Source of the DNA: Chloroflexota bacterium
GTDB lineage: Bacteria; Chloroflexota; Anaerolineae; Anaerolineales; Villigracilaceae
DNA length: 64,000 nucleotides
Assembly: GCA_016235445.1 (NCBI GenBank)
Contig: JACRLB010000015.1
Span: forward strand, 124,001-188,000
Direction of reading: 5' to 3'
Shown: positions 1 through 64,000 of the stretch, piece by piece
How positions within the stretch are numbered: the first letter of the stretch is position 1
How the letters are laid out: every line of letters starts with the position of its first letter
Program-made: the position numbers and the translations under genes
The notes under the pieces: generated by a model
The model's database searches: none
The model's input: only the letters and a program-made list of their open reading frames with translations
Told to the model about the DNA's origin: nothing

Positions 1-897
1 ACCAAAGTTGATCGCGCCAGCGGCGGCGGCATATTTCAAATCATCCACTTCGCCGAGAGCCAGCACAAACGCGAAGACGCGCTCTTTGTTGTACAGCAAA
101 ATTTCGCGGGACATGCCGGGTTTCATTCCGCCGAAAGTTAATGCGGAGCGGGTGGCAAAGCCCAGCGCGTAAATCGCAGAGATGGTATCCGTGCCAAACG
201 GGACGGTGTAGGTGTCGTAACCAAGTTCAACGCCTTCTTCCTGCAATTGATGGATGATGCTTCGCCCATTGACATTGCCAGAGAGGAAGGTCAATATGTT
301 GCGGCGTTGCAATTCGCGCACGATCTTGACCGCGACTTCATTCGATTTTGCGCATCCAACGATTGCGGCGAATCCAGGCATACGTCCATCCACAAGTTGA
401 ATGCCCCACGAGCGCAGTTGAATATCGTCAATCGGGCCGTTGAGATGCCCGTCGTTCCCTCCTCTCCCTTCGGGAGAGGGGCTGGGGGTGAGGGCATTAT
501 CGGGGCTGGTGAATGACGTGCCGCCCGCGAGGTGGAATCCCTGCATAGGTTCAGGTTGAAGCCCATAAGCGAAGCGCACCGCTTCAATCGTCTCAGCGGC
601 AAGAAGCGTTGCCATTCCTGAATCGAGAGTCTCGCCCAGGTAGGGAGTCCATTTTGAAAAGGCGGGAATCGGATGAAGCATATCGCGCGCCTGTTTCAAT
701 ACGGGTTTCAAGTCGCCGAGTTTTTCAACAGACTTGCCCGTCATGCCGAGAATGGTGGGGAGGTAGTACGCCGTGTTGGGGAACGAGACGGGAGTGTCTG
801 CGCCTTTTTCAGTGATCGCCATGTGGAGCATGATCTCGGCTTCCGCTACAAGCGCGTTCGCGCCGCGCATGGCACGGGTGGCAATATATTTTGACAT
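1..897 (-). CDS. acsB: Acetyl-CoA synthase (CODH/ACS beta subunit), N-terminal 299 residues; 3' end outside window
   Basis: The enzyme condenses a methyl group from the corrinoid protein with CO and CoA to form acetyl-CoA in the Wood-Ljungdahl pathway. The visible part is the N-terminal, CODH-contacting region. Family signatures include FPNTAYYLP near residue 39, IVRELQRRNILTFLSGNVNG in the middle and LGEVDDLKYAAAAGAINFG at the cut end. The A-cluster cysteines lie beyond the window. Start ATG at 897 follows an AGGAG motif. The gene lies 55 bp after acsA on the same strand, so they are probably cotranscribed. Oddity: residues about 134-152 (TPSPSPEGRG and flanks) come from an inserted palindromic repeat that keeps the frame. 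Assignment is firm; the product is incomplete only because of the window edge. Confidence 0.93.
   Translation of the reverse strand, partial: MSKYIATRAMRGANALVAEAEIMLHMAITEKGADTPVSFPNTAYYLPTILGMTGKSVEKLGDLKPVLKQARDMLHPIPAFSKWTPYLGETLDSGMATLLAAETIEAVRFAYGLQPEPMQGFHLAGGTSFTSPDNALTPSPSPEGRGGNDGHLNGPIDDIQLRSWGIQLVDGRMPGFAAIVGCAKSNEVAVKIVRELQRRNILTFLSGNVNGRSIIHQLQEEGVELGYDTYTVPFGTDTISAIYALGFATRSALTFGGMKPGMSREILLYNKERVFAFVLALGEVDDLKYAAAAGAINFG
442..498. repeat. Palindromic repeat unit inserted in frame within acsB
   Basis: This stretch contains the hairpin CTCTCCCTTCGGGAGAG followed by a GGGGGTGAGGG box. It belongs to the same general class as the CCCTCTCC-loop-GGAGAGGG units inside the M1 elements near 11.0, 17.1 and 22.3 kb and the unit near 40.45 kb. 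It adds about 19 residues to AcsB without a stop or frameshift. Confidence 0.8.
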
Positions 898-952
898 CGT
901 TAATCTCCTCGTAATTGGTAAATGGTGATTGGTAATTACTATTTACCAATTA

Positions 953-2971
953 CTAATCAGCCGCCAATCCGTAAATCGCTTCGCGCCTTTGTGCGAGCGG
1001 CAACGCTTCAAGTTCATTCATCTTCGCATCGCCGCTTCTGCCGAATTTATTTTCCTCCCATGCGGGCAATCCCAACGCGGCGCGTTTTTTGTCAATGTGT
1101 GCGAGCGTGGCTTCGATCATCTTTTGTGGGTCGGGGATAAATTCCAGTTTGCCGCCGTAAATTTTTTCCCAGCCTTCGCTGATATATTTCAGCACCACAT
1201 CGCTGTCTGAAACACGATCAGGCATCCCGCTGACAGGTGACGCGCCGCCAAAAATCACATACGCGCCAGACGCAACACAATACGTTGCAATCGCCAGCGC
1301 CTTCTCGCTCATCCATTCGGGCGCAAGCCCCACCGCAGGGATTTGGTCAATGTCATCGCCAAGCCCGCCCTCTTCCACGATTTGAGTCAGCACGGTCAGG
1401 ATGCGGGTATTGTCCACGCATGAACCCATGTGGAGGACGGGAGGGATTCCCACCGTCTCGCAGATTTCTCTCAATCCGCTTCCGACTTCGCTGAGGCCTG
1501 CTTCGCCCAACATCAGCCCCAGCTTCCCTGCGGCAATTGCGCCGCAACCCGTTTGCACAACGAGCACATCCTTCTTGAGCAATGCCTTTACAACCAAATT
1601 ATGCAGATAATCCTGTGACGAGCGCGGATTGTTGCACCCCACAATCGCCGCCACACCGCGGATGCGTCCCGATATGATCGCGTCATTCAACGGGCGGAAG
1701 GATGCGCGGTAGGAACCTCCCAGCATGTAGTTGATATATTCATGCGAGAAGCCAGGGATTAAATCTTCCTTGATCTGCGGAATGCGCGTCTTGTCGTTAT
1801 CGCGATTCTTGAAATTATCAATCGCTACTTTCAAGATTTGCTTTGCAATCGTCAAGGCGTGATGTTCATCGAACTCGATATGAGTCGCCCCTTTGATCTT
1901 GACCTTCGGCGAAGTGGTGATGATGGCCGTGTGGAAATTCTGCGCCAGCCCAACCAGCGCCTGCATGATGCACTGCACATCCACAACCATCGCTTCGACC
2001 GCGCCCGTCAAAATGGCAAGTTCTTGATGCAGGAAGTTTCCCGCCGCAGGGATACCCTGCCTCATCAAAATTTCATTGGCCGTGCAACAAATCCCCGAAA
2101 GGTTGACTCCCTGCGCGCCCGCCGCTTTGGCATAGGCAATAATCTCAGGGTCTTGCGACGCCGCCACAAGCATCTCGCTCATGGACGGTTCGTGTCCATG
2201 CACCACCACGTTGACCATATCCTCTTTGATCACGCCGAGGTTGGCTTGTCCTAAAATGGGCGCGGGCGTGCCAAACAAAATATCCGAAACGTCTGTGGCG
2301 ATCATCGAGCCGCCCCAGCCATCTGCCAGCGCAGTCCGAACCGCGTGATTCAAAATATGCGTCGGCTCCTGGTCATCGCCGATGTGCGTGCGATGCAACG
2401 CCTCCACCACCTCGCGATCCACGCCGCGCGGCCAGACGTTTTGCTCGCGCCAGATTTGCTGTCTCTTTTTCGGCGCGCGGATGGCTGGCACGATTTCCCC
2501 GCGCTGTTGACCAAATTGCGCGATGTACAAATCCGCCAGATCATTTGCAATCTCTTCCGGCGCGCGCCCTTCGATTTTGATGTCATACTTTGAGGCGACA
2601 ATCCGCAGTTTGGCAACGTCGCGGATGGAATATCCTTCGGCCTCCTTGTTTGCAGTTGCCTTCAAAAGGAAAGCCATGTCCCGCCCGTGGTCGGAGTGCG
2701 CCGCGCCGCCTGCCGCAATGGCGCGCGTCAGGTTGCGCGCCTGAATCGTATCCAGCGTCGCGCCGCACACGCCTACTTCGCCGCTCCTCGTCAAACGGCA
2801 GGGACCCATGCCGCATTGCTTACAGCACATCCCCATCGCGCCGATGTTGCATGGAGCCATATTATCGGCGCGCGTGAACGCCGTCCCAATCCCCAACTCC
2901 TCCGCGCGGATCAACATCTGCTGCGCGGCAGGGTCGGTTGAAAAATCTTTAATTTCGCGTTTCTTTGGCAT
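953..2971 (-). CDS. acsA: Carbon monoxide dehydrogenase catalytic subunit, ACS-associated (AcsA/CooS)
   Basis: A 672-residue Ni-Fe-S CO dehydrogenase that interconverts CO2 and CO and feeds CO to acetyl-CoA synthase; the length is typical for AcsA. The N-terminal cysteine cluster is visible as CCKQCGMGPCR followed by GVCGA (D/B-cluster ligands). Later conserved blocks include GICCTANE, IVGCNNPRSSQD, QTGCGAIAAGKLGL and MGSCVDNTR, which carry C-cluster ligands. The chosen ATG at 2971 has a GAGAGG Shine-Dalgarno motif 5 nt upstream; a TTG start seven codons earlier lacks one. It lies between the HMA-like gene and acsB on the same strand, so the three probably form one operon. Confidence 0.95.
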   Translation of the reverse strand: MPKKREIKDFSTDPAAQQMLIRAEELGIGTAFTRADNMAPCNIGAMGMCCKQCGMGPCRLTRSGEVGVCGATLDTIQARNLTRAIAAGGAAHSDHGRDMAFLLKATANKEAEGYSIRDVAKLRIVASKYDIKIEGRAPEEIANDLADLYIAQFGQQRGEIVPAIRAPKKRQQIWREQNVWPRGVDREVVEALHRTHIGDDQEPTHILNHAVRTALADGWGGSMIATDVSDILFGTPAPILGQANLGVIKEDMVNVVVHGHEPSMSEMLVAASQDPEIIAYAKAAGAQGVNLSGICCTANEILMRQGIPAAGNFLHQELAILTGAVEAMVVDVQCIMQALVGLAQNFHTAIITTSPKVKIKGATHIEFDEHHALTIAKQILKVAIDNFKNRDNDKTRIPQIKEDLIPGFSHEYINYMLGGSYRASFRPLNDAIISGRIRGVAAIVGCNNPRSSQDYLHNLVVKALLKKDVLVVQTGCGAIAAGKLGLMLGEAGLSEVGSGLREICETVGIPPVLHMGSCVDNTRILTVLTQIVEEGGLGDDIDQIPAVGLAPEWMSEKALAIATYCVASGAYVIFGGASPVSGMPDRVSDSDVVLKYISEGWEKIYGGKLEFIPDPQKMIEATLAHIDKKRAALGLPAWEENKFGRSGDAKMNELEALPLAQRREAIYGLAAD

Positions 2972-2988
2972 GATGACCTCTCTTTTCG

Positions 2989-3043
2989 CCAATTACCAAT
3001 TACCATTGTGTAATTGGTAATTGGCAATTGGCAATTGGTAATT
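2989..3043. repeat. Heptamer tandem repeat hairpin (ATTACCA/TGGTAAT units)
   Basis: About seven imperfect 7-bp units of type CCAATTA, then their complements TAATTGG/CAATTGG, fill the gap between the HMA-like gene and acsA and can fold as a hairpin. Similar units occur at 905-958 beside acsB, at 28110-28142, and inside the heparinase-family gene. Confidence 0.75.
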
Positions 3044-3431
3044 ATTCTTCATCCACCTTCACCATCCCCAGGCCCGGGCAGGGCCAGAGCGCGCGTCCCT
3101 GATAGTTCACTCTCTGTGCAAAACTGACAGTTTGTTTGGTTGTCTCGTACGTGGCGGTATGTCGGAAATAGGGTTTCGACCCATCCCCTTGTTGAGCCGC
3201 ACTCCCCAGTTCAATCGGTATGTTCCACTCCCCCAAATATCCAGCTTCATCCAGCCTGGCCGCAATTTGCAAATCGTTGATCTTTGTCTCGTCGTATGTC
3301 ACTTCAACGATCTGAAAAGCGCTACTGGCATAAACTTCAGTCACTCCCACTGTCTCAAGTAATATTCGCCGCACCTCAGAAACATGATGGTCTCCGAAAA
3401 GCGCGGGCGTTTCGAACGTTTTCGTCTCCAT
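3042..3431 (-). CDS. HMA-fold-like small protein in the CODH/ACS operon
   Basis: This 129-residue protein of unknown function has an N-terminal half (about 10-72) that reads like a heavy-metal-associated beta-alpha-beta fold: VSEVRRILLETVGVTEVYAS, a central VEVTYDE strand and a LDEAGY helix. It lacks the CxxC metal-binding pair of classical HMA domains. The C-terminal half carries one cysteine in ALWPCPGLGMVK. ATG at 3431 is preceded by GGAGGT. It is the first gene of the acsA-acsB unit, which suggests a role in metal or cluster handling or in assembly of CODH/ACS. That role is inferred from position only. Confidence 0.7.
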   Translation of the reverse strand: METKTFETPALFGDHHVSEVRRILLETVGVTEVYASSAFQIVEVTYDETKINDLQIAARLDEAGYLGEWNIPIELGSAAQQGDGSKPYFRHTATYETTKQTVSFAQRVNYQGRALWPCPGLGMVKVDEE

Positions 3432-3523
3432 ACAAATACCTCCGCAAACAGGATGATGACATGCGCGAAGGCACCGCTAAAGATATAAACTCTTCCTGAA
3501 TATCAGTTTAGCATTTTTGACTA

Positions 3524-3538
3524 CACAATCAAATTGTG
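3524..3538. promoter_or_regulatory. Small palindrome in the divergent CODH/cooC intergenic region
   Basis: CACAATcaaATTGTG has perfect 6-bp arms with a 3-bp centre. It sits between the HMA-like gene and the cooC-type genes (gap 3432-3637), where a regulator could control both directions. No known operator was matched with certainty, and short AT-rich palindromes can arise by chance. Confidence 0.3.
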
Positions 3539-3637
3539 CAGATTGTCACGGAAAAACATGATAAATGTTATTACTGTCATCCAAATTGAGGAGGAATAAC
3601 TGATTTCATTTGCTTCATAAAGTTGTAAGATGTGGAT

Positions 3638-4432
3638 ATGAAACTTGCCATTACAGGAAAAGGCGGCGTGGGGAAGACTACGCTGACAGCGCTCCTCGCC
3701 CAAACATTTGCGCATCAAGGCCGTGACGTTTTAGCTGTGGACGCCGACCCAAGCCCCTGCCTCGCTGGAGCATTAGGCTTCCCCGCCGAGTTGCGCGCCC
3801 AACTTCACCCCATCGCCGAAATGGACGCGCTCATCGAAGAACGCACCGGCGCGAAGCCCGGCACAGTCGGCGGATTCTTCACCCTCAACCCGCGCGTGGA
3901 TGACATCCCCGAACGCTTCAGCATCGTCCACCGCGGTGTGCGCCTGCTCGAAATGGGCAGTGTGGAACTTGGCGGCTCTGGCTGTATCTGTCCCGAAGCG
4001 GCCATGCTGAAAACATTATTTACCCACCTGCTTTTCCGCAACGACGAAATTCTCCTGCTCGACATGTACGCCGGCGTCGAACACCTTGGCCGCGCCACCG
4101 TAGACTTTGTGGATGCCATGCTGGTCGTCGTCGAACCCACGCGCCGCAGTCTTGGCACCGCCGCGCAGATCAAAAAACTCGCCAACGATATTGGCCTATC
4201 TCGTTTGTATCTTGTGGGGAATAAAGTGCGTAATGACGATGAAGCAAAATTCCTTGAAACCGAAACGCCCGACATCCCTTTGCTGGGATTCCTGCCCGCC
4301 GATCTCAAAGTACAGGAAGCCGACAGACTCAACATCCCCGTTTACGATCATGTGCCAGCGCTGCGTGAATTCGCGCAGGCGGTCATTCAAAAAATAAACC
4401 AACTGACCGACGATGACGAGGTAATTCTATGA
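3638..4432 (+). CDS. cooC: CooC-type nickel-insertion ATPase, copy 1
   Basis: This 264-residue MinD/CooC-family ATPase is expected to drive Ni insertion into the CODH C-cluster. The deviant Walker A KGGVGKTT is near residue 10, VDADPSP follows, and a CxC pair in GSGCICPE near residue 112 fits the metal-bridged dimer interface of CooC. ATG at 3638 is favoured over a GTG two codons upstream. There is no good Shine-Dalgarno motif, but TAAGAT lies 6 nt before the ATG, suggesting a leaderless transcript. It overlaps the next ATPase gene by 4 bp (ATGA) and diverges from the acsA operon. Confidence 0.88.
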   Translation: MKLAITGKGGVGKTTLTALLAQTFAHQGRDVLAVDADPSPCLAGALGFPAELRAQLHPIAEMDALIEERTGAKPGTVGGFFTLNPRVDDIPERFSIVHRGVRLLEMGSVELGGSGCICPEAAMLKTLFTHLLFRNDEILLLDMYAGVEHLGRATVDFVDAMLVVVEPTRRSLGTAAQIKKLANDIGLSRLYLVGNKVRNDDEAKFLETETPDIPLLGFLPADLKVQEADRLNIPVYDHVPALREFAQAVIQKINQLTDDDEVIL

Positions 4433-5217
4433 CAACCACAATCGCACTCGCAGGCAAAGGCGGCGTGGGCAAAACCACCATCGCGGGCATGGTCATCAAA
4501 TATCTTGCCCAAAATCAAACGGGCAGTATTCTCGCCATCGACGCCGACCCCGCATCCAACCTAAACATGGTGCTCGGCCTCGACCTCGAATGGACAGTCG
4601 GTGACATTCGCGAAGGCATGTTGGAACAGGTCAAATCATCGTTGATCAATGGCGGCGCGGCCATGGGCGTCATGCCGGGCGGGGCCAGCAAACGCGAGTA
4701 CCTCGATTACCACATCCGCACCTCGCTGGCGGAAGGTTCGCGCTTCGATCTCATCGCCATGGGACGCGGAGAAGGGCAGGGTTGTTATTGCGCCGTCAAC
4801 CATAATTTGCGCGAAGTGATTGACGACTTAAGTCGTCACTACGCTTTTGTGATAATCGATAATGAAGCGGGCATGGAACATCTCTCGCGCCGCACCACGC
4901 GCGATGTGCAACACCTGCTCATCGTCAGCGACCCGACCCAGCGCGGGTTGGTCACTGCCCAGCGCATCGCCGATATGCGCAGGGAACTCGGCGTCAATAT
5001 CGAAAACGCCTGGCTCATCCTTAATCGTTTGCGGAGTGAAATGCCCGCCGAACTCGAAGCCTTCACCGACAAAATGGATGTGCCCCTGCTTGGCGTCATC
5101 CCCGCGGATGATGACCTGGCTCAATATGAGTTTTCAGGCAAACCGCTGGTGGAACTTGGCGATGGCTCGCCAGTCTATCAGGCTGTTGCATCAATGATGG
5201 ATCAGATATTAAAATAA
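4429..5217 (+). CDS. cooC: CooC-type nickel-insertion ATPase, copy 2
   Basis: A second 262-residue CooC-family ATPase, clearly paralogous to the upstream gene but diverged. It has Walker A KGGVGKTT near residue 10, IDADPASN, and a CxC pair in GQGCYCAVN near residue 123. The middle DNEAGMEHLSRRTT block is the switch II-like region found in CooC and AcsF. Its ATG overlaps the preceding stop, so translation is probably coupled. Two unlike paralogues could form a heterodimer, or one could serve CODH (CooC role) and the other acetyl-CoA synthase (AcsF-like role). The sequence alone cannot choose between these. Confidence 0.88.
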   Translation: MTTTIALAGKGGVGKTTIAGMVIKYLAQNQTGSILAIDADPASNLNMVLGLDLEWTVGDIREGMLEQVKSSLINGGAAMGVMPGGASKREYLDYHIRTSLAEGSRFDLIAMGRGEGQGCYCAVNHNLREVIDDLSRHYAFVIIDNEAGMEHLSRRTTRDVQHLLIVSDPTQRGLVTAQRIADMRRELGVNIENAWLILNRLRSEMPAELEAFTDKMDVPLLGVIPADDDLAQYEFSGKPLVELGDGSPVYQAVASMMDQILK

Positions 5218-5267
5218 CTCCCCCGCTTCAATTTCTGTCAACTCTACGTCAGCCATAACCAACAAAC

Positions 5268-5293
5268 AAACCCGCCTCACATGAGACGGGTTT
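5268..5293 (+). terminator. Putative terminator after the cooC pair
   Basis: AAACCCGcCTC and GAGaCGGGTTT arms separated by ACAT form a hairpin 50 bp after the second cooC stop. It ends in a short T run and is followed directly by heptamer repeats. Confidence 0.6.
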
Positions 5294-5294
5294 C

Positions 5295-5350
5295 CTGTTT
5301 ACTGATAACTGTTTACTGATAACTGTTTACTGATAACCGATAACCGACTA
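5295..5350. repeat. Heptamer tandem repeat (ACTGTTT/ACTGATA units)
   Basis: About eight consecutive 7-bp units alternating TTTACTG and ATAACTG, decaying to ATAACCG, end at the stop codon of the helicase gene. Related TCAGTTA units occur at 50885-50905. Confidence 0.85.
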
Positions 5351-6601
5351 CTTGCTCTTCCTCGGCGCGAGTCGATTTCTTCCATAACTCTTCGGCGTCG
5401 GAGCGGGTTTCGGCGGGCGGCGGGAGTCGTTACGGGGGGCGCCTCTTCCTCGTCCAGTGTCAGTTCTCGGCGGGGCGGGAGGCGTGTAATCGAATCCTTC
5501 GAGGGTCTCGCGTTTGAGCGCCTGTCCCATGATGCGTTCGAGAATCCGAATGATATCCTTGTCTTCCTCTGTGACCAATGTGAACGCGTCGCCGGTGCGT
5601 TGGGCGCGGCCTGTTCTGCCAATGCGGTGGATGTAGGCATCGGCGGTGTCGGGCATGTCGTAGTTGATGACGTGCGAAATGGTTTCGATGTCGAGGCCGC
5701 GCGCGGCGATGTCGGTGGCGACCATGATGTCGTGATGCCCGCTCTTGAATCCTTTGAGCGCGGCCTGCCTCTGCCCCTGCGAACGGTCGCCGTGCAAACT
5801 TGTCACCTTGAAGCCAGCGCGCAAAATTTGCTGTGATACTTTTTGCGCGCGATATTTTGTGCGCGTGAAAACCAATACCGAATTTGTATCGGTGCGTTTG
5901 AGCAGTTCCAGCAAAAGCGGGGTCTTCAAATGCGGCGGCACCGGATACAGCGCGTGCGTCACCGTGTACGCGGGGCGGCTGATGCCCATCGCAATTTTTT
6001 GCGGCTGTTTCAATGTGGTCGAAGCAAGAAGTTCCACCTCGGAAGGGAACGTAGCCGAGAACAACATCGTCTGCCGTTTCTCTGGCACGGCTTTCACAAT
6101 GCGTTTCACATCGGGCAGAAAACCCATGTCGAACATCCTGTCGGCTTCATCGAGCACAAGCACTTCGATGTTCCCCATTTTTGCATGTCCCTGGTTGATG
6201 AGGTCCAGCAAACGTCCTGGGCAGGCCACGAGGATTTCCGCGCCGTTACGCAATGCCTGGATTTGAGAACCCGCTCCGACTCCGCCGTAAATGGTTGCGC
6301 TCTTCAGCTTTGTCCCAGCGGATAGAATCTTCACGACATCGTGAATTTGCTCGGCGAGTTCGCGGGTTGGCGTAACGATGAGCGCGCGCGCCACGTTGTG
6401 CTGGCCATCGAGCAGTTTATTTAAAATCGGCAAAACAAAGGCGGCGGTTTTGCCTGTGCCTGTTTGCGCCGTGCCGATGATATCCCGTCCGCGCAGGGCG
6501 GCGGGGATGGCGGCTTCCTGAATGGGGGTGGCCGTGTCATAGCCTGATTTTTTGATGCCCACCATAAGGCGGGGGTCGAGATTGAATTGTGTAAAGTTCA
6601 T
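5348..6601 (-). CDS. DEAD-box ATP-dependent RNA helicase (RhlE-like)
   Basis: This 417-residue helicase remodels RNA duplexes, usually in ribosome assembly or cold adaptation. All core motifs are readable: Q motif GYDTATPIQ, motif I AQTGTGKT, Ia PTRELA, II VLDEADRMFDMGF, III SATFP, V ATDIAARGLD and VI HRIGRTGRA. The C-terminal tail (about 370-417) is short and rich in Arg, Pro and Gly, as in RhlE-type proteins, and probably binds RNA. ATG at 6601 follows AAAGGAAA. A terminator-like hairpin ends only 19 nt before the start codon, so expression may depend on read-through. Confidence 0.93.
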   Translation of the reverse strand: MNFTQFNLDPRLMVGIKKSGYDTATPIQEAAIPAALRGRDIIGTAQTGTGKTAAFVLPILNKLLDGQHNVARALIVTPTRELAEQIHDVVKILSAGTKLKSATIYGGVGAGSQIQALRNGAEILVACPGRLLDLINQGHAKMGNIEVLVLDEADRMFDMGFLPDVKRIVKAVPEKRQTMLFSATFPSEVELLASTTLKQPQKIAMGISRPAYTVTHALYPVPPHLKTPLLLELLKRTDTNSVLVFTRTKYRAQKVSQQILRAGFKVTSLHGDRSQGQRQAALKGFKSGHHDIMVATDIAARGLDIETISHVINYDMPDTADAYIHRIGRTGRAQRTGDAFTLVTEEDKDIIRILERIMGQALKRETLEGFDYTPPAPPRTDTGRGRGAPRNDSRRPPKPAPTPKSYGRNRLAPRKSK

Positions 6602-6620
6602 AAATTTCCTTTGTGAAGAT

Positions 6621-6647
6621 AAAAAAACGGCGGTTGATTCGCCGTTT
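6621..6647 (-). terminator. Terminator-like hairpin in the leader of the DEAD-box helicase gene
   Basis: An 8-bp stem (AAACGGCG/CGCCGTTT, 7-nt loop) is followed on the minus strand by seven T residues. Only 19 nt, including the Shine-Dalgarno sequence, separate the T run from the helicase ATG, too little for a separate promoter. Transcripts must therefore pass this hairpin, which fits an attenuator or cold-responsive switch. Confidence 0.65.
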
Positions 6648-6788
6648 GCTATGCAACTGCGTAGGAGCGGATATGGAGAATTTCCTGCCGCTCCATCGGG
6701 CGAATATCATGGGTCGCGAGGGTTACAACGGCGACGATCTTTCCTTAGCTTGTAACAAACTCCACTTCACAGGCTTTGTTTTGACATA

Positions 6789-6936
6789 TTAACTCACCTT
6801 ACGCGGTTTAATCCCGAAGGGATGATATTGATTGACGAACGATGACACCCCTTCGGGGTTGAATCGCCTGCTTGCCAAAATCTATAATCATTTGACCCCT
6901 GCGGGGTCTTCGAGTAAATCGCGTAAGGTGAGTTAA
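6789..6936. mobile_element. MITE-like element family M2, uninterrupted copy
   Basis: This 148-bp element has near-perfect terminal inverted repeats starting TTAACTCACCTTACGCG and internal short hairpins such as CCCCTTCGGGG and CCCCTGCGGGG. It has no coding capacity. A second copy at 16867-17252 is interrupted by an M1 element, and this copy shows the empty site (AAATCGCGTAAGG). It begins 4 bp after the brnA-like stop codon. Confidence 0.85.
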
Positions 6937-6940
6937 TAAT

Positions 6941-7237
6941 TTATCCAACCTTGTTTGTCAAATCCTGTTTGACTCCCATAAAAGCGGCCTCTTCCAATTC
7001 AATCCGCTCTTCAATTACATGTCTTAGCCATTCTTCCATGTTTTTGGTTCGGTGCAACTGGGCGAGAAACGCGGCGCGCGCGGCAAGTTCCGGGGGTATG
7101 GAAAGGGATGCAGGTCTTGCCTTGCGAACACGGATGGGGTTGTCCCACGCGGAATCATCATTGGCCTGGGTAATGACTAAACGGTCGATCTCCTTTTCAG
7201 TTAGTTTCTTTTTTCTTTTGGTATTCATATCTGCCAT
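6941..7237 (-). CDS. BrnA/CopG-like antitoxin of a putative toxin-antitoxin pair
   Basis: A 98-residue basic protein with a KKKLTEKEIDRLV N-terminus, a central SLSIPPELAARAAFLA segment that fits the DNA-binding strand-helix of BrnA or ribbon-helix-helix antitoxins, and an acidic C-terminus. It overlaps the upstream BrnT-like gene by 13 bp, the usual toxin-first order of brnTA. The expected role is to neutralise the toxin and repress the operon. The family call rests mainly on the partner gene. Confidence 0.65.
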   Translation of the reverse strand: MADMNTKRKKKLTEKEIDRLVITQANDDSAWDNPIRVRKARPASLSIPPELAARAAFLAQLHRTKNMEEWLRHVIEERIELEEAAFMGVKQDLTNKVG

Positions 7238-7476
7238 CCCGTAATAATACGGACAACGTCTCCTGGTTTTAGTTGAAAAATGATCTTCAATCGTCGTCCG
7301 CCGATGGTTTTGCCGATTAATTGAAAACGATCCTTGAATGATTTGTTACGCCTGATTTCAAAGTTTGAAAAGAAACATTCCATAGCTTCGTTGAAAGTGA
7401 CACGATGAGCGTCCAATTCGTCATTTTCAAAATCGTACTCGAAGTCCATGGGGACGAAGCGACTCCAATTCGGCAT
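7225..7476 (-). CDS. BrnT-like ribonuclease toxin
   Basis: An 83-residue protein with the BrnT layout: an N-terminal FEYDFENDELDAHRVTFNEA segment, then RFQLIGKTIGGRRLKIIF and a final DVVRIITGWQI strand. BrnT toxins have a RelE/barnase-like fold and cleave RNA. The ATG at 7476 has no clear Shine-Dalgarno motif; TAGAAT lies 6 nt upstream, so a leaderless mRNA is possible. It is immediately followed by the antitoxin-like gene. Confidence 0.7.
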   Translation of the reverse strand: MPNWSRFVPMDFEYDFENDELDAHRVTFNEAMECFFSNFEIRRNKSFKDRFQLIGKTIGGRRLKIIFQLKPGDVVRIITGWQI

Positions 7477-7498
7477 ATTTTGATTCTATCACCAATTA

Positions 7499-8362
7499 CT
7501 ACTCCCTTTTCTTCAATTCCGCCCTCGTCAACAAAATGACCGCGGCCAAAATCAACCCGCCGCCGAGCAGGACGATGGGGAGGAGTCTGTCGCCAAAAAG
7601 CCACGCGGCGAGCAGGACGGTGACGATGGGTTCCAGTGTGGAGAGCATGGCCGCGTTGGTGGGGCCGACCCGCTCCAGCCCTGCCAGAAATGTGACCACG
7701 GGAATGATGGTGGAGACGACGATGATTCCCAGCATGGCGAGCCAGCCTGAGTTGCTCGCAGGCAAGTGCGCGCCGTTGACGAAGGTCAACAGCCCATAGA
7801 CTGCGCCAGCGGAGGCGAAGATCACCGTGGACGATTGCACCGCCGTGACATGCTTCATCACGTTCGTGCCGACGATGATGTAGATGGAGTAGATCAACGC
7901 GGCGGCAATCGCCATGAGCGCGCCGATCAACATTCCGCTGACGGGGCCGACGGTGAGGGCTGTGCCTGTCAGCGCGAGGAGGAGGGCAATGATTTTTATG
8001 GAGGTTATTTTTTCGCGCAGGAAGATGACCGAGAGGATGGAAACGAAGAATGGATAGAGATAGAGCAGTAATGCCACCAGTCCTGCGGAGGCGTAGTTGA
8101 TGGCTGTCAGGTAGAGGAAGGATTGGCCGACGTATCCCAGCGCACCCATGCCGATGAGTTGCGCGAGAATGCTTCGGCGGGGGAAATGCTCTTTGCGCAG
8201 AAGCAGGATGACGGTCATGAATGAGGCGGAGATTCCAAATCGTAAAAAGAGGACGGTGTAAATATCCATGCCGTCGTTGTAGGCGAATTTGCCGAAGATG
8301 GCGAGAGTCCCAAAGAAGGCGGCGGAGATGGCGATGAGCAGGATGCCGCTGAGTCGATTCAT
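7499..8362 (-). CDS. EamA-family (DMT superfamily) transporter
   Basis: A 287-residue membrane protein with about ten hydrophobic segments in two EamA repeats, as in drug/metabolite exporters. The first repeat starts LSGILLIAISAAFFGTLAIF. Near the C-terminus, RVGPTNAAMLSTLEPIVTVL matches the conserved helix of the second repeat. ATG at 8362 overlaps the preceding glycosyltransferase stop (ATGA), so the two are probably cotranslated. A longer reading frame upstream lies wholly inside the neighbour and was not used. The substrate is unknown. Confidence 0.88.
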   Translation of the reverse strand: MNRLSGILLIAISAAFFGTLAIFGKFAYNDGMDIYTVLFLRFGISASFMTVILLLRKEHFPRRSILAQLIGMGALGYVGQSFLYLTAINYASAGLVALLLYLYPFFVSILSVIFLREKITSIKIIALLLALTGTALTVGPVSGMLIGALMAIAAALIYSIYIIVGTNVMKHVTAVQSSTVIFASAGAVYGLLTFVNGAHLPASNSGWLAMLGIIVVSTIIPVVTFLAGLERVGPTNAAMLSTLEPIVTVLLAAWLFGDRLLPIVLLGGGLILAAVILLTRAELKKRE

Positions 8363-9408
8363 TTCATGTCCAAAAGAAATTTGCGGATTTGATGCGCGGT
8401 TTCGTTCCACGAGGGTTGTTGGGTGTAACGCTTGCGCGCGTTGATGGAAAGTTGCGTGAGCAGGTTTCGATCTTGCGCGAGGGCGGCGATGTGTTGCGCG
8501 AGGGTGGTTGAGTCATTTGGTTCGATGAGATAGCCTGTCTTTCCATGTTCGATGATTTCGCGCGCCGCGCCTGCGGTTGTGCCAATGGCGGGCAGGCCAA
8601 AGCCCATGCCTTCGAGGTAGACGATGCCAAAGCCTTCATACGAGGATGGGACGACGAGGATGTGGGCTTGCTGAAGTTTTTGTTTGAGGGGCTGGTTATT
8701 GAGTGAAGAGTGAAATGTGACGTGTGATGAGAGGTGGTTGTCTGTGACGAACTTCTGCATTTGTTTGGCGTAGTTGGGTTCGATGGCGGGGGAGCCGACG
8801 ATGTCGAGGATGATGGATGAAGGATGAAGGATGAGGAGCGCATGGAGTAACGTATGAAGTCCTTTGCGTTCCATGATGTTGCCGAGGAAGAGAATTCTCA
8901 ATTCTTTCTTCTTTCCTCTTTCTTCCATCGCCCCTTCTGAGATTGCATTCCCAAACCGATCTGTGGGCGGATATGCCACCACGGACGGTTTCATATTAAT
9001 CATTAATCCATTCACCACGCTTTTGGTTGTTTGCGAATTGAAAATGAATCCGTCTGCGCTATTTAAATATTTTTTTTCCACGATGCGGTAAAGATCGTTC
9101 TGCCATTTGGGGCGCAGTTCGGAACAGCGCAAATGATGGACGAGGCTGATGACAGGGCAGGGGTGTTTCCCAAGATTTGCGCCAATGAGCGAGGGATGAT
9201 TCAATTCGTCTTGAATCAGGATGTCTAAATTGGGCGGCAACTTAAACGAAAAATTATCTGTGAGATGCGCGGCGTAATTCCGCCAGGGCAGTGAGATGAT
9301 CTCCACCGTATCGCCTTGCGCGCGGAGATATTCCACCAGCAGGCGGTCGTACATGTATCCGCCGCTGAGGGTGTCAAGCGAGCCGTAAATCACGAATCCT
9401 AATTTCAT
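8359..9408 (-). CDS. GT4-family glycosyltransferase
   Basis: A 349-residue GT-B retaining glycosyltransferase. The C-terminal nucleotide-sugar domain shows LFLGNIMERKGLHTLL, VVPSSYEGFGIVYLEGM and GAAREIIEHGKTGYLI, with the EX7E pattern of GT4. Acceptor and donor are unknown. Several low-complexity segments coincide with heptamer DNA repeats: LLILHPSSIIL at 8805-8842 (GGATGAA units) and the stretch around 8700-8735 (GAGTGAA/GTGTGAT units). These look like repeats absorbed in frame in surface loops. It overlaps the EamA gene by 4 bp. Confidence 0.88.
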   Translation of the reverse strand: MKLGFVIYGSLDTLSGGYMYDRLLVEYLRAQGDTVEIISLPWRNYAAHLTDNFSFKLPPNLDILIQDELNHPSLIGANLGKHPCPVISLVHHLRCSELRPKWQNDLYRIVEKKYLNSADGFIFNSQTTKSVVNGLMINMKPSVVAYPPTDRFGNAISEGAMEERGKKKELRILFLGNIMERKGLHTLLHALLILHPSSIILDIVGSPAIEPNYAKQMQKFVTDNHLSSHVTFHSSLNNQPLKQKLQQAHILVVPSSYEGFGIVYLEGMGFGLPAIGTTAGAAREIIEHGKTGYLIEPNDSTTLAQHIAALAQDRNLLTQLSINARKRYTQQPSWNETAHQIRKFLLDMK

Positions 9409-9409
9409 G

Positions 9410-9462
9410 TTGAAAGTTGAAAGTTGTAAGGTTTAAACTTTCAACTTGTAAACCTTTCAACA
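9410..9462. repeat. Heptamer repeat hairpin (GTTGAAA units)
   Basis: GTTGAAA is repeated and then mirrored by CTTTCAA units, forming a hairpin between the GT4 gene and the PTPS-like gene. It overlaps the last codons of the latter. Confidence 0.7.
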
Positions 9463-9827
9463 GAATATGCCGCCCAGGCATTCTCGTGCTCCCACAATAC
9501 GACCTTGAGCCTGGAGATATTTTTAGCTTGGATGCGTTCGTTCAAGGTCATAGCCAGAATTCGGGAAAAATGTTCAATGGATGGATTCAAGCCTGCGAAC
9601 TCGGGCTTTTCATTTAACATCTGTTCTTTGTAATAGCCAACCACTTCGTCGAGATGTTTTTCCACATCCACAATGTCCACGAGGTAGCCGTGCTGGTCGA
9701 GGTCATTGCCTTTGAGTTGCAGTTCAAGGATGTAATGATGGGAGTTCGGGAAGTTCTCTGGCCCCCAGTCTCCGCCGATCAAAAAGTGACGGGCAATGAA
9801 TTCTCTGCGTACTGCAAGGGTGTACAT
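9441..9827 (-). CDS. 6-pyruvoyl-tetrahydropterin synthase/QueD-like protein with altered active site
   Basis: A 128-residue T-fold protein of the PTPS/QueD family, recognised from REFIARHF (first zinc His), HHYILELQLKG, HGYLVDIVDVEKHLDEVV, NPSIEHFSRIL and the closing WEHENAWAAY strand. The catalytic Cys and first His of the usual CxxxHGH motif are not found: the aligned region reads ENFPNSHHY, putting Glu at the Cys position, as reported for PTPS-III enzymes, and Asn at one zinc ligand. It may make a different pterin or be non-catalytic. It sits between a GT4 gene and a zinc-type dehydrogenase on the same strand. Confidence 0.78.
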   Translation of the reverse strand: MYTLAVRREFIARHFLIGGDWGPENFPNSHHYILELQLKGNDLDQHGYLVDIVDVEKHLDEVVGYYKEQMLNEKPEFAGLNPSIEHFSRILAMTLNERIQAKNISRLKVVLWEHENAWAAYSVERFTS

Positions 9828-9856
9828 GCGGCGCTCCTGTGTAAAAGTGTCAGGTG

Positions 9857-10864
9857 TCAGGTGGGGGTTTGACGGCCTGCAAAATTAAAAACAACCTGTA
9901 TCGTCTCCTGTGGATTTTCGTCCAGCAGTTGATAGGCTTTGCTTGCTTCCTCAATCGGAAAGTGATGTGTGATCCATTTTTCAGGTTGGATGCGTTTCAA
10001 CGCCTCCCAGGCAACCTCGAACCTGCGGGGTTTGTCCCATCTTCCACTTAACTCTGGCGAGATCGTGCTCACTTGAGATGAGATCAACCTGATGCGCGAG
10101 CGGTGGAATGCGCCGCCGAGATCGATCTCGGCGCGTTTCTGTCCGTACCAGGAGCCGATGACAACCCGTCCGCTGAAGGCAGTTAATTCAATGGCATCGT
10201 TCAACGCGGAAGGGGAGCCGCTGAGTTCGAAGACCAGGTCAAAGGTTGAAGGTTGAAGGTCTTGAACTAAAAGACTTTTGACCTTTGACCTTTCACCTTC
10301 AACTTGCAACGCCTTTTGTCTCAACTCAAACCGATCCACCGTCACCAAATTTTCCAGCGGAAATTCACTTAATAATGAGGCGGTCAATAAGCCCACCACT
10401 CCCTGCCCCAAAACCAAAACGCGCTCACCTAAAATGGGAGCGCCATCCTGCACCAGATTCACGGCGGTTTCCATGTTTGGGAGGAAGCAGGCGTTTTCGG
10501 GGGCAAGCCCTTCGGGCAAAAGGATGAGGGATGAATGATGAAGGATGAAGTGTGATGTGTGCGGTTGAAATGCAAAAACAAGTTCATTCAACCATCCTCC
10601 ATTAACCATTTTCCCCAGTTCCACCACTCGCCCCACACACGCATACCCATACGCCAGCGGATAGTTCAAGTCACTGCTAAAAGCATCGTGAGAATCTGCC
10701 AGGTGCGGGAACTGTCCGCGATACACCAGCATCTCCGTCCCTGCGCTGATGGCGGAACAGATGGTCTCCACGAGGATTTCATCATCTTTCAATGGAGGGA
10801 GAATCGTTTCTCGAATCTCAACCTGTTTTGGTGCGGTAAAAAATAAGGTTCTGGCTTTTTGCAT
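9857..10864 (-). CDS. Zinc-type alcohol dehydrogenase-like (MDR superfamily) oxidoreductase
   Basis: A 335-residue medium-chain dehydrogenase/reductase-like protein. The N-terminal GroES-like domain has ETICSAISAGTEMLVYRGQF and YGYACVGRVVELG. The Rossmann domain has RVLVLGQGVVGLLTASLL. The spacing of the usual structural zinc cysteines is not seen, so it is probably a BchC-like or zinc-lacking subgroup. ATG at 10864 begins MQKARTLFF; a longer upstream frame runs into the M1 repeat and is rejected. Two peptide segments, SHFILHHSSLILLPEG (near 10510-10560) and the region encoded by 10235-10300, derive from heptamer repeats in frame. It probably forms a unit with the PTPS-like gene. Confidence 0.82.
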   Translation of the reverse strand: MQKARTLFFTAPKQVEIRETILPPLKDDEILVETICSAISAGTEMLVYRGQFPHLADSHDAFSSDLNYPLAYGYACVGRVVELGKMVNGGWLNELVFAFQPHTSHFILHHSSLILLPEGLAPENACFLPNMETAVNLVQDGAPILGERVLVLGQGVVGLLTASLLSEFPLENLVTVDRFELRQKALQVEGERSKVKSLLVQDLQPSTFDLVFELSGSPSALNDAIELTAFSGRVVIGSWYGQKRAEIDLGGAFHRSRIRLISSQVSTISPELSGRWDKPRRFEVAWEALKRIQPEKWITHHFPIEEASKAYQLLDENPQETIQVVFNFAGRQTPT

Positions 10865-10913
10865 GGCACGAAGTTTAACATAAAAGGCGGCTGTTGCTTT
10901 TGCAACGGCCGCC

Positions 10914-11073
10914 TGTGTGCAAGCAAAGGTTGTTAGCATTTCCCTTTTCCCTCACCCCAAGTATGAAGACTTTTCGCCGTGTCGACTCCCCCCTCTCCCT
11001 GAGGGAGAGGGCAGGGTGAGGGGTGTTCACAGCCCAGCGAACAATCTACCTCCCCTGACAACCTTTGCTTGCA
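10914..11073. mobile_element. MITE-like element family M1, copy A
   Basis: A 160-bp non-coding element with terminal inverted repeats TGTGCAAGCAAAGGTTGT and an internal CCCTCTCC-GGAGAGGG hairpin. The flanks ACGGCCGCC (10905-10913) and ACAGCCGCC (11074-11082) are a likely target duplication with one mismatch. The insertion split a GC-rich hairpin (GGCGGCTGTTGC at 10886 on) downstream of the PilZ gene. Confidence 0.88.
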
Positions 11074-11107
11074 ACAGCCGCCTTTATTCCTGCCTGAAAC
11101 CTGAAAC

Positions 11108-11494
11108 CTATAACTTCATCCCCGGCTTGGGTGGATAATTCGGCGTATCGCGGCGAAACTCGTAATTCTTGAGGATCTCTTCGATCATCGTCTTTTGTTC
11201 AGGGCTTATTTCCTTGAACTCGAACCCGATATTGAAAAATTGCGGGCTGAGGTCCTGCTGGCACCACACCACCCGCACAGGGATGGTCATGCGCGCGGCC
11301 TGAGTGTTTGGCAGGTCAGGCAGTTCCATGGAAATTGTAAGCTCCGTGTTTTCCGTCATAGTCCGCTCCCCAATCACCATTGCGCCATGCAAATTCATGT
11401 CTCCCAGATAGCCGAGCAAAAAGCCTCCATACAAGTCAAAGACCTGTGTGTATGCCATCAAATTTTTACGTTCTTCTTTTCTTCTTTCTTTCAT
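11108..11494 (-). CDS. PilZ-domain protein (putative c-di-GMP receptor)
   Basis: A 128-residue single-domain PilZ protein. The two binding motifs are visible: an Arg-rich RRKEERKNL near the N-terminus (RxxxR) and DMNLHGAMVIG (D/NxSxxG-like, with Leu for Ser). The rest is a beta-barrel pattern ending in GFEFKEISPEQKTMI. It would bind cyclic di-GMP and relay it to motility or polysaccharide functions. The Ser to Leu change may weaken binding. It diverges from the PIG-L gene. Confidence 0.82.
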   Translation of the reverse strand: MKERRKEERKNLMAYTQVFDLYGGFLLGYLGDMNLHGAMVIGERTMTENTELTISMELPDLPNTQAARMTIPVRVVWCQQDLSPQFFNIGFEFKEISPEQKTMIEEILKNYEFRRDTPNYPPKPGMKL

Positions 11495-11571
11495 CAGCCC
11501 TCGCGTGTATCCATCCAGTTTACATGAACTCCCGTCGAAACTTCATTACCGTTTTGTGGTAAAAATGCCCG

Positions 11572-12297
11572 ATGCGCTGGATATATATTTCCCCTCATCT
11601 CGACGACGCCGCACTCTCCGCAGGCGGTTTGATTTACGAACAAACGCGCTCAGGCATTCAAGTTGAAATCTGGACCCTCCTCTGCGGTTTTCCCCCAAAC
11701 GAAGAGCTTTCTCCCTACGCTCAATTGCTCCATCACGGGTGGGGGATTGCCTCGGCAGATGAACTCATCCGCGCCCGCCGTGCAGAGGATGAACGCGCCT
11801 GCCAAATCCTCGGCGCAAAGCCAGTCTATTTTGATTATCTCGATTGCATCTACCGCCGCGGCAAAAATGATGACTGGCTCTACGGCTATATCTTCGTGCC
11901 CCCGCATGACGACGAAGCGGACTTGCCCGCTCGAATCGCAGAATCCATTTCCGCCCGCCTCCACCCGACCGACCAACTGGTCTGCCAACTGGGGCTTGGT
12001 TCCCACGTTGACCATATCCTCGTCCGCCAGGCCGTGGAATTGCTCCAGCGTCCACTGCTGTATTACGCCGACATCCCCTATCTCTTCAAAGCCCCCGAGG
12101 AGCTGAGTCCGCACACGGCTGGGATGAAGGCGAATGCCCATTCGGTGGGCGAAGCAGGCCTAAAGTCATGGCAGGAGGCGGTGGCGGTTTACGAATCCCA
12201 AATCTCCAGCCTGTTTGATAGTCCAGAGGATATGCGTTCCAAAATCCAGAAATATTGGTTCGAAAATGGCGGAATTCACCTGTGGTCTTCTGCCTAG
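11572..12297 (+). CDS. PIG-L (LmbE-like) family deacetylase
   Basis: A 241-residue zinc-dependent N-acetylglucosaminyl deacetylase-like protein. The signature SPHLDDAALSAGG (PHxDD) is at residues 7-19 and GSHVDHILVRQAVE (HxxH-type zinc ligand block) near residue 143. Such enzymes deacetylate GlcNAc conjugates in glycolipid or thiol biosynthesis; the substrate is unknown. No Shine-Dalgarno motif is visible; TAAAAA lies 6 nt before the ATG. Confidence 0.88.
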   Translation: MRWIYISPHLDDAALSAGGLIYEQTRSGIQVEIWTLLCGFPPNEELSPYAQLLHHGWGIASADELIRARRAEDERACQILGAKPVYFDYLDCIYRRGKNDDWLYGYIFVPPHDDEADLPARIAESISARLHPTDQLVCQLGLGSHVDHILVRQAVELLQRPLLYYADIPYLFKAPEELSPHTAGMKANAHSVGEAGLKSWQEAVAVYESQISSLFDSPEDMRSKIQKYWFENGGIHLWSSA

Positions 12298-12337
12298 ACA
12301 AATAATTACATAAGACTTGCGCAGTTCAAAATCTTTT

Positions 12338-12420
12338 AGCCGCGAATTACACGAATTTTCGCGAATTTCTTAAATAATTCGTGCGAATTCGCGAAATTCG
12401 CGGCAATTCTTGTGGTCTTG
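12338..12420. repeat. Intergenic hairpin built of CGCGAATT-type tandem units
   Basis: Units such as GCGAATTACAC, GAATTTTCGC and their complements are arranged as a long imperfect inverted repeat between the PIG-L gene and greA. The same unit type recurs at 20074-20160. Confidence 0.75.
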
Positions 12421-12458
12421 TGTAATTCCTAATTACAATAGAACAATAAATTTGCCAC

Positions 12459-12487
12459 TTGAATCTGCTTTTGAATCATGATATAGT
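12459..12487 (+). promoter_or_regulatory. Predicted housekeeping promoter of greA
   Basis: TTGAAT (12459-12464) and TATAGT (12482-12487) are separated by 17 bp, about 95 bp upstream of the greA ATG. Confidence 0.65.
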
Positions 12488-12580
12488 AAGCGCGACTTTC
12501 CGGACCATACCACCGGAAATTTTTAATCACTTGCATCTCTGATCCAGAGATGCAAAATACTATTAGAGCAGGACAATACA

Positions 12581-13051
12581 ATGACAACCAATTTCCTTAC
12601 CAAAGAGGGCTTTCAGAAGCTTCAAGAGGAACTGGATCATCTACGTACAACCAAACGCATGGAAGTGGCCGCAAGGCTGCATGAGGCGATGGAAGGCGGG
12701 GAGTTGATCGAAAATGCGGAATACGAGGCCGCCAAGAACGAGCAGGCTTTCGTGGAAGGACGCATTCAGGAATTGGATCTTCTGCTCGCCACCGCGCAAA
12801 TTATCGAAGAGAACGGCAAGGGCAAAAAGACGGATGCCATTCAGGTCGGCACCAAAGTGACCATCAAAGAAGGCAACTTTGAGGCGGAGACCTTCATCAT
12901 CGTGGGCGCGGCGGAAGCCAACCCGCGCGAGGGCAAAATCTCCAACGAGTCTCCGATTGGCAAATCCATTTTGGGGCATAAAGTGGGCGAGAGCGTAAAG
13001 GTGGAAACCCCCGGCGGCACCTACAACGTTAAGATCATCAAAGTCGGCTAA
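12581..13051 (+). CDS. greA: Transcription elongation factor GreA
   Basis: This 156-residue factor rescues backtracked RNA polymerase by stimulating transcript cleavage through the secondary channel. The N-terminal coiled coil (about 1-75) carries the acidic tip in ELIENAEYEAAKNEQ, and the C-terminal FKBP-like domain includes SPIGKSILGHKVGESVKV. The length is standard. It has its own promoter and a strong terminator and is followed by lysS, an arrangement seen in several bacteria. Confidence 0.95.
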   Translation: MTTNFLTKEGFQKLQEELDHLRTTKRMEVAARLHEAMEGGELIENAEYEAAKNEQAFVEGRIQELDLLLATAQIIEENGKGKKTDAIQVGTKVTIKEGNFEAETFIIVGAAEANPREGKISNESPIGKSILGHKVGESVKVETPGGTYNVKIIKVG

Positions 13052-13072
13052 AAACAGGACGCGCATCTTTTG

Positions 13073-13109
13073 CCCCGCGTCCAATTTGTATTGGACGCGG
13101 GGTTTTTTT
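13073..13109 (+). terminator. Rho-independent terminator of greA
   Basis: A 13-bp perfect stem CCCCGCGTCCAAT/ATTGGACGCGGGG with a 4-nt loop is followed by seven T. Confidence 0.92.
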
Positions 13110-13168
13110 ATTTTGGCCTTAAACCCTTTCTTTCATCTTTCGTCTTTCAGCGGGAGGAAAGATGAAAG

Positions 13169-14716
13169 ATGAAAGAAGAAAACGTTATCATGGCAGAATA
13201 CAACTCCCTTGAAAAAATCAGATTACAGAAATTGGAAGAGCTTCGTGCCGAGGGCGTGGAAGCCTACCCCACCCGCGCCGCGCGCACGCATACCAGCGCG
13301 CAAGCCATTGCCGCATTTGAAGCGGGCGAGGCCAACACCGTGGAAGTGAAAGCCACGCTTGCAGGGCGCATCCGCTCGATGCGCCCCAAGGGAAAACTTG
13401 CCTTCGTTCATATTGAAGATGGCGACGGCAAGATACAGCTATTTCTGCGTATCAACGAAGTGGGCGAAGACCGCCTGGCATTCTTCAACAAGATGTTCGA
13501 CCTCGGCGATTTCATCGAAGTGACGGGCGTCATGATGCGCACAAAAGCCGGGGAAGTATCGCTTCACGTCCACGACTTCAAACTGCTTGCAAAATCAATC
13601 ACCCCTCTCCCCGCTGACAAAGATGTGACTCAGGAAGACGGCACAGTCGTCCGCTACGCTACATTGGACGATCCCGAAATCCGCGCCCGTCAGCGCTACG
13701 CCGATCTTGCCGTCAATCCCGATGTGCGCGAGACTTTCCGCAAGCGCGCGAAACTGGTCAAGTCGTTGCGGACTTTCCTCGACGACCATGATTTTCTCGA
13801 AGTGGAAACGCCCATCCTTCAGCCGTTGTATGGCGGCGCGGCGGCTCGTCCGTTCACGACACATCACAACGAACTCGAACAGGACATGTACCTACGTATT
13901 TCCTTCGAGCTATATCTCAAGCGATTGCTGGTCGGCAATCTGGAGCGTGTTTACGAAATTGGGCGTGACTTTCGCAACGAAGGCGTTTCTTTCAAGCACA
14001 ACCCTGAATTCACCCAGCTTGAGTTTTACTGGGCCTACGCAGATTACTTGCAAGTAATGGAACTCACCGAGCAAATGGTCTCCTACGCCGCCGAGCAGGT
14101 GACAGGTTCCACTAAGGTCAAATTTGGCGAGCACGAACTGGAATTCAAACCGCCGTGGAAGCGTCTGGAAATGCGGGTGGGCATTCTCGAAACCAGCGGC
14201 ATAGACATCGCCGAGCACAAAACTGCCGAGGCGTTGTTCAATGCCATTAAACAGAAACAGCCCGGGGCGGCGCCTGACCCGAAGTCCACTCGCGGCAAGT
14301 TGATTGACTTCCTGCTGGGTGAATTCCTCGAGCCTACCCTCATCCAGCCGACCTTCCTTTATAACTATCCGCGAGATATTTCTCCGCTCGCAAAATCCAT
14401 GCCAGGCGATCCGCTGACCGTGGAGCGTTTTGAAGGCTATGTAGCAGGCTTTGAGCTATGCAACGCCTTCACCGAGTTGAACGACCCGCTCGATCAGGAA
14501 CAACGCTTCCTCGAAATGGGCCGCGACTACGAAGCCGACGACGAAGAGAAGCACCCGCTCGATGAAGATTACCTGCGCGCCATGCGCTACGGAATGCCCC
14601 CCAACGGCGGCTTCGGCATGGGTGTGGATCGCCTCGCCATGGTGCTGACGGATAAACATTCCATCCGCGAAGTGCTCTTGTTCCCTGCTCTTCGCAAGGA
14701 AGAGTTTGGCGAATAA
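13169..14716 (+). CDS. lysS: Lysyl-tRNA synthetase (class II)
   Basis: A class II aminoacyl-tRNA synthetase charging tRNA-Lys. It has an N-terminal OB fold (about 60-150), then motif 2 FRNEGVSFKHNPEFTQLEFY and motif 3 GGFGMGVDRLAM near the end; 515 residues is usual. ATG at 13169 is 11 nt after GGGAGG. An alternative in-frame ATG at 13190 (MAEYNSLEKIRLQ) aligns better with typical LysRS starts. The upstream ATG lies in a GATGAAA heptamer repeat, so the first seven residues may be repeat-derived or untranslated. Confidence 0.94.
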   Translation: MKEENVIMAEYNSLEKIRLQKLEELRAEGVEAYPTRAARTHTSAQAIAAFEAGEANTVEVKATLAGRIRSMRPKGKLAFVHIEDGDGKIQLFLRINEVGEDRLAFFNKMFDLGDFIEVTGVMMRTKAGEVSLHVHDFKLLAKSITPLPADKDVTQEDGTVVRYATLDDPEIRARQRYADLAVNPDVRETFRKRAKLVKSLRTFLDDHDFLEVETPILQPLYGGAAARPFTTHHNELEQDMYLRISFELYLKRLLVGNLERVYEIGRDFRNEGVSFKHNPEFTQLEFYWAYADYLQVMELTEQMVSYAAEQVTGSTKVKFGEHELEFKPPWKRLEMRVGILETSGIDIAEHKTAEALFNAIKQKQPGAAPDPKSTRGKLIDFLLGEFLEPTLIQPTFLYNYPRDISPLAKSMPGDPLTVERFEGYVAGFELCNAFTELNDPLDQEQRFLEMGRDYEADDEEKHPLDEDYLRAMRYGMPPNGGFGMGVDRLAMVLTDKHSIREVLLFPALRKEEFGE

Positions 14717-14720
14717 AATA

Positions 14721-14750
14721 AAGCGACACAGTCCCACTGTGTCGCTTTTT
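14721..14750 (+). terminator. Rho-independent terminator of lysS
   Basis: AAGCGACACAG and CTGTGTCGCTT arms with a 5-nt loop are followed by a T run starting 5 bp after the stop codon. Confidence 0.9.
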
Positions 14751-14751
14751 C

Positions 14752-15055
14752 GTAACTGCTCAGGCAAGCGCCTGCGCGTTCCCTGCCCGCCTGGACGTAA
14801 ACGTCCAGGCTATGTTACAAAGTCGCCTAAGAGAGCGTTTCTTAAGTCCGAATATTGAGAAAGAAAAGAGCATTAACCACAGAGAACACGGAGTCCACAG
14901 AGGCTTTTAAGGTTTTTCTCCGTGCTCTCTGTGCTCTCTGTGGTAAAAAAGCCTTTAAGAAACAGTCTCTAAAGGCGACTAGTCCGCTTTAGCGGACTTT
15001 GTAAAGATAGCCGTAGGCTTTAGCCTACGGCGGAGCAAGGTGATTGAGTAGTTAC
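14752..15055. mobile_element. MITE-like palindromic element family M3, copy 1 (interrupted)
   Basis: The ends read GTAACTGCTCAG and TGAGTAGTTAC. The inside is a string of palindromes: GCCTGGACGTAAACGTCCAGGC, GTCCGCTTTAGCGGAC and GCCGTAGGCTTTAGCCTACGG-type units. A second copy in opposite orientation lies at 46185-46528. Here the palindrome AGTCGCCT/AGGCGACT is split by another hairpin (14831-14970). It fills most of the lysS-kynU gap. Confidence 0.8.
14831..14970. repeat. CACAGAG-type tandem-unit hairpin nested in M3 copy 1
   Basis: Units CCACAGAGAA, CACGGAGT and CCACAGAGG are mirrored by CTCTGTGCTCTCTGTGG. The outer ends, GAGAGCGTTTCTTAA and TTAAGAAACAGTCTC, form a terminal inverted repeat. 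The equivalent palindrome at 46243-46260 is uninterrupted, so this is an insertion. Confidence 0.75.
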
Positions 15056-15075
15056 ATTTTTCCCAGGATAAAAAC

Positions 15076-16362
15076 ATGACCTTCTCCCCCTCCCACGATT
15101 TCGCCCTGCAACTCGACGCACAAGACAAACTCGCCTCTTTCAAAGAGGCGTTTGTCATTTCTGATCCCAGCCTCGTCTACTTTGACGGCAACTCGCTCGG
15201 CATGATGCCCAAAGCCGCGCAGGACGCGTCCCGCCAAATTGTGGATGAGCAATGGGGCAGAGACCTCATCCGCGGCTGGAACAAAGGCTGGTGGGACGCG
15301 CCTTCTCGTGTGGGGGATAAAATCGGTCAACTCATCGGCTCAGCAAAAGATCAAACCCTCGTCGGCGACACGGTCTCAGTAAACCTCTTCAAACTCGCCA
15401 CATCCGCGCTCACACTGCAACCAAATAAAACCCGCATCATCACGGATACTTTCAACTTTCCCTCTGACCTGTACATTCTTCAAGGAATCAAAAACCTCCT
15501 GTCCGAGGGTCAACGCAACGCGCAACACGAGGTTATTCGTATCGGCTCCAACGATAATGATCTCACCCCCGACCTCGCCGCGCTCGAAGCCGCTATCGAC
15601 GAAAACACCGCGCTCGTCACGCTCTCGCACGTCGTCTTCAAAAGCGGCTACATGTACGACATGCGGCGCATCACCGACCTTGCCCACAAAAAAGGCGCGC
15701 TCGTGCTTTGGGATTTATCTCACTCCGTCGGCTCCGTCCCCGTCCACCTCGACGATTGCAACGCAGACTTCGCCATCGGCTGTACCTACAAATATCTCAA
15801 CGGCGGCCCGGGCGCGCCCGCATTTTTATACGTCAACAAAGCCATTCAAGAAAAACTATCATCGCCCATCTGGGGCTGGTGGGGTCAAAAAAATCCCTTC
15901 GACTTCGACCTCGAATACACCCCCGCCCCTGGCGCGCAACGCTTCCTCGTCGGCACACAACCCATGATTTCCCTGCTCACCATGGAAGCCGCCCTCGAAC
16001 CGACGATTCAAGCAGGCATGGACTCACTCCGCGAAAAATCCATTTTGATGACAGACTACGCCTCTTTCTTAACCGAAAGCTGGCTCGTCCCCTTCGGCTT
16101 TTCCCTCGGCTCTCCAGTTGACTCTGCCATTCGCGGCTCGCACATTTCCATCCGCCACGTAGAAGGCTACCGCATCAACCGCGCCCTCATCGAAGAGATG
16201 AACGTCATCCCCGACTTCCGCGCCCCCGACAACCTGCGCCTCGGCTTTGCCCCGCTCTACCTCTCCTTCGCCGATGTCTGGGAAGGCTTCGAAAGAATCC
16301 GCCGCGTGATGGAAGAGAAGCGATACGAGAACTATCCAAAACAAAAACTTGTGGTGACGTAA
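15076..16362 (+). CDS. kynU: Kynureninase
   Basis: A PLP-dependent fold type I enzyme that cleaves kynurenine to anthranilate and alanine. YFDGNSLGMMPK (34-45), GWNKGWWDAPSRVGDKIG (67-84), FNFPSDLYIL (127-136), WDLSHSVGSVPVHL (212-225) and the PLP-lysine region CTYKYLNGGPG (Lys239) are all characteristic; 428 residues is full length. An AGGA motif precedes ATG 15076. No other kynurenine-pathway gene is in the window, so it may supply anthranilate or act on kynurenine from outside. Confidence 0.92.
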   Translation: MTFSPSHDFALQLDAQDKLASFKEAFVISDPSLVYFDGNSLGMMPKAAQDASRQIVDEQWGRDLIRGWNKGWWDAPSRVGDKIGQLIGSAKDQTLVGDTVSVNLFKLATSALTLQPNKTRIITDTFNFPSDLYILQGIKNLLSEGQRNAQHEVIRIGSNDNDLTPDLAALEAAIDENTALVTLSHVVFKSGYMYDMRRITDLAHKKGALVLWDLSHSVGSVPVHLDDCNADFAIGCTYKYLNGGPGAPAFLYVNKAIQEKLSSPIWGWWGQKNPFDFDLEYTPAPGAQRFLVGTQPMISLLTMEAALEPTIQAGMDSLREKSILMTDYASFLTESWLVPFGFSLGSPVDSAIRGSHISIRHVEGYRINRALIEEMNVIPDFRAPDNLRLGFAPLYLSFADVWEGFERIRRVMEEKRYENYPKQKLVVT

Positions 16363-16375
16363 TTATCCTTTATGC

Positions 16376-16798
16376 TTATTTCTTCTTCAAAATAACAACC
16401 GCCGCCCCATCCGCCGAAGAGAGGGTCAATTGATCTCCGCTCAGGGTGAAACTCATCGTTTTATCCGAAAGGATACCAAGCACAACACCCTCCTGCTCGG
16501 ACGTTCCCTCGCAGAACATCAATGTCGAAGCCATCGAGCCAAAAGTGATCTGGTCACTGCGGGCATTGTACTCACCGCCAAAATTATTGCATCCAACCGT
16601 CCCGCCCACTTGATCATTTTCGAATGTGATGGATGTCTCCACGCCTGGCAGGGCAGGGGTCAGGTTGGACGGGTCTCCGTAGGAAATCAATGTCCACTCC
16701 CCACCCAACGAGGCGGACGCTCCGCCACTAGCGCAGGCGGACAGAATTAATACCGAAAGCGCGAAAAACGCAATCAAAAACAGGGAAGTCTTTTTCAT
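16376..16798 (-). CDS. META-domain (HslJ-like) lipoprotein
   Basis: A 140-residue secreted lipoprotein. The signal peptide (1-21) ends in lipobox LSAC, with Cys22 as the lipidation site. A META domain follows: GGEWTLISYGD, then TVGCNNFGGEYNARSDQITFG and the closing LTLSSADGAAVVIL strand. HslJ-like META domains occur in envelope stress or secreted proteins with no defined reaction. ATG 16798 has a GGAGA motif. It is convergent with kynU. Confidence 0.85.
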   Translation of the reverse strand: MKKTSLFLIAFFALSVLILSACASGGASASLGGEWTLISYGDPSNLTPALPGVETSITFENDQVGGTVGCNNFGGEYNARSDQITFGSMASTLMFCEGTSEQEGVVLGILSDKTMSFTLSGDQLTLSSADGAAVVILKKK

Positions 16799-16866
16799 GT
16801 TTTATCTCCAGAATAATGTTTCACTATCATCAACGAAAAATCAAAAAAAATGTTCCCCGCCTCTTA

Positions 16867-17252
16867 TTAACTCACCGTACGCAGTTCAATCCCGAAGGGA
16901 TGGCAGGATGATAGAAAATTGCGTGAAAGGATTCCAAATCCCGAAGGGATGATATTGATTTTACAAGCCTATGACACCTCTTCGGGGTTGAATTGCCTGC
17001 TTCCCAAAATCTATAATCATTTGACCCCTTCGGGGTCTTCGAGTAAATCGCGTGTGCAAGCAAAGGTTGTCAGGGGAGGCAGATTGAATGCTGCGCGGTG
17101 AACCCCTCACCCTGCCCTCTACCCTTACGGGCACACGTCCCTCAGGGAGAGGGGGGAGTCGACACGGCGAAAAGTCTTCATACTTGGGGTGAGGGAAAAG
17201 GGGAATCCTGACAACCTTTGCATACACACAAATCGCGTAAGGTGAGTGATTA
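16867..17252. mobile_element. MITE-like element family M2, copy interrupted by M1
   Basis: The left end is TTAACTCACCGTACGC and the right end GCGTAAGGTGAGTGATTAA. Inside are the same CCCGAAGGGAT, CCTCTTCGGGG and CCCCTTCGGGG units as in the copy at 6789-6936, with the CCCGAAGGGATG unit present twice. It is split at 17053 by M1 copy B. Its right end abuts the pseudouridine synthase gene and contributes an AAGGTGAG sequence. Confidence 0.85.
17053..17229. mobile_element. MITE-like element family M1, copy B, nested in M2
   Basis: This 177-bp element lies in opposite orientation to copies A and C, with terminal inverted repeats TGTGCAAGCAAAGGTTGTCAGG. It is flanked by the exact 8-bp duplication AAATCGCG (17045-17052 and 17230-17237). 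The uninterrupted M2 copy near 6916-6923 has one AAATCGCG, proving the insertion point. Confidence 0.93.
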
Positions 17253-17279
17253 ATGAATTTCTGTGGTTTAATCTTTGCT

Positions 17280-17951
17280 ATGGATATCATCTACAAAGAC
17301 GAACAGATATTGATCATCAACAAACCCGCGGGACTTTCCGTCCTGCCTGAGGGCTGGGACAAGGAAGCGGCCTATCTTGTCAAAACGCTGGAAGAGCAAT
17401 ACGGAAACCCTTCGACAGGCTCAGGGCGAGTCTGGGTCGTGCATCGCATTGACAAGGTCACCAGCGGAATTATCATCTTCGCACTGACAGCCGAAGCACA
17501 CCGCTCGTTGAATATTCAATTCGAAAAGCATCAAGTGGAAAAGACCTATCATGCCATTCTTAACGGCCTGCCGAAATGGGATGAGAAGACCACGAAATTC
17601 CCACTGCGGGTGAACGTCGGTCACAAACACCGTACAATGGTGGACGACAAAAACGGAGTCCGCTCTGAGACGAGATTCAAGATTCTGAAACGCTATCAAA
17701 CAACAGCTTTGGTCGAGGCGATGCCGATGACGGGGAGAACGCATCAGATCAGAGTCCATGCGTATGCGTTGGGATATCCACTGCTGGGAGACATCCTTTA
17801 CAGCGCGCCTGAAACGAATATTATTCCGCGCCCCGCTTTGCATGCTTATTCGCTAAACTTCACGCACCCGACAACAAATGAGGCGATGAGTTTTCAAGCA
17901 GAGTATCCGAGTGATTTTAAGACGGCTGTGAAGATGCTGAGAGAGAAATAA
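17280..17951 (+). CDS. RluA-family 23S rRNA/tRNA pseudouridine synthase
   Basis: A 223-residue enzyme that isomerises uridine to pseudouridine. The catalytic motif [10 protein letters not shown] holds Asp58, and [20 protein letters not shown] is the conserved downstream block. It has no S4 domain, as in short RluA-like proteins. The start at 17280 ([19 protein letters not shown]) matches family starts; an in-frame ATG at 17253 lies beside the M2 end and has an AAGGTGAG Shine-Dalgarno-like motif. Residues 43-50 (NPSTGSGR) come from a CCCTTCGACAGGCTCAGGG repeat inserted in frame just before the catalytic motif. Which RNA position it modifies is unknown. Confidence 0.88.
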
Positions 17952-17992
17952 GCAATCCTAAATTATGGTATATTTTGAACAGGAGCAATGCC

Positions 17993-18670
17993 ATGAATGA
18001 GCGAATCCTTATTATCGAAGACGACCAGGCAATTTTGAAGTTGTTACAGCGCGGGCTGGCTTATGAAGGCTATACGGTGGACACTGCCATCGATGGGCGC
18101 ATGGGGTTGATTGCGGCGCGTGACCATACCCCCGACCTTGTGGTTTTGGATTGGATGCTGCCAGGCATGGATGGTTTGGAAGTGTGCCACCGTTTGCGGA
18201 CGGGCGGCTCGATTCCGATTTTGATGTTGACAGCGAAAGACACCGTGCAGGATCGCATTCAGGGTTTGGATGCGGGCGCGGACGATTACATGGTGAAGCC
18301 ATTTAATCTGGACGAACTGCTGGCGCGTGTGCGCGCTTTACTGCGCCGTACCCAGCCTGAACGAATCCCCGTTTTGAAATTTGCAGACCTTTCGCTGGAC
18401 ACAGGTTCACGCCAGGCTTCCCGCGGCGCTCGCGTGGTGGCGTTGACCGCAAAAGAATATGAATTGCTCGAGTTATTCCTGCGTCACCCCAAGCAGGTGC
18501 TGACCCGCGAAGTGATTTTTGACCGCGTATGGGGCTATGACTTTGGCGGCGAGAGCAATGTGTTGGAAGTGTACATCCGTTATTTGCGCCAGAAGTTGGA
18601 AGGCGATGGTGAAGTACGCCTGATCCATACCGTGCGCGGTGTTGGATATGTGATGAGGGAAAATCCGTAA
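17993..18670 (+). CDS. OmpR/PhoB-family response regulator
   Basis: This 225-residue regulator has a receiver domain (1-120) with acidic pocket EDD at 9-11, phosphoacceptor Asp53 in [12 protein letters not shown] and Lys101 in MVKPF. The winged-helix output domain ends in [17 protein letters not shown] and [14 protein letters not shown] at 17993 has AGGAG 7 nt upstream. It lies 12 bp before the kinase gene and forms a two-component system with it. The input signal is unknown. Confidence 0.93.
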
Positions 18671-18682
18671 ATCGTAAATCGA

Positions 18683-20056
18683 ATGTCTCTCCGTCTGCGC
18701 CTTACTTTGCTGTACACAACGTTCATGGGCGGGATTTTGCTTATCTTCGGCGCGGCGGTTTATATTCTCGTCAATGTCATTTTGCTTAATCAAGTGGATA
18801 CCATGCTGGAAAGCGTGGTGAACGATATTACCCAGGTGACCAAGGTCAACTCAGTGGGAGAGTTGAGCCTGATCAGCCTGCCGCCATTGGATATGACCTC
18901 GAATGCCTATGTTCAAGTCTGGGGGACGGATGGACGGATCGTGGCGACATCCCCCAGTATTGGAGCATTGATTAAACCCCTCGATCCCCTCGGCCTGAAA
19001 GCTGGCTCTCCACTATATGAAGATTCCTACCTGGACGGAGCGCACCTGCGGGTCTTGAGTGTTCCCCTTGCCTTGGGAGAGCGTGTGATCGGAACTCTGC
19101 AAGTAGGCGCAAGCCTCACCGTTGTGGATGCGACACGCGCCAACCTGCTCTCGACCATGGTTGTAATTTCAGTGCTGGCAGTTTTGCTGGCGGCAATGGG
19201 TTCCTGGGCTGTGCTGGGACGCGCACTCTCTCCGCTCGAATTGATCACGGAGGCAGTTGACCAGATCAACCGCGCCGACGATCTTTCGCGCCGCATCCCG
19301 TACCAGGATGAGACGGATGATGAGATCGGTGAGATGGTGGTTTCGTTCAATCAAACCCTGGAGCGTCTCGAATCCCTCTTTACTTCTCAACAGCGCTTTC
19401 TTGCGGATGTGAGTCACGAACTGCGCACACCGTTGACGGTCATCAAAGGCAACGTGGATTTGATGCGCCGCATCAAGGAAGCGGACGAAGAATCCCTCAG
19501 CAGTATTGACCAGGAAGCAGGCAGGCTCACTCGTTTGGTGGGTGGTCTGCTCATGCTGGCACAGGCCGAGTCAGGCAAGCTGGCCCTCAACTTTGCGCCC
19601 GTGGAATTGGACCTTTTATTGACGGAAGTCTTTACCGAAATGCGCGTGTTGGCAGGCAGTAAAGTGAAAGTGCATCTCAATGATATTGACCAGGTGATGG
19701 TCAATGGAGATCGTGACAGGTTGAAACAGGTTTTCCTAAACCTGATTTCAAATGCCATTCAATACACGCCTTCAGGCGGGGAGATTTTCCTGAGCATTCG
19801 CAAGCTCGGCGATCAGGCGCGTGTCATCGTGCGGGACACGGGGCCGGGCATCCCTGCCGAGGATTTGCCCCACATCTTCGACCGTTTCTATCGCGCAGAG
19901 AAATCACGCACGCGTTCAAAAGCCAGCGGGTTCGGGCTGGGCCTGTCCATTGCGCATTGGATCGTAGAACACCATGGCGGACAGATCAAGGTTGAGTCAA
20001 AAGAGGGGAAAGGGACGACGTTTGTGATCTGGTTGGGAATTTTGGGTAGTGGTTAA
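18683..20056 (+). CDS. Sensor histidine kinase (HAMP, HisKA, HATPase)
   Basis: A 457-residue membrane kinase. TM1 spans about 8-37, followed by an extracytoplasmic sensor region of roughly 118 residues, TM2 about 157-178, then HAMP 179-231. The dimerisation helix has FLADVSHELRTPL (His245), and the ATPase domain has NLISNAIQYTP (N box), DTGPGIP (G1), FDRFYRAEKSRTR and GFGLGLSIAHWIVEHHGG (G2). It phosphorylates the response regulator encoded directly upstream. The start follows a short GTAAATC tandem repeat. Confidence 0.93.
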   Translation: MSLRLRLTLLYTTFMGGILLIFGAAVYILVNVILLNQVDTMLESVVNDITQVTKVNSVGELSLISLPPLDMTSNAYVQVWGTDGRIVATSPSIGALIKPLDPLGLKAGSPLYEDSYLDGAHLRVLSVPLALGERVIGTLQVGASLTVVDATRANLLSTMVVISVLAVLLAAMGSWAVLGRALSPLELITEAVDQINRADDLSRRIPYQDETDDEIGEMVVSFNQTLERLESLFTSQQRFLADVSHELRTPLTVIKGNVDLMRRIKEADEESLSSIDQEAGRLTRLVGGLLMLAQAESGKLALNFAPVELDLLLTEVFTEMRVLAGSKVKVHLNDIDQVMVNGDRDRLKQVFLNLISNAIQYTPSGGEIFLSIRKLGDQARVIVRDTGPGIPAEDLPHIFDRFYRAEKSRTRSKASGFGLGLSIAHWIVEHHGGQIKVESKEGKGTTFVIWLGILGSG

Positions 20057-20073
20057 AAAGCAAGTGATAGTTC

Positions 20074-20160
20074 TTAACGCGAATTTCGCTAATGGGCGAA
20101 TAACGCGAATTTTCAAAAAATATTGGCGAAATTCGCCAAATTCGCGCCATTCGTGTTAAA
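20074..20160. repeat. Intergenic hairpin of CGCGAAT-type tandem units
   Basis: TTAACGCGAAT opens the left arm and ATTCGTGTTAA closes the right arm. Units of 8-9 bp (TTCGCTAAT, GGGCGAATA, ACGCGAATT) repeat between. It sits between the convergent kinase and transglycosylase genes and could act as a bidirectional terminator. Confidence 0.75.
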
Positions 20161-20263
20161 AAAGCAGTTCGGTTGCAGATTTGAAAATTGCCATCACTTA
20201 CAATTTAACCACTACCATATTTTGAAGTGATGTAGACCGTAGACGGTGGACTATAGACCGTGG

Positions 20264-20986
20264 TTACGGCAGACCCAGCCTTTGATGCGCCTGCCTGCAT
20301 AAACCAACCCCATAACTGGAATACCAATCATTTAATGCATCGCTGGTTTCAAGGCCATTGACCGCATCATAATAAATCGGCGCGCCGTATTGGACGTATC
20401 TCTTTGTCTGCGCAGACCACGTCCATTCGCCACGGTTGATGACGCCGATGCCGCCGTTATAGCCAGCCATCGCGAGGCGTGCGTCTCCATTCGCGGCGGA
20501 CAGTGAACGAGTGAGGTAGTCGAGTCCACGGGCGGCGTTGGTCTCTGGGTCATAGGAATTATCTCTCTCGGTGAAATGAAACGGCATCACCTGAAAGAGT
20601 CCCATGGCGCCAGCGCTGGATACCGCGCGCGGGTCCCCACAGGATTCGATCTGCATAATGGTGGCAACCAAATTCGGGTTAAGACTCGATGCGGACGCCC
20701 ACTCGACGATAGAGTCAGCCCAGTATTGGACTTCAATCCGAAAGATGGGAGAAATGCCCGTTGAGTTGGAATCGGGCGGCTCATCCATCGGGACAGTTGA
20801 TCCTGTTTCGAGAATTTGATTTGTGGCGATGGGGTTTGTTTTCCATGCAAGAGAAGCGAGAACTGCGCTGATGAAGATGACGGCGAGCGGCACAAGGGTA
20901 AAACCAGACAAACAACCGCTCCCTTGTTCTTCATACGAGGGAGCGGTTGTTTGTTGATATTTTTTTGTGGAGCGAGCGCGGGGCAT
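20264..20986 (-). CDS. Membrane-anchored lytic transglycosylase (SLT domain)
   Basis: A 240-residue peptidoglycan lytic transglycosylase. A short basic N-terminus and one membrane anchor (about 28-48, GFTLVPLAVIFISAVLASLAW) precede the SLT domain: ATIMQIESCGDPRAVSSAGA carries the catalytic Glu, followed by MGLFQVMPFHF and MAGYNGGIGVI. It cleaves glycan strands at MurNAc-GlcNAc bonds. A strong 16-bp hairpin lies inside its first 80 nt of coding sequence, so the true start or its regulation deserves care. The anchor and domain are clear. Confidence 0.88.
   Translation of the reverse strand: MPRARSTKKYQQTTAPSYEEQGSGCLSGFTLVPLAVIFISAVLASLAWKTNPIATNQILETGSTVPMDEPPDSNSTGISPIFRIEVQYWADSIVEWASASSLNPNLVATIMQIESCGDPRAVSSAGAMGLFQVMPFHFTERDNSYDPETNAARGLDYLTRSLSAANGDARLAMAGYNGGIGVINRGEWTWSAQTKRYVQYGAPIYYDAVNGLETSDALNDWYSSYGVGLCRQAHQRLGLP
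20909..20953 (+). terminator. Perfect 16-bp inverted repeat inside the 5' coding region of the transglycosylase gene
   Basis: The arms CAAACAACCGCTCCCT and AGGGAGCGGTTGTTTG (13-nt loop) are followed on the plus strand by a T-rich run. It resembles a plus-strand rho-independent terminator embedded antisense in the gene. On the minus-strand mRNA it would fold about 30 nt after the ATG. Confidence 0.6.
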
Positions 20987-21152
20987 ACTAATTTTCTCTT
21001 TTCTGGGTCGGCTAAAGGACCCGGGCTCGAAATGTGTTTATTTAATTTTTCCATCCTGAGCAGAGGACTGAGCGTACTTTGCGAAGGACATTTGCGCTTC
21101 GTCTACGTTCGGAAGAAGGTCGTTTCCTCACTCCGCTCAGCGAGGAAAGTTT

Positions 21153-22022
21153 TTACGCGTCGTAGCGTCTTTCTCCGCTTTCGGAATTAGTGCGCGCTTC
21201 GTAGGAGACGGGGTGGTAGGTTGGTTCAGGAGGAACGAACGAAGACTGTTGTGAGGAAACAGGTTTGGGCGCAGGGCGGAAGTTTGTTGTGGTTGGAGCG
21301 TTTGCGGGACGGCTGATCTGGGAAGCGGGCCGCAGAATGGGCTGGTTCACAGGTTGATTCACCGACTGTCGCTGAGATTGAGCCTGATAGGATGAAGCAG
21401 GGCGCGGTTGCGGGTTGTTGTTGTAGGTTGGGCGCGGAGCTTGATATTGTTGTTGCGGCTTCTGATACGACTGGCTTTGGGATGTCTGCGCGGTGGTGAA
21501 GAGACGGTCACCCGCGAGGGAGAAGGTGCCGATGATGAGCAGGCGCACGAGCCAGACCATGACCGCCACGAAGACGGGGACAGCCTTGGTGAGGGTGGCT
21601 GTGCTCAGCACTGCGCTGGATTGCAGGTTGCCGTTGTTGAGGATGGCAACAGACACGCCCCACCAGGTGAGGGTGGCATTGAAGCCAGCGGCCAACACCC
21701 ACGCGCCAAAGAGATAGTAAACTTCGGCGGGTTCGTCACGGCCCTGTTCAGGGGTGAAGATGCGGGCGATGCCTGCAAAGTCAATGCCGCAGAAGGCGAT
21801 GGCTAGTACAGTAGACCAGCGCATCCCTGCGAATTTCAAGTCACCGAGCATATCGTGCAGAGCATATTGGGTGGTGCTAAAGTTGAAGACCTCGAAAGCG
21901 AGCAGGGCGCCGAGGATCATTGCGCCCCAGGCCGCGCCACGGTTAAATTTACGGTTGTGGACGAGGCTGTTCCAGAGAATTCTCAGGTTATCTCCAAGCG
22001 GATTGCGACGGTATGTAGTCAT
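21153..22022 (-). CDS. Multi-span membrane protein with Q/P/N-rich C-terminal tail, unknown function
   Basis: This 289-residue protein has no recognised family. The N-terminal part (about 30-170) has four or so hydrophobic helices, including GAMILGALLAFEVFNF, WSTVLAIAFCGIDFAGI and AVPVFVAVMVWLVRLLIIGTF. The last 115 residues are low-complexity, rich in Gln, Pro, Ser and Asn, with repeats such as QPVNQP. AAGGAGGT precedes ATG 22022. Upstream is a near-consensus promoter with a LexA-type operator between the -35 and -10 boxes, so DNA-damage control is plausible. What it does in the membrane is not known. Confidence 0.75.
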   Translation of the reverse strand: MTTYRRNPLGDNLRILWNSLVHNRKFNRGAAWGAMILGALLAFEVFNFSTTQYALHDMLGDLKFAGMRWSTVLAIAFCGIDFAGIARIFTPEQGRDEPAEVYYLFGAWVLAAGFNATLTWWGVSVAILNNGNLQSSAVLSTATLTKAVPVFVAVMVWLVRLLIIGTFSLAGDRLFTTAQTSQSQSYQKPQQQYQAPRPTYNNNPQPRPASSYQAQSQRQSVNQPVNQPILRPASQISRPANAPTTTNFRPAPKPVSSQQSSFVPPEPTYHPVSYEARTNSESGERRYDA

Positions 22023-22053
22023 TTCGACCTCCTTGTCGAGTAATAATGGAGGG

Positions 22054-22082
22054 ATTTTAGAACAACTGTTCTATATTGTCAA
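22054..22082 (-). promoter_or_regulatory. Strong promoter with overlapping LexA-like operator
   Basis: On the minus strand, TTGACA (22082-22077) and TAAAAT (22059-22054) are 17 bp apart. Between them is the palindrome TAGAACAgtTGTTCTA (22058-22073), containing GAAC-N4-GTTC, the SOS box form of Gram-positive-type LexA. It lies about 32 bp upstream of the Q/P-rich membrane protein gene. Confidence 0.7.
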
Positions 22083-22169
22083 GATGTTTATGAGGATTGA
22101 TTTTGGGAATTGACCACGGACGATAGACGACTGATGGCTGCTTGTGGTCTGTGGTCTATCGTTTGTGGT

Positions 22170-22388
22170 TGTGTGCAAGCAAAGGTAGTCAGCATTCCCC
22201 TTTTCCCTCACCCCAAGTATGAAGACTTTTCGCCGTGTCGACTCCCCCCTCTCCCTGAGGGACGTGTGCCCGTAAGGGTAGAGGGCAGGGTGAGGGGTTT
22301 TCACAGCCCAGAAGGGTAGAGGGCAGGGTGAGGGGTTTTCACAGCCCAGCGAACAATCTACTTCCCCCGACAACCTTTGCTTGCACAC
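22170..22388. mobile_element. MITE-like element family M1, copy C
   Basis: About 219 bp, with terminal inverted repeats TGTGCAAGCAAAGG and CCTTTGCTTGCACA. It has the same core as copy A but an extended hairpin arm, and a 38-bp internal segment (22273-22310) is repeated directly after itself (22311-22348). Flanks TTGTGGTT and TCGTGGTC may be a decayed target duplication. It lies between a minus-strand promoter and the GT4 gene. Confidence 0.85.
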
Positions 22389-22424
22389 TCGTGGTCTAGC
22401 GTCCATCGTCTACCACCCAAATGC

Positions 22425-22430
22425 TATAAT
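22425..22430 (+). promoter_or_regulatory. -10 element TATAAT, 8 nt before the ATG of the GT4 gene
   Basis: A perfect -10 hexamer with only 8 nt to the start codon and no Shine-Dalgarno motif. The transcript would start at or next to the ATG. Confidence 0.55.
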
Positions 22431-22438
22431 CCCCCCAC

Positions 22439-23662
22439 ATGAAAATCCTTTTACTCAACCAGGCCTTCGTCTCACCTGATGAACCGGGGCATACACGCCA
22501 TTTTGAGATGGCGAAATTTTTGCAAACTCGCGGACATGAACTGGTCATTGTAGCCAGCGACTTGAATTACCAGACAGGCAAACGCACCGTCGAACACAGC
22601 GGCATTTACGCCGAGCAGAATTTTGACGGTGTGCGCGTGCTGCGTTCGTATATTTATCCCGCCCTGCATCGCAGTTATTTCTGGCGCATCATTTCCTTTT
22701 TCAGTTTTATGTTCAGCTCGGTGTGGACGGCTCTGCAAGTCAAAGACGCCGATCTCATCATGGGAACCACGCCGCCCATTTTTCAGGCGGTCTCTGCCTG
22801 GTTTGTTGCGCTCGTTCGGCGCAAGCCCTTCCTGCTCGAAGTGCGCGACCTGTGGCCTGAGTTCGGCGTGAGCATGGGCGTGTTGAAAAATCCCGTCATC
22901 ATTGCGCTCGCGCGCTGGCTGGAAATGTTTTTGTACAAACGCGCCACGCATATTCTGGTGAACTCGCCCGCCTACCGTGATTACATGATCGCCAAAGGCG
23001 TACCCGAAAGCAAGGTCACTTACATTGCCTACGGCACAGACGTGGACATGTTCAATCCGTCCATTGATGGTTCGTCCATTCGCAAAGAATTAAATCTGGA
23101 AGATAAATTCATCGTGTTGTACGCGGGCGCGCTTGGGCAGGCGAATGATCTTGATACGCTCCTCCGTGCGGCAGAAAGATTGAAGAAAGAAGAAAGAATC
23201 AGCTTTGTATTATTTGGGGATGGCAAAGAACGTGCCCGATTGGAGTCTGAGGCGAAAATCAAAAATTTGCATAACGTCATCTTCGCAGGCACACGCCCTA
23301 AAAAAGATATGCCGCTCATCGTCGCTTCCGCCGACTTGTGCCTCGCGATTCTTCAAGACATTCCCATGTTTCGCACCACCTATCCCAACAAGGTTTTTGA
23401 TTACATGGCCGCGGGCCGCGCCACCGTGCTCGTCATTGACGGGGTTTCGCGTGAGTTGATCGAGTCTTCGAATGGGGGAGTGTACATCCAGCCGAATGAC
23501 GATGCCGCCTTCGCGCAAAGCATCCTTGCGCTTTCCAACGACCCCGCCCGCGTTAAACAGATGGGAGCAGATGCCCGCGCCTATTTGGTCAAGCACCTCG
23601 ACCGCCGCGATAAGTTGAATGAAACGCTTGGCTTGCTTGAAACATTGGTCAAAAAAACATAA
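22439..23662 (+). CDS. GT4-family glycosyltransferase (WcaI/WbuB-like)
   Basis: A 407-residue GT-B glycosyltransferase resembling those of extracellular polysaccharide loci. FLLEVRDLWPEFGVSMGVL and YGTDVDMFNPS are typical of the WcaI/WbuB subgroup. The donor domain has FIVLYAGALGQANDLDTLL and FDYMAAGRATVLVIDG. It begins a plus-strand set with an SDR and a sulfotransferase. No Shine-Dalgarno motif is present; TATAAT lies 8 nt upstream, so the mRNA is probably leaderless. Donor and acceptor are unknown. Confidence 0.9.
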   Translation: MKILLLNQAFVSPDEPGHTRHFEMAKFLQTRGHELVIVASDLNYQTGKRTVEHSGIYAEQNFDGVRVLRSYIYPALHRSYFWRIISFFSFMFSSVWTALQVKDADLIMGTTPPIFQAVSAWFVALVRRKPFLLEVRDLWPEFGVSMGVLKNPVIIALARWLEMFLYKRATHILVNSPAYRDYMIAKGVPESKVTYIAYGTDVDMFNPSIDGSSIRKELNLEDKFIVLYAGALGQANDLDTLLRAAERLKKEERISFVLFGDGKERARLESEAKIKNLHNVIFAGTRPKKDMPLIVASADLCLAILQDIPMFRTTYPNKVFDYMAAGRATVLVIDGVSRELIESSNGGVYIQPNDDAAFAQSILALSNDPARVKQMGADARAYLVKHLDRRDKLNETLGLLETLVKKT

Positions 23663-23735
23663 CCACAAAGGAGCACAAAGGGTCACAAAGGTTTAAAAGA
23701 TTTTCCTTCGTGTTACTTCGTGACCCTTCGTGGTT
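23661..23735. repeat. CACAAAGG-type tandem-unit hairpin
   Basis: The units ACCACAAAGG, AGCACAAAGG and GTCACAAAGG are mirrored by CCTTCGTG units ending CCTTCGTGGTT. The hairpin sits between the GT4 stop and the SDR start, which is 10 bp away. Like elements occur at 39117-39230 and 54268-54350. Confidence 0.8.
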
Positions 23736-23744
23736 GAATCTTTT

Positions 23745-24608
23745 ATGAAAATTCTCGTCACTGGCGCAACAGGTTTCACTGGCTCACGCGTCGTCCCCTT
23801 ATTAATACAAAATGGATTTAATGTCCGCTGCCTCAGCCGCTTGACTAGCGACCGCACGCCTCTTTCCCAACTGACAGTTGAGTGGGCTACTGGAGATTTA
23901 TCCAACGCTGAGTCATTGACCTCCGCCATGAAAGGGACCGATGCCCTCGTCAACATTGCCTCCCTCGGCTTTGGCCACGCGGACATTATCATCAGCGCCG
24001 CAAAAACAGCAGGCATCAAACGCGCGATCTTCATCAGCACCACAGCCATCTTCACGCAGTTGAACGCGGACAGCAAATCCGTCCGCCTCGCCGCAGAGGA
24101 CGCCATCCACTCCAGCGGACTGGACTTCACCATCCTGCGCCCGACCATGATCTACGGCAGTCCGCGAGACCGCAACATGTGGCGGCTCATCCGTCTCCTG
24201 CGCATTTCCCCCGTCATGCCCATCTTCGGGGATGGCAATTCCCTGCAACAGCCTATCTTCGTGGACGATGTTGCCCAAGCCGTCCTCCTTGCCCTGCAAA
24301 CCGACGCAACCATCGGCAAAAGTTACAACATCGCAGGCAAAGCCCCGCTGACCTACAACCAGGTCATCGACACAGTCGCCACCGCCCTCGGCAAACGCAT
24401 CTGGAAACTTCACCTGCCCTTCATGCCCATTGTCCGTGCTTTGCAATTTACCGAACGCCTGCGCATTCGTCTGCCTATCAAAGCCGAGCAGGTACTGAGA
24501 TTGAACGAAAACAAAGATTTTTCGTATGAAGAAGCTCAACGGGATTTTGGGTTTAGTCCACGGGCGTTTGGGGAGGGGATTGGGGTGGAAGCAAGTTTTA
24601 TCAAATAA
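23745..24608 (+). CDS. NAD(P)-dependent atypical SDR/epimerase-like protein
   Basis: A 287-residue extended or atypical SDR. The nucleotide-binding motif is ILVTGATGFTG (3-13), with TGDLSN downstream and ILRPTMIYGSPRDRNM after the central sheet. The catalytic YxxxK of classical SDRs is not apparent; ISTTAIFTQLNADSK stands in its place. It could therefore be an atypical reductase or a regulatory NAD(P)-binding protein. ATG 23745 is used; the longer GTG-started frame begins in the upstream hairpin. The neighbours are polysaccharide genes. Confidence 0.82.
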   Translation: MKILVTGATGFTGSRVVPLLIQNGFNVRCLSRLTSDRTPLSQLTVEWATGDLSNAESLTSAMKGTDALVNIASLGFGHADIIISAAKTAGIKRAIFISTTAIFTQLNADSKSVRLAAEDAIHSSGLDFTILRPTMIYGSPRDRNMWRLIRLLRISPVMPIFGDGNSLQQPIFVDDVAQAVLLALQTDATIGKSYNIAGKAPLTYNQVIDTVATALGKRIWKLHLPFMPIVRALQFTERLRIRLPIKAEQVLRLNENKDFSYEEAQRDFGFSPRAFGEGIGVEASFIK

Positions 24609-24794
24609 CAGATCGCCCAATCATGCCATGCTGAGCCGCTATTCGGCGAAGCATCACTACCTCTCATTGTTTTAAGGGTAGAAAGTGTATAATCTGGACC
24701 GTTGCAGTTTTCGTGTTACAAAGGTTATTGCAGTCCGCGCGCTACCAGTTAAACTCCCAACTGATAGTGTTGTTATTTTTAAAAAGGATTATTC
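24609..24794. other. Intergenic region with a CATGCTGAGC repeat fragment and a possible promoter
   Basis: It holds ATGCCATGCTGAGC followed by GCGAAGCATCACT, a fragment related to the long repeats at 25643 and 26802, then GTGTATAATC (-10-like TATAAT near 24688). The sulfotransferase start is about 100 bp farther on. Nothing else was seen. Confidence 0.5.
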
Positions 24795-25580
24795 ATGATG
24801 GAAATGAAAAACGTGCTAGTCAGGCTGCGCTCGATGCCGGCTTCATTTCATGAAGACATAATTTTGCGCACTTATTACAACTTGTTTGGGCGGCAGGTAA
24901 ACAATAGATTTGTGATTTTGGGGCACGCACGGACAGGATCCAACTACCTGTTTGACGGTTTGATAAGCTCGAAATCGACAACAGGATATCACGAAATCTT
25001 TGCCGATCATAACCGCACAATAGGCGAGGATTTTGATAAAGTCCTTTCACAGGTTTATCGAAAAGAAAGCAGGGATACCAGGCTTGTCGGATTCAAGCTT
25101 TTTTATAACCACTTGACTGAAGAAGAGTGGGGCAGGTTTTTACAGCATGATGAATTTAAAATAATTCACCTGACGCGTGCCAATCGCCTGCGCACCATAA
25201 CTTCGCTGGATATTGCTTTCAAGACCGACGAATGGACCCGCTCTTCCTACTCCAAGGGCAGGCAATTGGTGGAGAAACGAATCACCCTGGACACATCCAG
25301 ATTGATTGGACGGCTCGAGAAAATTCAATCCGAAGAGTCTTTTGCAAGGGAAAGATTTAAAGGCAGGCCGATAATTGAAGTGGTTTATGAAGAATTGGTC
25401 CGAGATCCCAAGTCTGTATTCCAGGGCGTCGGGGGATTTTTAGGCGTTGATGATATTGATCTCACGAAGATCAAGATTGTCAAGCAAAATACGGAAAAAC
25501 TCGATCAGTTGATCATTAATTTTGATGAAGTGTCACAGTGTTTGAAGAATTCACAGTTTGCCGATTGTTTGAACGACTGA
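24795..25580 (+). CDS. Sulfotransferase-family protein (PAPS-dependent, Stf0-like)
   Basis: A 261-residue cytosolic sulfotransferase-like protein. The 5'-phosphosulfate loop is FVILGHARTGSNYLFDGL (38-55), and the 3'-phosphate region reads IIHLTRANRLRTITSLDIA. EVVYEELVRDPKSVFQGV is the conserved helix seen in sulfotransferases. It probably sulfates a glycan or lipid made by the neighbouring genes. ATG 24795 follows AAGGA. The region appears more AT-rich than its neighbours, possibly indicating acquisition. Confidence 0.8.
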   Translation: MMEMKNVLVRLRSMPASFHEDIILRTYYNLFGRQVNNRFVILGHARTGSNYLFDGLISSKSTTGYHEIFADHNRTIGEDFDKVLSQVYRKESRDTRLVGFKLFYNHLTEEEWGRFLQHDEFKIIHLTRANRLRTITSLDIAFKTDEWTRSSYSKGRQLVEKRITLDTSRLIGRLEKIQSEESFARERFKGRPIIEVVYEELVRDPKSVFQGVGGFLGVDDIDLTKIKIVKQNTEKLDQLIINFDEVSQCLKNSQFADCLND

Positions 25581-25642
25581 TCTAACCTGGGCCTTGGGGT
25601 GAATCAAAGCAAGGTTTTGTTGCCAGACCCCCCTGCTTTTTA

Positions 25643-25874
25643 GTGGAATATTTTTTCGGCGCTCCGCGTGGGGCAAATCTCTGATTTGCGCCACATCCGG
25701 AGTCATCATGTCATGCTGAGCATAGCGAAGTATCACTGCCACAGCCAGCGCAGTGTGTACAGTCCACTTTAGCGGGCTTTGTAGGAATAGCCCGACGGTT
25801 CATCGTCGGGCGGGTATATCGGGGAAACAACTGCCCATCGAAACAGGATCAACTTTCAGTTAAGCAAGAAGCGG
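25643..25874. repeat. Long direct repeat, copy 1, flanking a lipoprotein gene
   Basis: A composite of short palindromes (GGCAAATC-GATTTGCC type, CATGCTGAGC-GCGAAGTATCACTG, AGCCCGACG-CGTCGGGCGGG) ending TTAAGCAAGAAGCGG. It matches 26802-27071 in the same orientation over most of its length. It fills most of the gap between the sulfotransferase and lipoprotein genes. Confidence 0.85.
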
Positions 25875-25891
25875 AGCATCCATTTGATCTT

Positions 25892-25929
25892 AAATAAAAT
25901 CACCCCGCAGGCATTCAGCCTGCGGGGTG
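25892..25929 (-). terminator. Rho-independent terminator of the lipoprotein gene
   Basis: A 12-bp stem CACCCCGCAGGC/GCCTGCGGGGTG with a 5-nt loop is followed on the minus strand by ATTTTATTT. Confidence 0.85.
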
Positions 25930-25952
25930 ATGCAATCAATCGTGTTTGCGAA

Positions 25953-26726
25953 CTACGGTTCGCTGATCTCGAACCACTCCACTTCGACGATGATGGGGTA
26001 CACATTCAGGGATGAAATATTGAAACCCGCCTTGCCTTTTCGGAAGGCGTATTTGGTTTCTTTAAAAACCTTGATCTCTTTATCGTTGATGTAAAGACGG
26101 ATTTCGTTTCCCTGGCAGATCATGGTGTATTCATTGACTTCCTTGCCTTGTTTGAGCGCCAGCGCGCCGCCGCTTACGAGGGTGTCGTAATTGGCATTTC
26201 CGTTGCCGCCAATACTGCCGGCCAGCAAATACCATACGCCGCCGCCTTCGGTGCTGAATTCGTACCAGCCTTCGTCACTATGACGGCAGACCAGGCTGAC
26301 GTTGTTGTTGTTTTTGCCTCGATTTTCGGCGCGAATATCGAGCCGAACATCCTCGTATTCAAAGCCTTCATATAGGTAGTAGGCAAAAATACCCGTGTCT
26401 GTCAGGTTGAAACTCATCAAGCCGTCAACGAATTCGACTTTCGCTTCATTCTCATCTCCATGAGTCAGGAAGTATTTCCACTTTGGATCCTGGTCGAATT
26501 CCTCCTTAAAGTATTGGAGAACGGGAGGCTCCGTAGGTTGTGGGGTGGGAGAGGGAGCCAGGGTGGGCGGAATCTCTGTGGGCGCGGCTGTTGCCTCGGG
26601 CGGTTGTTCCTGTTGTTCTTGCGCTGGCGGTACAACAGGCGCGTCACCGCCTCCGCTCACACTGCAAGCCAGACCGACGATGATTAATAAGCTGATAAAA
26701 AGAAACAATCGTGGAAATTTCTTCAT
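25953..26726 (-). CDS. Secreted lipoprotein with Pro/Thr-rich linker and LamG-like domain
   Basis: A 257-residue lipoprotein. Signal peptide with lipobox IVGLAC places Cys21 at the lipidated N-terminus. Residues about 30-70 are a Pro/Thr/Glu-rich linker. The remainder (about 75-257) reads like a concanavalin/LamG-type beta sandwich: FKEEFDQDPKWKYFL, VSLVCRHSDEGWYEFST and IRLYINDKEIKVFKETKYAFRKGKAGFNI-like strands typical of 3-keto-disaccharide hydrolase/DUF1080 or family 16-type folds. No catalytic residues were identified, so it may bind carbohydrate. It is bounded by two long direct repeats and has its own terminator. Confidence 0.8.
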   Translation of the reverse strand: MKKFPRLFLFISLLIIVGLACSVSGGGDAPVVPPAQEQQEQPPEATAAPTEIPPTLAPSPTPQPTEPPVLQYFKEEFDQDPKWKYFLTHGDENEAKVEFVDGLMSFNLTDTGIFAYYLYEGFEYEDVRLDIRAENRGKNNNNVSLVCRHSDEGWYEFSTEGGGVWYLLAGSIGGNGNANYDTLVSGGALALKQGKEVNEYTMICQGNEIRLYINDKEIKVFKETKYAFRKGKAGFNISSLNVYPIIVEVEWFEISEP

Positions 26727-26801
26727 TACAACCTCCTTGGGATGTATATCAACAGTATACTCACGGGTGAAGGAAATACAAGAATCAAATTACGCCTGGG
26801 T

Positions 26802-27071
26802 GTGGAATATTTTTTCCGCGCTCCGCGTGGGGCAAATCGCTGATTTGCCTCGCAAGTCGGAGACTTGCCCCACACCCGGAGTCATCATGTCATGCTGAGC
26901 GCAGCGAAGTATCACTGCCCCAGCCAGCGCAGTGTGTACAGTCCGCTTGAGCGGGCTTTGTAGGAATAGCCCGACGGTTCATCGTCGGGCGGGCAAGCGG
27001 TGAGAGAACTGTTCATCGAAACAGACAATGCCCCCGTATGGGGGATCAACTTCCAGTTAAGCAAGAAGCGG
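26802..27071. repeat. Long direct repeat, copy 2, upstream of the WecA/MraY-type gene
   Basis: A near-copy of 25643-25874, with extra arms (CGCAAGTCGGAGACTTGCC palindrome and GCCCCCGTATGGGGG). It ends TTAAGCAAGAAGCGG directly before the TAAAAT of the next gene. Together the two repeats bracket the lipoprotein gene. Confidence 0.85.
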
Positions 27072-27077
27072 TAAAAT
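27072..27077 (+). promoter_or_regulatory. -10-like element TAAAAT, 8 nt before an ATG
   Basis: TAAAAT lies 8 nt before ATG 27086 with no Shine-Dalgarno motif, the same spacing as at 22425 and 47514. It directly follows the end of a long repeat. Confidence 0.5.
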
Positions 27078-27085
27078 CATCCCCA

Positions 27086-28108
27086 ATGACACCGACCCTC
27101 GCATATCCCCTCATCTTTGTCCTCTCCTATCTTGGCGTGTGGATCATCCGCCGTTACACAGTTTTAGATCATCCCAACGAACGCAGTTTACATTCCACGC
27201 CCACGCCGCGCGGCGGAGGGTTGATGATCGTGTTGCTCGTCACCGCCGCTGGCTTGTGGGCTGTGTACAATGCGGGCTTCACCCGTGGATTGATCTACCT
27301 CGTCTGCGGGCTGGTCATTGCATGGCTGGGCTGGCGCGACGACCTCCACTCGCTTTCGCCGCGCTTGCGGTTTGGCGTGCAAAGCCTGGTTGCGCTGGCA
27401 TCCGTGCTTGGGCTGGGATATTTCAAATCGGTCACCATTCCCTTGTTCGGAGAATTGCCGCTTGGCGCGGTGGGCTTCGTCATCACATTTTTGTGGATCG
27501 TCGGCCTGACCAACGCCTACAACTTCATGGACGGCATCGACGGCCTTGCGGGCGGCGTGGCTTTTGCGGGCGGCATCGGCTGGATACTGCTTTCGGTGAA
27601 CATGGAAAACACCTTCGCGTTTTGGGTCGCGCTCGCCATCTCTGCCAGCAGTCTCGGCTTTCTTTTGCATAATTGGTCGCCCGCGAAAATTTTTATGGGC
27701 GATGTCTCCAGCACATTCCTCGGTTACACCTTCGCCGTTCTGCCGTTGCTTGCCGCAGACGAAGGCGGCGACGCGCTCATGCTCGGCACGCTTTTGATGT
27801 GGACTATCATCATGGACGCGGGCGTCACATTCATTCAGCGTGCGCTTCGACGTGAGAATATCCTCGCCGCGCACCGCACGCACGTCTATCAACGACTCGT
27901 GGCAGGCGGCTATCCCCATGCCGCCGTCAGCTTCATGTTCATCGTACTCACCTTCGTCGCCGTCAGGCTCACCCTCGCATGGTCGCAAGGCGCAGTCATC
28001 GCCCCCGTTCTTATCATCTTTGGATTGCCCGCCATTTGGGTTGTTCTTTATCGCCATGCTGAGCAATTAAATTCTTTAAACGCGAAGGATACAACGGACA
28101 CAAAGTGA
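27086..28108 (+). CDS. MraY/WecA-family undecaprenyl-phosphate sugar-1-phosphate transferase
   Basis: A 340-residue polytopic enzyme that starts lipid-linked glycan assembly by moving a sugar-1-phosphate to undecaprenyl phosphate. Signatures are DHPNERSLHSTPTPRGGG (cytoplasmic loop), NAYNFMDGIDGLAGG with catalytic Asp residues, KIFMGDVSSTFLG and the HxH-bearing loop AAHRTHVYQRLV. About ten membrane helices are present. ATG 27086 is used; a frame extending upstream lies within the long repeat. It is followed 43 bp later by the heparinase-family gene. Confidence 0.9.
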   Translation: MTPTLAYPLIFVLSYLGVWIIRRYTVLDHPNERSLHSTPTPRGGGLMIVLLVTAAGLWAVYNAGFTRGLIYLVCGLVIAWLGWRDDLHSLSPRLRFGVQSLVALASVLGLGYFKSVTIPLFGELPLGAVGFVITFLWIVGLTNAYNFMDGIDGLAGGVAFAGGIGWILLSVNMENTFAFWVALAISASSLGFLLHNWSPAKIFMGDVSSTFLGYTFAVLPLLAADEGGDALMLGTLLMWTIIMDAGVTFIQRALRRENILAAHRTHVYQRLVAGGYPHAAVSFMFIVLTFVAVRLTLAWSQGAVIAPVLIIFGLPAIWVVLYRHAEQLNSLNAKDTTDTK

Positions 28109-28151
28109 TTCAATTACCAATTACTAATTACGCATTACGAAACACCTTTTT

Positions 28152-30329
28152 ATGCTCAATCGGATAAAGACCCTCGCCTCACTCTCCCTCGAACTTGGTC
28201 TGCGTTGGTCAGCCTTTCGCCTCGCCTACGCATTTCGCCTCCACAGCGGACTCATCCGCCTGCAAATGCCGCTCTACAAATGGACAGACCGTCCGCTGGC
28301 GGCATGGCTAAAGAAAAACATCCCCACCGAATCAACCGCCTACGCCGAATGGCGCAAAGCCAACGCGCCTAAATTCTTTTTTGATTCACTTCGTCCTGAG
28401 CGGAGCGACGAGCGCTCTTCTCGTCGCGCAGTCGAAGGACGATGGAATACGCAAACTATCATCACCGAAGCTGACCGCATCCTCAACGGCGAAATCAAAT
28501 TCTTCTCCCACGAATACCATCAAGTAAGTTTCCCGCCTAATTGGCATCAAATCTCTGCTTCGCTTCCGATGCCATCCTCGGCGTCGGATGTAAACGTCAA
28601 ACGCGCCGCCGGGGACAGCGGCTTGAGCAAGGTTAAACACTGGTCACAAATTTCTGACGATGGGGAAGTGGACATCAAATTCATCTGGGAACCGAATCGC
28701 TTCGCCTTCGTCTACACCCTCGTCCGCGCCTACGCCGCCACGAAAGATGAAAAATACCCCCAAGCCTTCTGGGCATTGATCTCAGATTGGGCCGAGCACA
28801 ACCCACCCAACACAGGCGCCAATTGGAAAGACGGACAAGAGATCGCCCTCCGTCTCATGGCGTGGATATTCGGCTTCTACGCATTCATCCATTCCCCTTC
28901 CACAACCCAATTACAAATTACCCAATTTACCAATTACCTTGCCGCCCAGGCCGAGCGCATCTACAAAAATATCGGCTACGCCATTTCCACCCGCAGTAAC
29001 CACACCATCAGCGAAGCCTTCGGCCTGTGGATGGTCGGCTTGCTCTTCCCCGAACTCAACGACTCTGAAAAATATTTTTACCTCGGCAAAAAATTACTCG
29101 AAGAAGAAGCCGCCAAACAGATCTTCCCCGATGGCAGTTATGCGATGTACTCGCTCAACTATCATCGCTTCATTTTGCATCTTTATCTTTATGCTATCCA
29201 ACTCGGGGAGCTTAACCAATTACCATTTACCAATTACTTAAAGACCTCCATCTCCAATTCCATCCAATACCTCTCCCGCCTCATTGACCCATCCACAGGC
29301 CAAATGCCCGTCTACGGCTCAAATGACGGCGCACTCGTCCTCCCCCTGAGCAACTGCGACTTCACCGATTATCGTCCGCTGTTGCAACTTGGCTCCGTCA
29401 TCACCACAGGTGAGCGGATGTTCGAGTCAGGCGAATGGGATGAAGATGTGTTTTGGTTGTGTGGGGAGGAATTTACTGCGAAAGATGCGAAGAAAGAAGA
29501 AAGAGGAAAGAATCTTGGCGACCTTCGCGTGATAAGCCCTCATTATGAGGGTGGCGGTGAAGCATCCTTTCCCGATGGCGGCACCTACATCCTCCGCGCC
29601 ACAAACAGCCGCGCCATCATCCACTGCACAGACTATCGCTCCCGTCCCTCGCATGCCGACCAACTTCACGTGGATTTGTTGATTCACGGTCACAACATTG
29701 CCTGCGACGCAGGGACGTATCTCTACAGCGGCGAAGGCATCTGGCGCAACGGACTTGCGCGCACATCCGCTCACAACACGGTGACGGTGGATGGCAAAGA
29801 TCAAATGACTCTCGCCAGCCGCTTCACGTGGACGGATTGGGCGAAGGGCAAAGTTTTACAGCAAGGTGAAAATATTTGGGTGGGGGAGCATGATGGCTAT
29901 AAACCCGTCACTCACAAGCGCATGGTGATGGCGCTCGAAGGGGATCGCTGGTTGGTGATCGATCACCTCGATGCAAACGAGCCGCATCAATACATACTTC
30001 ACTGGCTTTTGAGTGATGCGCCTTTCACAGAAAATAAAAACTCAATTCACCTAAAGTATGAATCGAGCGTGTACAAAGTCCAAACAGGTTTGCTTGGCGG
30101 TGAAGCGAAATTCTCCACCGTCCGCGCCGACCCCAACTCTACGCGTGGATGGCGCTCGCGATATTACGGTCACAAAGAGCCTGCGGTCTCGCTCCTGCTC
30201 GAAGCGGATCAAGCCCATGCCATTTTCTGGACCTTCTTTGGGTTGGGGAATGATTCAATCGAGACGCATGGAAATTTAATAAATATCTCCACAGAGCGCT
30301 GGCGCAGGGAGATAAATCTTGCAGGGTGA
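28152..30329 (+). CDS. Heparinase II/III-family protein with several in-frame repeat insertions
   Basis: A 725-residue polysaccharide lyase-like protein. An N-terminal alpha/alpha toroid has ISTRSNHTISEAFGLWMVGL near residue 278. The C-terminal beta domain has RPSHADQLHVDLLIHGHNI and a GEGIWRNGLARTSAHNTVTV block, as in heparinase II/III and alginate lyases. In bacterial capsule loci such proteins trim or epimerise polymer. Repeat-derived insertions are visible at 28383-28440 (CTTCGTCCTGAGC unit), 28905-28945 and 29210-29245 (ATTACCA heptamers), and 29470-29515 (GAAAGA-type units). No signal peptide is evident. Activity is uncertain because the inserts may disturb the fold. Confidence 0.83.
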   Translation: MLNRIKTLASLSLELGLRWSAFRLAYAFRLHSGLIRLQMPLYKWTDRPLAAWLKKNIPTESTAYAEWRKANAPKFFFDSLRPERSDERSSRRAVEGRWNTQTIITEADRILNGEIKFFSHEYHQVSFPPNWHQISASLPMPSSASDVNVKRAAGDSGLSKVKHWSQISDDGEVDIKFIWEPNRFAFVYTLVRAYAATKDEKYPQAFWALISDWAEHNPPNTGANWKDGQEIALRLMAWIFGFYAFIHSPSTTQLQITQFTNYLAAQAERIYKNIGYAISTRSNHTISEAFGLWMVGLLFPELNDSEKYFYLGKKLLEEEAAKQIFPDGSYAMYSLNYHRFILHLYLYAIQLGELNQLPFTNYLKTSISNSIQYLSRLIDPSTGQMPVYGSNDGALVLPLSNCDFTDYRPLLQLGSVITTGERMFESGEWDEDVFWLCGEEFTAKDAKKEERGKNLGDLRVISPHYEGGGEASFPDGGTYILRATNSRAIIHCTDYRSRPSHADQLHVDLLIHGHNIACDAGTYLYSGEGIWRNGLARTSAHNTVTVDGKDQMTLASRFTWTDWAKGKVLQQGENIWVGEHDGYKPVTHKRMVMALEGDRWLVIDHLDANEPHQYILHWLLSDAPFTENKNSIHLKYESSVYKVQTGLLGGEAKFSTVRADPNSTRGWRSRYYGHKEPAVSLLLEADQAHAIFWTFFGLGNDSIETHGNLINISTERWRREINLAG

Positions 30330-30376
30330 ATCCTGCCGATTGGACAGGAGCAGGTAGGGGGGAGTCTGAGCGGGGG

Positions 30377-32161
30377 TTACATCCTGCCGCGCTTTTGATA
30401 TTCAGGGATGCTGATCATGGGCGGGCGTTCAAGTTCGGCGATCTCTTCCACTTCCAGAAAATAATCGCCGTTTGCATAGCGGATCATCTTCATGGTTTTG
30501 TTGACGTCTTCGATGATGGCGCGTTCGTATCTTTTTTCCAATTTGTGAAGCACGGTTTGAATGATCGCAAATGACATCTTCCCCAATGCTTCAAGGTCCT
30601 GGTTGTGATGAATGCGCTCGAGCAGGTCAACCTGTGCGATTGCGCGCAGGTTGTGTTGTTCGAAAACATCGATAAGCAGGCCTGTCTCCACGCCGTAGCC
30701 CGAATAGAAAGTTGCTTTTTCCAATGACTCGCGGCGGCCGGCATATTCGCCCGAAAGCGGCTGGACAACGCCTGAAAGTTCGGGATAAAAAAGATTGAGC
30801 AGGGGGCGCGCCGTCAACTCGGTGACGCGCCCACCGCCGCCCGCCTGCGTTTTTCCGCCCACTCTCAAGGGGCGGCGATAAAACCCTTTTACGAATTGAA
30901 TATTTCGATTGAGCAGTAAAGGGCCAAGGATGCCGTACACAAAGCGCGGATGAATGTTGACGATGTCGGTGTCTATCCATGCGATGATGTCGCCTTTGGT
31001 GACGAGCAGGCTTTTCCAAAGCGCTTCGCCCTTGCCCGGTCTTGCTCCCATTTCTGGTAATAGATCCTGGTGGACGTAAACAGGGATGCCGAGCTTTTCC
31101 GCGATCTGGCGGGTGCGGTCTGTGGAGTTTGAATCGACGAGAACGATCTCGTCAATTAACGGGACTTTATCCATCAAGGCTTTTTTGATGGTGCGGATGA
31201 CCCTGCCCACCGTTTCCTCCTCATTCAATGCGGGCAGGGCCAGGCTGATGGTTGAACCTTGTTTTTCCTTGAGCGCCATGAGTTGTTTCAGGTTGGAGAA
31301 CTCATCGGCATGGAAGGTGTTTTCGGCGAACCATTTATCCACGAGGATCGAGATTGCCTGCGCGCCGACGCTTTCATCCAACGTGGATTCGGACATGGGG
31401 CGGCGCGTTTTTACGATGATAACGGTGGCAGGCGATTCACGCAGAAGTTTCTCGGCAACTGGCCCGATGCTCGATACGCCCGTGGATTGTTTGGCGGTTG
31501 CGCCCAGCACCACGGCGCCATAGGTTTGCGATTCTTCGAAGATGGCGCGCACCGAATCATCGGTGGTGATGGAGCGCAGGTTTACTTCGGGCATGTGACG
31601 GAGAATATGCTTCAGGCCTTTGAAGGGCGCATCGGTGGCGGCTCCGGTCAGTGCGATGTGCAAGACATCCAGTTGTGCGGATGGCAGGGACATGCCAATT
31701 TGCAGGGCCAGTTCTGCATAAGGGCCGCCGCGCACGGCCACCAGGGTTGGATGCTGAGCGGACGGTAATTCTCCGCGGACGATGGCGATATTGCATTGGG
31801 AGTTGATCAGCGTTTCGGAAACGGACACTCCCCATTTTGTTTGTCCATCCTTCCATTCGAGAATCAGCATATCTGGCTTTTCATCGGCGATCACACTTTG
31901 AATATCTTTCCAGGGGGTCGAGGACGCGATAACCGTTGATTTGAAACGTGTGGCTTCATCGCTCAATGAGAGCAGGCGTTTCCGAATTTCGCGCGCCGCA
32001 TTGACGCCTGAACTGACTGCCTGCTCCCCGGCAATTGGGACGACGCCGACGAGAATCACTTCTGATGCAATGGCTCTTGCAATGGCAAGGGCTTGAGCGC
32101 CATCCGCGCCCAGCCCAATTGGCACAAGCGCAGTTTTTAGCGGACGGGTTTTGGCATTCAC
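30377..32161 (-). CDS. gpgS: Glucosyl-3-phosphoglycerate synthase fused to two universal-stress-protein domains
   Basis: A 594-residue fusion. Residues about 8-130 and 140-252 look like two UspA-type domains (TALVPIGLGADGAQALAIAR; the second ends PVAEKLLRESPATVIIVKT). Residues about 300-590 match GpgS of family GT81: LALPALNEEETVGRVIRTI, VDSNSTDRTRQIAEKLG, GKGEALWKSL, AWIDTDI, FVKGFYRRPL, GGRVTELTARPLLNLFYPEL and EYAGRRESLE. The enzyme moves glucose from an NDP-glucose to 3-phosphoglycerate, the first step to the solute glucosylglycerate. It starts with GTG overlapping the preceding stop (GTGA). No GpgP phosphatase is nearby. Confidence 0.88.
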   Translation of the reverse strand: MNAKTRPLKTALVPIGLGADGAQALAIARAIASEVILVGVVPIAGEQAVSSGVNAAREIRKRLLSLSDEATRFKSTVIASSTPWKDIQSVIADEKPDMLILEWKDGQTKWGVSVSETLINSQCNIAIVRGELPSAQHPTLVAVRGGPYAELALQIGMSLPSAQLDVLHIALTGAATDAPFKGLKHILRHMPEVNLRSITTDDSVRAIFEESQTYGAVVLGATAKQSTGVSSIGPVAEKLLRESPATVIIVKTRRPMSESTLDESVGAQAISILVDKWFAENTFHADEFSNLKQLMALKEKQGSTISLALPALNEEETVGRVIRTIKKALMDKVPLIDEIVLVDSNSTDRTRQIAEKLGIPVYVHQDLLPEMGARPGKGEALWKSLLVTKGDIIAWIDTDIVNIHPRFVYGILGPLLLNRNIQFVKGFYRRPLRVGGKTQAGGGGRVTELTARPLLNLFYPELSGVVQPLSGEYAGRRESLEKATFYSGYGVETGLLIDVFEQHNLRAIAQVDLLERIHHNQDLEALGKMSFAIIQTVLHKLEKRYERAIIEDVNKTMKMIRYANGDYFLEVEEIAELERPPMISIPEYQKRGRM

Positions 32162-33384
32162 GCGAGCATCTCCTGGATTAATGGCGCGATGTGCAGGGCA
32201 TGGACCTGTTCCCAGGTGTAGCTGTGTCTGGCGCGGCGTGCCCAGCGCGAGGCGGCTTCTGTTTCCAACTTTTGTATGATCTGCTTTGCCACCATTTGCG
32301 GGGCTTCATCCGGGTCGAAGTAATTCACGTCATCGTTGCCTAATTCGCGCAGGGCTGGAATATCCGCGCAAAAGATGGGGATGTGGCTGAACGCGGCCTC
32401 GATCATGGGAATGCCAAATCCCTCCTCACGGCTTGGGAGCAGTAATGCGTCTGCGAGACGATAAAAGTCCGCGATCACCGCATCGGGCAGGAACTCGGAG
32501 GTTGATTCGGCAAGGAAGTGGGCAGAGCCTTGCAGATTCAACTGGTTGCGCAGTTCGAATAGATTATTCTTGTACAGCAGGTTGGCAGGGTTATGCGGCC
32601 CTTGCGGCCCCGTCACCAACAGCATGGCGTGAAGGAAATGATTTCGCAGTTCGGCCAGGATGCGCAATGCCTGTTCGATATTTTTTCGCGGGGTCAGGCG
32701 CACCGGCAGGAGGAATAACGGGTCTGCGCTTTTAAGATTTAATTCTTCCACCAGTTGAGTTGTGCGTTTTTCGAATTTATAGAAAGCATCGAGGTCCACT
32801 CCGTTCGGGATGACATGGATGGATTCCTTTGGAATGCCGATCAATTCTGCAAGTTCCCGCCGCCTTAATTCCGAGACCACAACCTGGGTTGCGCCCTTCC
32901 AGTTTGAACGCAGTAGATTCCAGGGATGGCCTTTGTACAATTCAGCGCGGTAGCGTGGCGTTGTCCATGCCAGGTCGTGATGCCACAGGATCACGCGCGG
33001 AAAATTGGGAAGCTTCATGGCTTCGTGAAGCGCGGCTGTCAGGGGCAGGTTTTTATGCAGGGATGCAACATTGTGAGCGGCCAGCACATCGAATGTATCC
33101 AATTCATTCAGCAATTCGGATTTGATTCGATTTTTGAGGTTGTCGAATTCGGGCGTGCAGATTCCGCCATCGAGCGCTGTTTTGACCTCGATGACTTCTG
33201 CGTGACGCGAATCCAGCCGCGGCAAAATACGGACGGGAATTCGTTCATCGAAAACTTCGCCGCGCCCGCTCAGGATGACGACGCGGTGGCCTGCGTTTGT
33301 CAACAGGCGCGCGTGATGCGCCAACACACTTTCCACGCCGCCCACCACCGGGGGGGATGAATAATGCAGTAACGCGATGTTCAT
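32158..33384 (-). CDS. GT4-family glycosyltransferase, middle gene of the gpgS operon
   Basis: A 408-residue GT-B enzyme starting MNIALLHYSSPPVVGGVESV, the N-terminal Gly loop of GT4. The donor-site block reads FLLPVRLTPRKNIEQALRIL and the EX7E region reads LLPSREEGFGIPMIEAAF. Its ATG (33384) overlaps the stop of the upstream GT4 by 4 bp, and its stop overlaps gpgS by 4 bp, so all three are tightly coupled. Such a gene beside gpgS could extend glucosylglycerate with a second sugar, as in mannosylglucosylglycerate pathways, but the donor is unknown. Confidence 0.88.
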   Translation of the reverse strand: MNIALLHYSSPPVVGGVESVLAHHARLLTNAGHRVVILSGRGEVFDERIPVRILPRLDSRHAEVIEVKTALDGGICTPEFDNLKNRIKSELLNELDTFDVLAAHNVASLHKNLPLTAALHEAMKLPNFPRVILWHHDLAWTTPRYRAELYKGHPWNLLRSNWKGATQVVVSELRRRELAELIGIPKESIHVIPNGVDLDAFYKFEKRTTQLVEELNLKSADPLFLLPVRLTPRKNIEQALRILAELRNHFLHAMLLVTGPQGPHNPANLLYKNNLFELRNQLNLQGSAHFLAESTSEFLPDAVIADFYRLADALLLPSREEGFGIPMIEAAFSHIPIFCADIPALRELGNDDVNYFDPDEAPQMVAKQIIQKLETEAASRWARRARHSYTWEQVHALHIAPLIQEMLA

Positions 33385-34721
33385 ACGTCCTCTCCAAAAC
33401 AATCGGACAGTAATAGATTCAATCTTCGCTCGAGCATGGCAAATGAATAATAACGGCGCGCCAGTTCGTAATTCTGTTCGGCGTGTTCGGCATTTTCACG
33501 CGGATGACTCACTACATACCGCGCCTCTTCCAACGTGGCTTCACTGATGAAGCCGTTGAACTCGACCACTTTAAATCCCTTGGGCTTGATATCCGCTTCG
33601 TAAATGGAATAATTATTTACCACCAGCGGACGCTTGTAATAGATGGCTTCAAGGAAGGCATTTCCAAATCCTTCGATGGATGAAGGGTACGTGACCAGGT
33701 CGGCATACGGATAGACATCTCCCAGCGTGTAGATTTTTCTACCTTCGGGAGTAACGCCTCTTTCGTCGCCGACAATTGCCGACTCAAAATTGACAGTGAC
33801 CCCCAGAAGGGCGGCGAATTCGCGCACTCGTTTTTCGTATTCCGTGCCTTCATCGCCCGAAGCATGGGAGATGACCAGTTCGGCGGGCAGGCCGAGGCGG
33901 CGGGTTAATTCGATGGCGTGTTCGATGCCTTTGCGTTGAATGATCCTCGTCGGCTGGAGAATTAAATATTGTCCGGGAGCAAGCCCAAGGTCGGCGCGAA
34001 CCGTGTTTGTGTATTCATCCAACTCTGGCGGGGGAGAGTCGAAATCCATCACGTTGGGAATGACCATCGCGGCGGCTCCGATCCGCGAGGCGAGTTGATG
34101 CGCCTGCACAGAGTTGATGACCACATGTCGAATGGACGGCAAATTGGGCGGAAACGCGGCGGCGAGATAATCATGCACCGAGTTGTTCATGAAGCGCTGG
34201 CGCTCCCAATGAAAATCATGATGATGCGCGATGACGGGAAAACCTGTTTCGGCAATGAACTCGGTAATGGCAAGCCCAAGCGGAAGGTTCAGCGGAATGG
34301 CGAGCGCGTTTTCGATGATGAGCAGTTCGAGGCTGAAGCGCTGTGCGAATTTGTAAAGCTGTTCCTTGAGGTAAAACCTAAGTTCGTGAATTTGCTGGGT
34401 GATGTGCGCGGGACGAATGTACACCGAGAAAAAATCCTGGTGAAAATCCCTGATCTCTGGGTGTCTCTTGCGTCCTTCGTGCAGGTCTCCCCAGGTTCCC
34501 TGGTATGCGACCTGGTTGATTGCGTGGAGGGTGGGGTGGCGATAAAAGGCTTCGGGGATAACGTAGCTTTTTTCAGCGGGACGGTCATTTTCACCGCTAA
34601 AATAAAAACATTGATGTCCCAATCCTTCCAGCACGGCTGACCATTTGGCGGTTTCAAGCGAGACGCCGTCTGTGCCTGCAAAACGGGTGGAGATAAATCC
34701 GATACGCCGTGATGTTTTCAT
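33381..34721 (-). CDS. GT4-family glycosyltransferase, first gene of the gpgS operon
   Basis: A 446-residue GT-B glycosyltransferase. N-terminal GFISTRFAGTDGVSLETAKW supplies the nucleotide-facing loop. The C-terminal domain has LILQPTRIIQRKGIEHAIEL and VTYPSSIEGFGNAFLEAIYY (EX7E). ATG 34721 is used because AAGGAGC precedes it; an upstream-extended frame has no such support. It starts the operon with a second GT4 and gpgS and diverges from the GH13 gene across a repeat-filled gap. Its length and middle region (HHHDFHWERQRF) set it apart from the other GT4 proteins here. Confidence 0.87.
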   Translation of the reverse strand: MKTSRRIGFISTRFAGTDGVSLETAKWSAVLEGLGHQCFYFSGENDRPAEKSYVIPEAFYRHPTLHAINQVAYQGTWGDLHEGRKRHPEIRDFHQDFFSVYIRPAHITQQIHELRFYLKEQLYKFAQRFSLELLIIENALAIPLNLPLGLAITEFIAETGFPVIAHHHDFHWERQRFMNNSVHDYLAAAFPPNLPSIRHVVINSVQAHQLASRIGAAAMVIPNVMDFDSPPPELDEYTNTVRADLGLAPGQYLILQPTRIIQRKGIEHAIELTRRLGLPAELVISHASGDEGTEYEKRVREFAALLGVTVNFESAIVGDERGVTPEGRKIYTLGDVYPYADLVTYPSSIEGFGNAFLEAIYYKRPLVVNNYSIYEADIKPKGFKVVEFNGFISEATLEEARYVVSHPRENAEHAEQNYELARRYYSFAMLERRLNLLLSDCFGEDV

Positions 34722-34775
34722 GCCTGCTCCTTGTGCTGCGGGCTTCGGAAGTCTCATTCTTTAAAATAGTACTTA

Positions 34776-35012
34776 CGCAAATGATTTTTTTATCCGCGTA
34801 ATCTACGCCAATCTGCGCGAATTTAAAAAGATTAGCGTAGAGCTACCCACCTGACAGTTTTAAAAATGGGACGCAGATAAACGCAGATTTTTTGAAAACC
34901 AAGAGCAAAACGGTTTGAATCAGCGTTTTCAGCGTTCATCTGCGTCCAAAAAACAAAGTGTCAGGTGGCTAGGCGTAGAGTAGCGGATTCTTTTCGCGTT
35001 TTGCGTAAACCC
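34776..35012. repeat. Octamer-unit hairpin interrupted by a 130-bp nested element
   Basis: The outer hairpin has ATCCGCGTAATCTACGCC units mirrored by AGATTAGCGTAGAG and TAGCGGATTC. It lies between divergent operons and is split by the element at 34843-34972. Beyond these repeats the gap 34722-35082 shows no gene. Confidence 0.7.
34843..34972. mobile_element. 130-bp MITE-like hairpin element with 8-bp target duplication
   Basis: The ends CTACCCACCTGACAGTTT and (complement of the right end) CTAGCCACCTGACACTTT form terminal inverted repeats. GCGTAGAG flanks it exactly on both sides (34835-34842 and 34973-34980). The inside is a hairpin of GACGCAGATAAACGCAG-type units. It has no coding capacity. 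Confidence 0.85.
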
Positions 35013-35082
35013 TAAAAAAACGCTATTCAGACTTCCGATGCCTTTCAATTTTTTGACGGTACAATTCTTCGAAGGATTTGTG

Positions 35083-36771
35083 ATGAATACTTTTTATACC
35101 ATACAACTGAACCTGCTTTATGGCGGGGGGCTCGCGCCTGAAATAGAAACCCGTTTGCGGAATCTCGTCGAAACATACCGCGGACGAATACCCAGCCTTG
35201 AACCATCCCTGAGTGAACGCGATGCGCTGTTGATTACCTATGGCGATCAGGTGCAGGAAACAGGAAAACCCCATGTACAGACTTTGGGAGATTTCTGTAA
35301 AAATCATTTATCGGGAATTGTCAGCGGGATTCATATTTTGCCGTTCTATCCCTGGTCGTCGGATGACGGCTTTTCGGTGAAGGATTATCGCGCCGTGGAT
35401 TCTGCGCTGGGCGATTGGGCCGACATTGAAAAAATAGGCAAATCGTTTCGCTTGATGTTCGACGGCGTCATCAACCACGCTTCGGCGCAGGGAGAATGGT
35501 TTCAGAAATTTCTCCGTGATGAAAAACCGTATCGCGATTATTTCGTTACCGTGGATGGCGACCCTGACCTGTCAAAGATCGTGCGTCCGCGCGCTTTGCC
35601 CCTGCTCACGGAATTTGAAACTGCATCTGGCGTGCGCCATGTGTGGACGACTTTCAGCGCCGATCAGGCCGACCTGGATTTTCGCAATCCTGATGTTTTG
35701 ATCGAGATGTTCGATGTTCTGCTCATGTATGCCGGGCGCGGCGCGCAATTTATCCGCCTCGATGCAATCGCCTATTTATGGAAAGAGATCGGCACAGCCT
35801 GCATTCATCTTCCGCAAACCCATGCGGTGGTCCAACTTCTGCGCGCCGTGCTGGATGATGCCGCCCCGCATGTGCGCCTCGTCACCGAGACCAACGTGCC
35901 GCACGCGGATAATATTTCCTATTTTGGCGATGGCAGGAATGAAGCTCAACTCGTTTATAACTTCGCGCTCCCGCCGCTTGCCTTGCATACCTTCCGCACG
36001 GGAGATGCGGATATTCTGAGTCAATGGGCTTCGGATTTGAAATTACCATCCGATCAAACGACATTTTTCAACTTCCTCGCTTCACACGACGGCATTGGGC
36101 TGAATCCTGCGCGAGGGATTTTATCCGCCGCTGATATTGATTCGCTAGTGGAGCAAACGCTCGCGCACGGCGGGCTGGTCTCGTACAAACAAAATTCCGA
36201 TGGCACGCAAAGCCCGTATGAGATGAACATCAATTATTTCGATGCGCTCTCGAACCCATTTGGTAATGAACCGCTTGAAATGCAAATAAATCGTTTTATC
36301 GCCGCGCACACCATCATGCTTTCGCTGATCGGCCTGCCCGGAATTTATTTTCACAGTTTATTTGGCTCGCGTAGCTGGAACGAAGGTGCGCGGGTCACAA
36401 ACCATAACCGCGCGATCAACCGTCAAAAACTGGAGCGCGCCGATTTGGAAGAACAACTTGCCAACCCCGCCTCTCTCAGGTTTCAGGTCTTCGCCCGCCT
36501 TCGTCAATTGCTTTTCGCGCGTTCATCCTCTGCGGCGTTTCATCCGCATGGGAGGCAAAAGATTTTGGATATCGGAAGTGGAGTTTTCGCCCTGTCACGA
36601 ATCTCCCCCGATGGAGCAAAAAATATTTTGTGTCTGCAAAATGTCACAGCGCAGGAACAGCGCATCGAAAACCTAATAAATAAAACGGCTCGTGATCTGC
36701 TCACGAACCGTTTCCAAAATTCTAAAATTATTCTTCGGCCTTATCAAAGCATGTGGCTGGAAATTTCTTAA
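35083..36771 (+). CDS. GH13 subfamily 18-type phosphorylase (sucrose or glucosylglycerate phosphorylase-like)
   Basis: A 562-residue glycoside phosphorylase/amylase-fold enzyme. LPFYPWSSDDGFSVKDY (87-103) and FDGVINHASAQGEWF are GH13_18 signatures. FIRLDAIAYLWK holds the nucleophile Asp227, VTETNVPHADN the acid/base Glu269 and NFLASHDGIG the third carboxylate. ATG 35083 has AAGGA upstream. Its position opposite gpgS makes glucosylglycerate a likely substrate, with sucrose or glucosylglycerol as alternatives. Its stop overlaps the convergent thiolase-like gene by 4 bp. Confidence 0.87.
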   Translation: MNTFYTIQLNLLYGGGLAPEIETRLRNLVETYRGRIPSLEPSLSERDALLITYGDQVQETGKPHVQTLGDFCKNHLSGIVSGIHILPFYPWSSDDGFSVKDYRAVDSALGDWADIEKIGKSFRLMFDGVINHASAQGEWFQKFLRDEKPYRDYFVTVDGDPDLSKIVRPRALPLLTEFETASGVRHVWTTFSADQADLDFRNPDVLIEMFDVLLMYAGRGAQFIRLDAIAYLWKEIGTACIHLPQTHAVVQLLRAVLDDAAPHVRLVTETNVPHADNISYFGDGRNEAQLVYNFALPPLALHTFRTGDADILSQWASDLKLPSDQTTFFNFLASHDGIGLNPARGILSAADIDSLVEQTLAHGGLVSYKQNSDGTQSPYEMNINYFDALSNPFGNEPLEMQINRFIAAHTIMLSLIGLPGIYFHSLFGSRSWNEGARVTNHNRAINRQKLERADLEEQLANPASLRFQVFARLRQLLFARSSSAAFHPHGRQKILDIGSGVFALSRISPDGAKNILCLQNVTAQEQRIENLINKTARDLLTNRFQNSKIILRPYQSMWLEIS

Positions 36772-37928
36772 TCCAATCTTTGCAGGATGTGACTGACCGC
36801 CGTGGAGGCCGGCCCGCCAAGGGATTGGATCAGCGCAGTCTTTGCGCCCGCAATCTGGTTCGCCTCTGCCCGCCCCCGCAGTTGGGTGACTGCTTCGACG
36901 GCTTGATACACGCCTGATGCGCCCCCGGGGAATCCACGCGCTTTCATGCCGCCCATCGTGGCGCAGGGGAGTTTGCCCGTTCTGCTTATCGCGCCATCCG
37001 CGGCGAGACGCCAGCCTTTTCCTTTGATTGCAAACCCAACGGCTTCGAGTTGCAGGGCGGCATAGATGCTGAATGCGTCGTGATATTCAAAGAAATTAAT
37101 TTGATCCAAAATGACGCCCGCCTGCTTCATGGCTTTGCCTGCCGAGATTTGCGCGGTGTCAAAGTATAAAATGTCTTTTCTGTCGTGCAATGCCAGCGTG
37201 TCAGACGAGGCGGCGGAGCCTGCGATCTTCACGAGTGGACTTTGCCAATTGGACGGGACCAGCTCGCGGCGAGTCAGAACGAGCGCGGCCGCGCCATCCG
37301 CGTTGGGGGCTATGTCAAACATGTTGAGCGGGTCGCTGACCATTTCTGCTTTTGAATAGGTTTCGGGTTTGATGGCTTTTCTGAACATCGCATTTTTATT
37401 TGCGACGCCATTGGCATGGGCGGTTAATGCAAAGTTGGCAAAGCCATTTGCGGGGACAGCATATTCGTGCATGTATCGCTTCATCAACAGCGCGGCTTGT
37501 GAAGTGGGGGTGATGCCCTGCACGGCTTCAAAATCGGAATCGGAAGTGGTGGCGAGAGCCTCGTCCACGCCCGAACCGATCTTGTCTGTAAATTTTTCCA
37601 CGCCGACGATGAGCGCCACATCCACCATGCCGCTGGCAATGGCGAGATAGCCTTGCCGCAACGCCGCCCCGCCCGATGCGCCCGCGGCCTCGACGGTGAC
37701 GGCTTCGATGCCAGTGAGGCCGGCATAGTCTGCGATGAGCGCCCCGAGATGCGCCTGCCGTGAAAGATTTGGCGCGAGCATGTTGCCCACGAAAAGCGCC
37801 TGCGGTTTCAACCCGCCCGCGTCGTGAAGCGCATCGTGAATGGCCGCGTACGCGAGATCGCGCAGGCCAATATCCCAATGTTCGCCGACTTCTGTTTGTC
37901 CGATTCCTGCGATAACTACGTCTGTCAT
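36768..37928 (-). CDS. Archaeal-type acetoacetyl-CoA thiolase homologue with replaced catalytic residues
   Basis: A 386-residue thiolase-fold protein of the archaeal HMG-CoA-synthase-linked type; SDTLALHDRKDI is a subgroup hallmark. At the nucleophile site the usual EAACASGG reads EAAGASGG (Gly83), and the C-terminal GHP motif reads GFP (Phe333). NPSGG is replaced by CATMGG, while His283 in YHDAF is kept. Two independent losses argue against a read error and suggest a non-catalytic subunit. It is downstream of HMG-CoA synthase on the same strand, 73 bp away. In archaea, thiolase, HMGCS and a DUF35 protein form a complex; no DUF35 gene is seen here. Confidence 0.85.
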   Translation of the reverse strand: MTDVVIAGIGQTEVGEHWDIGLRDLAYAAIHDALHDAGGLKPQALFVGNMLAPNLSRQAHLGALIADYAGLTGIEAVTVEAAGASGGAALRQGYLAIASGMVDVALIVGVEKFTDKIGSGVDEALATTSDSDFEAVQGITPTSQAALLMKRYMHEYAVPANGFANFALTAHANGVANKNAMFRKAIKPETYSKAEMVSDPLNMFDIAPNADGAAALVLTRRELVPSNWQSPLVKIAGSAASSDTLALHDRKDILYFDTAQISAGKAMKQAGVILDQINFFEYHDAFSIYAALQLEAVGFAIKGKGWRLAADGAISRTGKLPCATMGGMKARGFPGGASGVYQAVEAVTQLRGRAEANQIAGAKTALIQSLGGPASTAVSHILQRLD

Positions 37929-37944
37929 GTGTTCTCCAAGGGAG

Positions 37945-38003
37945 GTATACAGGTATACACGTTTTGCAAGCCCGTGTTTACTTGTTTACTTGTCTACGTT
38001 TTT
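37945..38003. repeat. Octamer tandem repeat (TTGTTTAC/TATACAGG units)
   Basis: GGTATACA units and then TGTTTACT, TGTTTACT, TGTCTACG and TTTTTACT units fill the gap between the HMGCS and thiolase-like genes. They reach the HMGCS stop codon. Confidence 0.75.
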
Positions 38004-39081
38004 ACTTCATTGCTAACTTGCCGCGATAGCGCACATAGGTGGCGTAGTCAATTTCACTGCGGCGGGCGATGTATTCCTGTGTTTTTGTGGCGAGGCTTTG
38101 GCGCGCGGTGACTTTGTCAGTGACGAGAATGTCGAAGGCGTCTGACCCTGCCCCAGAGCCGAAAGAGACGACGAGAATTCTATCGCCGGGTTGGGCGATG
38201 TCGAGAGTCGCGGTCAGGCCGATCATGGCGGCGCCTGCGTAGGTGTTTCCGATCACTGGCACGAGCAAACCAGGTTCGATCTGTTCCATTGAAAAACCAA
38301 GCTGTCCCGCGACGCGCTGTGGGAATTTTGTGTTGGGTTGGTGGAAGACCGCCCACTTGTAATCTTTTGCGGTGGTGCCCGAGGCTTCCATCAAATGCGT
38401 GGCGGCTTCGCTGACGTGTTTGAAGTAGGCAGGCTCGCCCGTGAAGCGCATTCCGTGCTCGGGATATTTTTGATATTCGCGCCGCCAGAAATCGGGGGTG
38501 TCGGTGACATAGGAATACGAGGCGTTGATAATTGCCAGCGACTCTTCGGCAGGGCCGAGGATGTATGCGCCGCCGCCCGCGCCCGCGGTGTATTCGAGAG
38601 CGTCGCCGGGTTTGCCTTGGGCGGTGTCCATGCCGATGGCCATGGCGTAATGTCCCATGCCCGAGCCGACCAATCCCATTGCGGCGACGAGGGCTTCGGT
38701 GCCGGCTTTGCATGCGAATTCCCAATCTGCGGCCTGGGTGTTGGGGACGGCTCCAATCGCCTCTGCGACTAACGTTGAAGTTGGTTTGACGGCATACGGA
38801 TGCGACTCTGACCCGACCCAGACTGCGCGCAGTTCTGTCGGGTCAATCTGTGCGCGGAGCATAGCATTACGCGCCGCTTCAATGGACATGGTGATCACGT
38901 CTTCATCCAGCCCGGGCACGGCTTTCTCTTTGATGGGAAGTCCGCTGGTCTTGCCCGTCCATACGCGTGCGACTTCCTTCGCAGGCAGGCGGTAGCGCGG
39001 CACATACGCGCCGTAGCCAACAATGCCGACGGGCTTGATGGGTTTGAGGAGGGTGGGGGAGTGAGGGAGGGGGGTTGTCAT
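38002..39081 (-). CDS. Hydroxymethylglutaryl-CoA synthase, archaeal type
   Basis: A 359-residue HMG-CoA synthase joining acetyl-CoA and acetoacetyl-CoA in the mevalonate route. [19 protein letters not shown] is the standard N-terminus, the nucleophile is Cys124 in [24 protein letters not shown] carries the catalytic His, and [12 protein letters not shown] and [12 protein letters not shown] close the active site. ATG 39081 is preceded by AGGAAACC; a frame extending upstream runs into a repeat. The downstream partner is a degenerate thiolase homologue. No other mevalonate genes are in the window. Confidence 0.92.
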
Positions 39082-39100
39082 TTGGTTTCCTGAATAGTTT

Positions 39101-39246
39101 GACAATGTCACATTTCAAAACCTTTACCACAAAGTCCACAAAGGGGCACAAAGGAGAGCAAAATGCTAAAAATCAAGGTTTCCTTCGTGTTACTTGGTAT
39201 CCTTTGTGGTTTTGCACTTTGGTTTCAGTCTTAATGTGACATTGTC
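39101..39246. mobile_element. MITE-like CACAAAGG hairpin with 14-bp perfect terminal inverted repeats
   Basis: GACAATGTCACATT (39101-39114) and its exact complement (39233-39246) bound a hairpin of CCACAAAGT, CCACAAAGG and GCACAAAGG units. AATAG occurs just outside both ends. It lies upstream of the HMGCS gene. Confidence 0.75.
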
Positions 39247-39320
39247 GAAATAGGTAGGAGGATTTTAGAGGGAACGGGCTTTCAAAAGCTATCTTGTTCA
39301 TTTGGCGTTAACTAAATGTT

Positions 39321-39407
39321 TTACGCCCAGGCTTCCTGGCCAAATAGAAGCAGGTCATCAAGCGTATCTGCGAGTACGCCGTCATCATCAAAGATGATCA
39401 ATGCCAT
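39321..39407 (-). pseudogene. N-terminal remnant of a HAD-superfamily phosphatase
   Basis: A 28-codon open frame reads MALIIFDDDGVLADTLDDLL and then ends at TAA. IFDDDGVLADT is HAD motif I (DxDGxLxDT), normally followed by 200 or so residues that are missing here. The next 30 bp show no continuation in any frame, so a 3' deletion is likely. It lies in a decayed strip with a frameshifted permease gene. Confidence 0.7.
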
Positions 39408-39428
39408 GAAAAGGGTTTCCGTTTCGAA

Positions 39429-40297
39429 CTAGAACGCGGTTGCAATGATACCGACGATCGCCATGACGATTCCAAGTCCTTGAACTTTTGAGACATTGTC
39501 TTTCAAGAAAAGAACAGCCAGCATGATCGTCACAATTGACAAAGCGGAGGCGATGGGTGTGATTAAGATGGCGTCTCCAATGGTCAATCCATAATTTACG
39601 AGCGCCACGGCGCTTACTTCGATAATGCCCATCAGCAAGATCATGTATTTTGTTTTTGTCGAACTATTTGTCAATCCAATTTCTTGTTTTGCAGAAAAGG
39701 AGAAGAGCAGTAAGAATATGGCAATTCCAAATTTTACAAGCAAGGTTGTTAAGAACCACCCGAGTTCTTCAGAAATGATTTCGCTGATATTCCAAAAGAC
39801 TCCAAAGAAGAAAGCGCCTAAAATCGCCTTTTTGACGCCCAATGAAAGTTGAAACCTTTGATTTGCAATGCTGTCCCAATCAATCGCGGCGAGTGTTGCG
39901 CCAGAGAGGATCATCAAAACGCCGATGGTTTGTGTTGCGCTGAGTCGTTGTCCCATAAAAAGAAAAGCGAATAACATGGTGAAAACAGCCCACAGGTTCA
40001 TCGTCGCGGCGATGATCGAAATATTGCCTTTCTCAAAGCCTTTGAAAAAGAACAAATACCCGGCAGAGTAGACGGTTGCGGCAATGGGAGACAAAATGAT
40101 TGCCCAAATGGAAAGGTTAATATCTGTTTTGAAGGCAAAGGCAAGCAGAAAAATGGAACCCAAGCCTGCCAATTGCGACCAAAACAAAGACTTGAAAGAA
40201 CTGATCTGTTTTGAAAAGATGCCCCCAGAAAATCATAAATTCCCCACCCCAACATGCCGCCCATTCCCAGTACTATGCTTAAGATGGTTATATTCAT
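39429..40297 (-). pseudogene. EamA/DMT-type permease gene with a single-base frameshift
   Basis: The N-terminal frame starts at 40297 (MNITILSIVLGMGGMLGWGI) and the rest is in another frame through 39429. Adding one G to the run of five (plus strand C at 40222-40226) joins them into one EamA-type permease of about 289 residues, whose joined peptide would read FLGGIFSKQISSFKS. The protein would have about ten helices, including the segment LGIVMAIVGIIATAF at the end. This is either a real frameshift pseudogene or a homopolymer sequencing error. The substrate is unknown. Confidence 0.85.
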
Positions 40298-40395
40298 GAA
40301 TGTTATAAACTTTCTTTGAGTCTGAGTTGATTTACTTGTGGCAAAATATTACGGCTTGCATTTTTGGTACTGTTTCCTTGTGTACCTTTCACACA

Positions 40396-40436
40396 TACCA
40401 AAACACTGGCTTCAACCCTGTCTGCTTGAAAATCTC
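40396..40436. repeat. Diverged gene-3'-end repeat R1, bounding the toxin-antitoxin strip
   Basis: It reads TACCAAAACACTGGCTTC on the plus strand. On the minus strand it encodes IFKQTGLKPVFWY, parallel to VFRQAGLRSVFWY of repeats R2 and R3. It lies 50 bp beyond the nucleotidyltransferase gene stop and is followed by a CCCTCTCC-GGAGAGGG hairpin. Confidence 0.7.
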
Positions 40437-40485
40437 GCCATTCCCCTGGCCCTCTCCCGCAGGGAGAGGGACTCGGCGAGCAGAT

Positions 40486-41115
40486 TTACCACTTGCGCGG
40501 TGTATCTCCCTTTTCAATTACGTCTTTCACCTTCGCAAGCGTTTTGAGCCACATATCGAGAGTTTCTGGTCCAATGCGGGCGGCATATTTGGCAATTTCT
40601 TCAATGTCAACCTGGTAATTACTAAAGCCGCGCAGACAGAAAAATAAAATGGCAAAAATATCGTCTGGATGTTTGTTTGACCTGCCTTCATTCCATGCCT
40701 GTAACTTCCCGATAATGATGTCGGTAGGTTGGGCGACCCACGCTTCAAAGGGTTCATCGTTTTCATCGGTGAAGGTCTCGCGTATGCGGCGGTCAAAGGC
40801 AATTTGGTAATTAGGTTCGCGCTTCAAGGGGACGAGGTCAGCTTTGTAACCTTCACTTGAATCAATGATGTTGAACATAATTCCCATTTCAACAGAATTT
40901 TTTATCATCTCAGGATCGGCATAATAACGCGGGAGGGGAAATTTTTGAGATAAGGCTTCAAAATCTGTTTTGCGTAAATCCACAATGATGTCAATATCAT
41001 GGGTGGCGCGTGTAATTCCAAAAATCGTGCCCCCAAAAGCGCCGACGATCATATAAGGCGCGCCGATTTCGTCTAATGCTTTTACAACACGAATATAAAA
41101 ATCAAGCATGTTCAT
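40486..41115 (-). CDS. Nucleotidyltransferase-fold protein (AbiEii-like toxin candidate)
   Basis: A 209-residue protein with the minimal nucleotidyltransferase pattern: IVGAFGGTIFGITRATHDID, then IIVDLRK, giving the GG and DxD motifs near residues 24-46. KADLVPLK supplies a third Asp, and IIIGKLQAWNEGRSNKHPDD resembles the AbiEii/DUF6036 family. Such proteins act as toxins by modifying tRNA or proteins, with a small partner as antitoxin. The upstream 87-residue gene overlaps by 14 bp and is the likely partner. Confidence 0.75.
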   Translation of the reverse strand: MNMLDFYIRVVKALDEIGAPYMIVGAFGGTIFGITRATHDIDIIVDLRKTDFEALSQKFPLPRYYADPEMIKNSVEMGIMFNIIDSSEGYKADLVPLKREPNYQIAFDRRIRETFTDENDEPFEAWVAQPTDIIIGKLQAWNEGRSNKHPDDIFAILFFCLRGFSNYQVDIEEIAKYAARIGPETLDMWLKTLAKVKDVIEKGDTPRKW

Positions 41116-41365
41116 AATTTTTGTCCATGAATATCAAATAATCCAGAATTTTCATATTGATCTCTGGTATGGAAAGTTGTGGAAACTTTCTCTTGAATGC
41201 CGTACGCAAACCAGCGCGTATCATGGAACTGGCTTGCAGGCTCGGGTAAATTCTTTTCCCAGGCGGCATTTTTGCCAGCAATTCCATTTGTCTCCAATCA
41301 ATTGGATTGAGTCCATCCACGATGGCGGAAATTTCTTCTGACGTAAGAATATGTTTTTCAGTCAT
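41102..41365 (-). CDS. Small partner (antitoxin candidate) of the nucleotidyltransferase gene
   Basis: An 87-residue protein without a recognised family, MTEKHILTSEEISAIVDGLN at the start and a helical RIYPSLQASSMIRAGLRTAF middle. AAGGATAA precedes ATG 41365; part of that motif comes from the end of repeat R2. It overlaps the nucleotidyltransferase gene by 14 bp. The antitoxin role is inferred from gene order only. Confidence 0.6.
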   Translation of the reverse strand: MTEKHILTSEEISAIVDGLNPIDWRQMELLAKMPPGKRIYPSLQASSMIRAGLRTAFKRKFPQLSIPEINMKILDYLIFMDKNYEHA

Positions 41366-41380
41366 AATTATCCTTGAATA

Positions 41381-41433
41381 TACCAAAACACTGACCTCAA
41401 CCCAGCCTGCCTAAAAACCTCTGCAACCTGCTC
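41381..41433. repeat. Gene-3'-end repeat R2, between two toxin-antitoxin modules
   Basis: Identical over 53 bp to R3 (42148-42200), which is the 3' end of the alkylmercury lyase-like reading frame. On the minus strand it reads EQVAEVFRQAGLRSVFWY. It lies 18 bp after vapC and 15 bp before the next module. Confidence 0.88.
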
Positions 41434-41451
41434 CATGCTCGTTCATGAAAA

Positions 41452-41853
41452 TCACACCATCCAATCTTCAATTTTCAATTTTGGGATGCGTTGAAACTCG
41501 CTCGTATTATTCGTAACCAAAACAACGCCAAGGCTCAAAGCGTGCGCGCCGATTAACATGTCCATTGAGCCAATCACTCTGCCCTCCCGCTCCAGATAGG
41601 CTCTTACAAAACCATAGGCGGCTGACGCTTGTTGATCGAAGTCGGCAATTTCGATGGGCAGAAGAAATTGCTCCAGAGCGGATAAATTTCTCTCAACCTG
41701 GTTGCTCTTGTTTGCGCCATGGGTCAACTCCGCAATTGTGATGGATGAAACACCAACTTCACCTGGGGCACAAGCGGTCAATCTGTCAATAAGAGGTTGG
41801 GGTTGATAACGAATCAAGCTAATGCAGATATTTGTATCCAACATATATTTCAT
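41452..41853 (-). CDS. vapC: VapC-type PIN-domain ribonuclease toxin
   Basis: A 133-residue PIN domain protein. The four acidic positions are visible: LDTNICISLI (Asp6), SITIAELTHGA (Glu), IGSMDMLIGAHAL (Asp) and VTNNTSEFQRI, where Asn stands for the usual Asp before the final block. VapC toxins cleave tRNA or rRNA in a Mg-dependent manner. It overlaps vapB by 4 bp. Confidence 0.92.
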   Translation of the reverse strand: MKYMLDTNICISLIRYQPQPLIDRLTACAPGEVGVSSITIAELTHGANKSNQVERNLSALEQFLLPIEIADFDQQASAAYGFVRAYLEREGRVIGSMDMLIGAHALSLGVVLVTNNTSEFQRIPKLKIEDWMV

Positions 41854-42083
41854 AAAAACGCCTCACCCCGATTTTGCGCAAGCAGTTGATTTCGTTCATT
41901 CATAAAGTCTGTTGAGAAAAGCGAGAGGCTATCCAGCAAAGTATTCCATGGTGTTTGGTAGGGAAGAAGTACAACCGCATTGCCGACCCGCTTGATGTAA
42001 ACACGGTCACTTCCAAAGCGAAATTCTTTTGGAAGGCGCACTGCTTGGCTTTTGCCATTCTGAAATAATTTTGCAGTTTCCAT
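41850..42083 (-). CDS. vapB: VapB-type AbrB-fold antitoxin
   Basis: A 77-residue antitoxin. The N-terminal AbrB/MazE swapped hairpin reads METAKLFQNGKSQAVRLPKE and then VYIKRVGNAVVLLP. The C-terminal acidic helix would occupy the VapC active site. AGGAGA precedes ATG 42083, and a long AT-rich palindrome immediately upstream is a likely autoregulatory operator. Confidence 0.92.
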   Translation of the reverse strand: METAKLFQNGKSQAVRLPKEFRFGSDRVYIKRVGNAVVLLPYQTPWNTLLDSLSLFSTDFMNERNQLLAQNRGEAFL

Positions 42084-42094
42084 TTTATCTCCTT

Positions 42095-42119
42095 AAGTAT
42101 ATATTTATAGTATATACTT
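42095..42119. promoter_or_regulatory. Candidate VapB operator
   Basis: AAGTATATA and TATATACTT are perfect 9-bp arms with a 7-bp spacer, 12 bp upstream of the vapB ATG. Autorepressing VapBC complexes usually bind such inverted repeats over the promoter. Confidence 0.75.
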
Positions 42120-42140
42120 AATTTCGGTTCTGTCAAGTTT

Positions 42141-42353
42141 CTACGCATACCAAAACACTGACCTCAACCCAGCCTGCCTAAAAACCTCTGCAACCTGCTC
42201 ACTGCTTCGTCCATGAAAATCCACGGACATTCGCTCCCCGTACCAAAGCTTGGAAAGTTTCCAAACTTGTTCAATGGTGAGAACTTCTCCGCGTTCGAGA
42301 TGATTTCGCTTGCACCATTTGTCAACCCACTCCTCCGACTGGAAGAGAAGCAT
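42141..42353 (-). CDS. Alkylmercury lyase (MerB)-like C-terminal domain, 70 residues, possibly truncated
   Basis: It reads MLLFQSEEWVDKWC, then EVLTIEQVWKLSKLWYG and FHGRSSEQVAEVFRQAGLRS. This resembles the C-terminal segment of MerB-like proteins (SEEHxxxW, WYGDRL, GLTGxFW). There is an in-frame stop two codons before the ATG and no Shine-Dalgarno motif, so it is either a free-standing small protein or the tail of a lost gene. Its last 53 coding bases are duplicated as R2, with a diverged relative as R1. Function is unknown. Confidence 0.55.
   Translation of the reverse strand: MLLFQSEEWVDKWCKRNHLERGEVLTIEQVWKLSKLWYGERMSVDFHGRSSEQVAEVFRQAGLRSVFWYA
42148..42200. repeat. Repeat R3, within the 3' end of the MerB-like frame
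   Basis: The copy of the 53-bp repeat that is still part of a longer reading frame, so it is the probable source of R2. Confidence 0.85.
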
Positions 42354-42378
42354 GGTTGCTCAGGTGAAGATGAGGTTA

Positions 42379-42852
42379 TCACGCCAGCAGGCGATGTAAT
42401 TCGAGGTTGGCTTGTGCATGAGTAATGGATAACGCAAATCCCCACTCTCCGAGCAAAGCGTTCCGTACCTGTTCCAGGAGCGTTTGCTCATTATCATTCA
42501 GCGACTTGATTTTTTGGGCGGCTGAGAGGTCGCGGATGATCTGGCAAAGAGATTCGGCGCGGCCGTCTTTTTGCAAATCCAGCAGGTAGGTTCGGCGTTC
42601 CTGTCGATCCTCTGGCAAGGGCTCTCCCGGAGCGGATAAAATGGCAATCAGTTTCTTGAACCCGGATTGTGGAGTGGGGGATCGGAGTCGGCTTCCCAAT
42701 TTCTTGTCTGCCGGGACCCAGACGATCATGTCCCGTATCTGGACTGCATAATATAGGACATTTGAGCCGGATAAATCCTGCTCCTCCATACTGACGATCT
42801 GTCCAAATCCATACGTCCAGTGCATCACTGGGTCACCTTTGTGAAAATCCAT
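42379..42852 (-). CDS. CarD/CdnL-like transcription regulator
   Basis: A 157-residue protein starting MDFHKGDPVMHWTYGFGQIV, the Tudor-like RNA polymerase interaction domain of CarD/CdnL, with VLYYAVQIRDMIVWVPADK completing the beta sheet. The helical C-terminal half (about 75-157) should contact promoter DNA. CarD proteins stabilise open complexes at rRNA and other promoters. AGGAGGT precedes the ATG. A housekeeping CarD might exist elsewhere, and this could be a paralogue. Confidence 0.82.
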   Translation of the reverse strand: MDFHKGDPVMHWTYGFGQIVSMEEQDLSGSNVLYYAVQIRDMIVWVPADKKLGSRLRSPTPQSGFKKLIAILSAPGEPLPEDRQERRTYLLDLQKDGRAESLCQIIRDLSAAQKIKSLNDNEQTLLEQVRNALLGEWGFALSITHAQANLELHRLLA

Positions 42853-42922
42853 GAGTACCTCCTATAACAATTGAGCGAAAAAGCAAAAAACACCAGCCTA
42901 AAGAATAAAATCTGATCATCCT

Positions 42923-43879
42923 TTAAACTTGTTCATCCAACCATTGAAGCATTGCACGAACGCTCCCTGTGGCCATGCCAATGCTGGTATCCGCGGCGCC
43001 ATAATAGATGCGGATTGTATCGCCGTCAGGCGCAAGGGTGTAGCCACACGGGAAGACAACTTTGTCCACATCCCCATGTAATTCATATGGCTCTTCAGGG
43101 CCAAACACCCACTCGTTGCCGCGCTTCAAACAAAGCTCTGGGTTATTCAGATCGAACAACGCAAGGCCGAGCCTGTATATGGAGCCAGACGCATTTTGCT
43201 TTACGCCATGATAAATCATCAGCCAGCCCTGCGGCGTCTCAATTAGCGGCGGGGAAAGACCGATCTTGTTTGCATCCCACCAACCGCCCAGGCGCGCTTC
43301 TAGAATTTTTTTATGCCCGCCCCAGTTGCGTAAATCCGAAGAGTAGGATATCCAAATATGCGCGCTCGTTGGCCCCACTGGACGATGGATCAAAGCCCAT
43401 TGATCATTGATTTTACGCGGCAGGAGCGCCGCATCTTTATCTTCGGGCTGCATGATCACACCGAAGCGCTCGAAGGAGCGGAAATCTTTTGTGAGCGCCA
43501 AAGCCACGCCCGGTCCGCCGCTTGCGTAGGCGGTATATACGATGGCATACTGCCCCAATTCAGGGACATACGTAATGCGCGGATCTTCGATGCCCCACAA
43601 TTCATCGGGGTAATGTTCCGGGTCAGCCATGAAAGTTGGCATGGCGTCGATCTGCCAGTTGTCAATGCCATTCACAGAACGCGCGGCGCATAAATGGGAA
43701 TGGCCGCGACGATCCTCCACGCGGCATAAGAGCAGGGTGGCGCCGTCAGCCAGTAAAGTGGCGCCAGGGTTAAATATGCTGTGGGCTTGATATGGCCAGT
43801 TTGCGGCTGTCAGGATCGGGTTGAGTTTGTGGCGTTGAAATAAATCCGATGGATGATTGTTCATTGTGAATATGCTCAT
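42923..43879 (-). CDS. GH130-family beta-mannoside phosphorylase
   Basis: A 318-residue five-bladed propeller enzyme that phosphorolyses beta-mannosides. GH130 signatures are FNPGATLLADGATLLLCRVE, GIEDPRITYV with catalytic Asp, KDAALLPRKI, YHGVKQ and DKVVFPCGYTL. ATG 43879 or 43864 must be used, because conserved sequence begins by about 43840. It therefore overlaps the 3' end of the upstream GT4 gene by roughly 100 bp in another frame. Which mannoside is cleaved (1,2-, 1,3- or 1,4-linked) cannot be read by eye. Confidence 0.87.
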   Translation of the reverse strand: MSIFTMNNHPSDLFQRHKLNPILTAANWPYQAHSIFNPGATLLADGATLLLCRVEDRRGHSHLCAARSVNGIDNWQIDAMPTFMADPEHYPDELWGIEDPRITYVPELGQYAIVYTAYASGGPGVALALTKDFRSFERFGVIMQPEDKDAALLPRKINDQWALIHRPVGPTSAHIWISYSSDLRNWGGHKKILEARLGGWWDANKIGLSPPLIETPQGWLMIYHGVKQNASGSIYRLGLALFDLNNPELCLKRGNEWVFGPEEPYELHGDVDKVVFPCGYTLAPDGDTIRIYYGAADTSIGMATGSVRAMLQWLDEQV

Positions 43880-46145
43880 TGGGTTGATCAATATTTTCTG
43901 CCAGCTTTAATTCCAAAAGCGATTGGAGAAAGGCAAGCGTGGACTCTGCACCCTGGTTTTCATTCGGCCGATCAGGATGCAAACCGTCGCGGCAGCCTCC
44001 TGTGGTGGGGTCGTAGACTGGGAGGTGTAAATCGTTTCGCCCGAGGAACCATTCGAAGGCGCTGCGGGCTTCTGTGTACCAGCTTTTTTCAGCTGTGATT
44101 CGATACCCTTCAAGACAGGCAGAGACCATCGCCTGCGCCTCAACAGGTTGTTGATCAAAGCGGGCGCGTTCGCCGCCTCTTGGATAAAATCCATTGGAGC
44201 CGATGGGTACGAAATGTTTATTTTCCGTGTCTGCGTGCTGTAATTCGGCAAGCCAATTGAGAGACTCCAAACCCACCGCGGTCATTTCAGGGTTTGGTAT
44301 GGATTGTCCGCTTACCAGCATGGCATGTGACAGGGCGGCATTGCAATACGTCAGCTTATCTTCAAACCAGTTCCATCCAACAGACTTGTTATCCCTGTAC
44401 AGTGACAACAGCCGGCCTGCCAATTCCTCCTGCACCTGCCCAACGCGGCGGTCACCGGCGAACAACTGTAAGTATTCATGGATACCGATCAATGCAAAAG
44501 CCCAGGCGCGCGGGCTGGTCGTTTCGAGAATGGAGAGCAGGGATTGCTGAAATACACGTCCTGCCATGTTGTGCAATGTTGGCGTATTCGAATGTCCCAA
44601 TACAACGCCCAGCGCCCACAATGCGCGGCCATGACTGTCATCCGAACCAGTCTCTTCGAGCCAGTTTCGCTGATAATCCATGAAGTTTCGAAAACGTCTC
44701 GTTTTGGCATTGAAGGCATGCCAGGTGAAAGCGAGATAGCGGGTCGCTAATTCTGTGGCTTCCTTATTTCCCAGCTCCTCCAAAAGCGCGCTGACCAGCA
44801 AGGCGCGGGCATTGTCATCGGTTGTATAACCTTCACTATAATTGGGCGTTGTAAAAATGGCATGTTGGAATATGCCGGTATCATCCGTGAGATGATGCAA
44901 ATGTTCCAATTTAAGGGGAGGTAGTTCACCTGCGCGTTTATCCAAGGCCTTGACTGCAAATTCTGCCTGGGCAAAATGACGCCGCTCGGCACGGGCGCGT
45001 TCAAAGGTTTGCATGTAACGGCGTGAAACCTGCGGCCAGATCATATCGCGGCCAAAAATATAGGCGCGCTTACGCATGGCATGGCGTTTTGACTCATTTC
45101 CAAGCAGGTCGATCACCTGCTCGGCCAAAGCTTGTGGATCACTAAACGGCACCAATGCTCCACGGTCATCTGCCAGCATTTCTTCCGCATACCAGTACGG
45201 TGTGGAGATGACTGCCTTTCCTGCCCCGAGAGTGTAGGCTAGCGTTCCTGATGTGATCTGTGCCGCATCGAGATACGGCGTGATATAGATGTCCGAAGCG
45301 CTGATGAACTGGATCAATTCCTCCAGGCTGACGAAACGGTTATAAAAAATCACATTTCCCTCCACGCCCTTTTCATGAGCCAGCCATTGCAGGGAAAGGC
45401 GATAGGTTTCCCCTTCGTTCTGTATTACGTGTGGGTGGGTTGCACCAACGACGATATAGACTACGTTGGGATGTTTCTCCAAGATGGCTGGTAGCGCCGC
45501 GATAACATTCTCAATGCCTTTGTTTGCCGAAAGCAAACCAAAACTAAGCAAAACGCTTTTCCCTTCGACCCCAAACAGATCCTTGTGAAAACTTGGGTCT
45601 ACGAATGGCACATCGGGAATACCGTGCGGGATGATATCGATCTTTTCTTCAGGAGCGTGATAAATATCCCGCAGAAATTCCGCGCCTCGTTCGCTCATGA
45701 CCACCACACGGTCTGAAAGAGAAATGATCTCTTCCAATACCCGGCGTTGATCGGAATTGGGCTCCTTCAAAACTGTATGCAAGGTCGTGACAATCGGCAT
45801 ACGCAGTTCGCGCAAGAGAGTCAAAATGTAGCCGCCTGCCTTCCCGCCGAAAATTCCGTATTCATGTTGTAAAGAAACCATGTCCACATTATTGATGTTC
45901 AGAAAATCTGCGGCACGGCGGTAGGATTCAATATCCTTCTCGGTTAGTTCGAAGCGAACTCGCGACGGATATTCATAACCCGCTTCGGTATCGTTGACAG
46001 GCAGAGCAATGCAAGCCGTGCCTTTGTACACATCGGCAATGGCTTCGCACAGATCGGTGGTAAATGTGGCAATACCGCATTGACGCGGCAGATAGTTGCC
46101 AATAAAGGCAATACGCTTGATGATCGAATGGGTTGATTTTTCCAT
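43770..46145 (-). CDS. GT4 glycosyltransferase with large C-terminal helical domain
   Basis: A 791-residue two-domain protein. Residues 1-400 form a GT4 unit: FIGNYLPRQCGIATFTTDL, MVSLQHEYGIFGGKAGGYI, LLSFGLLSANKGIENVIAAL, ITPYLDAAQITSGTLAYTLG. Residues about 420-770 form an alpha/alpha-toroid-like domain with GYTTDDNARALLVSALL, DSHGRALWALGVVLGH and PVYDPTTGGCRDGL, resembling glycoside-processing folds. The last 35 or so residues overlap the GH130 gene and look like non-conserved tail. AAAGGAAAG precedes the ATG. The pairing suggests synthesis and phosphorolysis of a mannose-containing oligosaccharide. Confidence 0.85.
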   Translation of the reverse strand: MEKSTHSIIKRIAFIGNYLPRQCGIATFTTDLCEAIADVYKGTACIALPVNDTEAGYEYPSRVRFELTEKDIESYRRAADFLNINNVDMVSLQHEYGIFGGKAGGYILTLLRELRMPIVTTLHTVLKEPNSDQRRVLEEIISLSDRVVVMSERGAEFLRDIYHAPEEKIDIIPHGIPDVPFVDPSFHKDLFGVEGKSVLLSFGLLSANKGIENVIAALPAILEKHPNVVYIVVGATHPHVIQNEGETYRLSLQWLAHEKGVEGNVIFYNRFVSLEELIQFISASDIYITPYLDAAQITSGTLAYTLGAGKAVISTPYWYAEEMLADDRGALVPFSDPQALAEQVIDLLGNESKRHAMRKRAYIFGRDMIWPQVSRRYMQTFERARAERRHFAQAEFAVKALDKRAGELPPLKLEHLHHLTDDTGIFQHAIFTTPNYSEGYTTDDNARALLVSALLEELGNKEATELATRYLAFTWHAFNAKTRRFRNFMDYQRNWLEETGSDDSHGRALWALGVVLGHSNTPTLHNMAGRVFQQSLLSILETTSPRAWAFALIGIHEYLQLFAGDRRVGQVQEELAGRLLSLYRDNKSVGWNWFEDKLTYCNAALSHAMLVSGQSIPNPEMTAVGLESLNWLAELQHADTENKHFVPIGSNGFYPRGGERARFDQQPVEAQAMVSACLEGYRITAEKSWYTEARSAFEWFLGRNDLHLPVYDPTTGGCRDGLHPDRPNENQGAESTLAFLQSLLELKLAENIDQPNEHIHNEQSSIGFISTPQTQPDPDSRKLAISSPQHI

Positions 46146-46184
46146 AGTACTTTCCTTTCAGCCACCCCTGTTGATAAATTATTC

Positions 46185-46528
46185 GTAACTACTCAGTCAC
46201 CTTGCTCCGCCGTGGGCTAAAGCCCGCGGCTATGTTTACAAAGTCGCCTTTAGGCGACTATACCTTGCGCGGTTACAAACTGCGGTTTTCTTGCACCTGT
46301 TCCACGGGGATAAATCCCCTGCTCAGTACATGGAAGCCCTTCGGGCTAGTCCGCTTTAGCGGACTTCAACGAACTGAGGCAGGGCTTAAGCCCGCCGAAT
46401 CCCCATTGCGCAAAAGCGCAATTTGTGACCGTGGGTAGTATAGTCCGCTTTAGCGGACTTTGTAACATAGCCTGGATGTTTACGTCCAGGCGGGCAGGGA
46501 ACGCGCAGGCTCTTGCCTGAGCAGTTAC
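46185..46528. mobile_element. MITE-like palindromic element family M3, copy 2
   Basis: 344 bp with ends GTAACTACTCAG and TGAGCAGTTAC, in opposite orientation to 14752-15055. It contains GCCGTGGGCTAAAGCCCGCGGC, AGTCGCCTTTAGGCGACT (uninterrupted here), two GTCCGCTTTAGCGGAC units and GCCTGGATGTTTACGTCCAGGC. It has no open frame and fills the gap between the GT4 and SRPBCC genes. Confidence 0.8.
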
Positions 46529-46539
46529 AATTATTCAGT

Positions 46540-47013
46540 TTAATTGACAGCCAGAATTGCGCCGCCAACCGGCTGTGTTCGTTTTGTTTCCAGAATTTCC
46601 TTGAGTAGCGCCAGGTTTTCCTTGAGTTGCTTTCTCATCTTTTTTTCGAGAATACTTTCGCTAAATTGCAACGAATTGACTGTATTCATCTGTGCAGAGA
46701 TCTCAACTTTTGTACTTCTACCAACCATTTCGAAGGTGTAGGAAGTGTGTGAATTTAACGGGCCAGAGAGGGATTTGAACGCGTATTTTCTGTTTGGCTC
46801 GTATTCGGTCACTTCAAAAGAACTTATAACCCTGTGACCCATCAAATGACCAACGCTTCGAAAAAAGGATCCCTTGGCGCTGACATCCCTGGAAAGCCTG
46901 TTTGACGCCAATGTTTCGTATTGCCATTGAAAATCGTTTTCCGGCGTACTCATAAAATCGAATATCTGTGTGACAGGCCTGTAAATCATCGTACTTATAT
47001 TCAAATTGATCAT
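46540..47013 (-). CDS. SRPBCC (polyketide cyclase/START-like) protein
   Basis: A 157-residue helix-grip protein with the layout of the polyketide cyclase 2 family: INLNISTMIYRPVTQIFDFM, then TPENDFQWQYETL, YEPNRKYAFKSLSGP and a long C-terminal helix MRKQLKENLALLKEILE. These proteins hold a hydrophobic ligand in a deep pocket; the ligand is unknown. It stands alone on the minus strand, next to M3 copy 2. Confidence 0.82.
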   Translation of the reverse strand: MINLNISTMIYRPVTQIFDFMSTPENDFQWQYETLASNRLSRDVSAKGSFFRSVGHLMGHRVISSFEVTEYEPNRKYAFKSLSGPLNSHTSYTFEMVGRSTKVEISAQMNTVNSLQFSESILEKKMRKQLKENLALLKEILETKRTQPVGGAILAVN

Positions 47014-47061
47014 TCGGCTTTCTCCTTACCGCGCCGCAGTACCGCTAAAAACAAGAATTGC

Positions 47062-47091
47062 CGTCAACCCTATAACAGGGCTGACGGCTGT
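47062..47091 (-). terminator. Hairpin resembling a terminator of the gene remnant upstream
   Basis: The arms GCCGTCA and TGACGGC enclose AACCCT/AGGGC pairing. On the minus strand it is followed by TTCTTGTTTTT. It lies 48 bp downstream of the remnant frame at 47139-47264. Confidence 0.5.
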
Positions 47092-47138
47092 ACCACCGTG
47101 CAAATCCAGTTATTCAACTCTCAACAGCTTCGTTCAAT

Positions 47139-47264
47139 TTAAGACTTGACGCCAAGTTGCCCAAGGATCGCCTTCAGGCCTGCGCCGTCGGTTGGGTGGA
47201 CCACCCATAAGGTGATCTTGTTCTCTTTAACGGTTACTTTTGTCTTTTCAAGTATGGATGGTCC
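47139..47264 (-). pseudogene. C-terminal remnant of an unidentified protein
   Basis: An open stretch without a start codon reads SILEKTKVTVKENKITLWVV, then HPTDGAGLKAILGQLGVKS and TAA. The composition is protein-like and a terminator-like hairpin follows, but a TAG lies directly upstream in frame. It could be a decayed gene tail. The rest of 47014-47527 shows no other supported gene apart from the thrC promoter. Confidence 0.4.
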
Positions 47265-47513
47265 CTATGGAACATCCTCCGTTTCCCCCAAAATGATAAA
47301 CACATTGTTTATGTAAGTCCTAACCAATATTACTGTAACACACTATTGGGTCAAAAAACGCGGCAATATAAAAGGTTCGTTGGGAATCGCCGTGATCAAC
47401 CAGCACATCTTGCGGCACGGTGTCAAATTGCCAATTTGACCTACATGTACGGAGGCGTCACGGCAACTCCAAGAGAGGCTATTTCTATATTCTTGGTCTG
47501 CTCCCATATCGGG

Positions 47514-47519
47514 TAAAAT
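47514..47519 (+). promoter_or_regulatory. -10-like element TAAAAT, 8 nt before the thrC ATG
   Basis: GGGTAAAAT followed by 8 nt and then ATG 47528, with no Shine-Dalgarno motif. This is the same arrangement as at 22425 and 27072. Confidence 0.5.
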
Positions 47520-47527
47520 TACTCATT

Positions 47528-48796
47528 ATGAAAAATTTCTCTGGCTACAAATGTTCACTTTGCGGCGCAGAATATCTGCAAGGACAGGTCACATACACCT
47601 GCCCAAATGATGGCGGGAATCTGGACATCATTCTTGATTACGATACCATCAAAAAAAAATTCCAACCCGAAGACATCACCTCGCGGACTGAATCCTCGCT
47701 GTGGAGATACCTGCCTCTTTTGCCTGTCTCTGAACCCGCAGGTGACTCTACTCCCTTGCACGCCGCAGGCTGGACGCCGGTATTTGCCCTGCCACGATTG
47801 GCAGAGAAACTACGCCTCAAACACCTCTGGCTGAAAGACGAGTCGCGCAACCCCACGGCATCCTTCAAAGACCGTGCCAGCGCAGTGGTGGTGACTCGCG
47901 CGCGAGAATTGAAATCTGAAATCGTGGTGACGGCCTCCACGGGTAACGCGGGCGCGGCGCTGGCGGGCATGTCTGCCGCAGTGGGACAGAAAGCCGTGAT
48001 CTTCGCGCCCAAATCTGCGCCGCAGGCAAAAGTGGCGCAACTGCTCATCTTCGGCGCCAAAGTCATTTTGGTGGATGGCACCTACGACGATGCCTTCGAC
48101 CTGACCGTGAAAGCCGCGCAGGAATTTGGCTGGTATTGCCGAAACACAGGCTACAATCCGTTTACAGTGGAAGGCAAGAAAACCGCCGCCTTTGAAATTT
48201 GGGAATGGTGGATCGAAGCGCATCGTGAATGGCATAAAAAAGACATCGCGTTGGATGATCATCCGCCATTGTCCATTTTTGTTTCTGTGGGGGATGGCAA
48301 CATCATCTCCGGCATTCACAAAGGTTTCAAGGATTTACTGGCATTGGGTTGGATTCCAAACATGCCGCGCATCATTGGGGTGCAGGCCGAAGGTTCTGCG
48401 GCAATTGCAAACGCCTTCCATGCAAATACCGAAGTGATCACGCCTGTCTCTGCCACGACGGTTGCAGATAGTATTTCTGTTGACCTGCCGCGTGACGGCG
48501 TCCGTGCGGTGCGGGCGGCGAGGGAAACGAACGGCACATATATCACAGTGACCGATGACGAGATCATCCAGTCCATTGCGGAACTGGGCAGGATGGGAGT
48601 CTTTGCCGAACCTGCCGGGGCGGCGGCGTATGCTGGTCTGGTCAAGGCAACAGGCTCGGGCGCGGTGGGAGGCGATGATCCCATCCTGGTATTGAATACC
48701 GGCAGTGGACTCAAAGATGTCCGCGCCGCGATGCAGGCGGTTCCGTCTGCGCCGATCATTGAACCCACATTGGATGCGGTGAAAAAATTATTATGA
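47528..48796 (+). CDS. thrC: Threonine synthase
   Basis: A 422-residue PLP-dependent enzyme converting O-phosphohomoserine to threonine. An N-terminal zinc-ribbon-like segment has CSLCGAEY and YTCPNDGG. SRNPTASFKDRASAVVV holds the PLP lysine Lys114, and VTASTGNAGAALAGM and VSVGDGNIISGIHKG bind PLP phosphate and substrate. The start at 47528 (MKNFSGYKCSLCG) matches this N-terminal type; upstream in-frame codons have no homologous character. Its stop overlaps the next gene by 4 bp. Confidence 0.93.
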   Translation: MKNFSGYKCSLCGAEYLQGQVTYTCPNDGGNLDIILDYDTIKKKFQPEDITSRTESSLWRYLPLLPVSEPAGDSTPLHAAGWTPVFALPRLAEKLRLKHLWLKDESRNPTASFKDRASAVVVTRARELKSEIVVTASTGNAGAALAGMSAAVGQKAVIFAPKSAPQAKVAQLLIFGAKVILVDGTYDDAFDLTVKAAQEFGWYCRNTGYNPFTVEGKKTAAFEIWEWWIEAHREWHKKDIALDDHPPLSIFVSVGDGNIISGIHKGFKDLLALGWIPNMPRIIGVQAEGSAAIANAFHANTEVITPVSATTVADSISVDLPRDGVRAVRAARETNGTYITVTDDEIIQSIAELGRMGVFAEPAGAAAYAGLVKATGSGAVGGDDPILVLNTGSGLKDVRAAMQAVPSAPIIEPTLDAVKKLL

Positions 48797-49953
48797 GCGA
48801 CAAACAAAAAACCTGGAGTCTTACTTTTCGTTACACAGTGGCCTTGATCATTTTTTTTGCTTTTGTGGCGCTGTTGTTTTATGCGCATGAAGCCGTGAAA
48901 GCCCTGATCATTGCGGCCTTCATTGCCTATTTGATCAGCCCGGCAGTGACGTATTTGATGGCGAGGATGAAATTATCGCGTACTGCGGCTGTGAATACTA
49001 TTTATTTTTCGGCGCTGATTTTTTTGGTAGGCGCGCCTGCCACATTGACGCCGATCTTTTTTGATGAGATCAAGATCGTCGCGCAGGATTTGCTCGATCT
49101 TTCGACTGAAATGAGCAGGACGCTTTCACGGCCTGTCCATTTTGGCGGAATGGTTTTTCATTTTGAACAGTTAGGTGAGAGCCTGGCGCATGTGCAGGAT
49201 GCCGTGCTGACTCCACTGCCTGAAGAGGCGCTGGCTTTGCTGGAGACAACCTCCGTCAGCGTGTTGTGGTCTCTGGTGATTATTGTGAGTGTGCATTTGT
49301 TCATGAGCGAGTGGCCGCGCATGAAAGAGGCGATTATCAGCCTTGTGCCTATGGAATACCAGGATGATATGCACGAGTTGTACGCCCGCTTGCGCGAAGT
49401 GTGGATGGCATACCTGCGCGGACAGATCGTGTTGATGGTGGTGGTGGGGGTGGTCTTCACGATTGCATGGATCATTATGGGAATCCCCGGGGCTTTGGTG
49501 CTGGGGGTGCTGGCGGGATTTTTCACGCTGATCCCGGATGTTGGCCCGTTTCTGGCGGTGGCTGTGGCTTTTGCAGTTGCACTGTTGGAAGGTTCAAGCT
49601 GGATTCCGCTCTCGAATACCTGGGTGGCTGTGATCGTTTTCGTTGTGTATCTCGTGTTGATCAACTTGAAGAATTTTCTCCTGCGCCCGTATATCATGGG
49701 GCGCAGTTTGCATATGAACGAAGGTCTGATCTTTATTTCGATCATGATCGCGACGATCCTGGAGGGCATTATGGGCGCTTTGCTGGTTGTGCCTGTGCTG
49801 GCTTCGGCGATCGTGATCTTTAAATATTTGAACCGCCGTGTTTTAGGTTTGCCTCCATTTGAAGAGAACGATACTCAACAATTCAGCGCGCCTGCCCACA
49901 AGATAAAACCGCGCGCCCGTATTTCCACCCGTGAAAAGAAAAAGAATTCATGA
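48793..49953 (+). CDS. AI-2E family (PerM/TqsA-like) membrane transporter
   Basis: A 386-residue polytopic protein with about eight helices. [19 protein letters not shown] near residue 38, a middle amphipathic region and the signature [19 protein letters not shown] with [19 protein letters not shown] place it in the AI-2E family. Members export varied small molecules or Na+/H+; the substrate is unknown. It is linked by ATGA overlaps to thrC before it and the GT2 gene after it. Confidence 0.9.
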
Positions 49954-50882
49954 AAACCACATACTCGATCATTGCCCCGATCTATAACGAAATTGACAAC
50001 CTCCCCGAACTCCACCGCAGGGTGAAGGAGGTGATGGACTCGTCCGGGGAATCATGGGAACTCATCCTCGTGGACGATGGCTCCACAGACGGTTCCACCG
50101 AAAAGATCCGCGAACTCGCAGAAGCGGATAAAACTGTCCGCCCCGTCATCTTTGCACGCAACTTTGGGCATCAGCCTGCCATCACCGCAGGCTGGGACTA
50201 CGCACGCGGAGACGCGGTCATCATCATCGACGCCGACTTGCAAGACCCGCCTGAGGTCATGCTCGAACTTGCTAAAAAATGGAAGGAAGGCTATGAGGTG
50301 GTCTATGCCGTGCGGGCCGAACGCGAAGGCGAATCGTGGTTCAAAAAATTCACCGCCGCCGCTTTCTATCGTTTGATCTACAGCATCACCGATGTGAAAA
50401 TCCCCGTCGACACCGGCGACTTCCGCCTGATGGATCGCAAAGTGGTCAACGTGCTCAAGCAGATGAAGGAACGCCATCGCTTCCCACGCGGCATGTCTGC
50501 CTGGGTGGGCTTCCGTCAGATCGGCGTGGAATACAAACGCGCCGCCCGCGTGGCAGGTGTCACGAAGTATCCTTTCAGTAAAATGATCAAACTTGCGTTG
50601 AATGCCATTACGAGTTTTTCGTATTTCCCATTGCAGGTTGCCACATTTTTTGGTTTTGTCTCCGCGGGCGTTGCCATACTTGCCATTCCCGTTGTCATTT
50701 ACATGCGCATCATGGGGTCGGGCGCGTTCACCGGCCAGGCTACCACATTGATTGCGGTGCTCTTCCTCGGCGGCGTGCAATTGATCTCGCTGGGCATACT
50801 CGGCGAATATATCGGTCGTCTCTATGACGAAGCCAAAGGCAGGCCGCTTTATATTGTCCGCGATGCACCGGAAGAGCAGTAG
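49950..50882 (+). CDS. GT2-family polyprenyl-phosphate glycosyltransferase (GtrB/DPM1-like)
   Basis: A 310-residue inverting transferase that charges undecaprenyl phosphate with a sugar. The catalytic domain (1-230) has [48 protein letters not shown] (DxD-like metal site) and [13 protein letters not shown]. Two C-terminal helices follow ([20 protein letters not shown] and the [18 protein letters not shown] region). It overlaps the AI-2E gene by 4 bp. A perfect palindrome terminator follows. Confidence 0.92.
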
Positions 50883-50907
50883 GCAGTTATCAGTTATCAG
50901 TGAGCAG

Positions 50908-50946
50908 TCGTTGAACGTTTAACGTTAAACGTTCAACGACTTTTTC
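50908..50946 (+). terminator. Perfect palindromic terminator after the GT2 gene
   Basis: A 34-bp palindrome (GTCGTTGAACGTTTAAC and its exact complement) is followed by TTTTT. It is itself built of AACGTT-type units and is preceded by TCAGTTA heptamers at 50885-50905. Confidence 0.85.
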
Positions 50947-50991
50947 ATCCCTCATCCCCAATCTCTAATCCCTCACCCCCAATCCCTCCCC

Positions 50992-52350
50992 ATGTCCCTC
51001 TCCTTCCTGCGTGACCGTTCCTTCCTCAAAGAAATGCTGGTGATCGCCGTCCCCATTTCATTTCAACAACTCATCAACGCCTCCCTCAACATGATCGACG
51101 TCATCATGGTCGGGCAGTTGGGCGAAGCCTCCATTGCCGCGCTGGGTTTATCCAACCAGGTTTTCTTCGTTCTTATCCTTTTAATGTTCGGCACAACCAG
51201 CGGCATGGCCATCTTTACCGCACAGTTTTGGGGCAAGCAGGAGATCGAACCCATTCGCAAAGTGTTGGGCATGAGCATCGTCACCACATCCTCCATTGCG
51301 CTCCTCTTTACGCTCGCGGCTACGATCATGCCGCGCACCGTTCTTGGTTTTTACACGAACGACACAGAAGTCATCGAAATCGGCGCGCAATATCTTCGCA
51401 TCGTTGGTTTCAGTTATATCCCCGTTGCCATCGCCACTTCCTACATTGCCGTCATGCGCAGTATTCAACTCGTGCGCCTGACGGTGGTCGCAACGGTCAG
51501 CGCCCTGGTATTCAAAACGATTCTCGGCTACATGCTCATCTTCGGCATTTGGATATTTCCCCCGCTTGGGGTTCGCGGCGCGGCGATTGGCACCGCCTCA
51601 GGCTGGACCCTGGAACTGATTCTGCTCATCGGCTTTATCTACGCCCAAAGGACTCCGCTCGCCGCCAGCATGCAGACATTATTCTCCTTCGACCTATCCT
51701 TCTTCACCCGCGTCTTGCGGACTACCCTGCCCGCCATGGCAAATGAATTATTCTGGTCGGTGGGCATCACCACTTACAACGCCATCTACGCCCATATCGG
51801 CACAGACTCGATTGCCGCGATCAACGTCAACGCCACGATGGAAGAACTTGGCTTCGTCGTCTTCATGGGACTCGGCAATGCCTGTGCAGTGATGGTGGGC
51901 AATCGCATCGGCGCAGGAAAAAAGGATGAAGCCTACGAAACCGTCCGCCGTGTGATCATTCTCAGCGTCTCCGCCGCGTGGATCGTCGGCCTGATCGTCC
52001 TTTTACTGCGGGATACCGTTGTCGGGTTATACGATTTGTCCCCGAGCGGCGTAACCAACGTCCGCATGTTGATGTTGATGATGGCCTGTACTCTGTGGAT
52101 TCGCATGTTCAACTTTTCCACCTTCATTGGCGCACTGCGCGCAGGCGGCGATACCCGCTTTGCCCTCGTCATGGAAATCTGCTCCATCTGGCTGATCGGC
52201 GTCCCCGCGGCATATTTTGCCGCCTTCGTACTGCGCCTGCCCGTTTATTACGTCTACCTCTTTGTGATATTGGAGGAAATTGCCAAGGCCTTTGTCAGCA
52301 CATGGCGGTTCAGGTCAAAAAAGTGGATTCATGATCTGGTGAACATCTAA
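50992..52350 (+). CDS. MATE-family multidrug/Na+ efflux transporter
   Basis: A 452-residue transporter with twelve hydrophobic helices in two six-helix halves. MLVIAVPISFQQLINASLNM and DVIMVGQLGEASIAALGLSN are the first-half signature, and VGITTYNAIYAHIGTDSIAA with VMVGNRIGAGKKDEAYETVR the second. The region 50940-50990 has CCCTCATCC-like repeats and no clear Shine-Dalgarno motif. It converges on etfA with a shared bidirectional terminator. Confidence 0.93.
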   Translation: MSLSFLRDRSFLKEMLVIAVPISFQQLINASLNMIDVIMVGQLGEASIAALGLSNQVFFVLILLMFGTTSGMAIFTAQFWGKQEIEPIRKVLGMSIVTTSSIALLFTLAATIMPRTVLGFYTNDTEVIEIGAQYLRIVGFSYIPVAIATSYIAVMRSIQLVRLTVVATVSALVFKTILGYMLIFGIWIFPPLGVRGAAIGTASGWTLELILLIGFIYAQRTPLAASMQTLFSFDLSFFTRVLRTTLPAMANELFWSVGITTYNAIYAHIGTDSIAAINVNATMEELGFVVFMGLGNACAVMVGNRIGAGKKDEAYETVRRVIILSVSAAWIVGLIVLLLRDTVVGLYDLSPSGVTNVRMLMLMMACTLWIRMFNFSTFIGALRAGGDTRFALVMEICSIWLIGVPAAYFAAFVLRLPVYYVYLFVILEEIAKAFVSTWRFRSKKWIHDLVNI

Positions 52351-52371
52351 TTCTGAGCCAGGGGGATATTC

Positions 52372-52406
52372 AAAGGCCTGCGAGTTTTCAAAACTCGCAG
52401 GCCTTT
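52372..52406. terminator. Bidirectional terminator between the MATE gene and etfA
   Basis: AAAGGCCTGCGAGTTTT and its complement form a 17-bp stem with A and T runs at the two ends. It lies between convergent genes. Confidence 0.9.
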
Positions 52407-52434
52407 GTTCATAACTTATTACTCGTTACTCGAT

Positions 52435-53457
52435 TTACTTCCCCAACTTCTTCTTCATCGCCTCCGTCAACGCAGGGACAATCTGGAACAGGTCGCCGAC
52501 CACGCCGTAGCGGGCTTGCTTAAAGATGGGAGCATCTGCATCCTTGTTGATTGCCACAATCACTTTGGCATTGCGCATACCGACGAGATGTTGAATTGCA
52601 CCAGAGATACCGCAGGCGATGTACAAGTCAGGCGCAACGACTTTGCCCGTCTGACCGACTTGATGAGAGTAGGTGATGTAACCGCCATCTACAGCCGCGC
52701 GGCTTGCGCCGATTGCGCCGCCGAGTAATTGAGCCAATTCAGTGACCAATGCAAAGCCCTGCTGGGCGCGCCAGACTTCGGCTTGCTTTTCGTCCATGCC
52801 TGCGGGCGGGGTGAGGGATGGGTTGTTGGAAACGCCGCGCCCGCCAGAGACGATGACGCCTGCATCGCCGAGGTTCACCGCGCTTTCAGATGCAGAGTAG
52901 CCTTCCACGGTGGATTTTGCTTCGCCAGCGGCGGCAACTTTCGTGATCGTGCCGCTCTTGCCTTCTTCACGATTCGGTTTCGGGAAAGCACGTCCGCGGA
53001 TGGTTGCCATCACAGGCTTGCCAGAGCACACGGTCTTTTCCAAAACTTTGCCTTCGTAAATGGGGCGGGTGGCAATAAATGAATCGCTGTTCACTTCGAG
53101 AGCTGAAACATCGGTCAGCACGCCTGTGTTCAAATCCACGGCCGACATCGCAGACATTTCACGGGTACGAGCAGTCGTCGGAAACAGGATCAGGTTCGGG
53201 TTAAGAGGAGAGGCGGCTGCGGCGAGCGAAGCGAGGGTGGAGGCATACGTCTCAGCGCGGTAATCTGTCAGCGAGGCATCATCCGCAACGAGAACTTCAT
53301 CCGCGCCATATTCCACAGCGGCTTTTGCCACAGCATCTACATTCGAGCCAAACACCAATGCAATTGCAGAGCCGAAACTTTTTGCGAGGCCAAGCGCTTC
53401 CCACGATGCGGGCTGTACTTCGCCGTTGAAGTGATCGATATACACAAAAGTTTTCAT
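52435..53457 (-). CDS. etfA: Electron transfer flavoprotein subunit alpha
   Basis: A 340-residue FAD-binding subunit. The C-terminal domain has VIVSGGRGVSNN, ELAQLLGGAIGASRAAVDGG, SHQVGQTGKVVAPDLYIACG and GAIQHLVGM, then VAINKDADAPIFKQARYGVV. It carries electrons between acyl-CoA dehydrogenases or other flavoproteins and the respiratory or bifurcating chain. It overlaps etfB by 4 bp. Confidence 0.95.
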   Translation of the reverse strand: MKTFVYIDHFNGEVQPASWEALGLAKSFGSAIALVFGSNVDAVAKAAVEYGADEVLVADDASLTDYRAETYASTLASLAAAASPLNPNLILFPTTARTREMSAMSAVDLNTGVLTDVSALEVNSDSFIATRPIYEGKVLEKTVCSGKPVMATIRGRAFPKPNREEGKSGTITKVAAAGEAKSTVEGYSASESAVNLGDAGVIVSGGRGVSNNPSLTPPAGMDEKQAEVWRAQQGFALVTELAQLLGGAIGASRAAVDGGYITYSHQVGQTGKVVAPDLYIACGISGAIQHLVGMRNAKVIVAINKDADAPIFKQARYGVVGDLFQIVPALTEAMKKKLGK

Positions 53458-54242
53458 AGCACTTTCTCCGCGAGAATTTTCTCTGCAAGTTTTTCGGCGA
53501 TCTCGGCGGGGGTTTCGCCTGTGATCATTTCGGTTGCCAATTCCTGCGCGGGCGGGTTCATCAACTCGGTGCGGGTCACGATGGCGGTGGGTGCGGCGAT
53601 GCCTAAATCATCGAGTGACCAAACTGGAATGGTTGCTTTTGACGCTTTGCGAATTCCCATGAACGACGGGTAGCGCGGTTCGCCAATGCTTTGTACGACG
53701 CTCAACACCGCAGGCAGATTTGCCTTCATGGATTGTCTGCCTTCATCGAGGACTCGTTCAACGGTCACGCTTCCGCCTTCGACTTTGATCTGGCCTGCCA
53801 ACCCAAGCATTGGCCACCCGAGGACTCTGGCTGTTTGAGCGGGCGTCAGCCCCGCGCCATTGTCGAGGGTTTGCCGACCGAAGACGACCATATCCGCGCC
53901 GCCGATTTTTTGGATGGCGGCCGCGAGCACCCTGGCCGCGCCGACGGTGTCGAGGTTTTCGAGAGCCGCATCAGAAACGAGGACGGCTTCATCCGCGCCC
54001 ATGGCGAGCGCGTGCTTGAGCGCCTCTCTCGCAGACTCAGGCCCCACGCACAATGCGGTGACCGTGCTGAGCGAAGACGAAGCTCCGCCAGAGGCTTCCT
54101 TCTGCTGAAGCGCGCCTTCGACTGCGTACTCGTCGAATGGGTTGATGACCAGCGGCGCGTCCCCCCACGAGACCTGCCCACTCTCGGCTTTGACTTTCGC
54201 CTCCGAGTCGGGTACTTGCTTGATACATGCGATGATTTTCAA
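53454..54242 (-). CDS. etfB: Electron transfer flavoprotein subunit beta
   Basis: This 262-residue partner of EtfA starts MKIIACIKQVPDSEAKVK, with NPFDEYAVEGALQ and the AMP-binding region LDNGAGLTPAQTARVLGWP downstream. The usual VERVLDEGRQSMKANLPAVL block is present. Whether the heterodimer bifurcates cannot be judged by eye. An octamer hairpin lies 5' of the gene. Confidence 0.95.
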   Translation of the reverse strand: MKIIACIKQVPDSEAKVKAESGQVSWGDAPLVINPFDEYAVEGALQQKEASGGASSSLSTVTALCVGPESAREALKHALAMGADEAVLVSDAALENLDTVGAARVLAAAIQKIGGADMVVFGRQTLDNGAGLTPAQTARVLGWPMLGLAGQIKVEGGSVTVERVLDEGRQSMKANLPAVLSVVQSIGEPRYPSFMGIRKASKATIPVWSLDDLGIAAPTAIVTRTELMNPPAQELATEMITGETPAEIAEKLAEKILAEKVL

Positions 54243-54267
54243 GATGGCTCCTTGTTGAGATTCTTTT

Positions 54268-54350
54268 TACCACGAAGGGTCACAACGGGTCACGAAGGTT
54301 TAATATTTTTCCTTAGTGTACCTTTGTGACACTTTGTGGTTTTATTTTTT
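54268..54350. repeat. CACGAAGG/CACAAAGG tandem-unit hairpin upstream of etfB
   Basis: The units ACCACGAAGG, GTCACAACGG and GTCACGAAGG are mirrored by CCTTAGTG, CCTTTGTG and CTTTGTGG. Same class as 23661-23735 and 39117-39230. Confidence 0.8.
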
Positions 54351-54630
54351 ATCCTAAATACGCCATCACCACAAACACATCCATTCCCACAACTGCCACA
54401 ATCCCAATCATGCTGAAAATCTTTTGCTCCACTTCCCAGCGTTTGCGATTTTTCAATCGCATGAGGAAGAACTCCTTGAACGGCATAGGGGAGCGGGTGA
54501 GGCTGTTGTAAAGGTCTTGATAATACTTTTCCGTGTTGAACCACAGCCTGAATGTATTCGAGAGAAAGATCAGGCTGAATAGAAGGAAGGCGAGTACAAA
54601 TCCGAGGGGTGGTGGTTGAATGGGGAGCAT
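54349..54630 (-). CDS. Small membrane protein with two predicted helices
   Basis: A 93-residue protein of unknown function. One helix spans PLGFVLAFLLFSLIFLSNTF (8-27) and a second KIFSMIGIVAVVGMDVFVVM (70-89). The loop between is basic and aromatic. Its ATG shares a base with the stop of the upstream gene (TAATG), so the two are coupled. Confidence 0.7.
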   Translation of the reverse strand: MLPIQPPPLGFVLAFLLFSLIFLSNTFRLWFNTEKYYQDLYNSLTRSPMPFKEFFLMRLKNRKRWEVEQKIFSMIGIVAVVGMDVFVVMAYLG

Positions 54631-54917
54631 TATTTGAAACTTGATTTGCTGATGATCTTCCCGGTTTTCAGTTCGATTTCGCAGAACAGTCCATCGGTTG
54701 TGAAGGTGGAGAGCGTAAAATCCTCATTTAGTTTGATGCGCGTATACAGTGACCGCGCTTCGGGTTTTTCCGCCTTCCAAAGGATCTCTCCGTTGGGGTT
54801 GACGAGATACAAATTAGACTCTTTGAACGGAAACCCAGTGTGGTTTTCAAGCACAACATTCCCATTGTTTGTCTGGATCGTTTTCTCGATCTGTGTAAAA
54901 AGAGGTTGAATTGCCAT
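54630..54917 (-). CDS. Hypothetical protein coupled to the small membrane protein
   Basis: A 95-residue soluble protein of unknown family. ATG 54917 has AAGGA at good spacing; longer in-frame starts (TTG 54992, ATG 54977) lack it. LYLVNPNGEILWKAEKPEAR resembles a PQQ/beta-propeller blade strand pair, and ELKTGKIISKSSF repeats that style. It could be a small two-blade or beta-sandwich domain. Confidence 0.62.
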   Translation of the reverse strand: MAIQPLFTQIEKTIQTNNGNVVLENHTGFPFKESNLYLVNPNGEILWKAEKPEARSLYTRIKLNEDFTLSTFTTDGLFCEIELKTGKIISKSSFK

Positions 54918-55065
54918 TCGTTTATCCTTATCGATGGCCTCACCTTTGAGATTGTGCCCTGCAAGGGGAGATGCCATGAATAAATTGTTCAATCAGACTT
55001 TGCGTATTATATCGCAATACTTGCAAACCTACCGCTCGGTAGGGAGATTTGGAGAGCTCTTAAAT

Positions 55066-55100
55066 AAAAAAACCCGACGCGTCTTTCGATGTGCGTCGGG
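55066..55100 (-). terminator. Terminator of the 38-residue small gene
   Basis: The stem CCCGACGC/GCGTCGGG with a 12-nt loop is followed on the minus strand by seven T. Confidence 0.85.
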
Positions 55101-55123
55101 CTAGGGGATGGGGTGATCGTCCG

Positions 55124-55240
55124 TCATTTCTCTTGAACTCCCATGTTGCTGAGTTCATCCGGGCTGTATTGGGCAATGAACAAGTCTGAACCAGCCAGGG
55201 CGAGCAATACTATGGTGACCACTACTGCAAGTACGAACAT
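55124..55240 (-). CDS. 38-residue single-span membrane miniprotein
   Basis: It reads MFVLAVVVTIVLLALAGSDL and then a short polar tail containing YSPDELSNMG. The first 17 residues form one membrane helix. AAAGGAG is well placed before the ATG and a strong terminator follows within 60 bp, so this is a complete small transcription unit rather than a chance frame. TATAGT near 55275 may be its -10. Function is unknown. Confidence 0.7.
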   Translation of the reverse strand: MFVLAVVVTIVLLALAGSDLFIAQYSPDELSNMGVQEK

Positions 55241-55386
55241 GATGCAACTCCTTTCTTTGATGAACACTATAACGATTTTTGGAGACAAAAGATACATCCC
55301 CTATCAGTACTGTAATGGAATCACAATACAATTATGAAAGGGATGAAAGGCTAACGATTGGGTGATAATTTTTGTTCCCGGCCTTA

Positions 55387-55414
55387 TTGACATTCCAATC
55401 ATTTGAGATAAAAT
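55387..55414 (+). promoter_or_regulatory. Promoter of tRNA-Leu
   Basis: TTGACA (55387-55392) and TAAAAT (55409-55414) with a 16-bp spacer, ending 23 bp before the tRNA. Confidence 0.75.
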
Positions 55415-55437
55415 ACAACCCGCCAACAAAACGACAT

Positions 55438-55524
<87 letters not shown>

Positions 55525-55529
55525 CAAAC

Positions 55530-55556
55530 GGGACCTGTTTATGCAGGTCTCTTTTT
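55530..55556 (+). terminator. Terminator of tRNA-Leu
   Basis: GGGACCTG and CAGGTCTC arms with a 6-nt loop are followed by TTTTT, 6 bp after the tRNA 3' end. Confidence 0.85.
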
Positions 55557-55603
55557 GTTTGTCATCGCAACTCTTCAACGGCACAGAAAAGGGACATGGG
55601 TGG

Positions 55604-55609
55604 TATAAT
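55604..55609 (+). promoter_or_regulatory. Extended -10 promoter element of gyrA
   Basis: TGGTATAAT, an extended -10 form, lies 109 bp before the gyrA ATG. No convincing -35 is present. Confidence 0.55.
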
Positions 55610-55644
55610 TGCACTATAAATACGAGCTTCTTTCATCTAATGCG

Positions 55645-55678
55645 GACACGAAGTTTTCCCCCATCTTCGTGTCTTTTT
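55645..55678 (+). terminator. Terminator-like hairpin in the gyrA leader
   Basis: A 9-bp perfect stem GACACGAAG/CTTCGTGTC with an 11-nt loop and five T after it. It lies between the -10 element and the gyrA ribosome-binding site. The tRNA already has its own terminator, so this one may attenuate gyrA. Confidence 0.7.
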
Positions 55679-55718
55679 ATGCCAATTTGACGATTTTTTC
55701 CACATTGAAGGATACTGT

Positions 55719-58238
55719 ATGGCTGAAGAAAATTTGATCGCAGGAAATATCGAGTCAGTTGATATTGACGCCCAGATGCGCTCTGCCTATCTCGATTACG
55801 CCATGAGCGTGATCGTGGCGCGCGCCCTTCCAGACGCCCGTGATGGCTTAAAACCTGTTCACAGGCGTATTTTGTATGCCATGCACGAGTTGGGCATCCG
55901 CGCGAACTCTTCCTACAAGAAGTCTGCTCGTATCGTGGGTGAGGTGCTCGGTAAATACCATCCGCATGGTGACTCGGCAGTCTATGAGTCCATGGCGCGT
56001 ATGGCGCAGGATTTCTCCCTGCGGTATCTGCTGGTGGATGGTCAGGGTAACTTCGGCTCGGTGGATGGTGACGCTCCTGCGGCCATGCGTTATACCGAGG
56101 CCCGCCTGCAAAAAATGGCCGAGGAACTGCTGGCTGACCTTGAAAAAGATACGGTGGATTTTGGCCCCAACTTTGACGATTCGCTCGAAGAGCCGCTCGT
56201 TCTTCCCGCGCGGTTGCCGAATCTTCTGCTCAATGGGGCATCGGGTATCGCTGTGGGTATGGCGACCAACATCCCGCCGCAGAATCTGCGCGAGTTGACA
56301 GGCGCGATCAATCACCTGATCGATAATTACGACAAGATCGAAGATGTCACTGTTGACGACTTGATGAAATTTGTGATCGGGCCTGATTTCCCCACGGGCG
56401 GAATCATTGTCGGAACAGAGGGAATTCACTCGGCGTACGGAACAGGCCGAGGTCGAATCGTGATGCGCGGTGTCGCTCACATCGAAGAGACCAAGGCTGG
56501 GCGGTATTACATCAACATTACGGAAATCCCGTACCAGGTCAATAAATCCACGTTGATCGAGCGCATTGCTGAATTGGTCCGTGATGGCAAGGTAGACCAG
56601 ATATCAGACTTGCGCGATGAGTCTGACCAGCGCGGTATGAGCATCATCATCGAGTTGAAGCGCGGCGCGCAACCCAAGAAGGTGTTGAATCAGCTTTATA
56701 AATATACGGCGTTGCAGTCCACGTTTGGCGTGCAAATGCTTTCGCTCGTGGACGGGGAACCACGCACCCTGCCGCTCAAACGCATGTTGCATATCTTCAT
56801 CGAGCACCGCCAGGTGGTCATTGTCCGCCGCACGAATTTTGAATTGGCGAAGGCGCGCGCCCGCCAGCATATTTTGGACGGATATTTGATTGCGCTGAAC
56901 AATATTGAAGCGGTCATCAAAACCATCCGCGAGGCCGAAGATGCAGATGTAGCCAAGACCAACTTGATGACCCGCTTCAAGCTCAGCGAGTTGCAGGCGC
57001 AGGCGATTTTGGATATGCAGTTGCGCCGCCTTGCCGCCCTGGAACGCTGGAAGATCGAAGAAGAACACAAGCAGGTTCAAGCGACGATTGAATATCTTGA
57101 AGACCTGCTTGCCCATCCGAAGAAAGTGCTCGAACTCATAAAATCTGAATTGATCGAGTTGACTGAAAAATACGGCGACGACCGCCGCACGCGCATTGCC
57201 GCGGACGCAAAGGAAGATATCCACGATGAAGACCTGGTGGCGGACGAGTCTGTGCTCATCAGCCTCACCGAGCGCGGATATATCAAACGCGTGGCGGCAT
57301 CTGCCTTCCGCTCGCAAAGCCGCGGCGGGCGCGGCGTGATGGGGCACACCACCAAGGATGAAGACGAAGTGGTCATGCTCATCCCTGCGCGCACCTTGAA
57401 CACGATGTTATTCTTCTCGGATAAGGGCAAGGTGTATTCAGAGAAGGTCTATCAAATCCCTGACTCGGAGCGCGCCACCAAGGGCATTCCATTGGTCAAT
57501 GTCTTGTCGCTTGACCCGAACGAAAAAGTGACCGCCGCCATGGCTGTTGGAGAGTTTTCTGCAAATAGCTTCTGCATGTTGATGACGGGACGCGGCAAGA
57601 TCAAACGCGTGACGATGGAAGAATTCGCATCAGTCCGACCCTCGGGCTTGATTGCCATGTCTTTGGAAGAGGGCGACCAGTTGGGATGGGCGCGTCTCAC
57701 TTCTGGCAAGGATGAGATCATCATCGTCACCGAAAATGGGCAGGCGCTGCGCTTTAGTGAAACCAAAGTCCGTTCGATGGGGCGACAAGCCGCTGGCGTG
57801 CAGGGCATCAAGCTCAAGAAGGATGATGCTGTCACCAGCATGGACGTAGTTGAGAAAGACGGCGCGTTGCTGGTCATCACCACCAAGGGATTCGGCAAGC
57901 AAACCCCGTTAACTGATTACACCGCCAAGGGACGTGCAACGAGCGGCAACTTTACAATTGACCCCAAGGCCTTGAAAGAAATTGGCAAGATCGCCGCCGC
58001 GCGCGTGGTTCAAAAAGCGGACGACCTGACGATCATGACCTCCAACGGCGTGACCCTGCGTTTGAAAGTGAAAGACGTCAAACAATCGGGCCGCGCAACC
58101 AGGGGCGTGCATCTCATCAAGCCGCAGGAGAATGATGCAGTCGCTTCGGTGGCGCGCATCTCTGCCGAAGATCTGAAAAAGGCTGGCGCGCAGATTGCCG
58201 AAAACGAAAAAGTGGAAGAACAACCGAAGCTGGTTTAA
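55719..58238 (+). CDS. gyrA: DNA gyrase subunit A
   Basis: The 839-residue breakage-rejoining subunit of gyrase. The N-terminal winged-helix domain has [14 protein letters not shown] and the quinolone region [12 protein letters not shown], with the wild-type-like Ser86 and Glu90. Catalytic Tyr125 is in [10 protein letters not shown]. The GyrA box reads [11 protein letters not shown], followed by the six-blade C-terminal wrapping domain; the box favours gyrase over topoisomerase IV. GAAGGA precedes the ATG. A strong terminator follows. Confidence 0.95.
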
Positions 58239-58245
58239 ATCAAAA

Positions 58246-58277
58246 AGGACGAGGCTCAAAGCCTCGTCCTTTTTTTA
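58246..58277 (+). terminator. Rho-independent terminator of gyrA
   Basis: The 10-bp stem AGGACGAGGC/GCCTCGTCCT with a 5-nt loop is followed by seven T. Next come two further small hairpins (CCATCAG-CTGATGG and CGGGCAG-CTGCCCG, 58300-58350) that look like a repeat unit. Confidence 0.92.
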
Positions 58278-58354
58278 TTTTCTTCGATTATGACTCTGGA
58301 CTCCATCAGCTTGCTGATGGAAATTTCGGGCAGCAAGCTGCCCGACTCCAGAAA

Positions 58355-58576
58355 TTAAAACCCAATCTTGCCAGTCACCAGCAGGGTCAACGCGCCGATC
58401 ACGCACACAGCCATAAACAACATCACAACAATCACAAAACGCTGAATGGGCGTCATCCCCAAAATGCGGGTTGATCGTCTGCTCGAGTATTCTGTCCCTG
58501 CGGCGGGCTGGAACTTGGCTTCTTCTTCATCGCTGAATGGTTTGGCTGAAACTTGTTCACGAAGATTATCAAACAT
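58355..58576 (-). CDS. Small C-terminally anchored membrane protein
   Basis: A 73-residue protein of unknown function. It has an acidic soluble N-terminus MFDNLREQVSAKPFSDEEE, a basic RRSTRILGMTPIQR and one C-terminal helix (about 46-68, RFVIVVMLFMAVCVIGALTL). GAGGTGA precedes ATG 58576. It is located after birA on the complementary strand and is probably expressed alone. Confidence 0.68.
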   Translation of the reverse strand: MFDNLREQVSAKPFSDEEEAKFQPAAGTEYSSRRSTRILGMTPIQRFVIVVMLFMAVCVIGALTLLVTGKIGF

Positions 58577-58602
58577 GGTCACCTCGATTTTTCACGAGTA
58601 TA

Positions 58603-59379
58603 TCATGCCGCCGGGCGCAGACTCACATCCCCAAAGCGGACGATTACGGAATTGTCATGCAGGTCTTTCAACCTCAAACTTCCATCAGACTCAAGCCCAT
58701 CCACTTTGCCTGAGATGGGAATCTCGCCTCCTCCCTTAACTTCAACCTGCTCGCCACGAAAAGCAAGCGCCTCCTCCCAGGCATGAATCAACTCATCCGT
58801 GCCGAGCCGTTCGCGCCAGTGGATGAACGAAGTCAAAATGCCGAGCAAAATCTCTTCGCGTTTGGGCGGTTTGCTTCCAAGTATCTCTTCAAGGCTGGTC
58901 GCGGGAAATTGCAGTATGTCAGCAGGCGGCACAGATGACTTGTAAATATTGATCCCCATGCCAATCACCAGCGAATCCACATCCTCGCCAGACCAAACGG
59001 ATTCAACCAGAATGCCCGCCGTTTTTTTGCCGTTCAATAAAATATCGTTCGGCCATTTGATCTGTGGGCTGAGTCCGCTTTGAGCGAATGATTCTGCTAT
59101 TGAAAGCGCAGCCAGCCCCACGGTCCGCGAGAGATGCGGGCGCAGGGGAGGGCGCAGGATCAAACTAAAAGCGAGGGCGCTGCCTTTTGGGGTGAACCAT
59201 CTTCGGTTAAGTCTGCCGCGTCCCTGCGTTTGTTCATCCGCCGCCACAATGGATAAATCCTTTGCGCCCTCAGTCGCCCAGGCCAATGCTTCATCGTTGG
59301 TGGAGCCGATGGAATCAAACCAGCGCAAGCCGCCGAGATTTAATTTGGAAAGGGATTTTTTGAGAGTGGATTCGTTCAT
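58603..59379 (-). CDS. birA: Biotin--[acetyl-CoA-carboxylase] ligase
   Basis: A 258-residue class I biotin protein ligase without the N-terminal DNA-binding domain. GRGRLNRRWFTPKGSALAFS is the biotinyl-AMP loop, KWPNDILLNGKKTAGILVES the active-site lysine region and IGMGINIYKS the next core strand. A C-terminal SH3-like domain includes GKVDGLESDGSLRL. It attaches biotin to carboxylase carrier proteins. Confidence 0.92.
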   Translation of the reverse strand: MNESTLKKSLSKLNLGGLRWFDSIGSTNDEALAWATEGAKDLSIVAADEQTQGRGRLNRRWFTPKGSALAFSLILRPPLRPHLSRTVGLAALSIAESFAQSGLSPQIKWPNDILLNGKKTAGILVESVWSGEDVDSLVIGMGINIYKSSVPPADILQFPATSLEEILGSKPPKREEILLGILTSFIHWRERLGTDELIHAWEEALAFRGEQVEVKGGGEIPISGKVDGLESDGSLRLKDLHDNSVIVRFGDVSLRPAA

Positions 59380-59401
59380 GGGGGAGAAGTAGCGGGGAAA
59401 G

Positions 59402-59480
59402 AAGTAAACAGGTATACAAGTCAGTACGTGTCTACGTGTCTACGTGTTTACCTGTCTACCTGTCTACGTATCTACCTGTC
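59402..59480. repeat. Octamer tandem repeat (GTCTACGT/GTCTACCT units)
   Basis: About eight imperfect 8-bp units GTCTACGT, GTTTACCT, GTCTACCT and ATCTACCT run from just after birA to the stop of the M23 peptidase gene. This is the longest unmirrored unit array in the window. Confidence 0.85.
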
Positions 59481-60667
59481 TACTGAACAATATCGTACGG
59501 GTTAATATTCGAACCGCCGATGCGAACTTCAAAATGCAAATGCGCGCCGAATGAATTGCCGGTGTTGCCCGCCGCGCCAATGACCGAGCCTTGCCCAACC
59601 GGAGTACACTGGCTGACATTGATCGTGCTCAAGTGGGCATAGACCGTCACATACCCATTGCCGTGATCGATTTGCACCACATTGCCATAGCCGTAATTCC
59701 AGCCGCCCTGCGCCATCGTCACAATGCCGTTTCCAGCCGCATACACAGGCTCGCCTTCACTCGCCTGAATATCCAAACCTAGGTGGCCCGGGCCGTACCC
59801 ACTGCCCGAAATGGCGTGCGAACTTGCAGGCCAGCCAAAGCCGCTTGCCACAGGCCCGCCGCCGCAACTGTTGGTTGCATTTGAGCCGCCCGTGCCGGTG
59901 TTTGCGCCGCGCCCCGCGGTTTGCAAATCCTGTTCCCAGGCACGCAGATCGCGCGCGCCGCCGGGAATCATCACCAGCGTACCGGGTTCCACATTGGGGT
60001 TGGTCAGGTCAATATTGTTGCCAGGGAAATTAATAATCTCCTCCGCATCCGCATCGAATTTTTCAGCGACCATTTCAAATGTATCGCCATCTTTCCATTC
60101 GTAATACAACCCATCCACCGGCGGGATGGTAAGCTCCATGCCGGGCTTCAAATTGTGCGGGTTATCTTCCAACTGCGTATTGACATATAAAATGGATTCC
60201 GATTTCAGCTTGAATTCATCCGCAATCGCAAGCATGGCATCGCCGCGCGAAACGCGATAGATGACGGATTCGTAACGGGGCCTTTCGGGGATGTTGGTGA
60301 TCAACTGCAATTTGCGCAGGATGGATGGAACCCCGCTTCCTTCCCCGCCGACAATGGGTTCGCCGGCCTGAGGCTGACCTACACTGCCAGTATTCGATTC
60401 GCTGGTTGGCTGTGCGGCAGGGATGTCCACGGCGGCTGGGAGCGTGCTTTTATAATAAAGCGTGGAACCCAGCAAAGCCGCCACAATGAAAATCGTCACC
60501 GCCCAACTGATGATCGAAAAACGATCCACTTTGGGTTTTGCGCGAAGCGCGCCAGAAGCGCGCGGCGAAGTTGGCGGTTCGTTTATGGCAGGCACATCTG
60601 CCTGGGGTATTGGCTTGCGCTTAAATTTTTGGAAGAAAGATCGAATGTTCTCGAAGAAAGATTTCAT
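59480..60667 (-). CDS. Membrane-anchored LysM and M23-family peptidase
   Basis: A 395-residue cell-wall protein. One anchor helix (about 52-70, FSIISWAVTIFIVAALLGST) is followed by a linker, a LysM motif (YRVSRGDAMLAIADEF and LKPGMELTIP) and a second LysM-like repeat (YYEWKDGDTFEMVAEKF). The M23 domain has zinc ligands in GHLGLDI (HxxxD) and HLHFEV (HxH), plus YAHLS. A Ser/Gly/Asn-rich segment precedes the peptidase. It probably cleaves peptidoglycan peptides, or acts as a regulator of amidases. Confidence 0.92.
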   Translation of the reverse strand: MKSFFENIRSFFQKFKRKPIPQADVPAINEPPTSPRASGALRAKPKVDRFSIISWAVTIFIVAALLGSTLYYKSTLPAAVDIPAAQPTSESNTGSVGQPQAGEPIVGGEGSGVPSILRKLQLITNIPERPRYESVIYRVSRGDAMLAIADEFKLKSESILYVNTQLEDNPHNLKPGMELTIPPVDGLYYEWKDGDTFEMVAEKFDADAEEIINFPGNNIDLTNPNVEPGTLVMIPGGARDLRAWEQDLQTAGRGANTGTGGSNATNSCGGGPVASGFGWPASSHAISGSGYGPGHLGLDIQASEGEPVYAAGNGIVTMAQGGWNYGYGNVVQIDHGNGYVTVYAHLSTINVSQCTPVGQGSVIGAAGNTGNSFGAHLHFEVRIGGSNINPYDIVQ

Positions 60668-60714
60668 TTTGATATGCGGCTCTTTTGGGGATGCCCCGCA
60701 AAAGCGGCTTTGAA

Positions 60715-61992
60715 CTAGGCATCTCTGGTGAGGTTTTCAAGAAACTCTAAATTATTTCTGGATTTTTCCATGCGGGTGATGATGGCTTCGGTTGCCACAG
60801 AATTATCCATGCCCGCGCCCTGGGGCGGGGGGGAGGTCATCTGAATGAACATACGTCGCATCAGCCAGACGCGCTGGAGCAGGTCGGGGCCGAGCAACAG
60901 GTCTTCGCGGCGGGTGGACGAGCGTTCGATATCCACTGCGGGGAAGGTACGGCGTTCCTGCAACTTGCGGGAGAGGATCAACTCCATGTTGCCGGTGCCT
61001 TTGAATTCCTCGTACACAACGTCATCCAAACGGGAGCCAGTGTCCACGAGGCAGGTGGCAATGATGGTGAGCGAGCCGCCGTCTTCCACGTTGCGCGCCG
61101 CGCCGAAGAATCGCTTGGGCGGGTACAGCGCGGAGGGGTCCATACCGCCGGAGAGGGTACGGCCCGATGGGTTGACAACCAGGTTATAGGCACGGGCGAG
61201 GCGGGTGATCGAGTCCATTAAGATTACCACATGGCGTCCGATCTCCACCAAACGCTTAGCGCGCTCTAAGGCCAATTCCGCTGTGCGGACGTGGGAGGTG
61301 ACGGGTTCATCGAATGTCGAGGCGACCACTTCCGCATCCACCGAGCGGTCCATATCGGTCACTTCCTCGGGGCGTTCACCGATCAATGCAATGATCAGGT
61401 GTACGTCTGGGTATTTGGTTGAAATGGAGTTTGCAATTTGCTTGAGAATTGTAGTCTTGCCCGCCTTGGGAGGAGAAACGATCAATCCGCGCTGGCCCCT
61501 GCCTATGGGTGCAATCAGGTTAATCAAGCGGGGCGCTAACGTGCTGTGGTCGGTTTCAAGGTCAAAACGAACTTCTGGAAAAATAGGAGTGAGGTTTTCA
61601 AAAACAACCCTGCGTGCGCCAGTCTCTGGTTCCAGCCCGTTGATCGATTCTACTTTGAGCAGGCCGAAATGCCGTTCACTTTCACGGGGCGGGCGCACCT
61701 GCCCAATGACGAGATCGCCTGCGCGAAGGTCGTATTTTCTTAATTGCGCCTGCGAAACGTACACATCCTGGTCGCTAATTCGATAATTGGTGGCTCGCAG
61801 GAAGCCGATCCCTTCGCTCATGATCTCGAGGATGCCGCCGCGCAGTTCAATGCCCTCCTTTTGCGCTTCGGCCTCGCGGATCAGCATGGCGAGGGTTTCT
61901 TTTTTCAGGCGATTAAAGTTGGGGATATTGAAACTCTTCGCCATTGCGCGCAGTTTGGAAAGGGGTTCGTTCTCTAGTTCAAGTATTTTCAT
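60715..61992 (-). CDS. rho: Transcription termination factor Rho
   Basis: A 425-residue hexameric RNA-dependent ATPase. It has an N-terminal Rho-N helix bundle (about 1-45), a cold-shock RNA-binding domain (about 50-125, with GGILEIMSEGIGFLR), Walker A SPPKAGKTT (173-181), ALIGERPEEVTDM, Walker B VVILMDSITRLARAYN and GGMDPSALYPPKRFFGAARN with the Q/R loop nearby. There is no long inserted domain as in actinobacterial Rho. Its 5' gap (61993-62285) has no gene and could be a regulatory leader. Confidence 0.95.
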   Translation of the reverse strand: MKILELENEPLSKLRAMAKSFNIPNFNRLKKETLAMLIREAEAQKEGIELRGGILEIMSEGIGFLRATNYRISDQDVYVSQAQLRKYDLRAGDLVIGQVRPPRESERHFGLLKVESINGLEPETGARRVVFENLTPIFPEVRFDLETDHSTLAPRLINLIAPIGRGQRGLIVSPPKAGKTTILKQIANSISTKYPDVHLIIALIGERPEEVTDMDRSVDAEVVASTFDEPVTSHVRTAELALERAKRLVEIGRHVVILMDSITRLARAYNLVVNPSGRTLSGGMDPSALYPPKRFFGAARNVEDGGSLTIIATCLVDTGSRLDDVVYEEFKGTGNMELILSRKLQERRTFPAVDIERSSTRREDLLLGPDLLQRVWLMRRMFIQMTSPPPQGAGMDNSVATEAIITRMEKSRNNLEFLENLTRDA

Positions 61993-62285
61993 GTTTTATT
62001 CTCTTGGGGAATTTGGGATATGAAAGCAAACTAACCAGCTCCCCCTGTGGTGGTGGGCTGGCGATTTTCCTTAGGATGTTTGTGAAAGTGGGAGTTCAGT
62101 CAAGGTTCTCGTTACAATTTCCAGGCACAATTGATCTGCGCATGGCGTTCTACAAAGTTTTGTTGGCAATCATCAGGGGAGATGTTTCGGATTATAGCAC
62201 TGACACCAGAGCGATGCAAGGCATCTCATATTAAATTTTCCCCGTCGTGTATACGGTTTTGCAAATCCAAAGACAGTAAGGCAGA

Positions 62286-62322
62286 TTAAAAACACATCGA
62301 GTACGCAGTACTCGATGTGTTT
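62286..62322 (-). terminator. Terminator of the SQR-small protein unit
   Basis: A 14-bp perfect stem AACACATCGAGTAC/GTACTCGATGTGTT with a 3-nt loop; the minus strand continues with TTTTTAAT. It lies 28 bp after the small gene. Confidence 0.88.
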
Positions 62323-62350
62323 TGAGAACGCGGGGATATGCGCCGCTTCG

Positions 62351-62479
62351 TTACGAACGCTTGCTCTGATACACCGCCATCAATATCTTGATGTTCAGGA
62401 CGATAAAACGCCATGCCTGGTACAGTTTGAAGTTCATCCAAAATTTTTCAGCGCGTGAGAATTCCTGTTGGGTATTCAT
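62351..62479 (-). CDS. 42-residue small protein cotranscribed with the SQR-like gene
   Basis: It reads MNTQQEFSRAEKFWMNFKLY and then QAWRFIVLNIKILMAVYQSK. The GGAGCAAC Shine-Dalgarno sequence is 3-8 nt upstream, and the gap to the SQR stop is only 10 bp. A terminator follows. The basic, aromatic helix could lie along the membrane and assist the monotopic flavoprotein. No known family was recognised. Confidence 0.7.
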   Translation of the reverse strand: MNTQQEFSRAEKFWMNFKLYQAWRFIVLNIKILMAVYQSKRS

Positions 62480-62489
62480 TGAGTTGCTC

Positions 62490-63929
62490 CTATTCAGGGA
62501 TGAGTGTCCAGCCGGGGCGGGCTTTGAACTTCCACATAAAGGTGTGATGGAGCATGAATTTCATCCACGCGCCGCTGACGCCCATCTCGAGGTGGGATGT
62601 GAAAAGGTCGCGCCCGAATTCGTTTTGGTATTTTTTACGGTCAGGCACCACGGGGCGCATCACGATGGTGACGGCGTTGCCATCCCAAAGTGAGTCGCCC
62701 ATGCTGGCGATGCAGGCGGCTACCATTTCGGTCATGGGTTCGCTGTGGGTGGTCTTGCCGGTTTCGATCAGGTCGGCGATGTTCAGGGCCACCAATCGTC
62801 CGATTACGCCGCTGACCATGCCGGTGCGCGGCGGAGCTGGGGCAATGAGCAGGTTGTTCTTGTTGGTGAACGGCTTGGAGATGGGCCCGGGCGGCGCAAA
62901 TGCAATGCCCGCCGCGAAGACGTTTGGGTAGGCGGGAGTCTGATAGGTGGAGGGCCATGCCTCAGGCGTTTGAGCAAGCTCGGGGTAGGGAAGACCGTAT
63001 TTACCGTCCACCAGAACGAAGCCTGCGGGGTTGGTCATTTTGGAGGTGATATCCTCGCCGTTTTTGTTGACGTACTTGAAGGGCTGTCCCTTGAACGCGG
63101 GGATGAGCATGGCAAAATCGAAATCGGTTGTGCCTTCGTCTCCCTCGTAGTTCTGCCAGTGGATTTTGCCTTCCTCCACTTTTGTAACCCCGGTTTGAAC
63201 TTGATAGCGAATGCCGTGATCGTTGAACACGGATTGGATAAATTCTTCGCTTCGCATCACGTGGCCGTTGCGTTTGATCTGCACGCCGTTGACGCCGAAA
63301 TCTCCGAGCAACGGTTCGTTGGAAAGCCAGAGGATATCCGCTTTGTCGCGCAGTCCCTTTTTGACCAGGTCCTTGTGTACGTTGACGATGTACTCGAATG
63401 CCGCGCCCTGACAGGTGGCGCCGGGGTGACCGGTGCCAATAACCATCTTCACGGTCTCGCCTTTTTTCATGCGCTCACACATTGCGAGGTAGGAATCCCG
63501 CGTTTTGACGGCGTGCGGCAGGGAGCAGATCGAGTGGGTGAATCCGTTTTCGGGGCCGAGGCCGGGCGTGCCGGCAAAGTTTAGGAGTGGCCCGGGCGCG
63601 ATCACAAGGTAGTCATAGTCCAGGCGGATTTCATTGCCCGTGCCGACTTCCTCGCCCAGCACGTATTGGTCGCCGGCATCGGGGTGAATTTCCTTTGCGG
63701 CGGCGTGGACGAACCGCACATTTTTGCGGTCGTATACTGGTTTGAGTTTGAAGATGGTCTGCTCTGGCTTCATGTGCCCCACGCCCAGCCATACCCAGGA
63801 GGGAAGATAACTAAACACGTCGCGATTGCTGATGACCGTGATCTCATGTTTTTTGCCGAGTTTGCTTCCGAGATACAATGCCGCAGTATGCCCGGCAAAC
63901 CCCGCGCCAATTACAACAACTTTTGCCAT
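62490..63929 (-). CDS. Sulfide:quinone oxidoreductase-like FAD protein
   Basis: A 479-residue two-dinucleotide-binding flavoprotein. VVVIGAGFAGHTAALYLG (5-22) binds FAD, DYDYLVIAPGP is the ATG-like motif, and GTGHPGATCQGAAFEYI holds the conserved active-site Cys of SQR-type enzymes. FAAGIAFAPPGPISKP is the second FAD contact. The C-terminal helix-rich region GAWMKFMLHHTFMWKFKARP should dip into the membrane. A second catalytic Cys is not certain (VAACIASMG is a candidate). It probably oxidises sulfide or a related thiol to reduce quinone. Confidence 0.85.
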   Translation of the reverse strand: MAKVVVIGAGFAGHTAALYLGSKLGKKHEITVISNRDVFSYLPSWVWLGVGHMKPEQTIFKLKPVYDRKNVRFVHAAAKEIHPDAGDQYVLGEEVGTGNEIRLDYDYLVIAPGPLLNFAGTPGLGPENGFTHSICSLPHAVKTRDSYLAMCERMKKGETVKMVIGTGHPGATCQGAAFEYIVNVHKDLVKKGLRDKADILWLSNEPLLGDFGVNGVQIKRNGHVMRSEEFIQSVFNDHGIRYQVQTGVTKVEEGKIHWQNYEGDEGTTDFDFAMLIPAFKGQPFKYVNKNGEDITSKMTNPAGFVLVDGKYGLPYPELAQTPEAWPSTYQTPAYPNVFAAGIAFAPPGPISKPFTNKNNLLIAPAPPRTGMVSGVIGRLVALNIADLIETGKTTHSEPMTEMVAACIASMGDSLWDGNAVTIVMRPVVPDRKKYQNEFGRDLFTSHLEMGVSGAWMKFMLHHTFMWKFKARPGWTLIPE

Positions 63930-63980
63930 AGATCATTTTCTCCTTGGGTTTATAGTATGAGTAGATCACGAAAGCGTAGC

Positions 63981-63996
63981 AACGACTTTAGTCGTT
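63981..63996. repeat. Small palindrome of the TTTAG type at the window edge
   Basis: AACGACTTTAGTCGTT is a near-perfect palindrome of the same style as the GTCCGCTTTAGCGGAC and AGTCGCCTTTAGGCGACT units in M3. It may be the edge of another M3-type element. Confidence 0.55.
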
Positions 63997-64000
63997 AGAG

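Follow-up and report, generated by a model that had tools for sequence, protein, structure and literature searches.

In a stretch of 64,000 nucleotides from a Chloroflexota bacterium (the whole of the DNA analysed, here called the window), one copy of the short repeat M2 is split by a copy of a second short repeat, M1. The locus raises the question of how M1 came to lie inside M2 and which enzyme could have moved it. The interrupted M2 copy was located at positions 16870-17247 of the forward strand, with terminal inverted repeats ACTCACC.../...GGTGAGT. M1 lay within it on the same strand at 17053-17229, or at 17052-17229 when its canonical terminal G was included. Two copies of AAATCGCG flanked the element on the forward strand, at 17045-17052 and 17230-17237; if the G at 17052 is assigned to the element, the left copy ends at 17051. 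Counting the terminal G in M1 gives an element of 178 bp and a 7-bp duplication; leaving it out gives 177 bp and 8 bp. Direct reading of the window showed that the right copy of AAATCGCG is followed by TAAGGTGAG, and bore out the original prediction that M1 is nested in M2 between two copies of this sequence. The insertion point fell in the right terminal repeat of M2, and with M1 and one duplication removed the split M2 measured about 193 bp.

Within M1, the left terminal inverted repeat GTGTGCAAGCAAAGGTTGTCAG occupied 17052-17073 (forward strand) and the right one 17208-17229 (reverse strand). The ends first described were present at the M1 copies, but the family end, GTGTGCAAGCAAAGGTTGTCAG, begins with GTGTGC and is one base longer than had been noted. 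A palindromic core module, CCCCTCACCC...GGGTGAGGG, was located at 17103-17195 of the forward strand. The copy belongs to the 178-bp subfamily of M1, which contains an 18-bp segment, TACCCTTACGGGCACACG (17120-17137, forward strand), not found in the 160-bp subfamily.

The same target was found without an insertion elsewhere in the window. The M2 copy at 6789-6936 read GAGTAAATCGCGTAAGGTGAG continuously, and the uninterrupted element, a short-form M2, spanned 6792-6933 on the forward strand. Uninterrupted AAATCGCGTAAGGTGAGT also ended two further M2 copies (L248 and L251), and two others (L244 and L259) differed from it at one base. Because other M2 copies carry the target stretch uninterrupted, M1 entered a pre-existing M2, and the proposed empty site and the proposed order of events, M2 first, both hold. 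None of the 14 other both-ended M2 loci coincided with an M1 place, which answers the earlier question of whether M2 always contains M1. The insertion of M1 into M2 is real and the earlier interpretation was right; the two loci form a clean natural before-and-after pair for a bacterial MITE.

Two more M1 copies were identified in the window, both on the reverse strand. The copy at 10915-11076 (L053) belonged to the 160-bp subfamily and had GCCGCCT (7 bp) on both sides and one damaged end. The copy at 22171-22388 (L042) had flanks agreeing at 6 of 8 positions and contained a partial internal duplication of the core of about 40 bp. The 14-base end TGTGCAAGCAAAGG occurred seven times in the window with up to 2 mismatches, against 0.75 expected, and none of 100 shuffles reached seven. 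The three M1 copies account for six of these matches with their ends; the remaining one, at 37021, was not M1.

At least 47 copies of M1, whole or partial, were present in the window's own genome. The search for M1 returned 46 matches, of which 40 were main places and 6 were secondary matches to an end; the main places were obtained by scoring 40 of 111 first-look candidates, so that 40 is a lower bound, and several were partial. End searches added 6 loci, of which L059 is a fragment about 60 bases long, and one more copy was found at L327. Alignment of 31 near-complete copies resolved the 178-bp and 160-bp subfamilies, which differ by the 18-bp segment; pairwise identity among these copies, without gaps, was 83.8-99.4% (median 94.3%).

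Target duplications were scored at 46 loci of this genome (L018-L063), which yielded 34 copies with both ends within 7 mismatches. Exact duplications of 8 bp were found in 15 of the 34 and of 9 bp in five, so that 20 carried a perfect duplication of either length and 14 did not. Exact 7-bp duplications occurred in two copies, those at 17052 and 10915 of the window, and an exact 6-bp duplication in one (L061); four had an 8-bp duplication with one mismatch. In the remaining seven (L019, L020, L028, L029, L042, L052 and L063), two or more positions disagreed at 8 bp and there was no exact repeat of 6-7 bp either; damage to their ends accounts for part of this. Duplications of 8 bp with at most one mismatch numbered 19 of 34, compared with a mean of 0.54 and a maximum of 5 in 1000 shuffles of the flanks. 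A second set comprised 82 elements from other loci (L064-L213, identical ones removed). Here exact duplications numbered 45 at 8 bp, 3 at 9 bp and 3 at 7 bp; at 8 bp, 52 elements had no more than one mismatch, where the control averaged 0.66 and never exceeded 4. M1 copies in the genome thus do carry direct duplications, and the 8-bp length first proposed needs only a small amendment: the target duplication of M1 is mostly 8 bp and sometimes 9.

M1 has the characters of a MITE. It is shorter than about 300 bp and non-coding, has terminal inverted repeats of about 22 bp and occurs as dispersed copies with target duplications; its ends resemble those of autonomous transposons found in relatives (L137 and L139/L214, described below). 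The window M1 folded as DNA was more stable than all of 200 dinucleotide shuffles (z -4.1). For 33 copies with sufficient flank, the empty site was rejoined as a 300-bp stretch, and an open frame was kept in two (L029 and L061), compared with 67% of 2000 stretches of that length drawn at random from the window. The few open frames across these sites indicate that M1 is strongly depleted from coding sequence and mostly intergenic, a placement that reflects insertion preference or selection. An insertion preference upstream of sigma-A promoters has been reported for several members of the ISKra4 group.

M1-type ends were also common in relatives. They enclosed different cores, with duplications, in three related genomes (G005, G006 and G017), and 24 of the 57 genus genomes, counting the own one, carried them with up to one mismatch. 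At least 115 public genome stretches (genome_contigs) contained them, and the titles of the 80 matches listed were nearly all Anaerolineales or other Chloroflexi; a scan of viral_contigs with the end pattern returned one contig. One genome (G067) had a very high count of 151 M1-type MITE ends.

Two pairs of good ends about 1.5 kb apart were found, and each enclosed a long ORF. The first element, L137 (2340-3877 of its contig), was 1538 bp long with an ORF of 477 aa; the second, L139 (995-2489), was 1495 bp long with an ORF of 463 aa. Their left ends were identical to that of M1 at 21 and 20 of 22 bases, respectively. Both proteins exceeded the cut-off of 205 bits for the NCBIfam ISKra4 transposase model NF033572 (224.5 bits for L137 and 228.5 for L139), which places them at the level of the ISKra4 family. 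Against Pfam UPF0236 (cut-off 24.3 bits) L137 scored 27.1, above the cut-off, and L139 23.5, slightly below; no other Pfam family exceeded its cut-off in either protein. The candidate catalytic residues D211, D317, D338-W-Y-H341 and E425 were identical in the two proteins. The L139 element was also represented in G008 (locus L214), with identical ends and flanks, and was bounded by exact 9-bp repeats, CCATAAGCA. No target duplication was seen in the flanks of L137. The contig of L137 is filed under a Moraxellaceae bin, but contig names trace it to the C15 assembly, which also yielded an Anaerolineales bin rich in these ends; it is likely mis-binned. Two other candidates for intact elements were rejected, L103 (2189 bp) because a complete 128-bp MITE stands at its start and L219 (1601 bp) because its ends are poor.

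A search of the 57 genus genomes with the transposase proteins matched 12, several only through short pieces at contig ends or relatives at 27-43% identity. M1-type ends were present in 9 of these 12 genomes compared with 15 of the 45 others (p 0.012, relatedness ignored). In the own genome the protein search gave no match (4 candidates scored), nor did the ISKra4 family model; in 14 control genomes the same model matched in two, above cut-off in none. The partner transposases matched no phage record and, by sequence, no solved structure. A transposase gene with matching terminal repeats was therefore found in relatives (L137 and L139/G008) and not in the own genome, and the proposal of a DDE transposase acting in trans gained matching ends in relatives while no transposase was found in the same cell. 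Since no ISKra4 transposase was found in the own assembly, M1 is now probably immobile, or the helper was left unassembled. The intact partner elements are now available for tests of trans-mobilisation.

Taken together, the ends and the duplications point to M1 being a MITE that owes its mobility to an ISKra4-family (Mutator-like DDE) transposase acting in trans, a reading to which we assign a probability of about 90%. The non-coding element of 160-178 bp, with its terminal inverted repeats of about 22 bp, would be the substrate; a transposase of this family, encoded elsewhere, would act on the M1 ends in trans, and insertion would then produce the target duplication of 8-9 bp. The source of the enzyme in the window's lineage may have been lost or may be unassembled, and we infer from sequence comparison that the ISKra4-family transposase is the enzyme that mobilised M1 in the past. 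M1 was also considered as a simple internal deletion of elements of the L137/L139 type, and this was rejected. M1 and the intact elements had only about 22 bp per end in common; by eye nothing but the terminal repeats matched, the core being a palindromic repeat in its own right, which argues against a plain internal deletion.

The enzyme could instead belong to another DDE family that makes 8-bp duplications (for example IS256, IS6 or ISAs1), the likeness to ISKra4 ends being secondary. Duplications of 8 bp are common to several DDE families, and the ISKra4 gene was not found in the own genome. Nevertheless, the two elements recovered in which such ends enclose a long ORF both encode ISKra4 transposases, the ends agree at 20-21 of 22 bases and the mixture of 8- and 9-bp duplications suits the p-MULT group, so that we regard a different family as unlikely. 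It is very unlikely that M1 spread as a REP-like palindrome through a Y1 (RAYT) transposase or gene conversion. Such a route would agree with the occurrence of the REP-like core without M1 ends, but M1 has exact boundaries and duplications of 8-9 bp, and precise ends with such duplications are unexpected from Y1 transposition. There is hardly any room for the notion that the flanking repeat in M2 is a coincidence or that M1 and M2 are one composite repeat. In its favour, M1 and M2 are alike in being short and having inverted repeats, and the M1 fragment at L059 has an M2-like element nearby; the notion is refuted by the uninterrupted target in other M2 copies and by M1 copies elsewhere whose own duplications differ.

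M1, moved as we suppose by an ISKra4-family enzyme, represents a MITE family that is new but of a known sort, now tied to ISKra4-family transposons. According to the parts of PMC3942029 consulted, p-MULT 4 elements (ISAzba1, ISMich2 and ISKra4) are found in Chloroflexi, and the prokaryotic elements in question produce repeats of 8 or 9 bp. The M1 duplications are likewise 8-9 bp, and the partner transposases pass the cut-off of the family model; M1 differs from members of the family in having no transposase ORF. A similar pairing concerns the cyanobacterial Nezha MITE, which, according to the consulted text of PMC3049150, has been proposed to owe its mobility to an intact IS whose ends resemble its own (ISNpu3-like). 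Like M1, and as judged from its description, Nezha is a MITE paired with an intact IS of similar ends, but its host phylum differs from that of M1. ISNpu3 is presumably a member of the ISKra4 family. GTAG repeats are recorded in Chloroflexi in the portion of PMC3733652 consulted. The core of M1 resembles REP palindromes and GTAG- or CGTC-tagged palindromes in being palindromic and rich in G+C and in occurring apart from M1 ends in relatives as well, and differs from them in lying inside MITE ends with DDE-type duplications. The open-licence literature consulted in part, including PMC10969869, PMC3733652, PMC3942029 and PMC3049150, gave no account of these MITEs in those parts. The present set extends through a genus of uncultured Anaerolineales and is linked to one transposase family.

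M2 is a second MITE, with ends ACTCACCTTACGC (6792-6933 and 16870-17247 of the window; L244-L261). The lengths of 15 other both-ended elements included seven of 191-193 bp and five of 142-146 bp, the copy at 6792 among the latter. By eye, M2 appeared to have A+T-rich duplications of 5-6 bp. A 16-base end pattern of M2, with up to one mismatch, matched 31 of the 57 genus genomes, control matches being scattered. M2-type ends reached very high counts in two genomes (126 in G071 and 109 in G019). In one contig (G003 C174) M2 ends stood 783 bp apart; reading of this interval did not reveal an M2 transposase, and the sole frame of more than 80 codons between the ends was a stretch of 118 aa.

The palindromic core of M1 was not confined to M1. 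Parts of it were found without M1 ends in G012, G017, G018 and G021 (about positions 50-104; 33-103 in G017), and shorter core matches without these ends in G001, G009 and G010. By eye, M2-type ends enclosed the same palindromic module at L322 (C4:121482) of the own genome and at L010 of G012. One REP-like module is thus carried by MITEs of two different end types. Rfam searches of 10 chosen loci (E up to 1) produced three matches, none of which reached its gathering score, and left the core and the 18-bp motif unnamed; at gathering scores the window yielded one tRNA and neither the core nor the motif.

The 18-bp segment that separates the M1 subfamilies, TACCCTNACGGGCACACG, forms a small CCC/GGG hairpin followed by CACACG. 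The exact segment was listed in 19 of 57 genus genomes, the own genome counted. With up to one mismatch there were 109 matches in 26 of 57 (35 of them in the own genome, mostly M1), compared with 20 matches in 19 genomes for the reversed pattern; the level of this control means that the one-mismatch genome count says little and that some matches arose by chance. Two such matches (L361 and L370) were plain coding sequence by reading. A 24-base flanked version with up to 2 mismatches matched 20 of 57 genus genomes (reversed-pattern control 3), and an exact 15-base pattern matched all seven genomes chosen for it (control none). Among 400 genomes drawn from the phylum, a flanked version with up to one mismatch matched six, four of the same genus (the own genome counted) and two of the same family, and the control matched one. 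A scan of viral_contigs with the motif returned one contig with 3 sites. No mention of the motif strings was found in the open-licence literature.

To describe the surroundings of the motif, 76 distinct contexts were compared, M1 copies included and the loci partly hand-chosen. By a simple string rule 35 of the 76 were a CCCTCACC...GAGGG palindrome. Perfectly complementary arms of at least 6 bases at the motif were found in 11 of the other 41, compared with 41 of 5000 random window places; these 11 are partly non-independent, since the members of L393/L396 and of L404/L407 seem to be one locus seen in two genomes. Of the 30 contexts left over, many were variants of the first palindrome or lay beyond the offset limit, and at some contexts, for example L275, L293 and L399, no such arms were present. 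The motif occurred within at least four kinds of palindrome, in stems or at tips, with perfect arms of 12-19 bp in L332, L391, L393, L396 and L403. It was present in both M1- and M2-type MITEs and, by eye, as variant tandem copies in L394/L397. One reading, which we consider less likely than not, is that the motif is a nano-element not described before: it would be either a tiny mobile hairpin inserting at palindrome tips and arms, or the conserved apex of an unrecognised structured element with a variable stem. It is a concrete and searchable puzzle. In two related genomes (L328 in G061 and L329 in G017) the same REP-like palindrome together with the 18-bp motif lay in frame within a frame of 733 aa, to which the palindrome adds ...PLPLRAHVP...; by eye this frame resembled the adenylation domain of a nonribosomal peptide synthetase.
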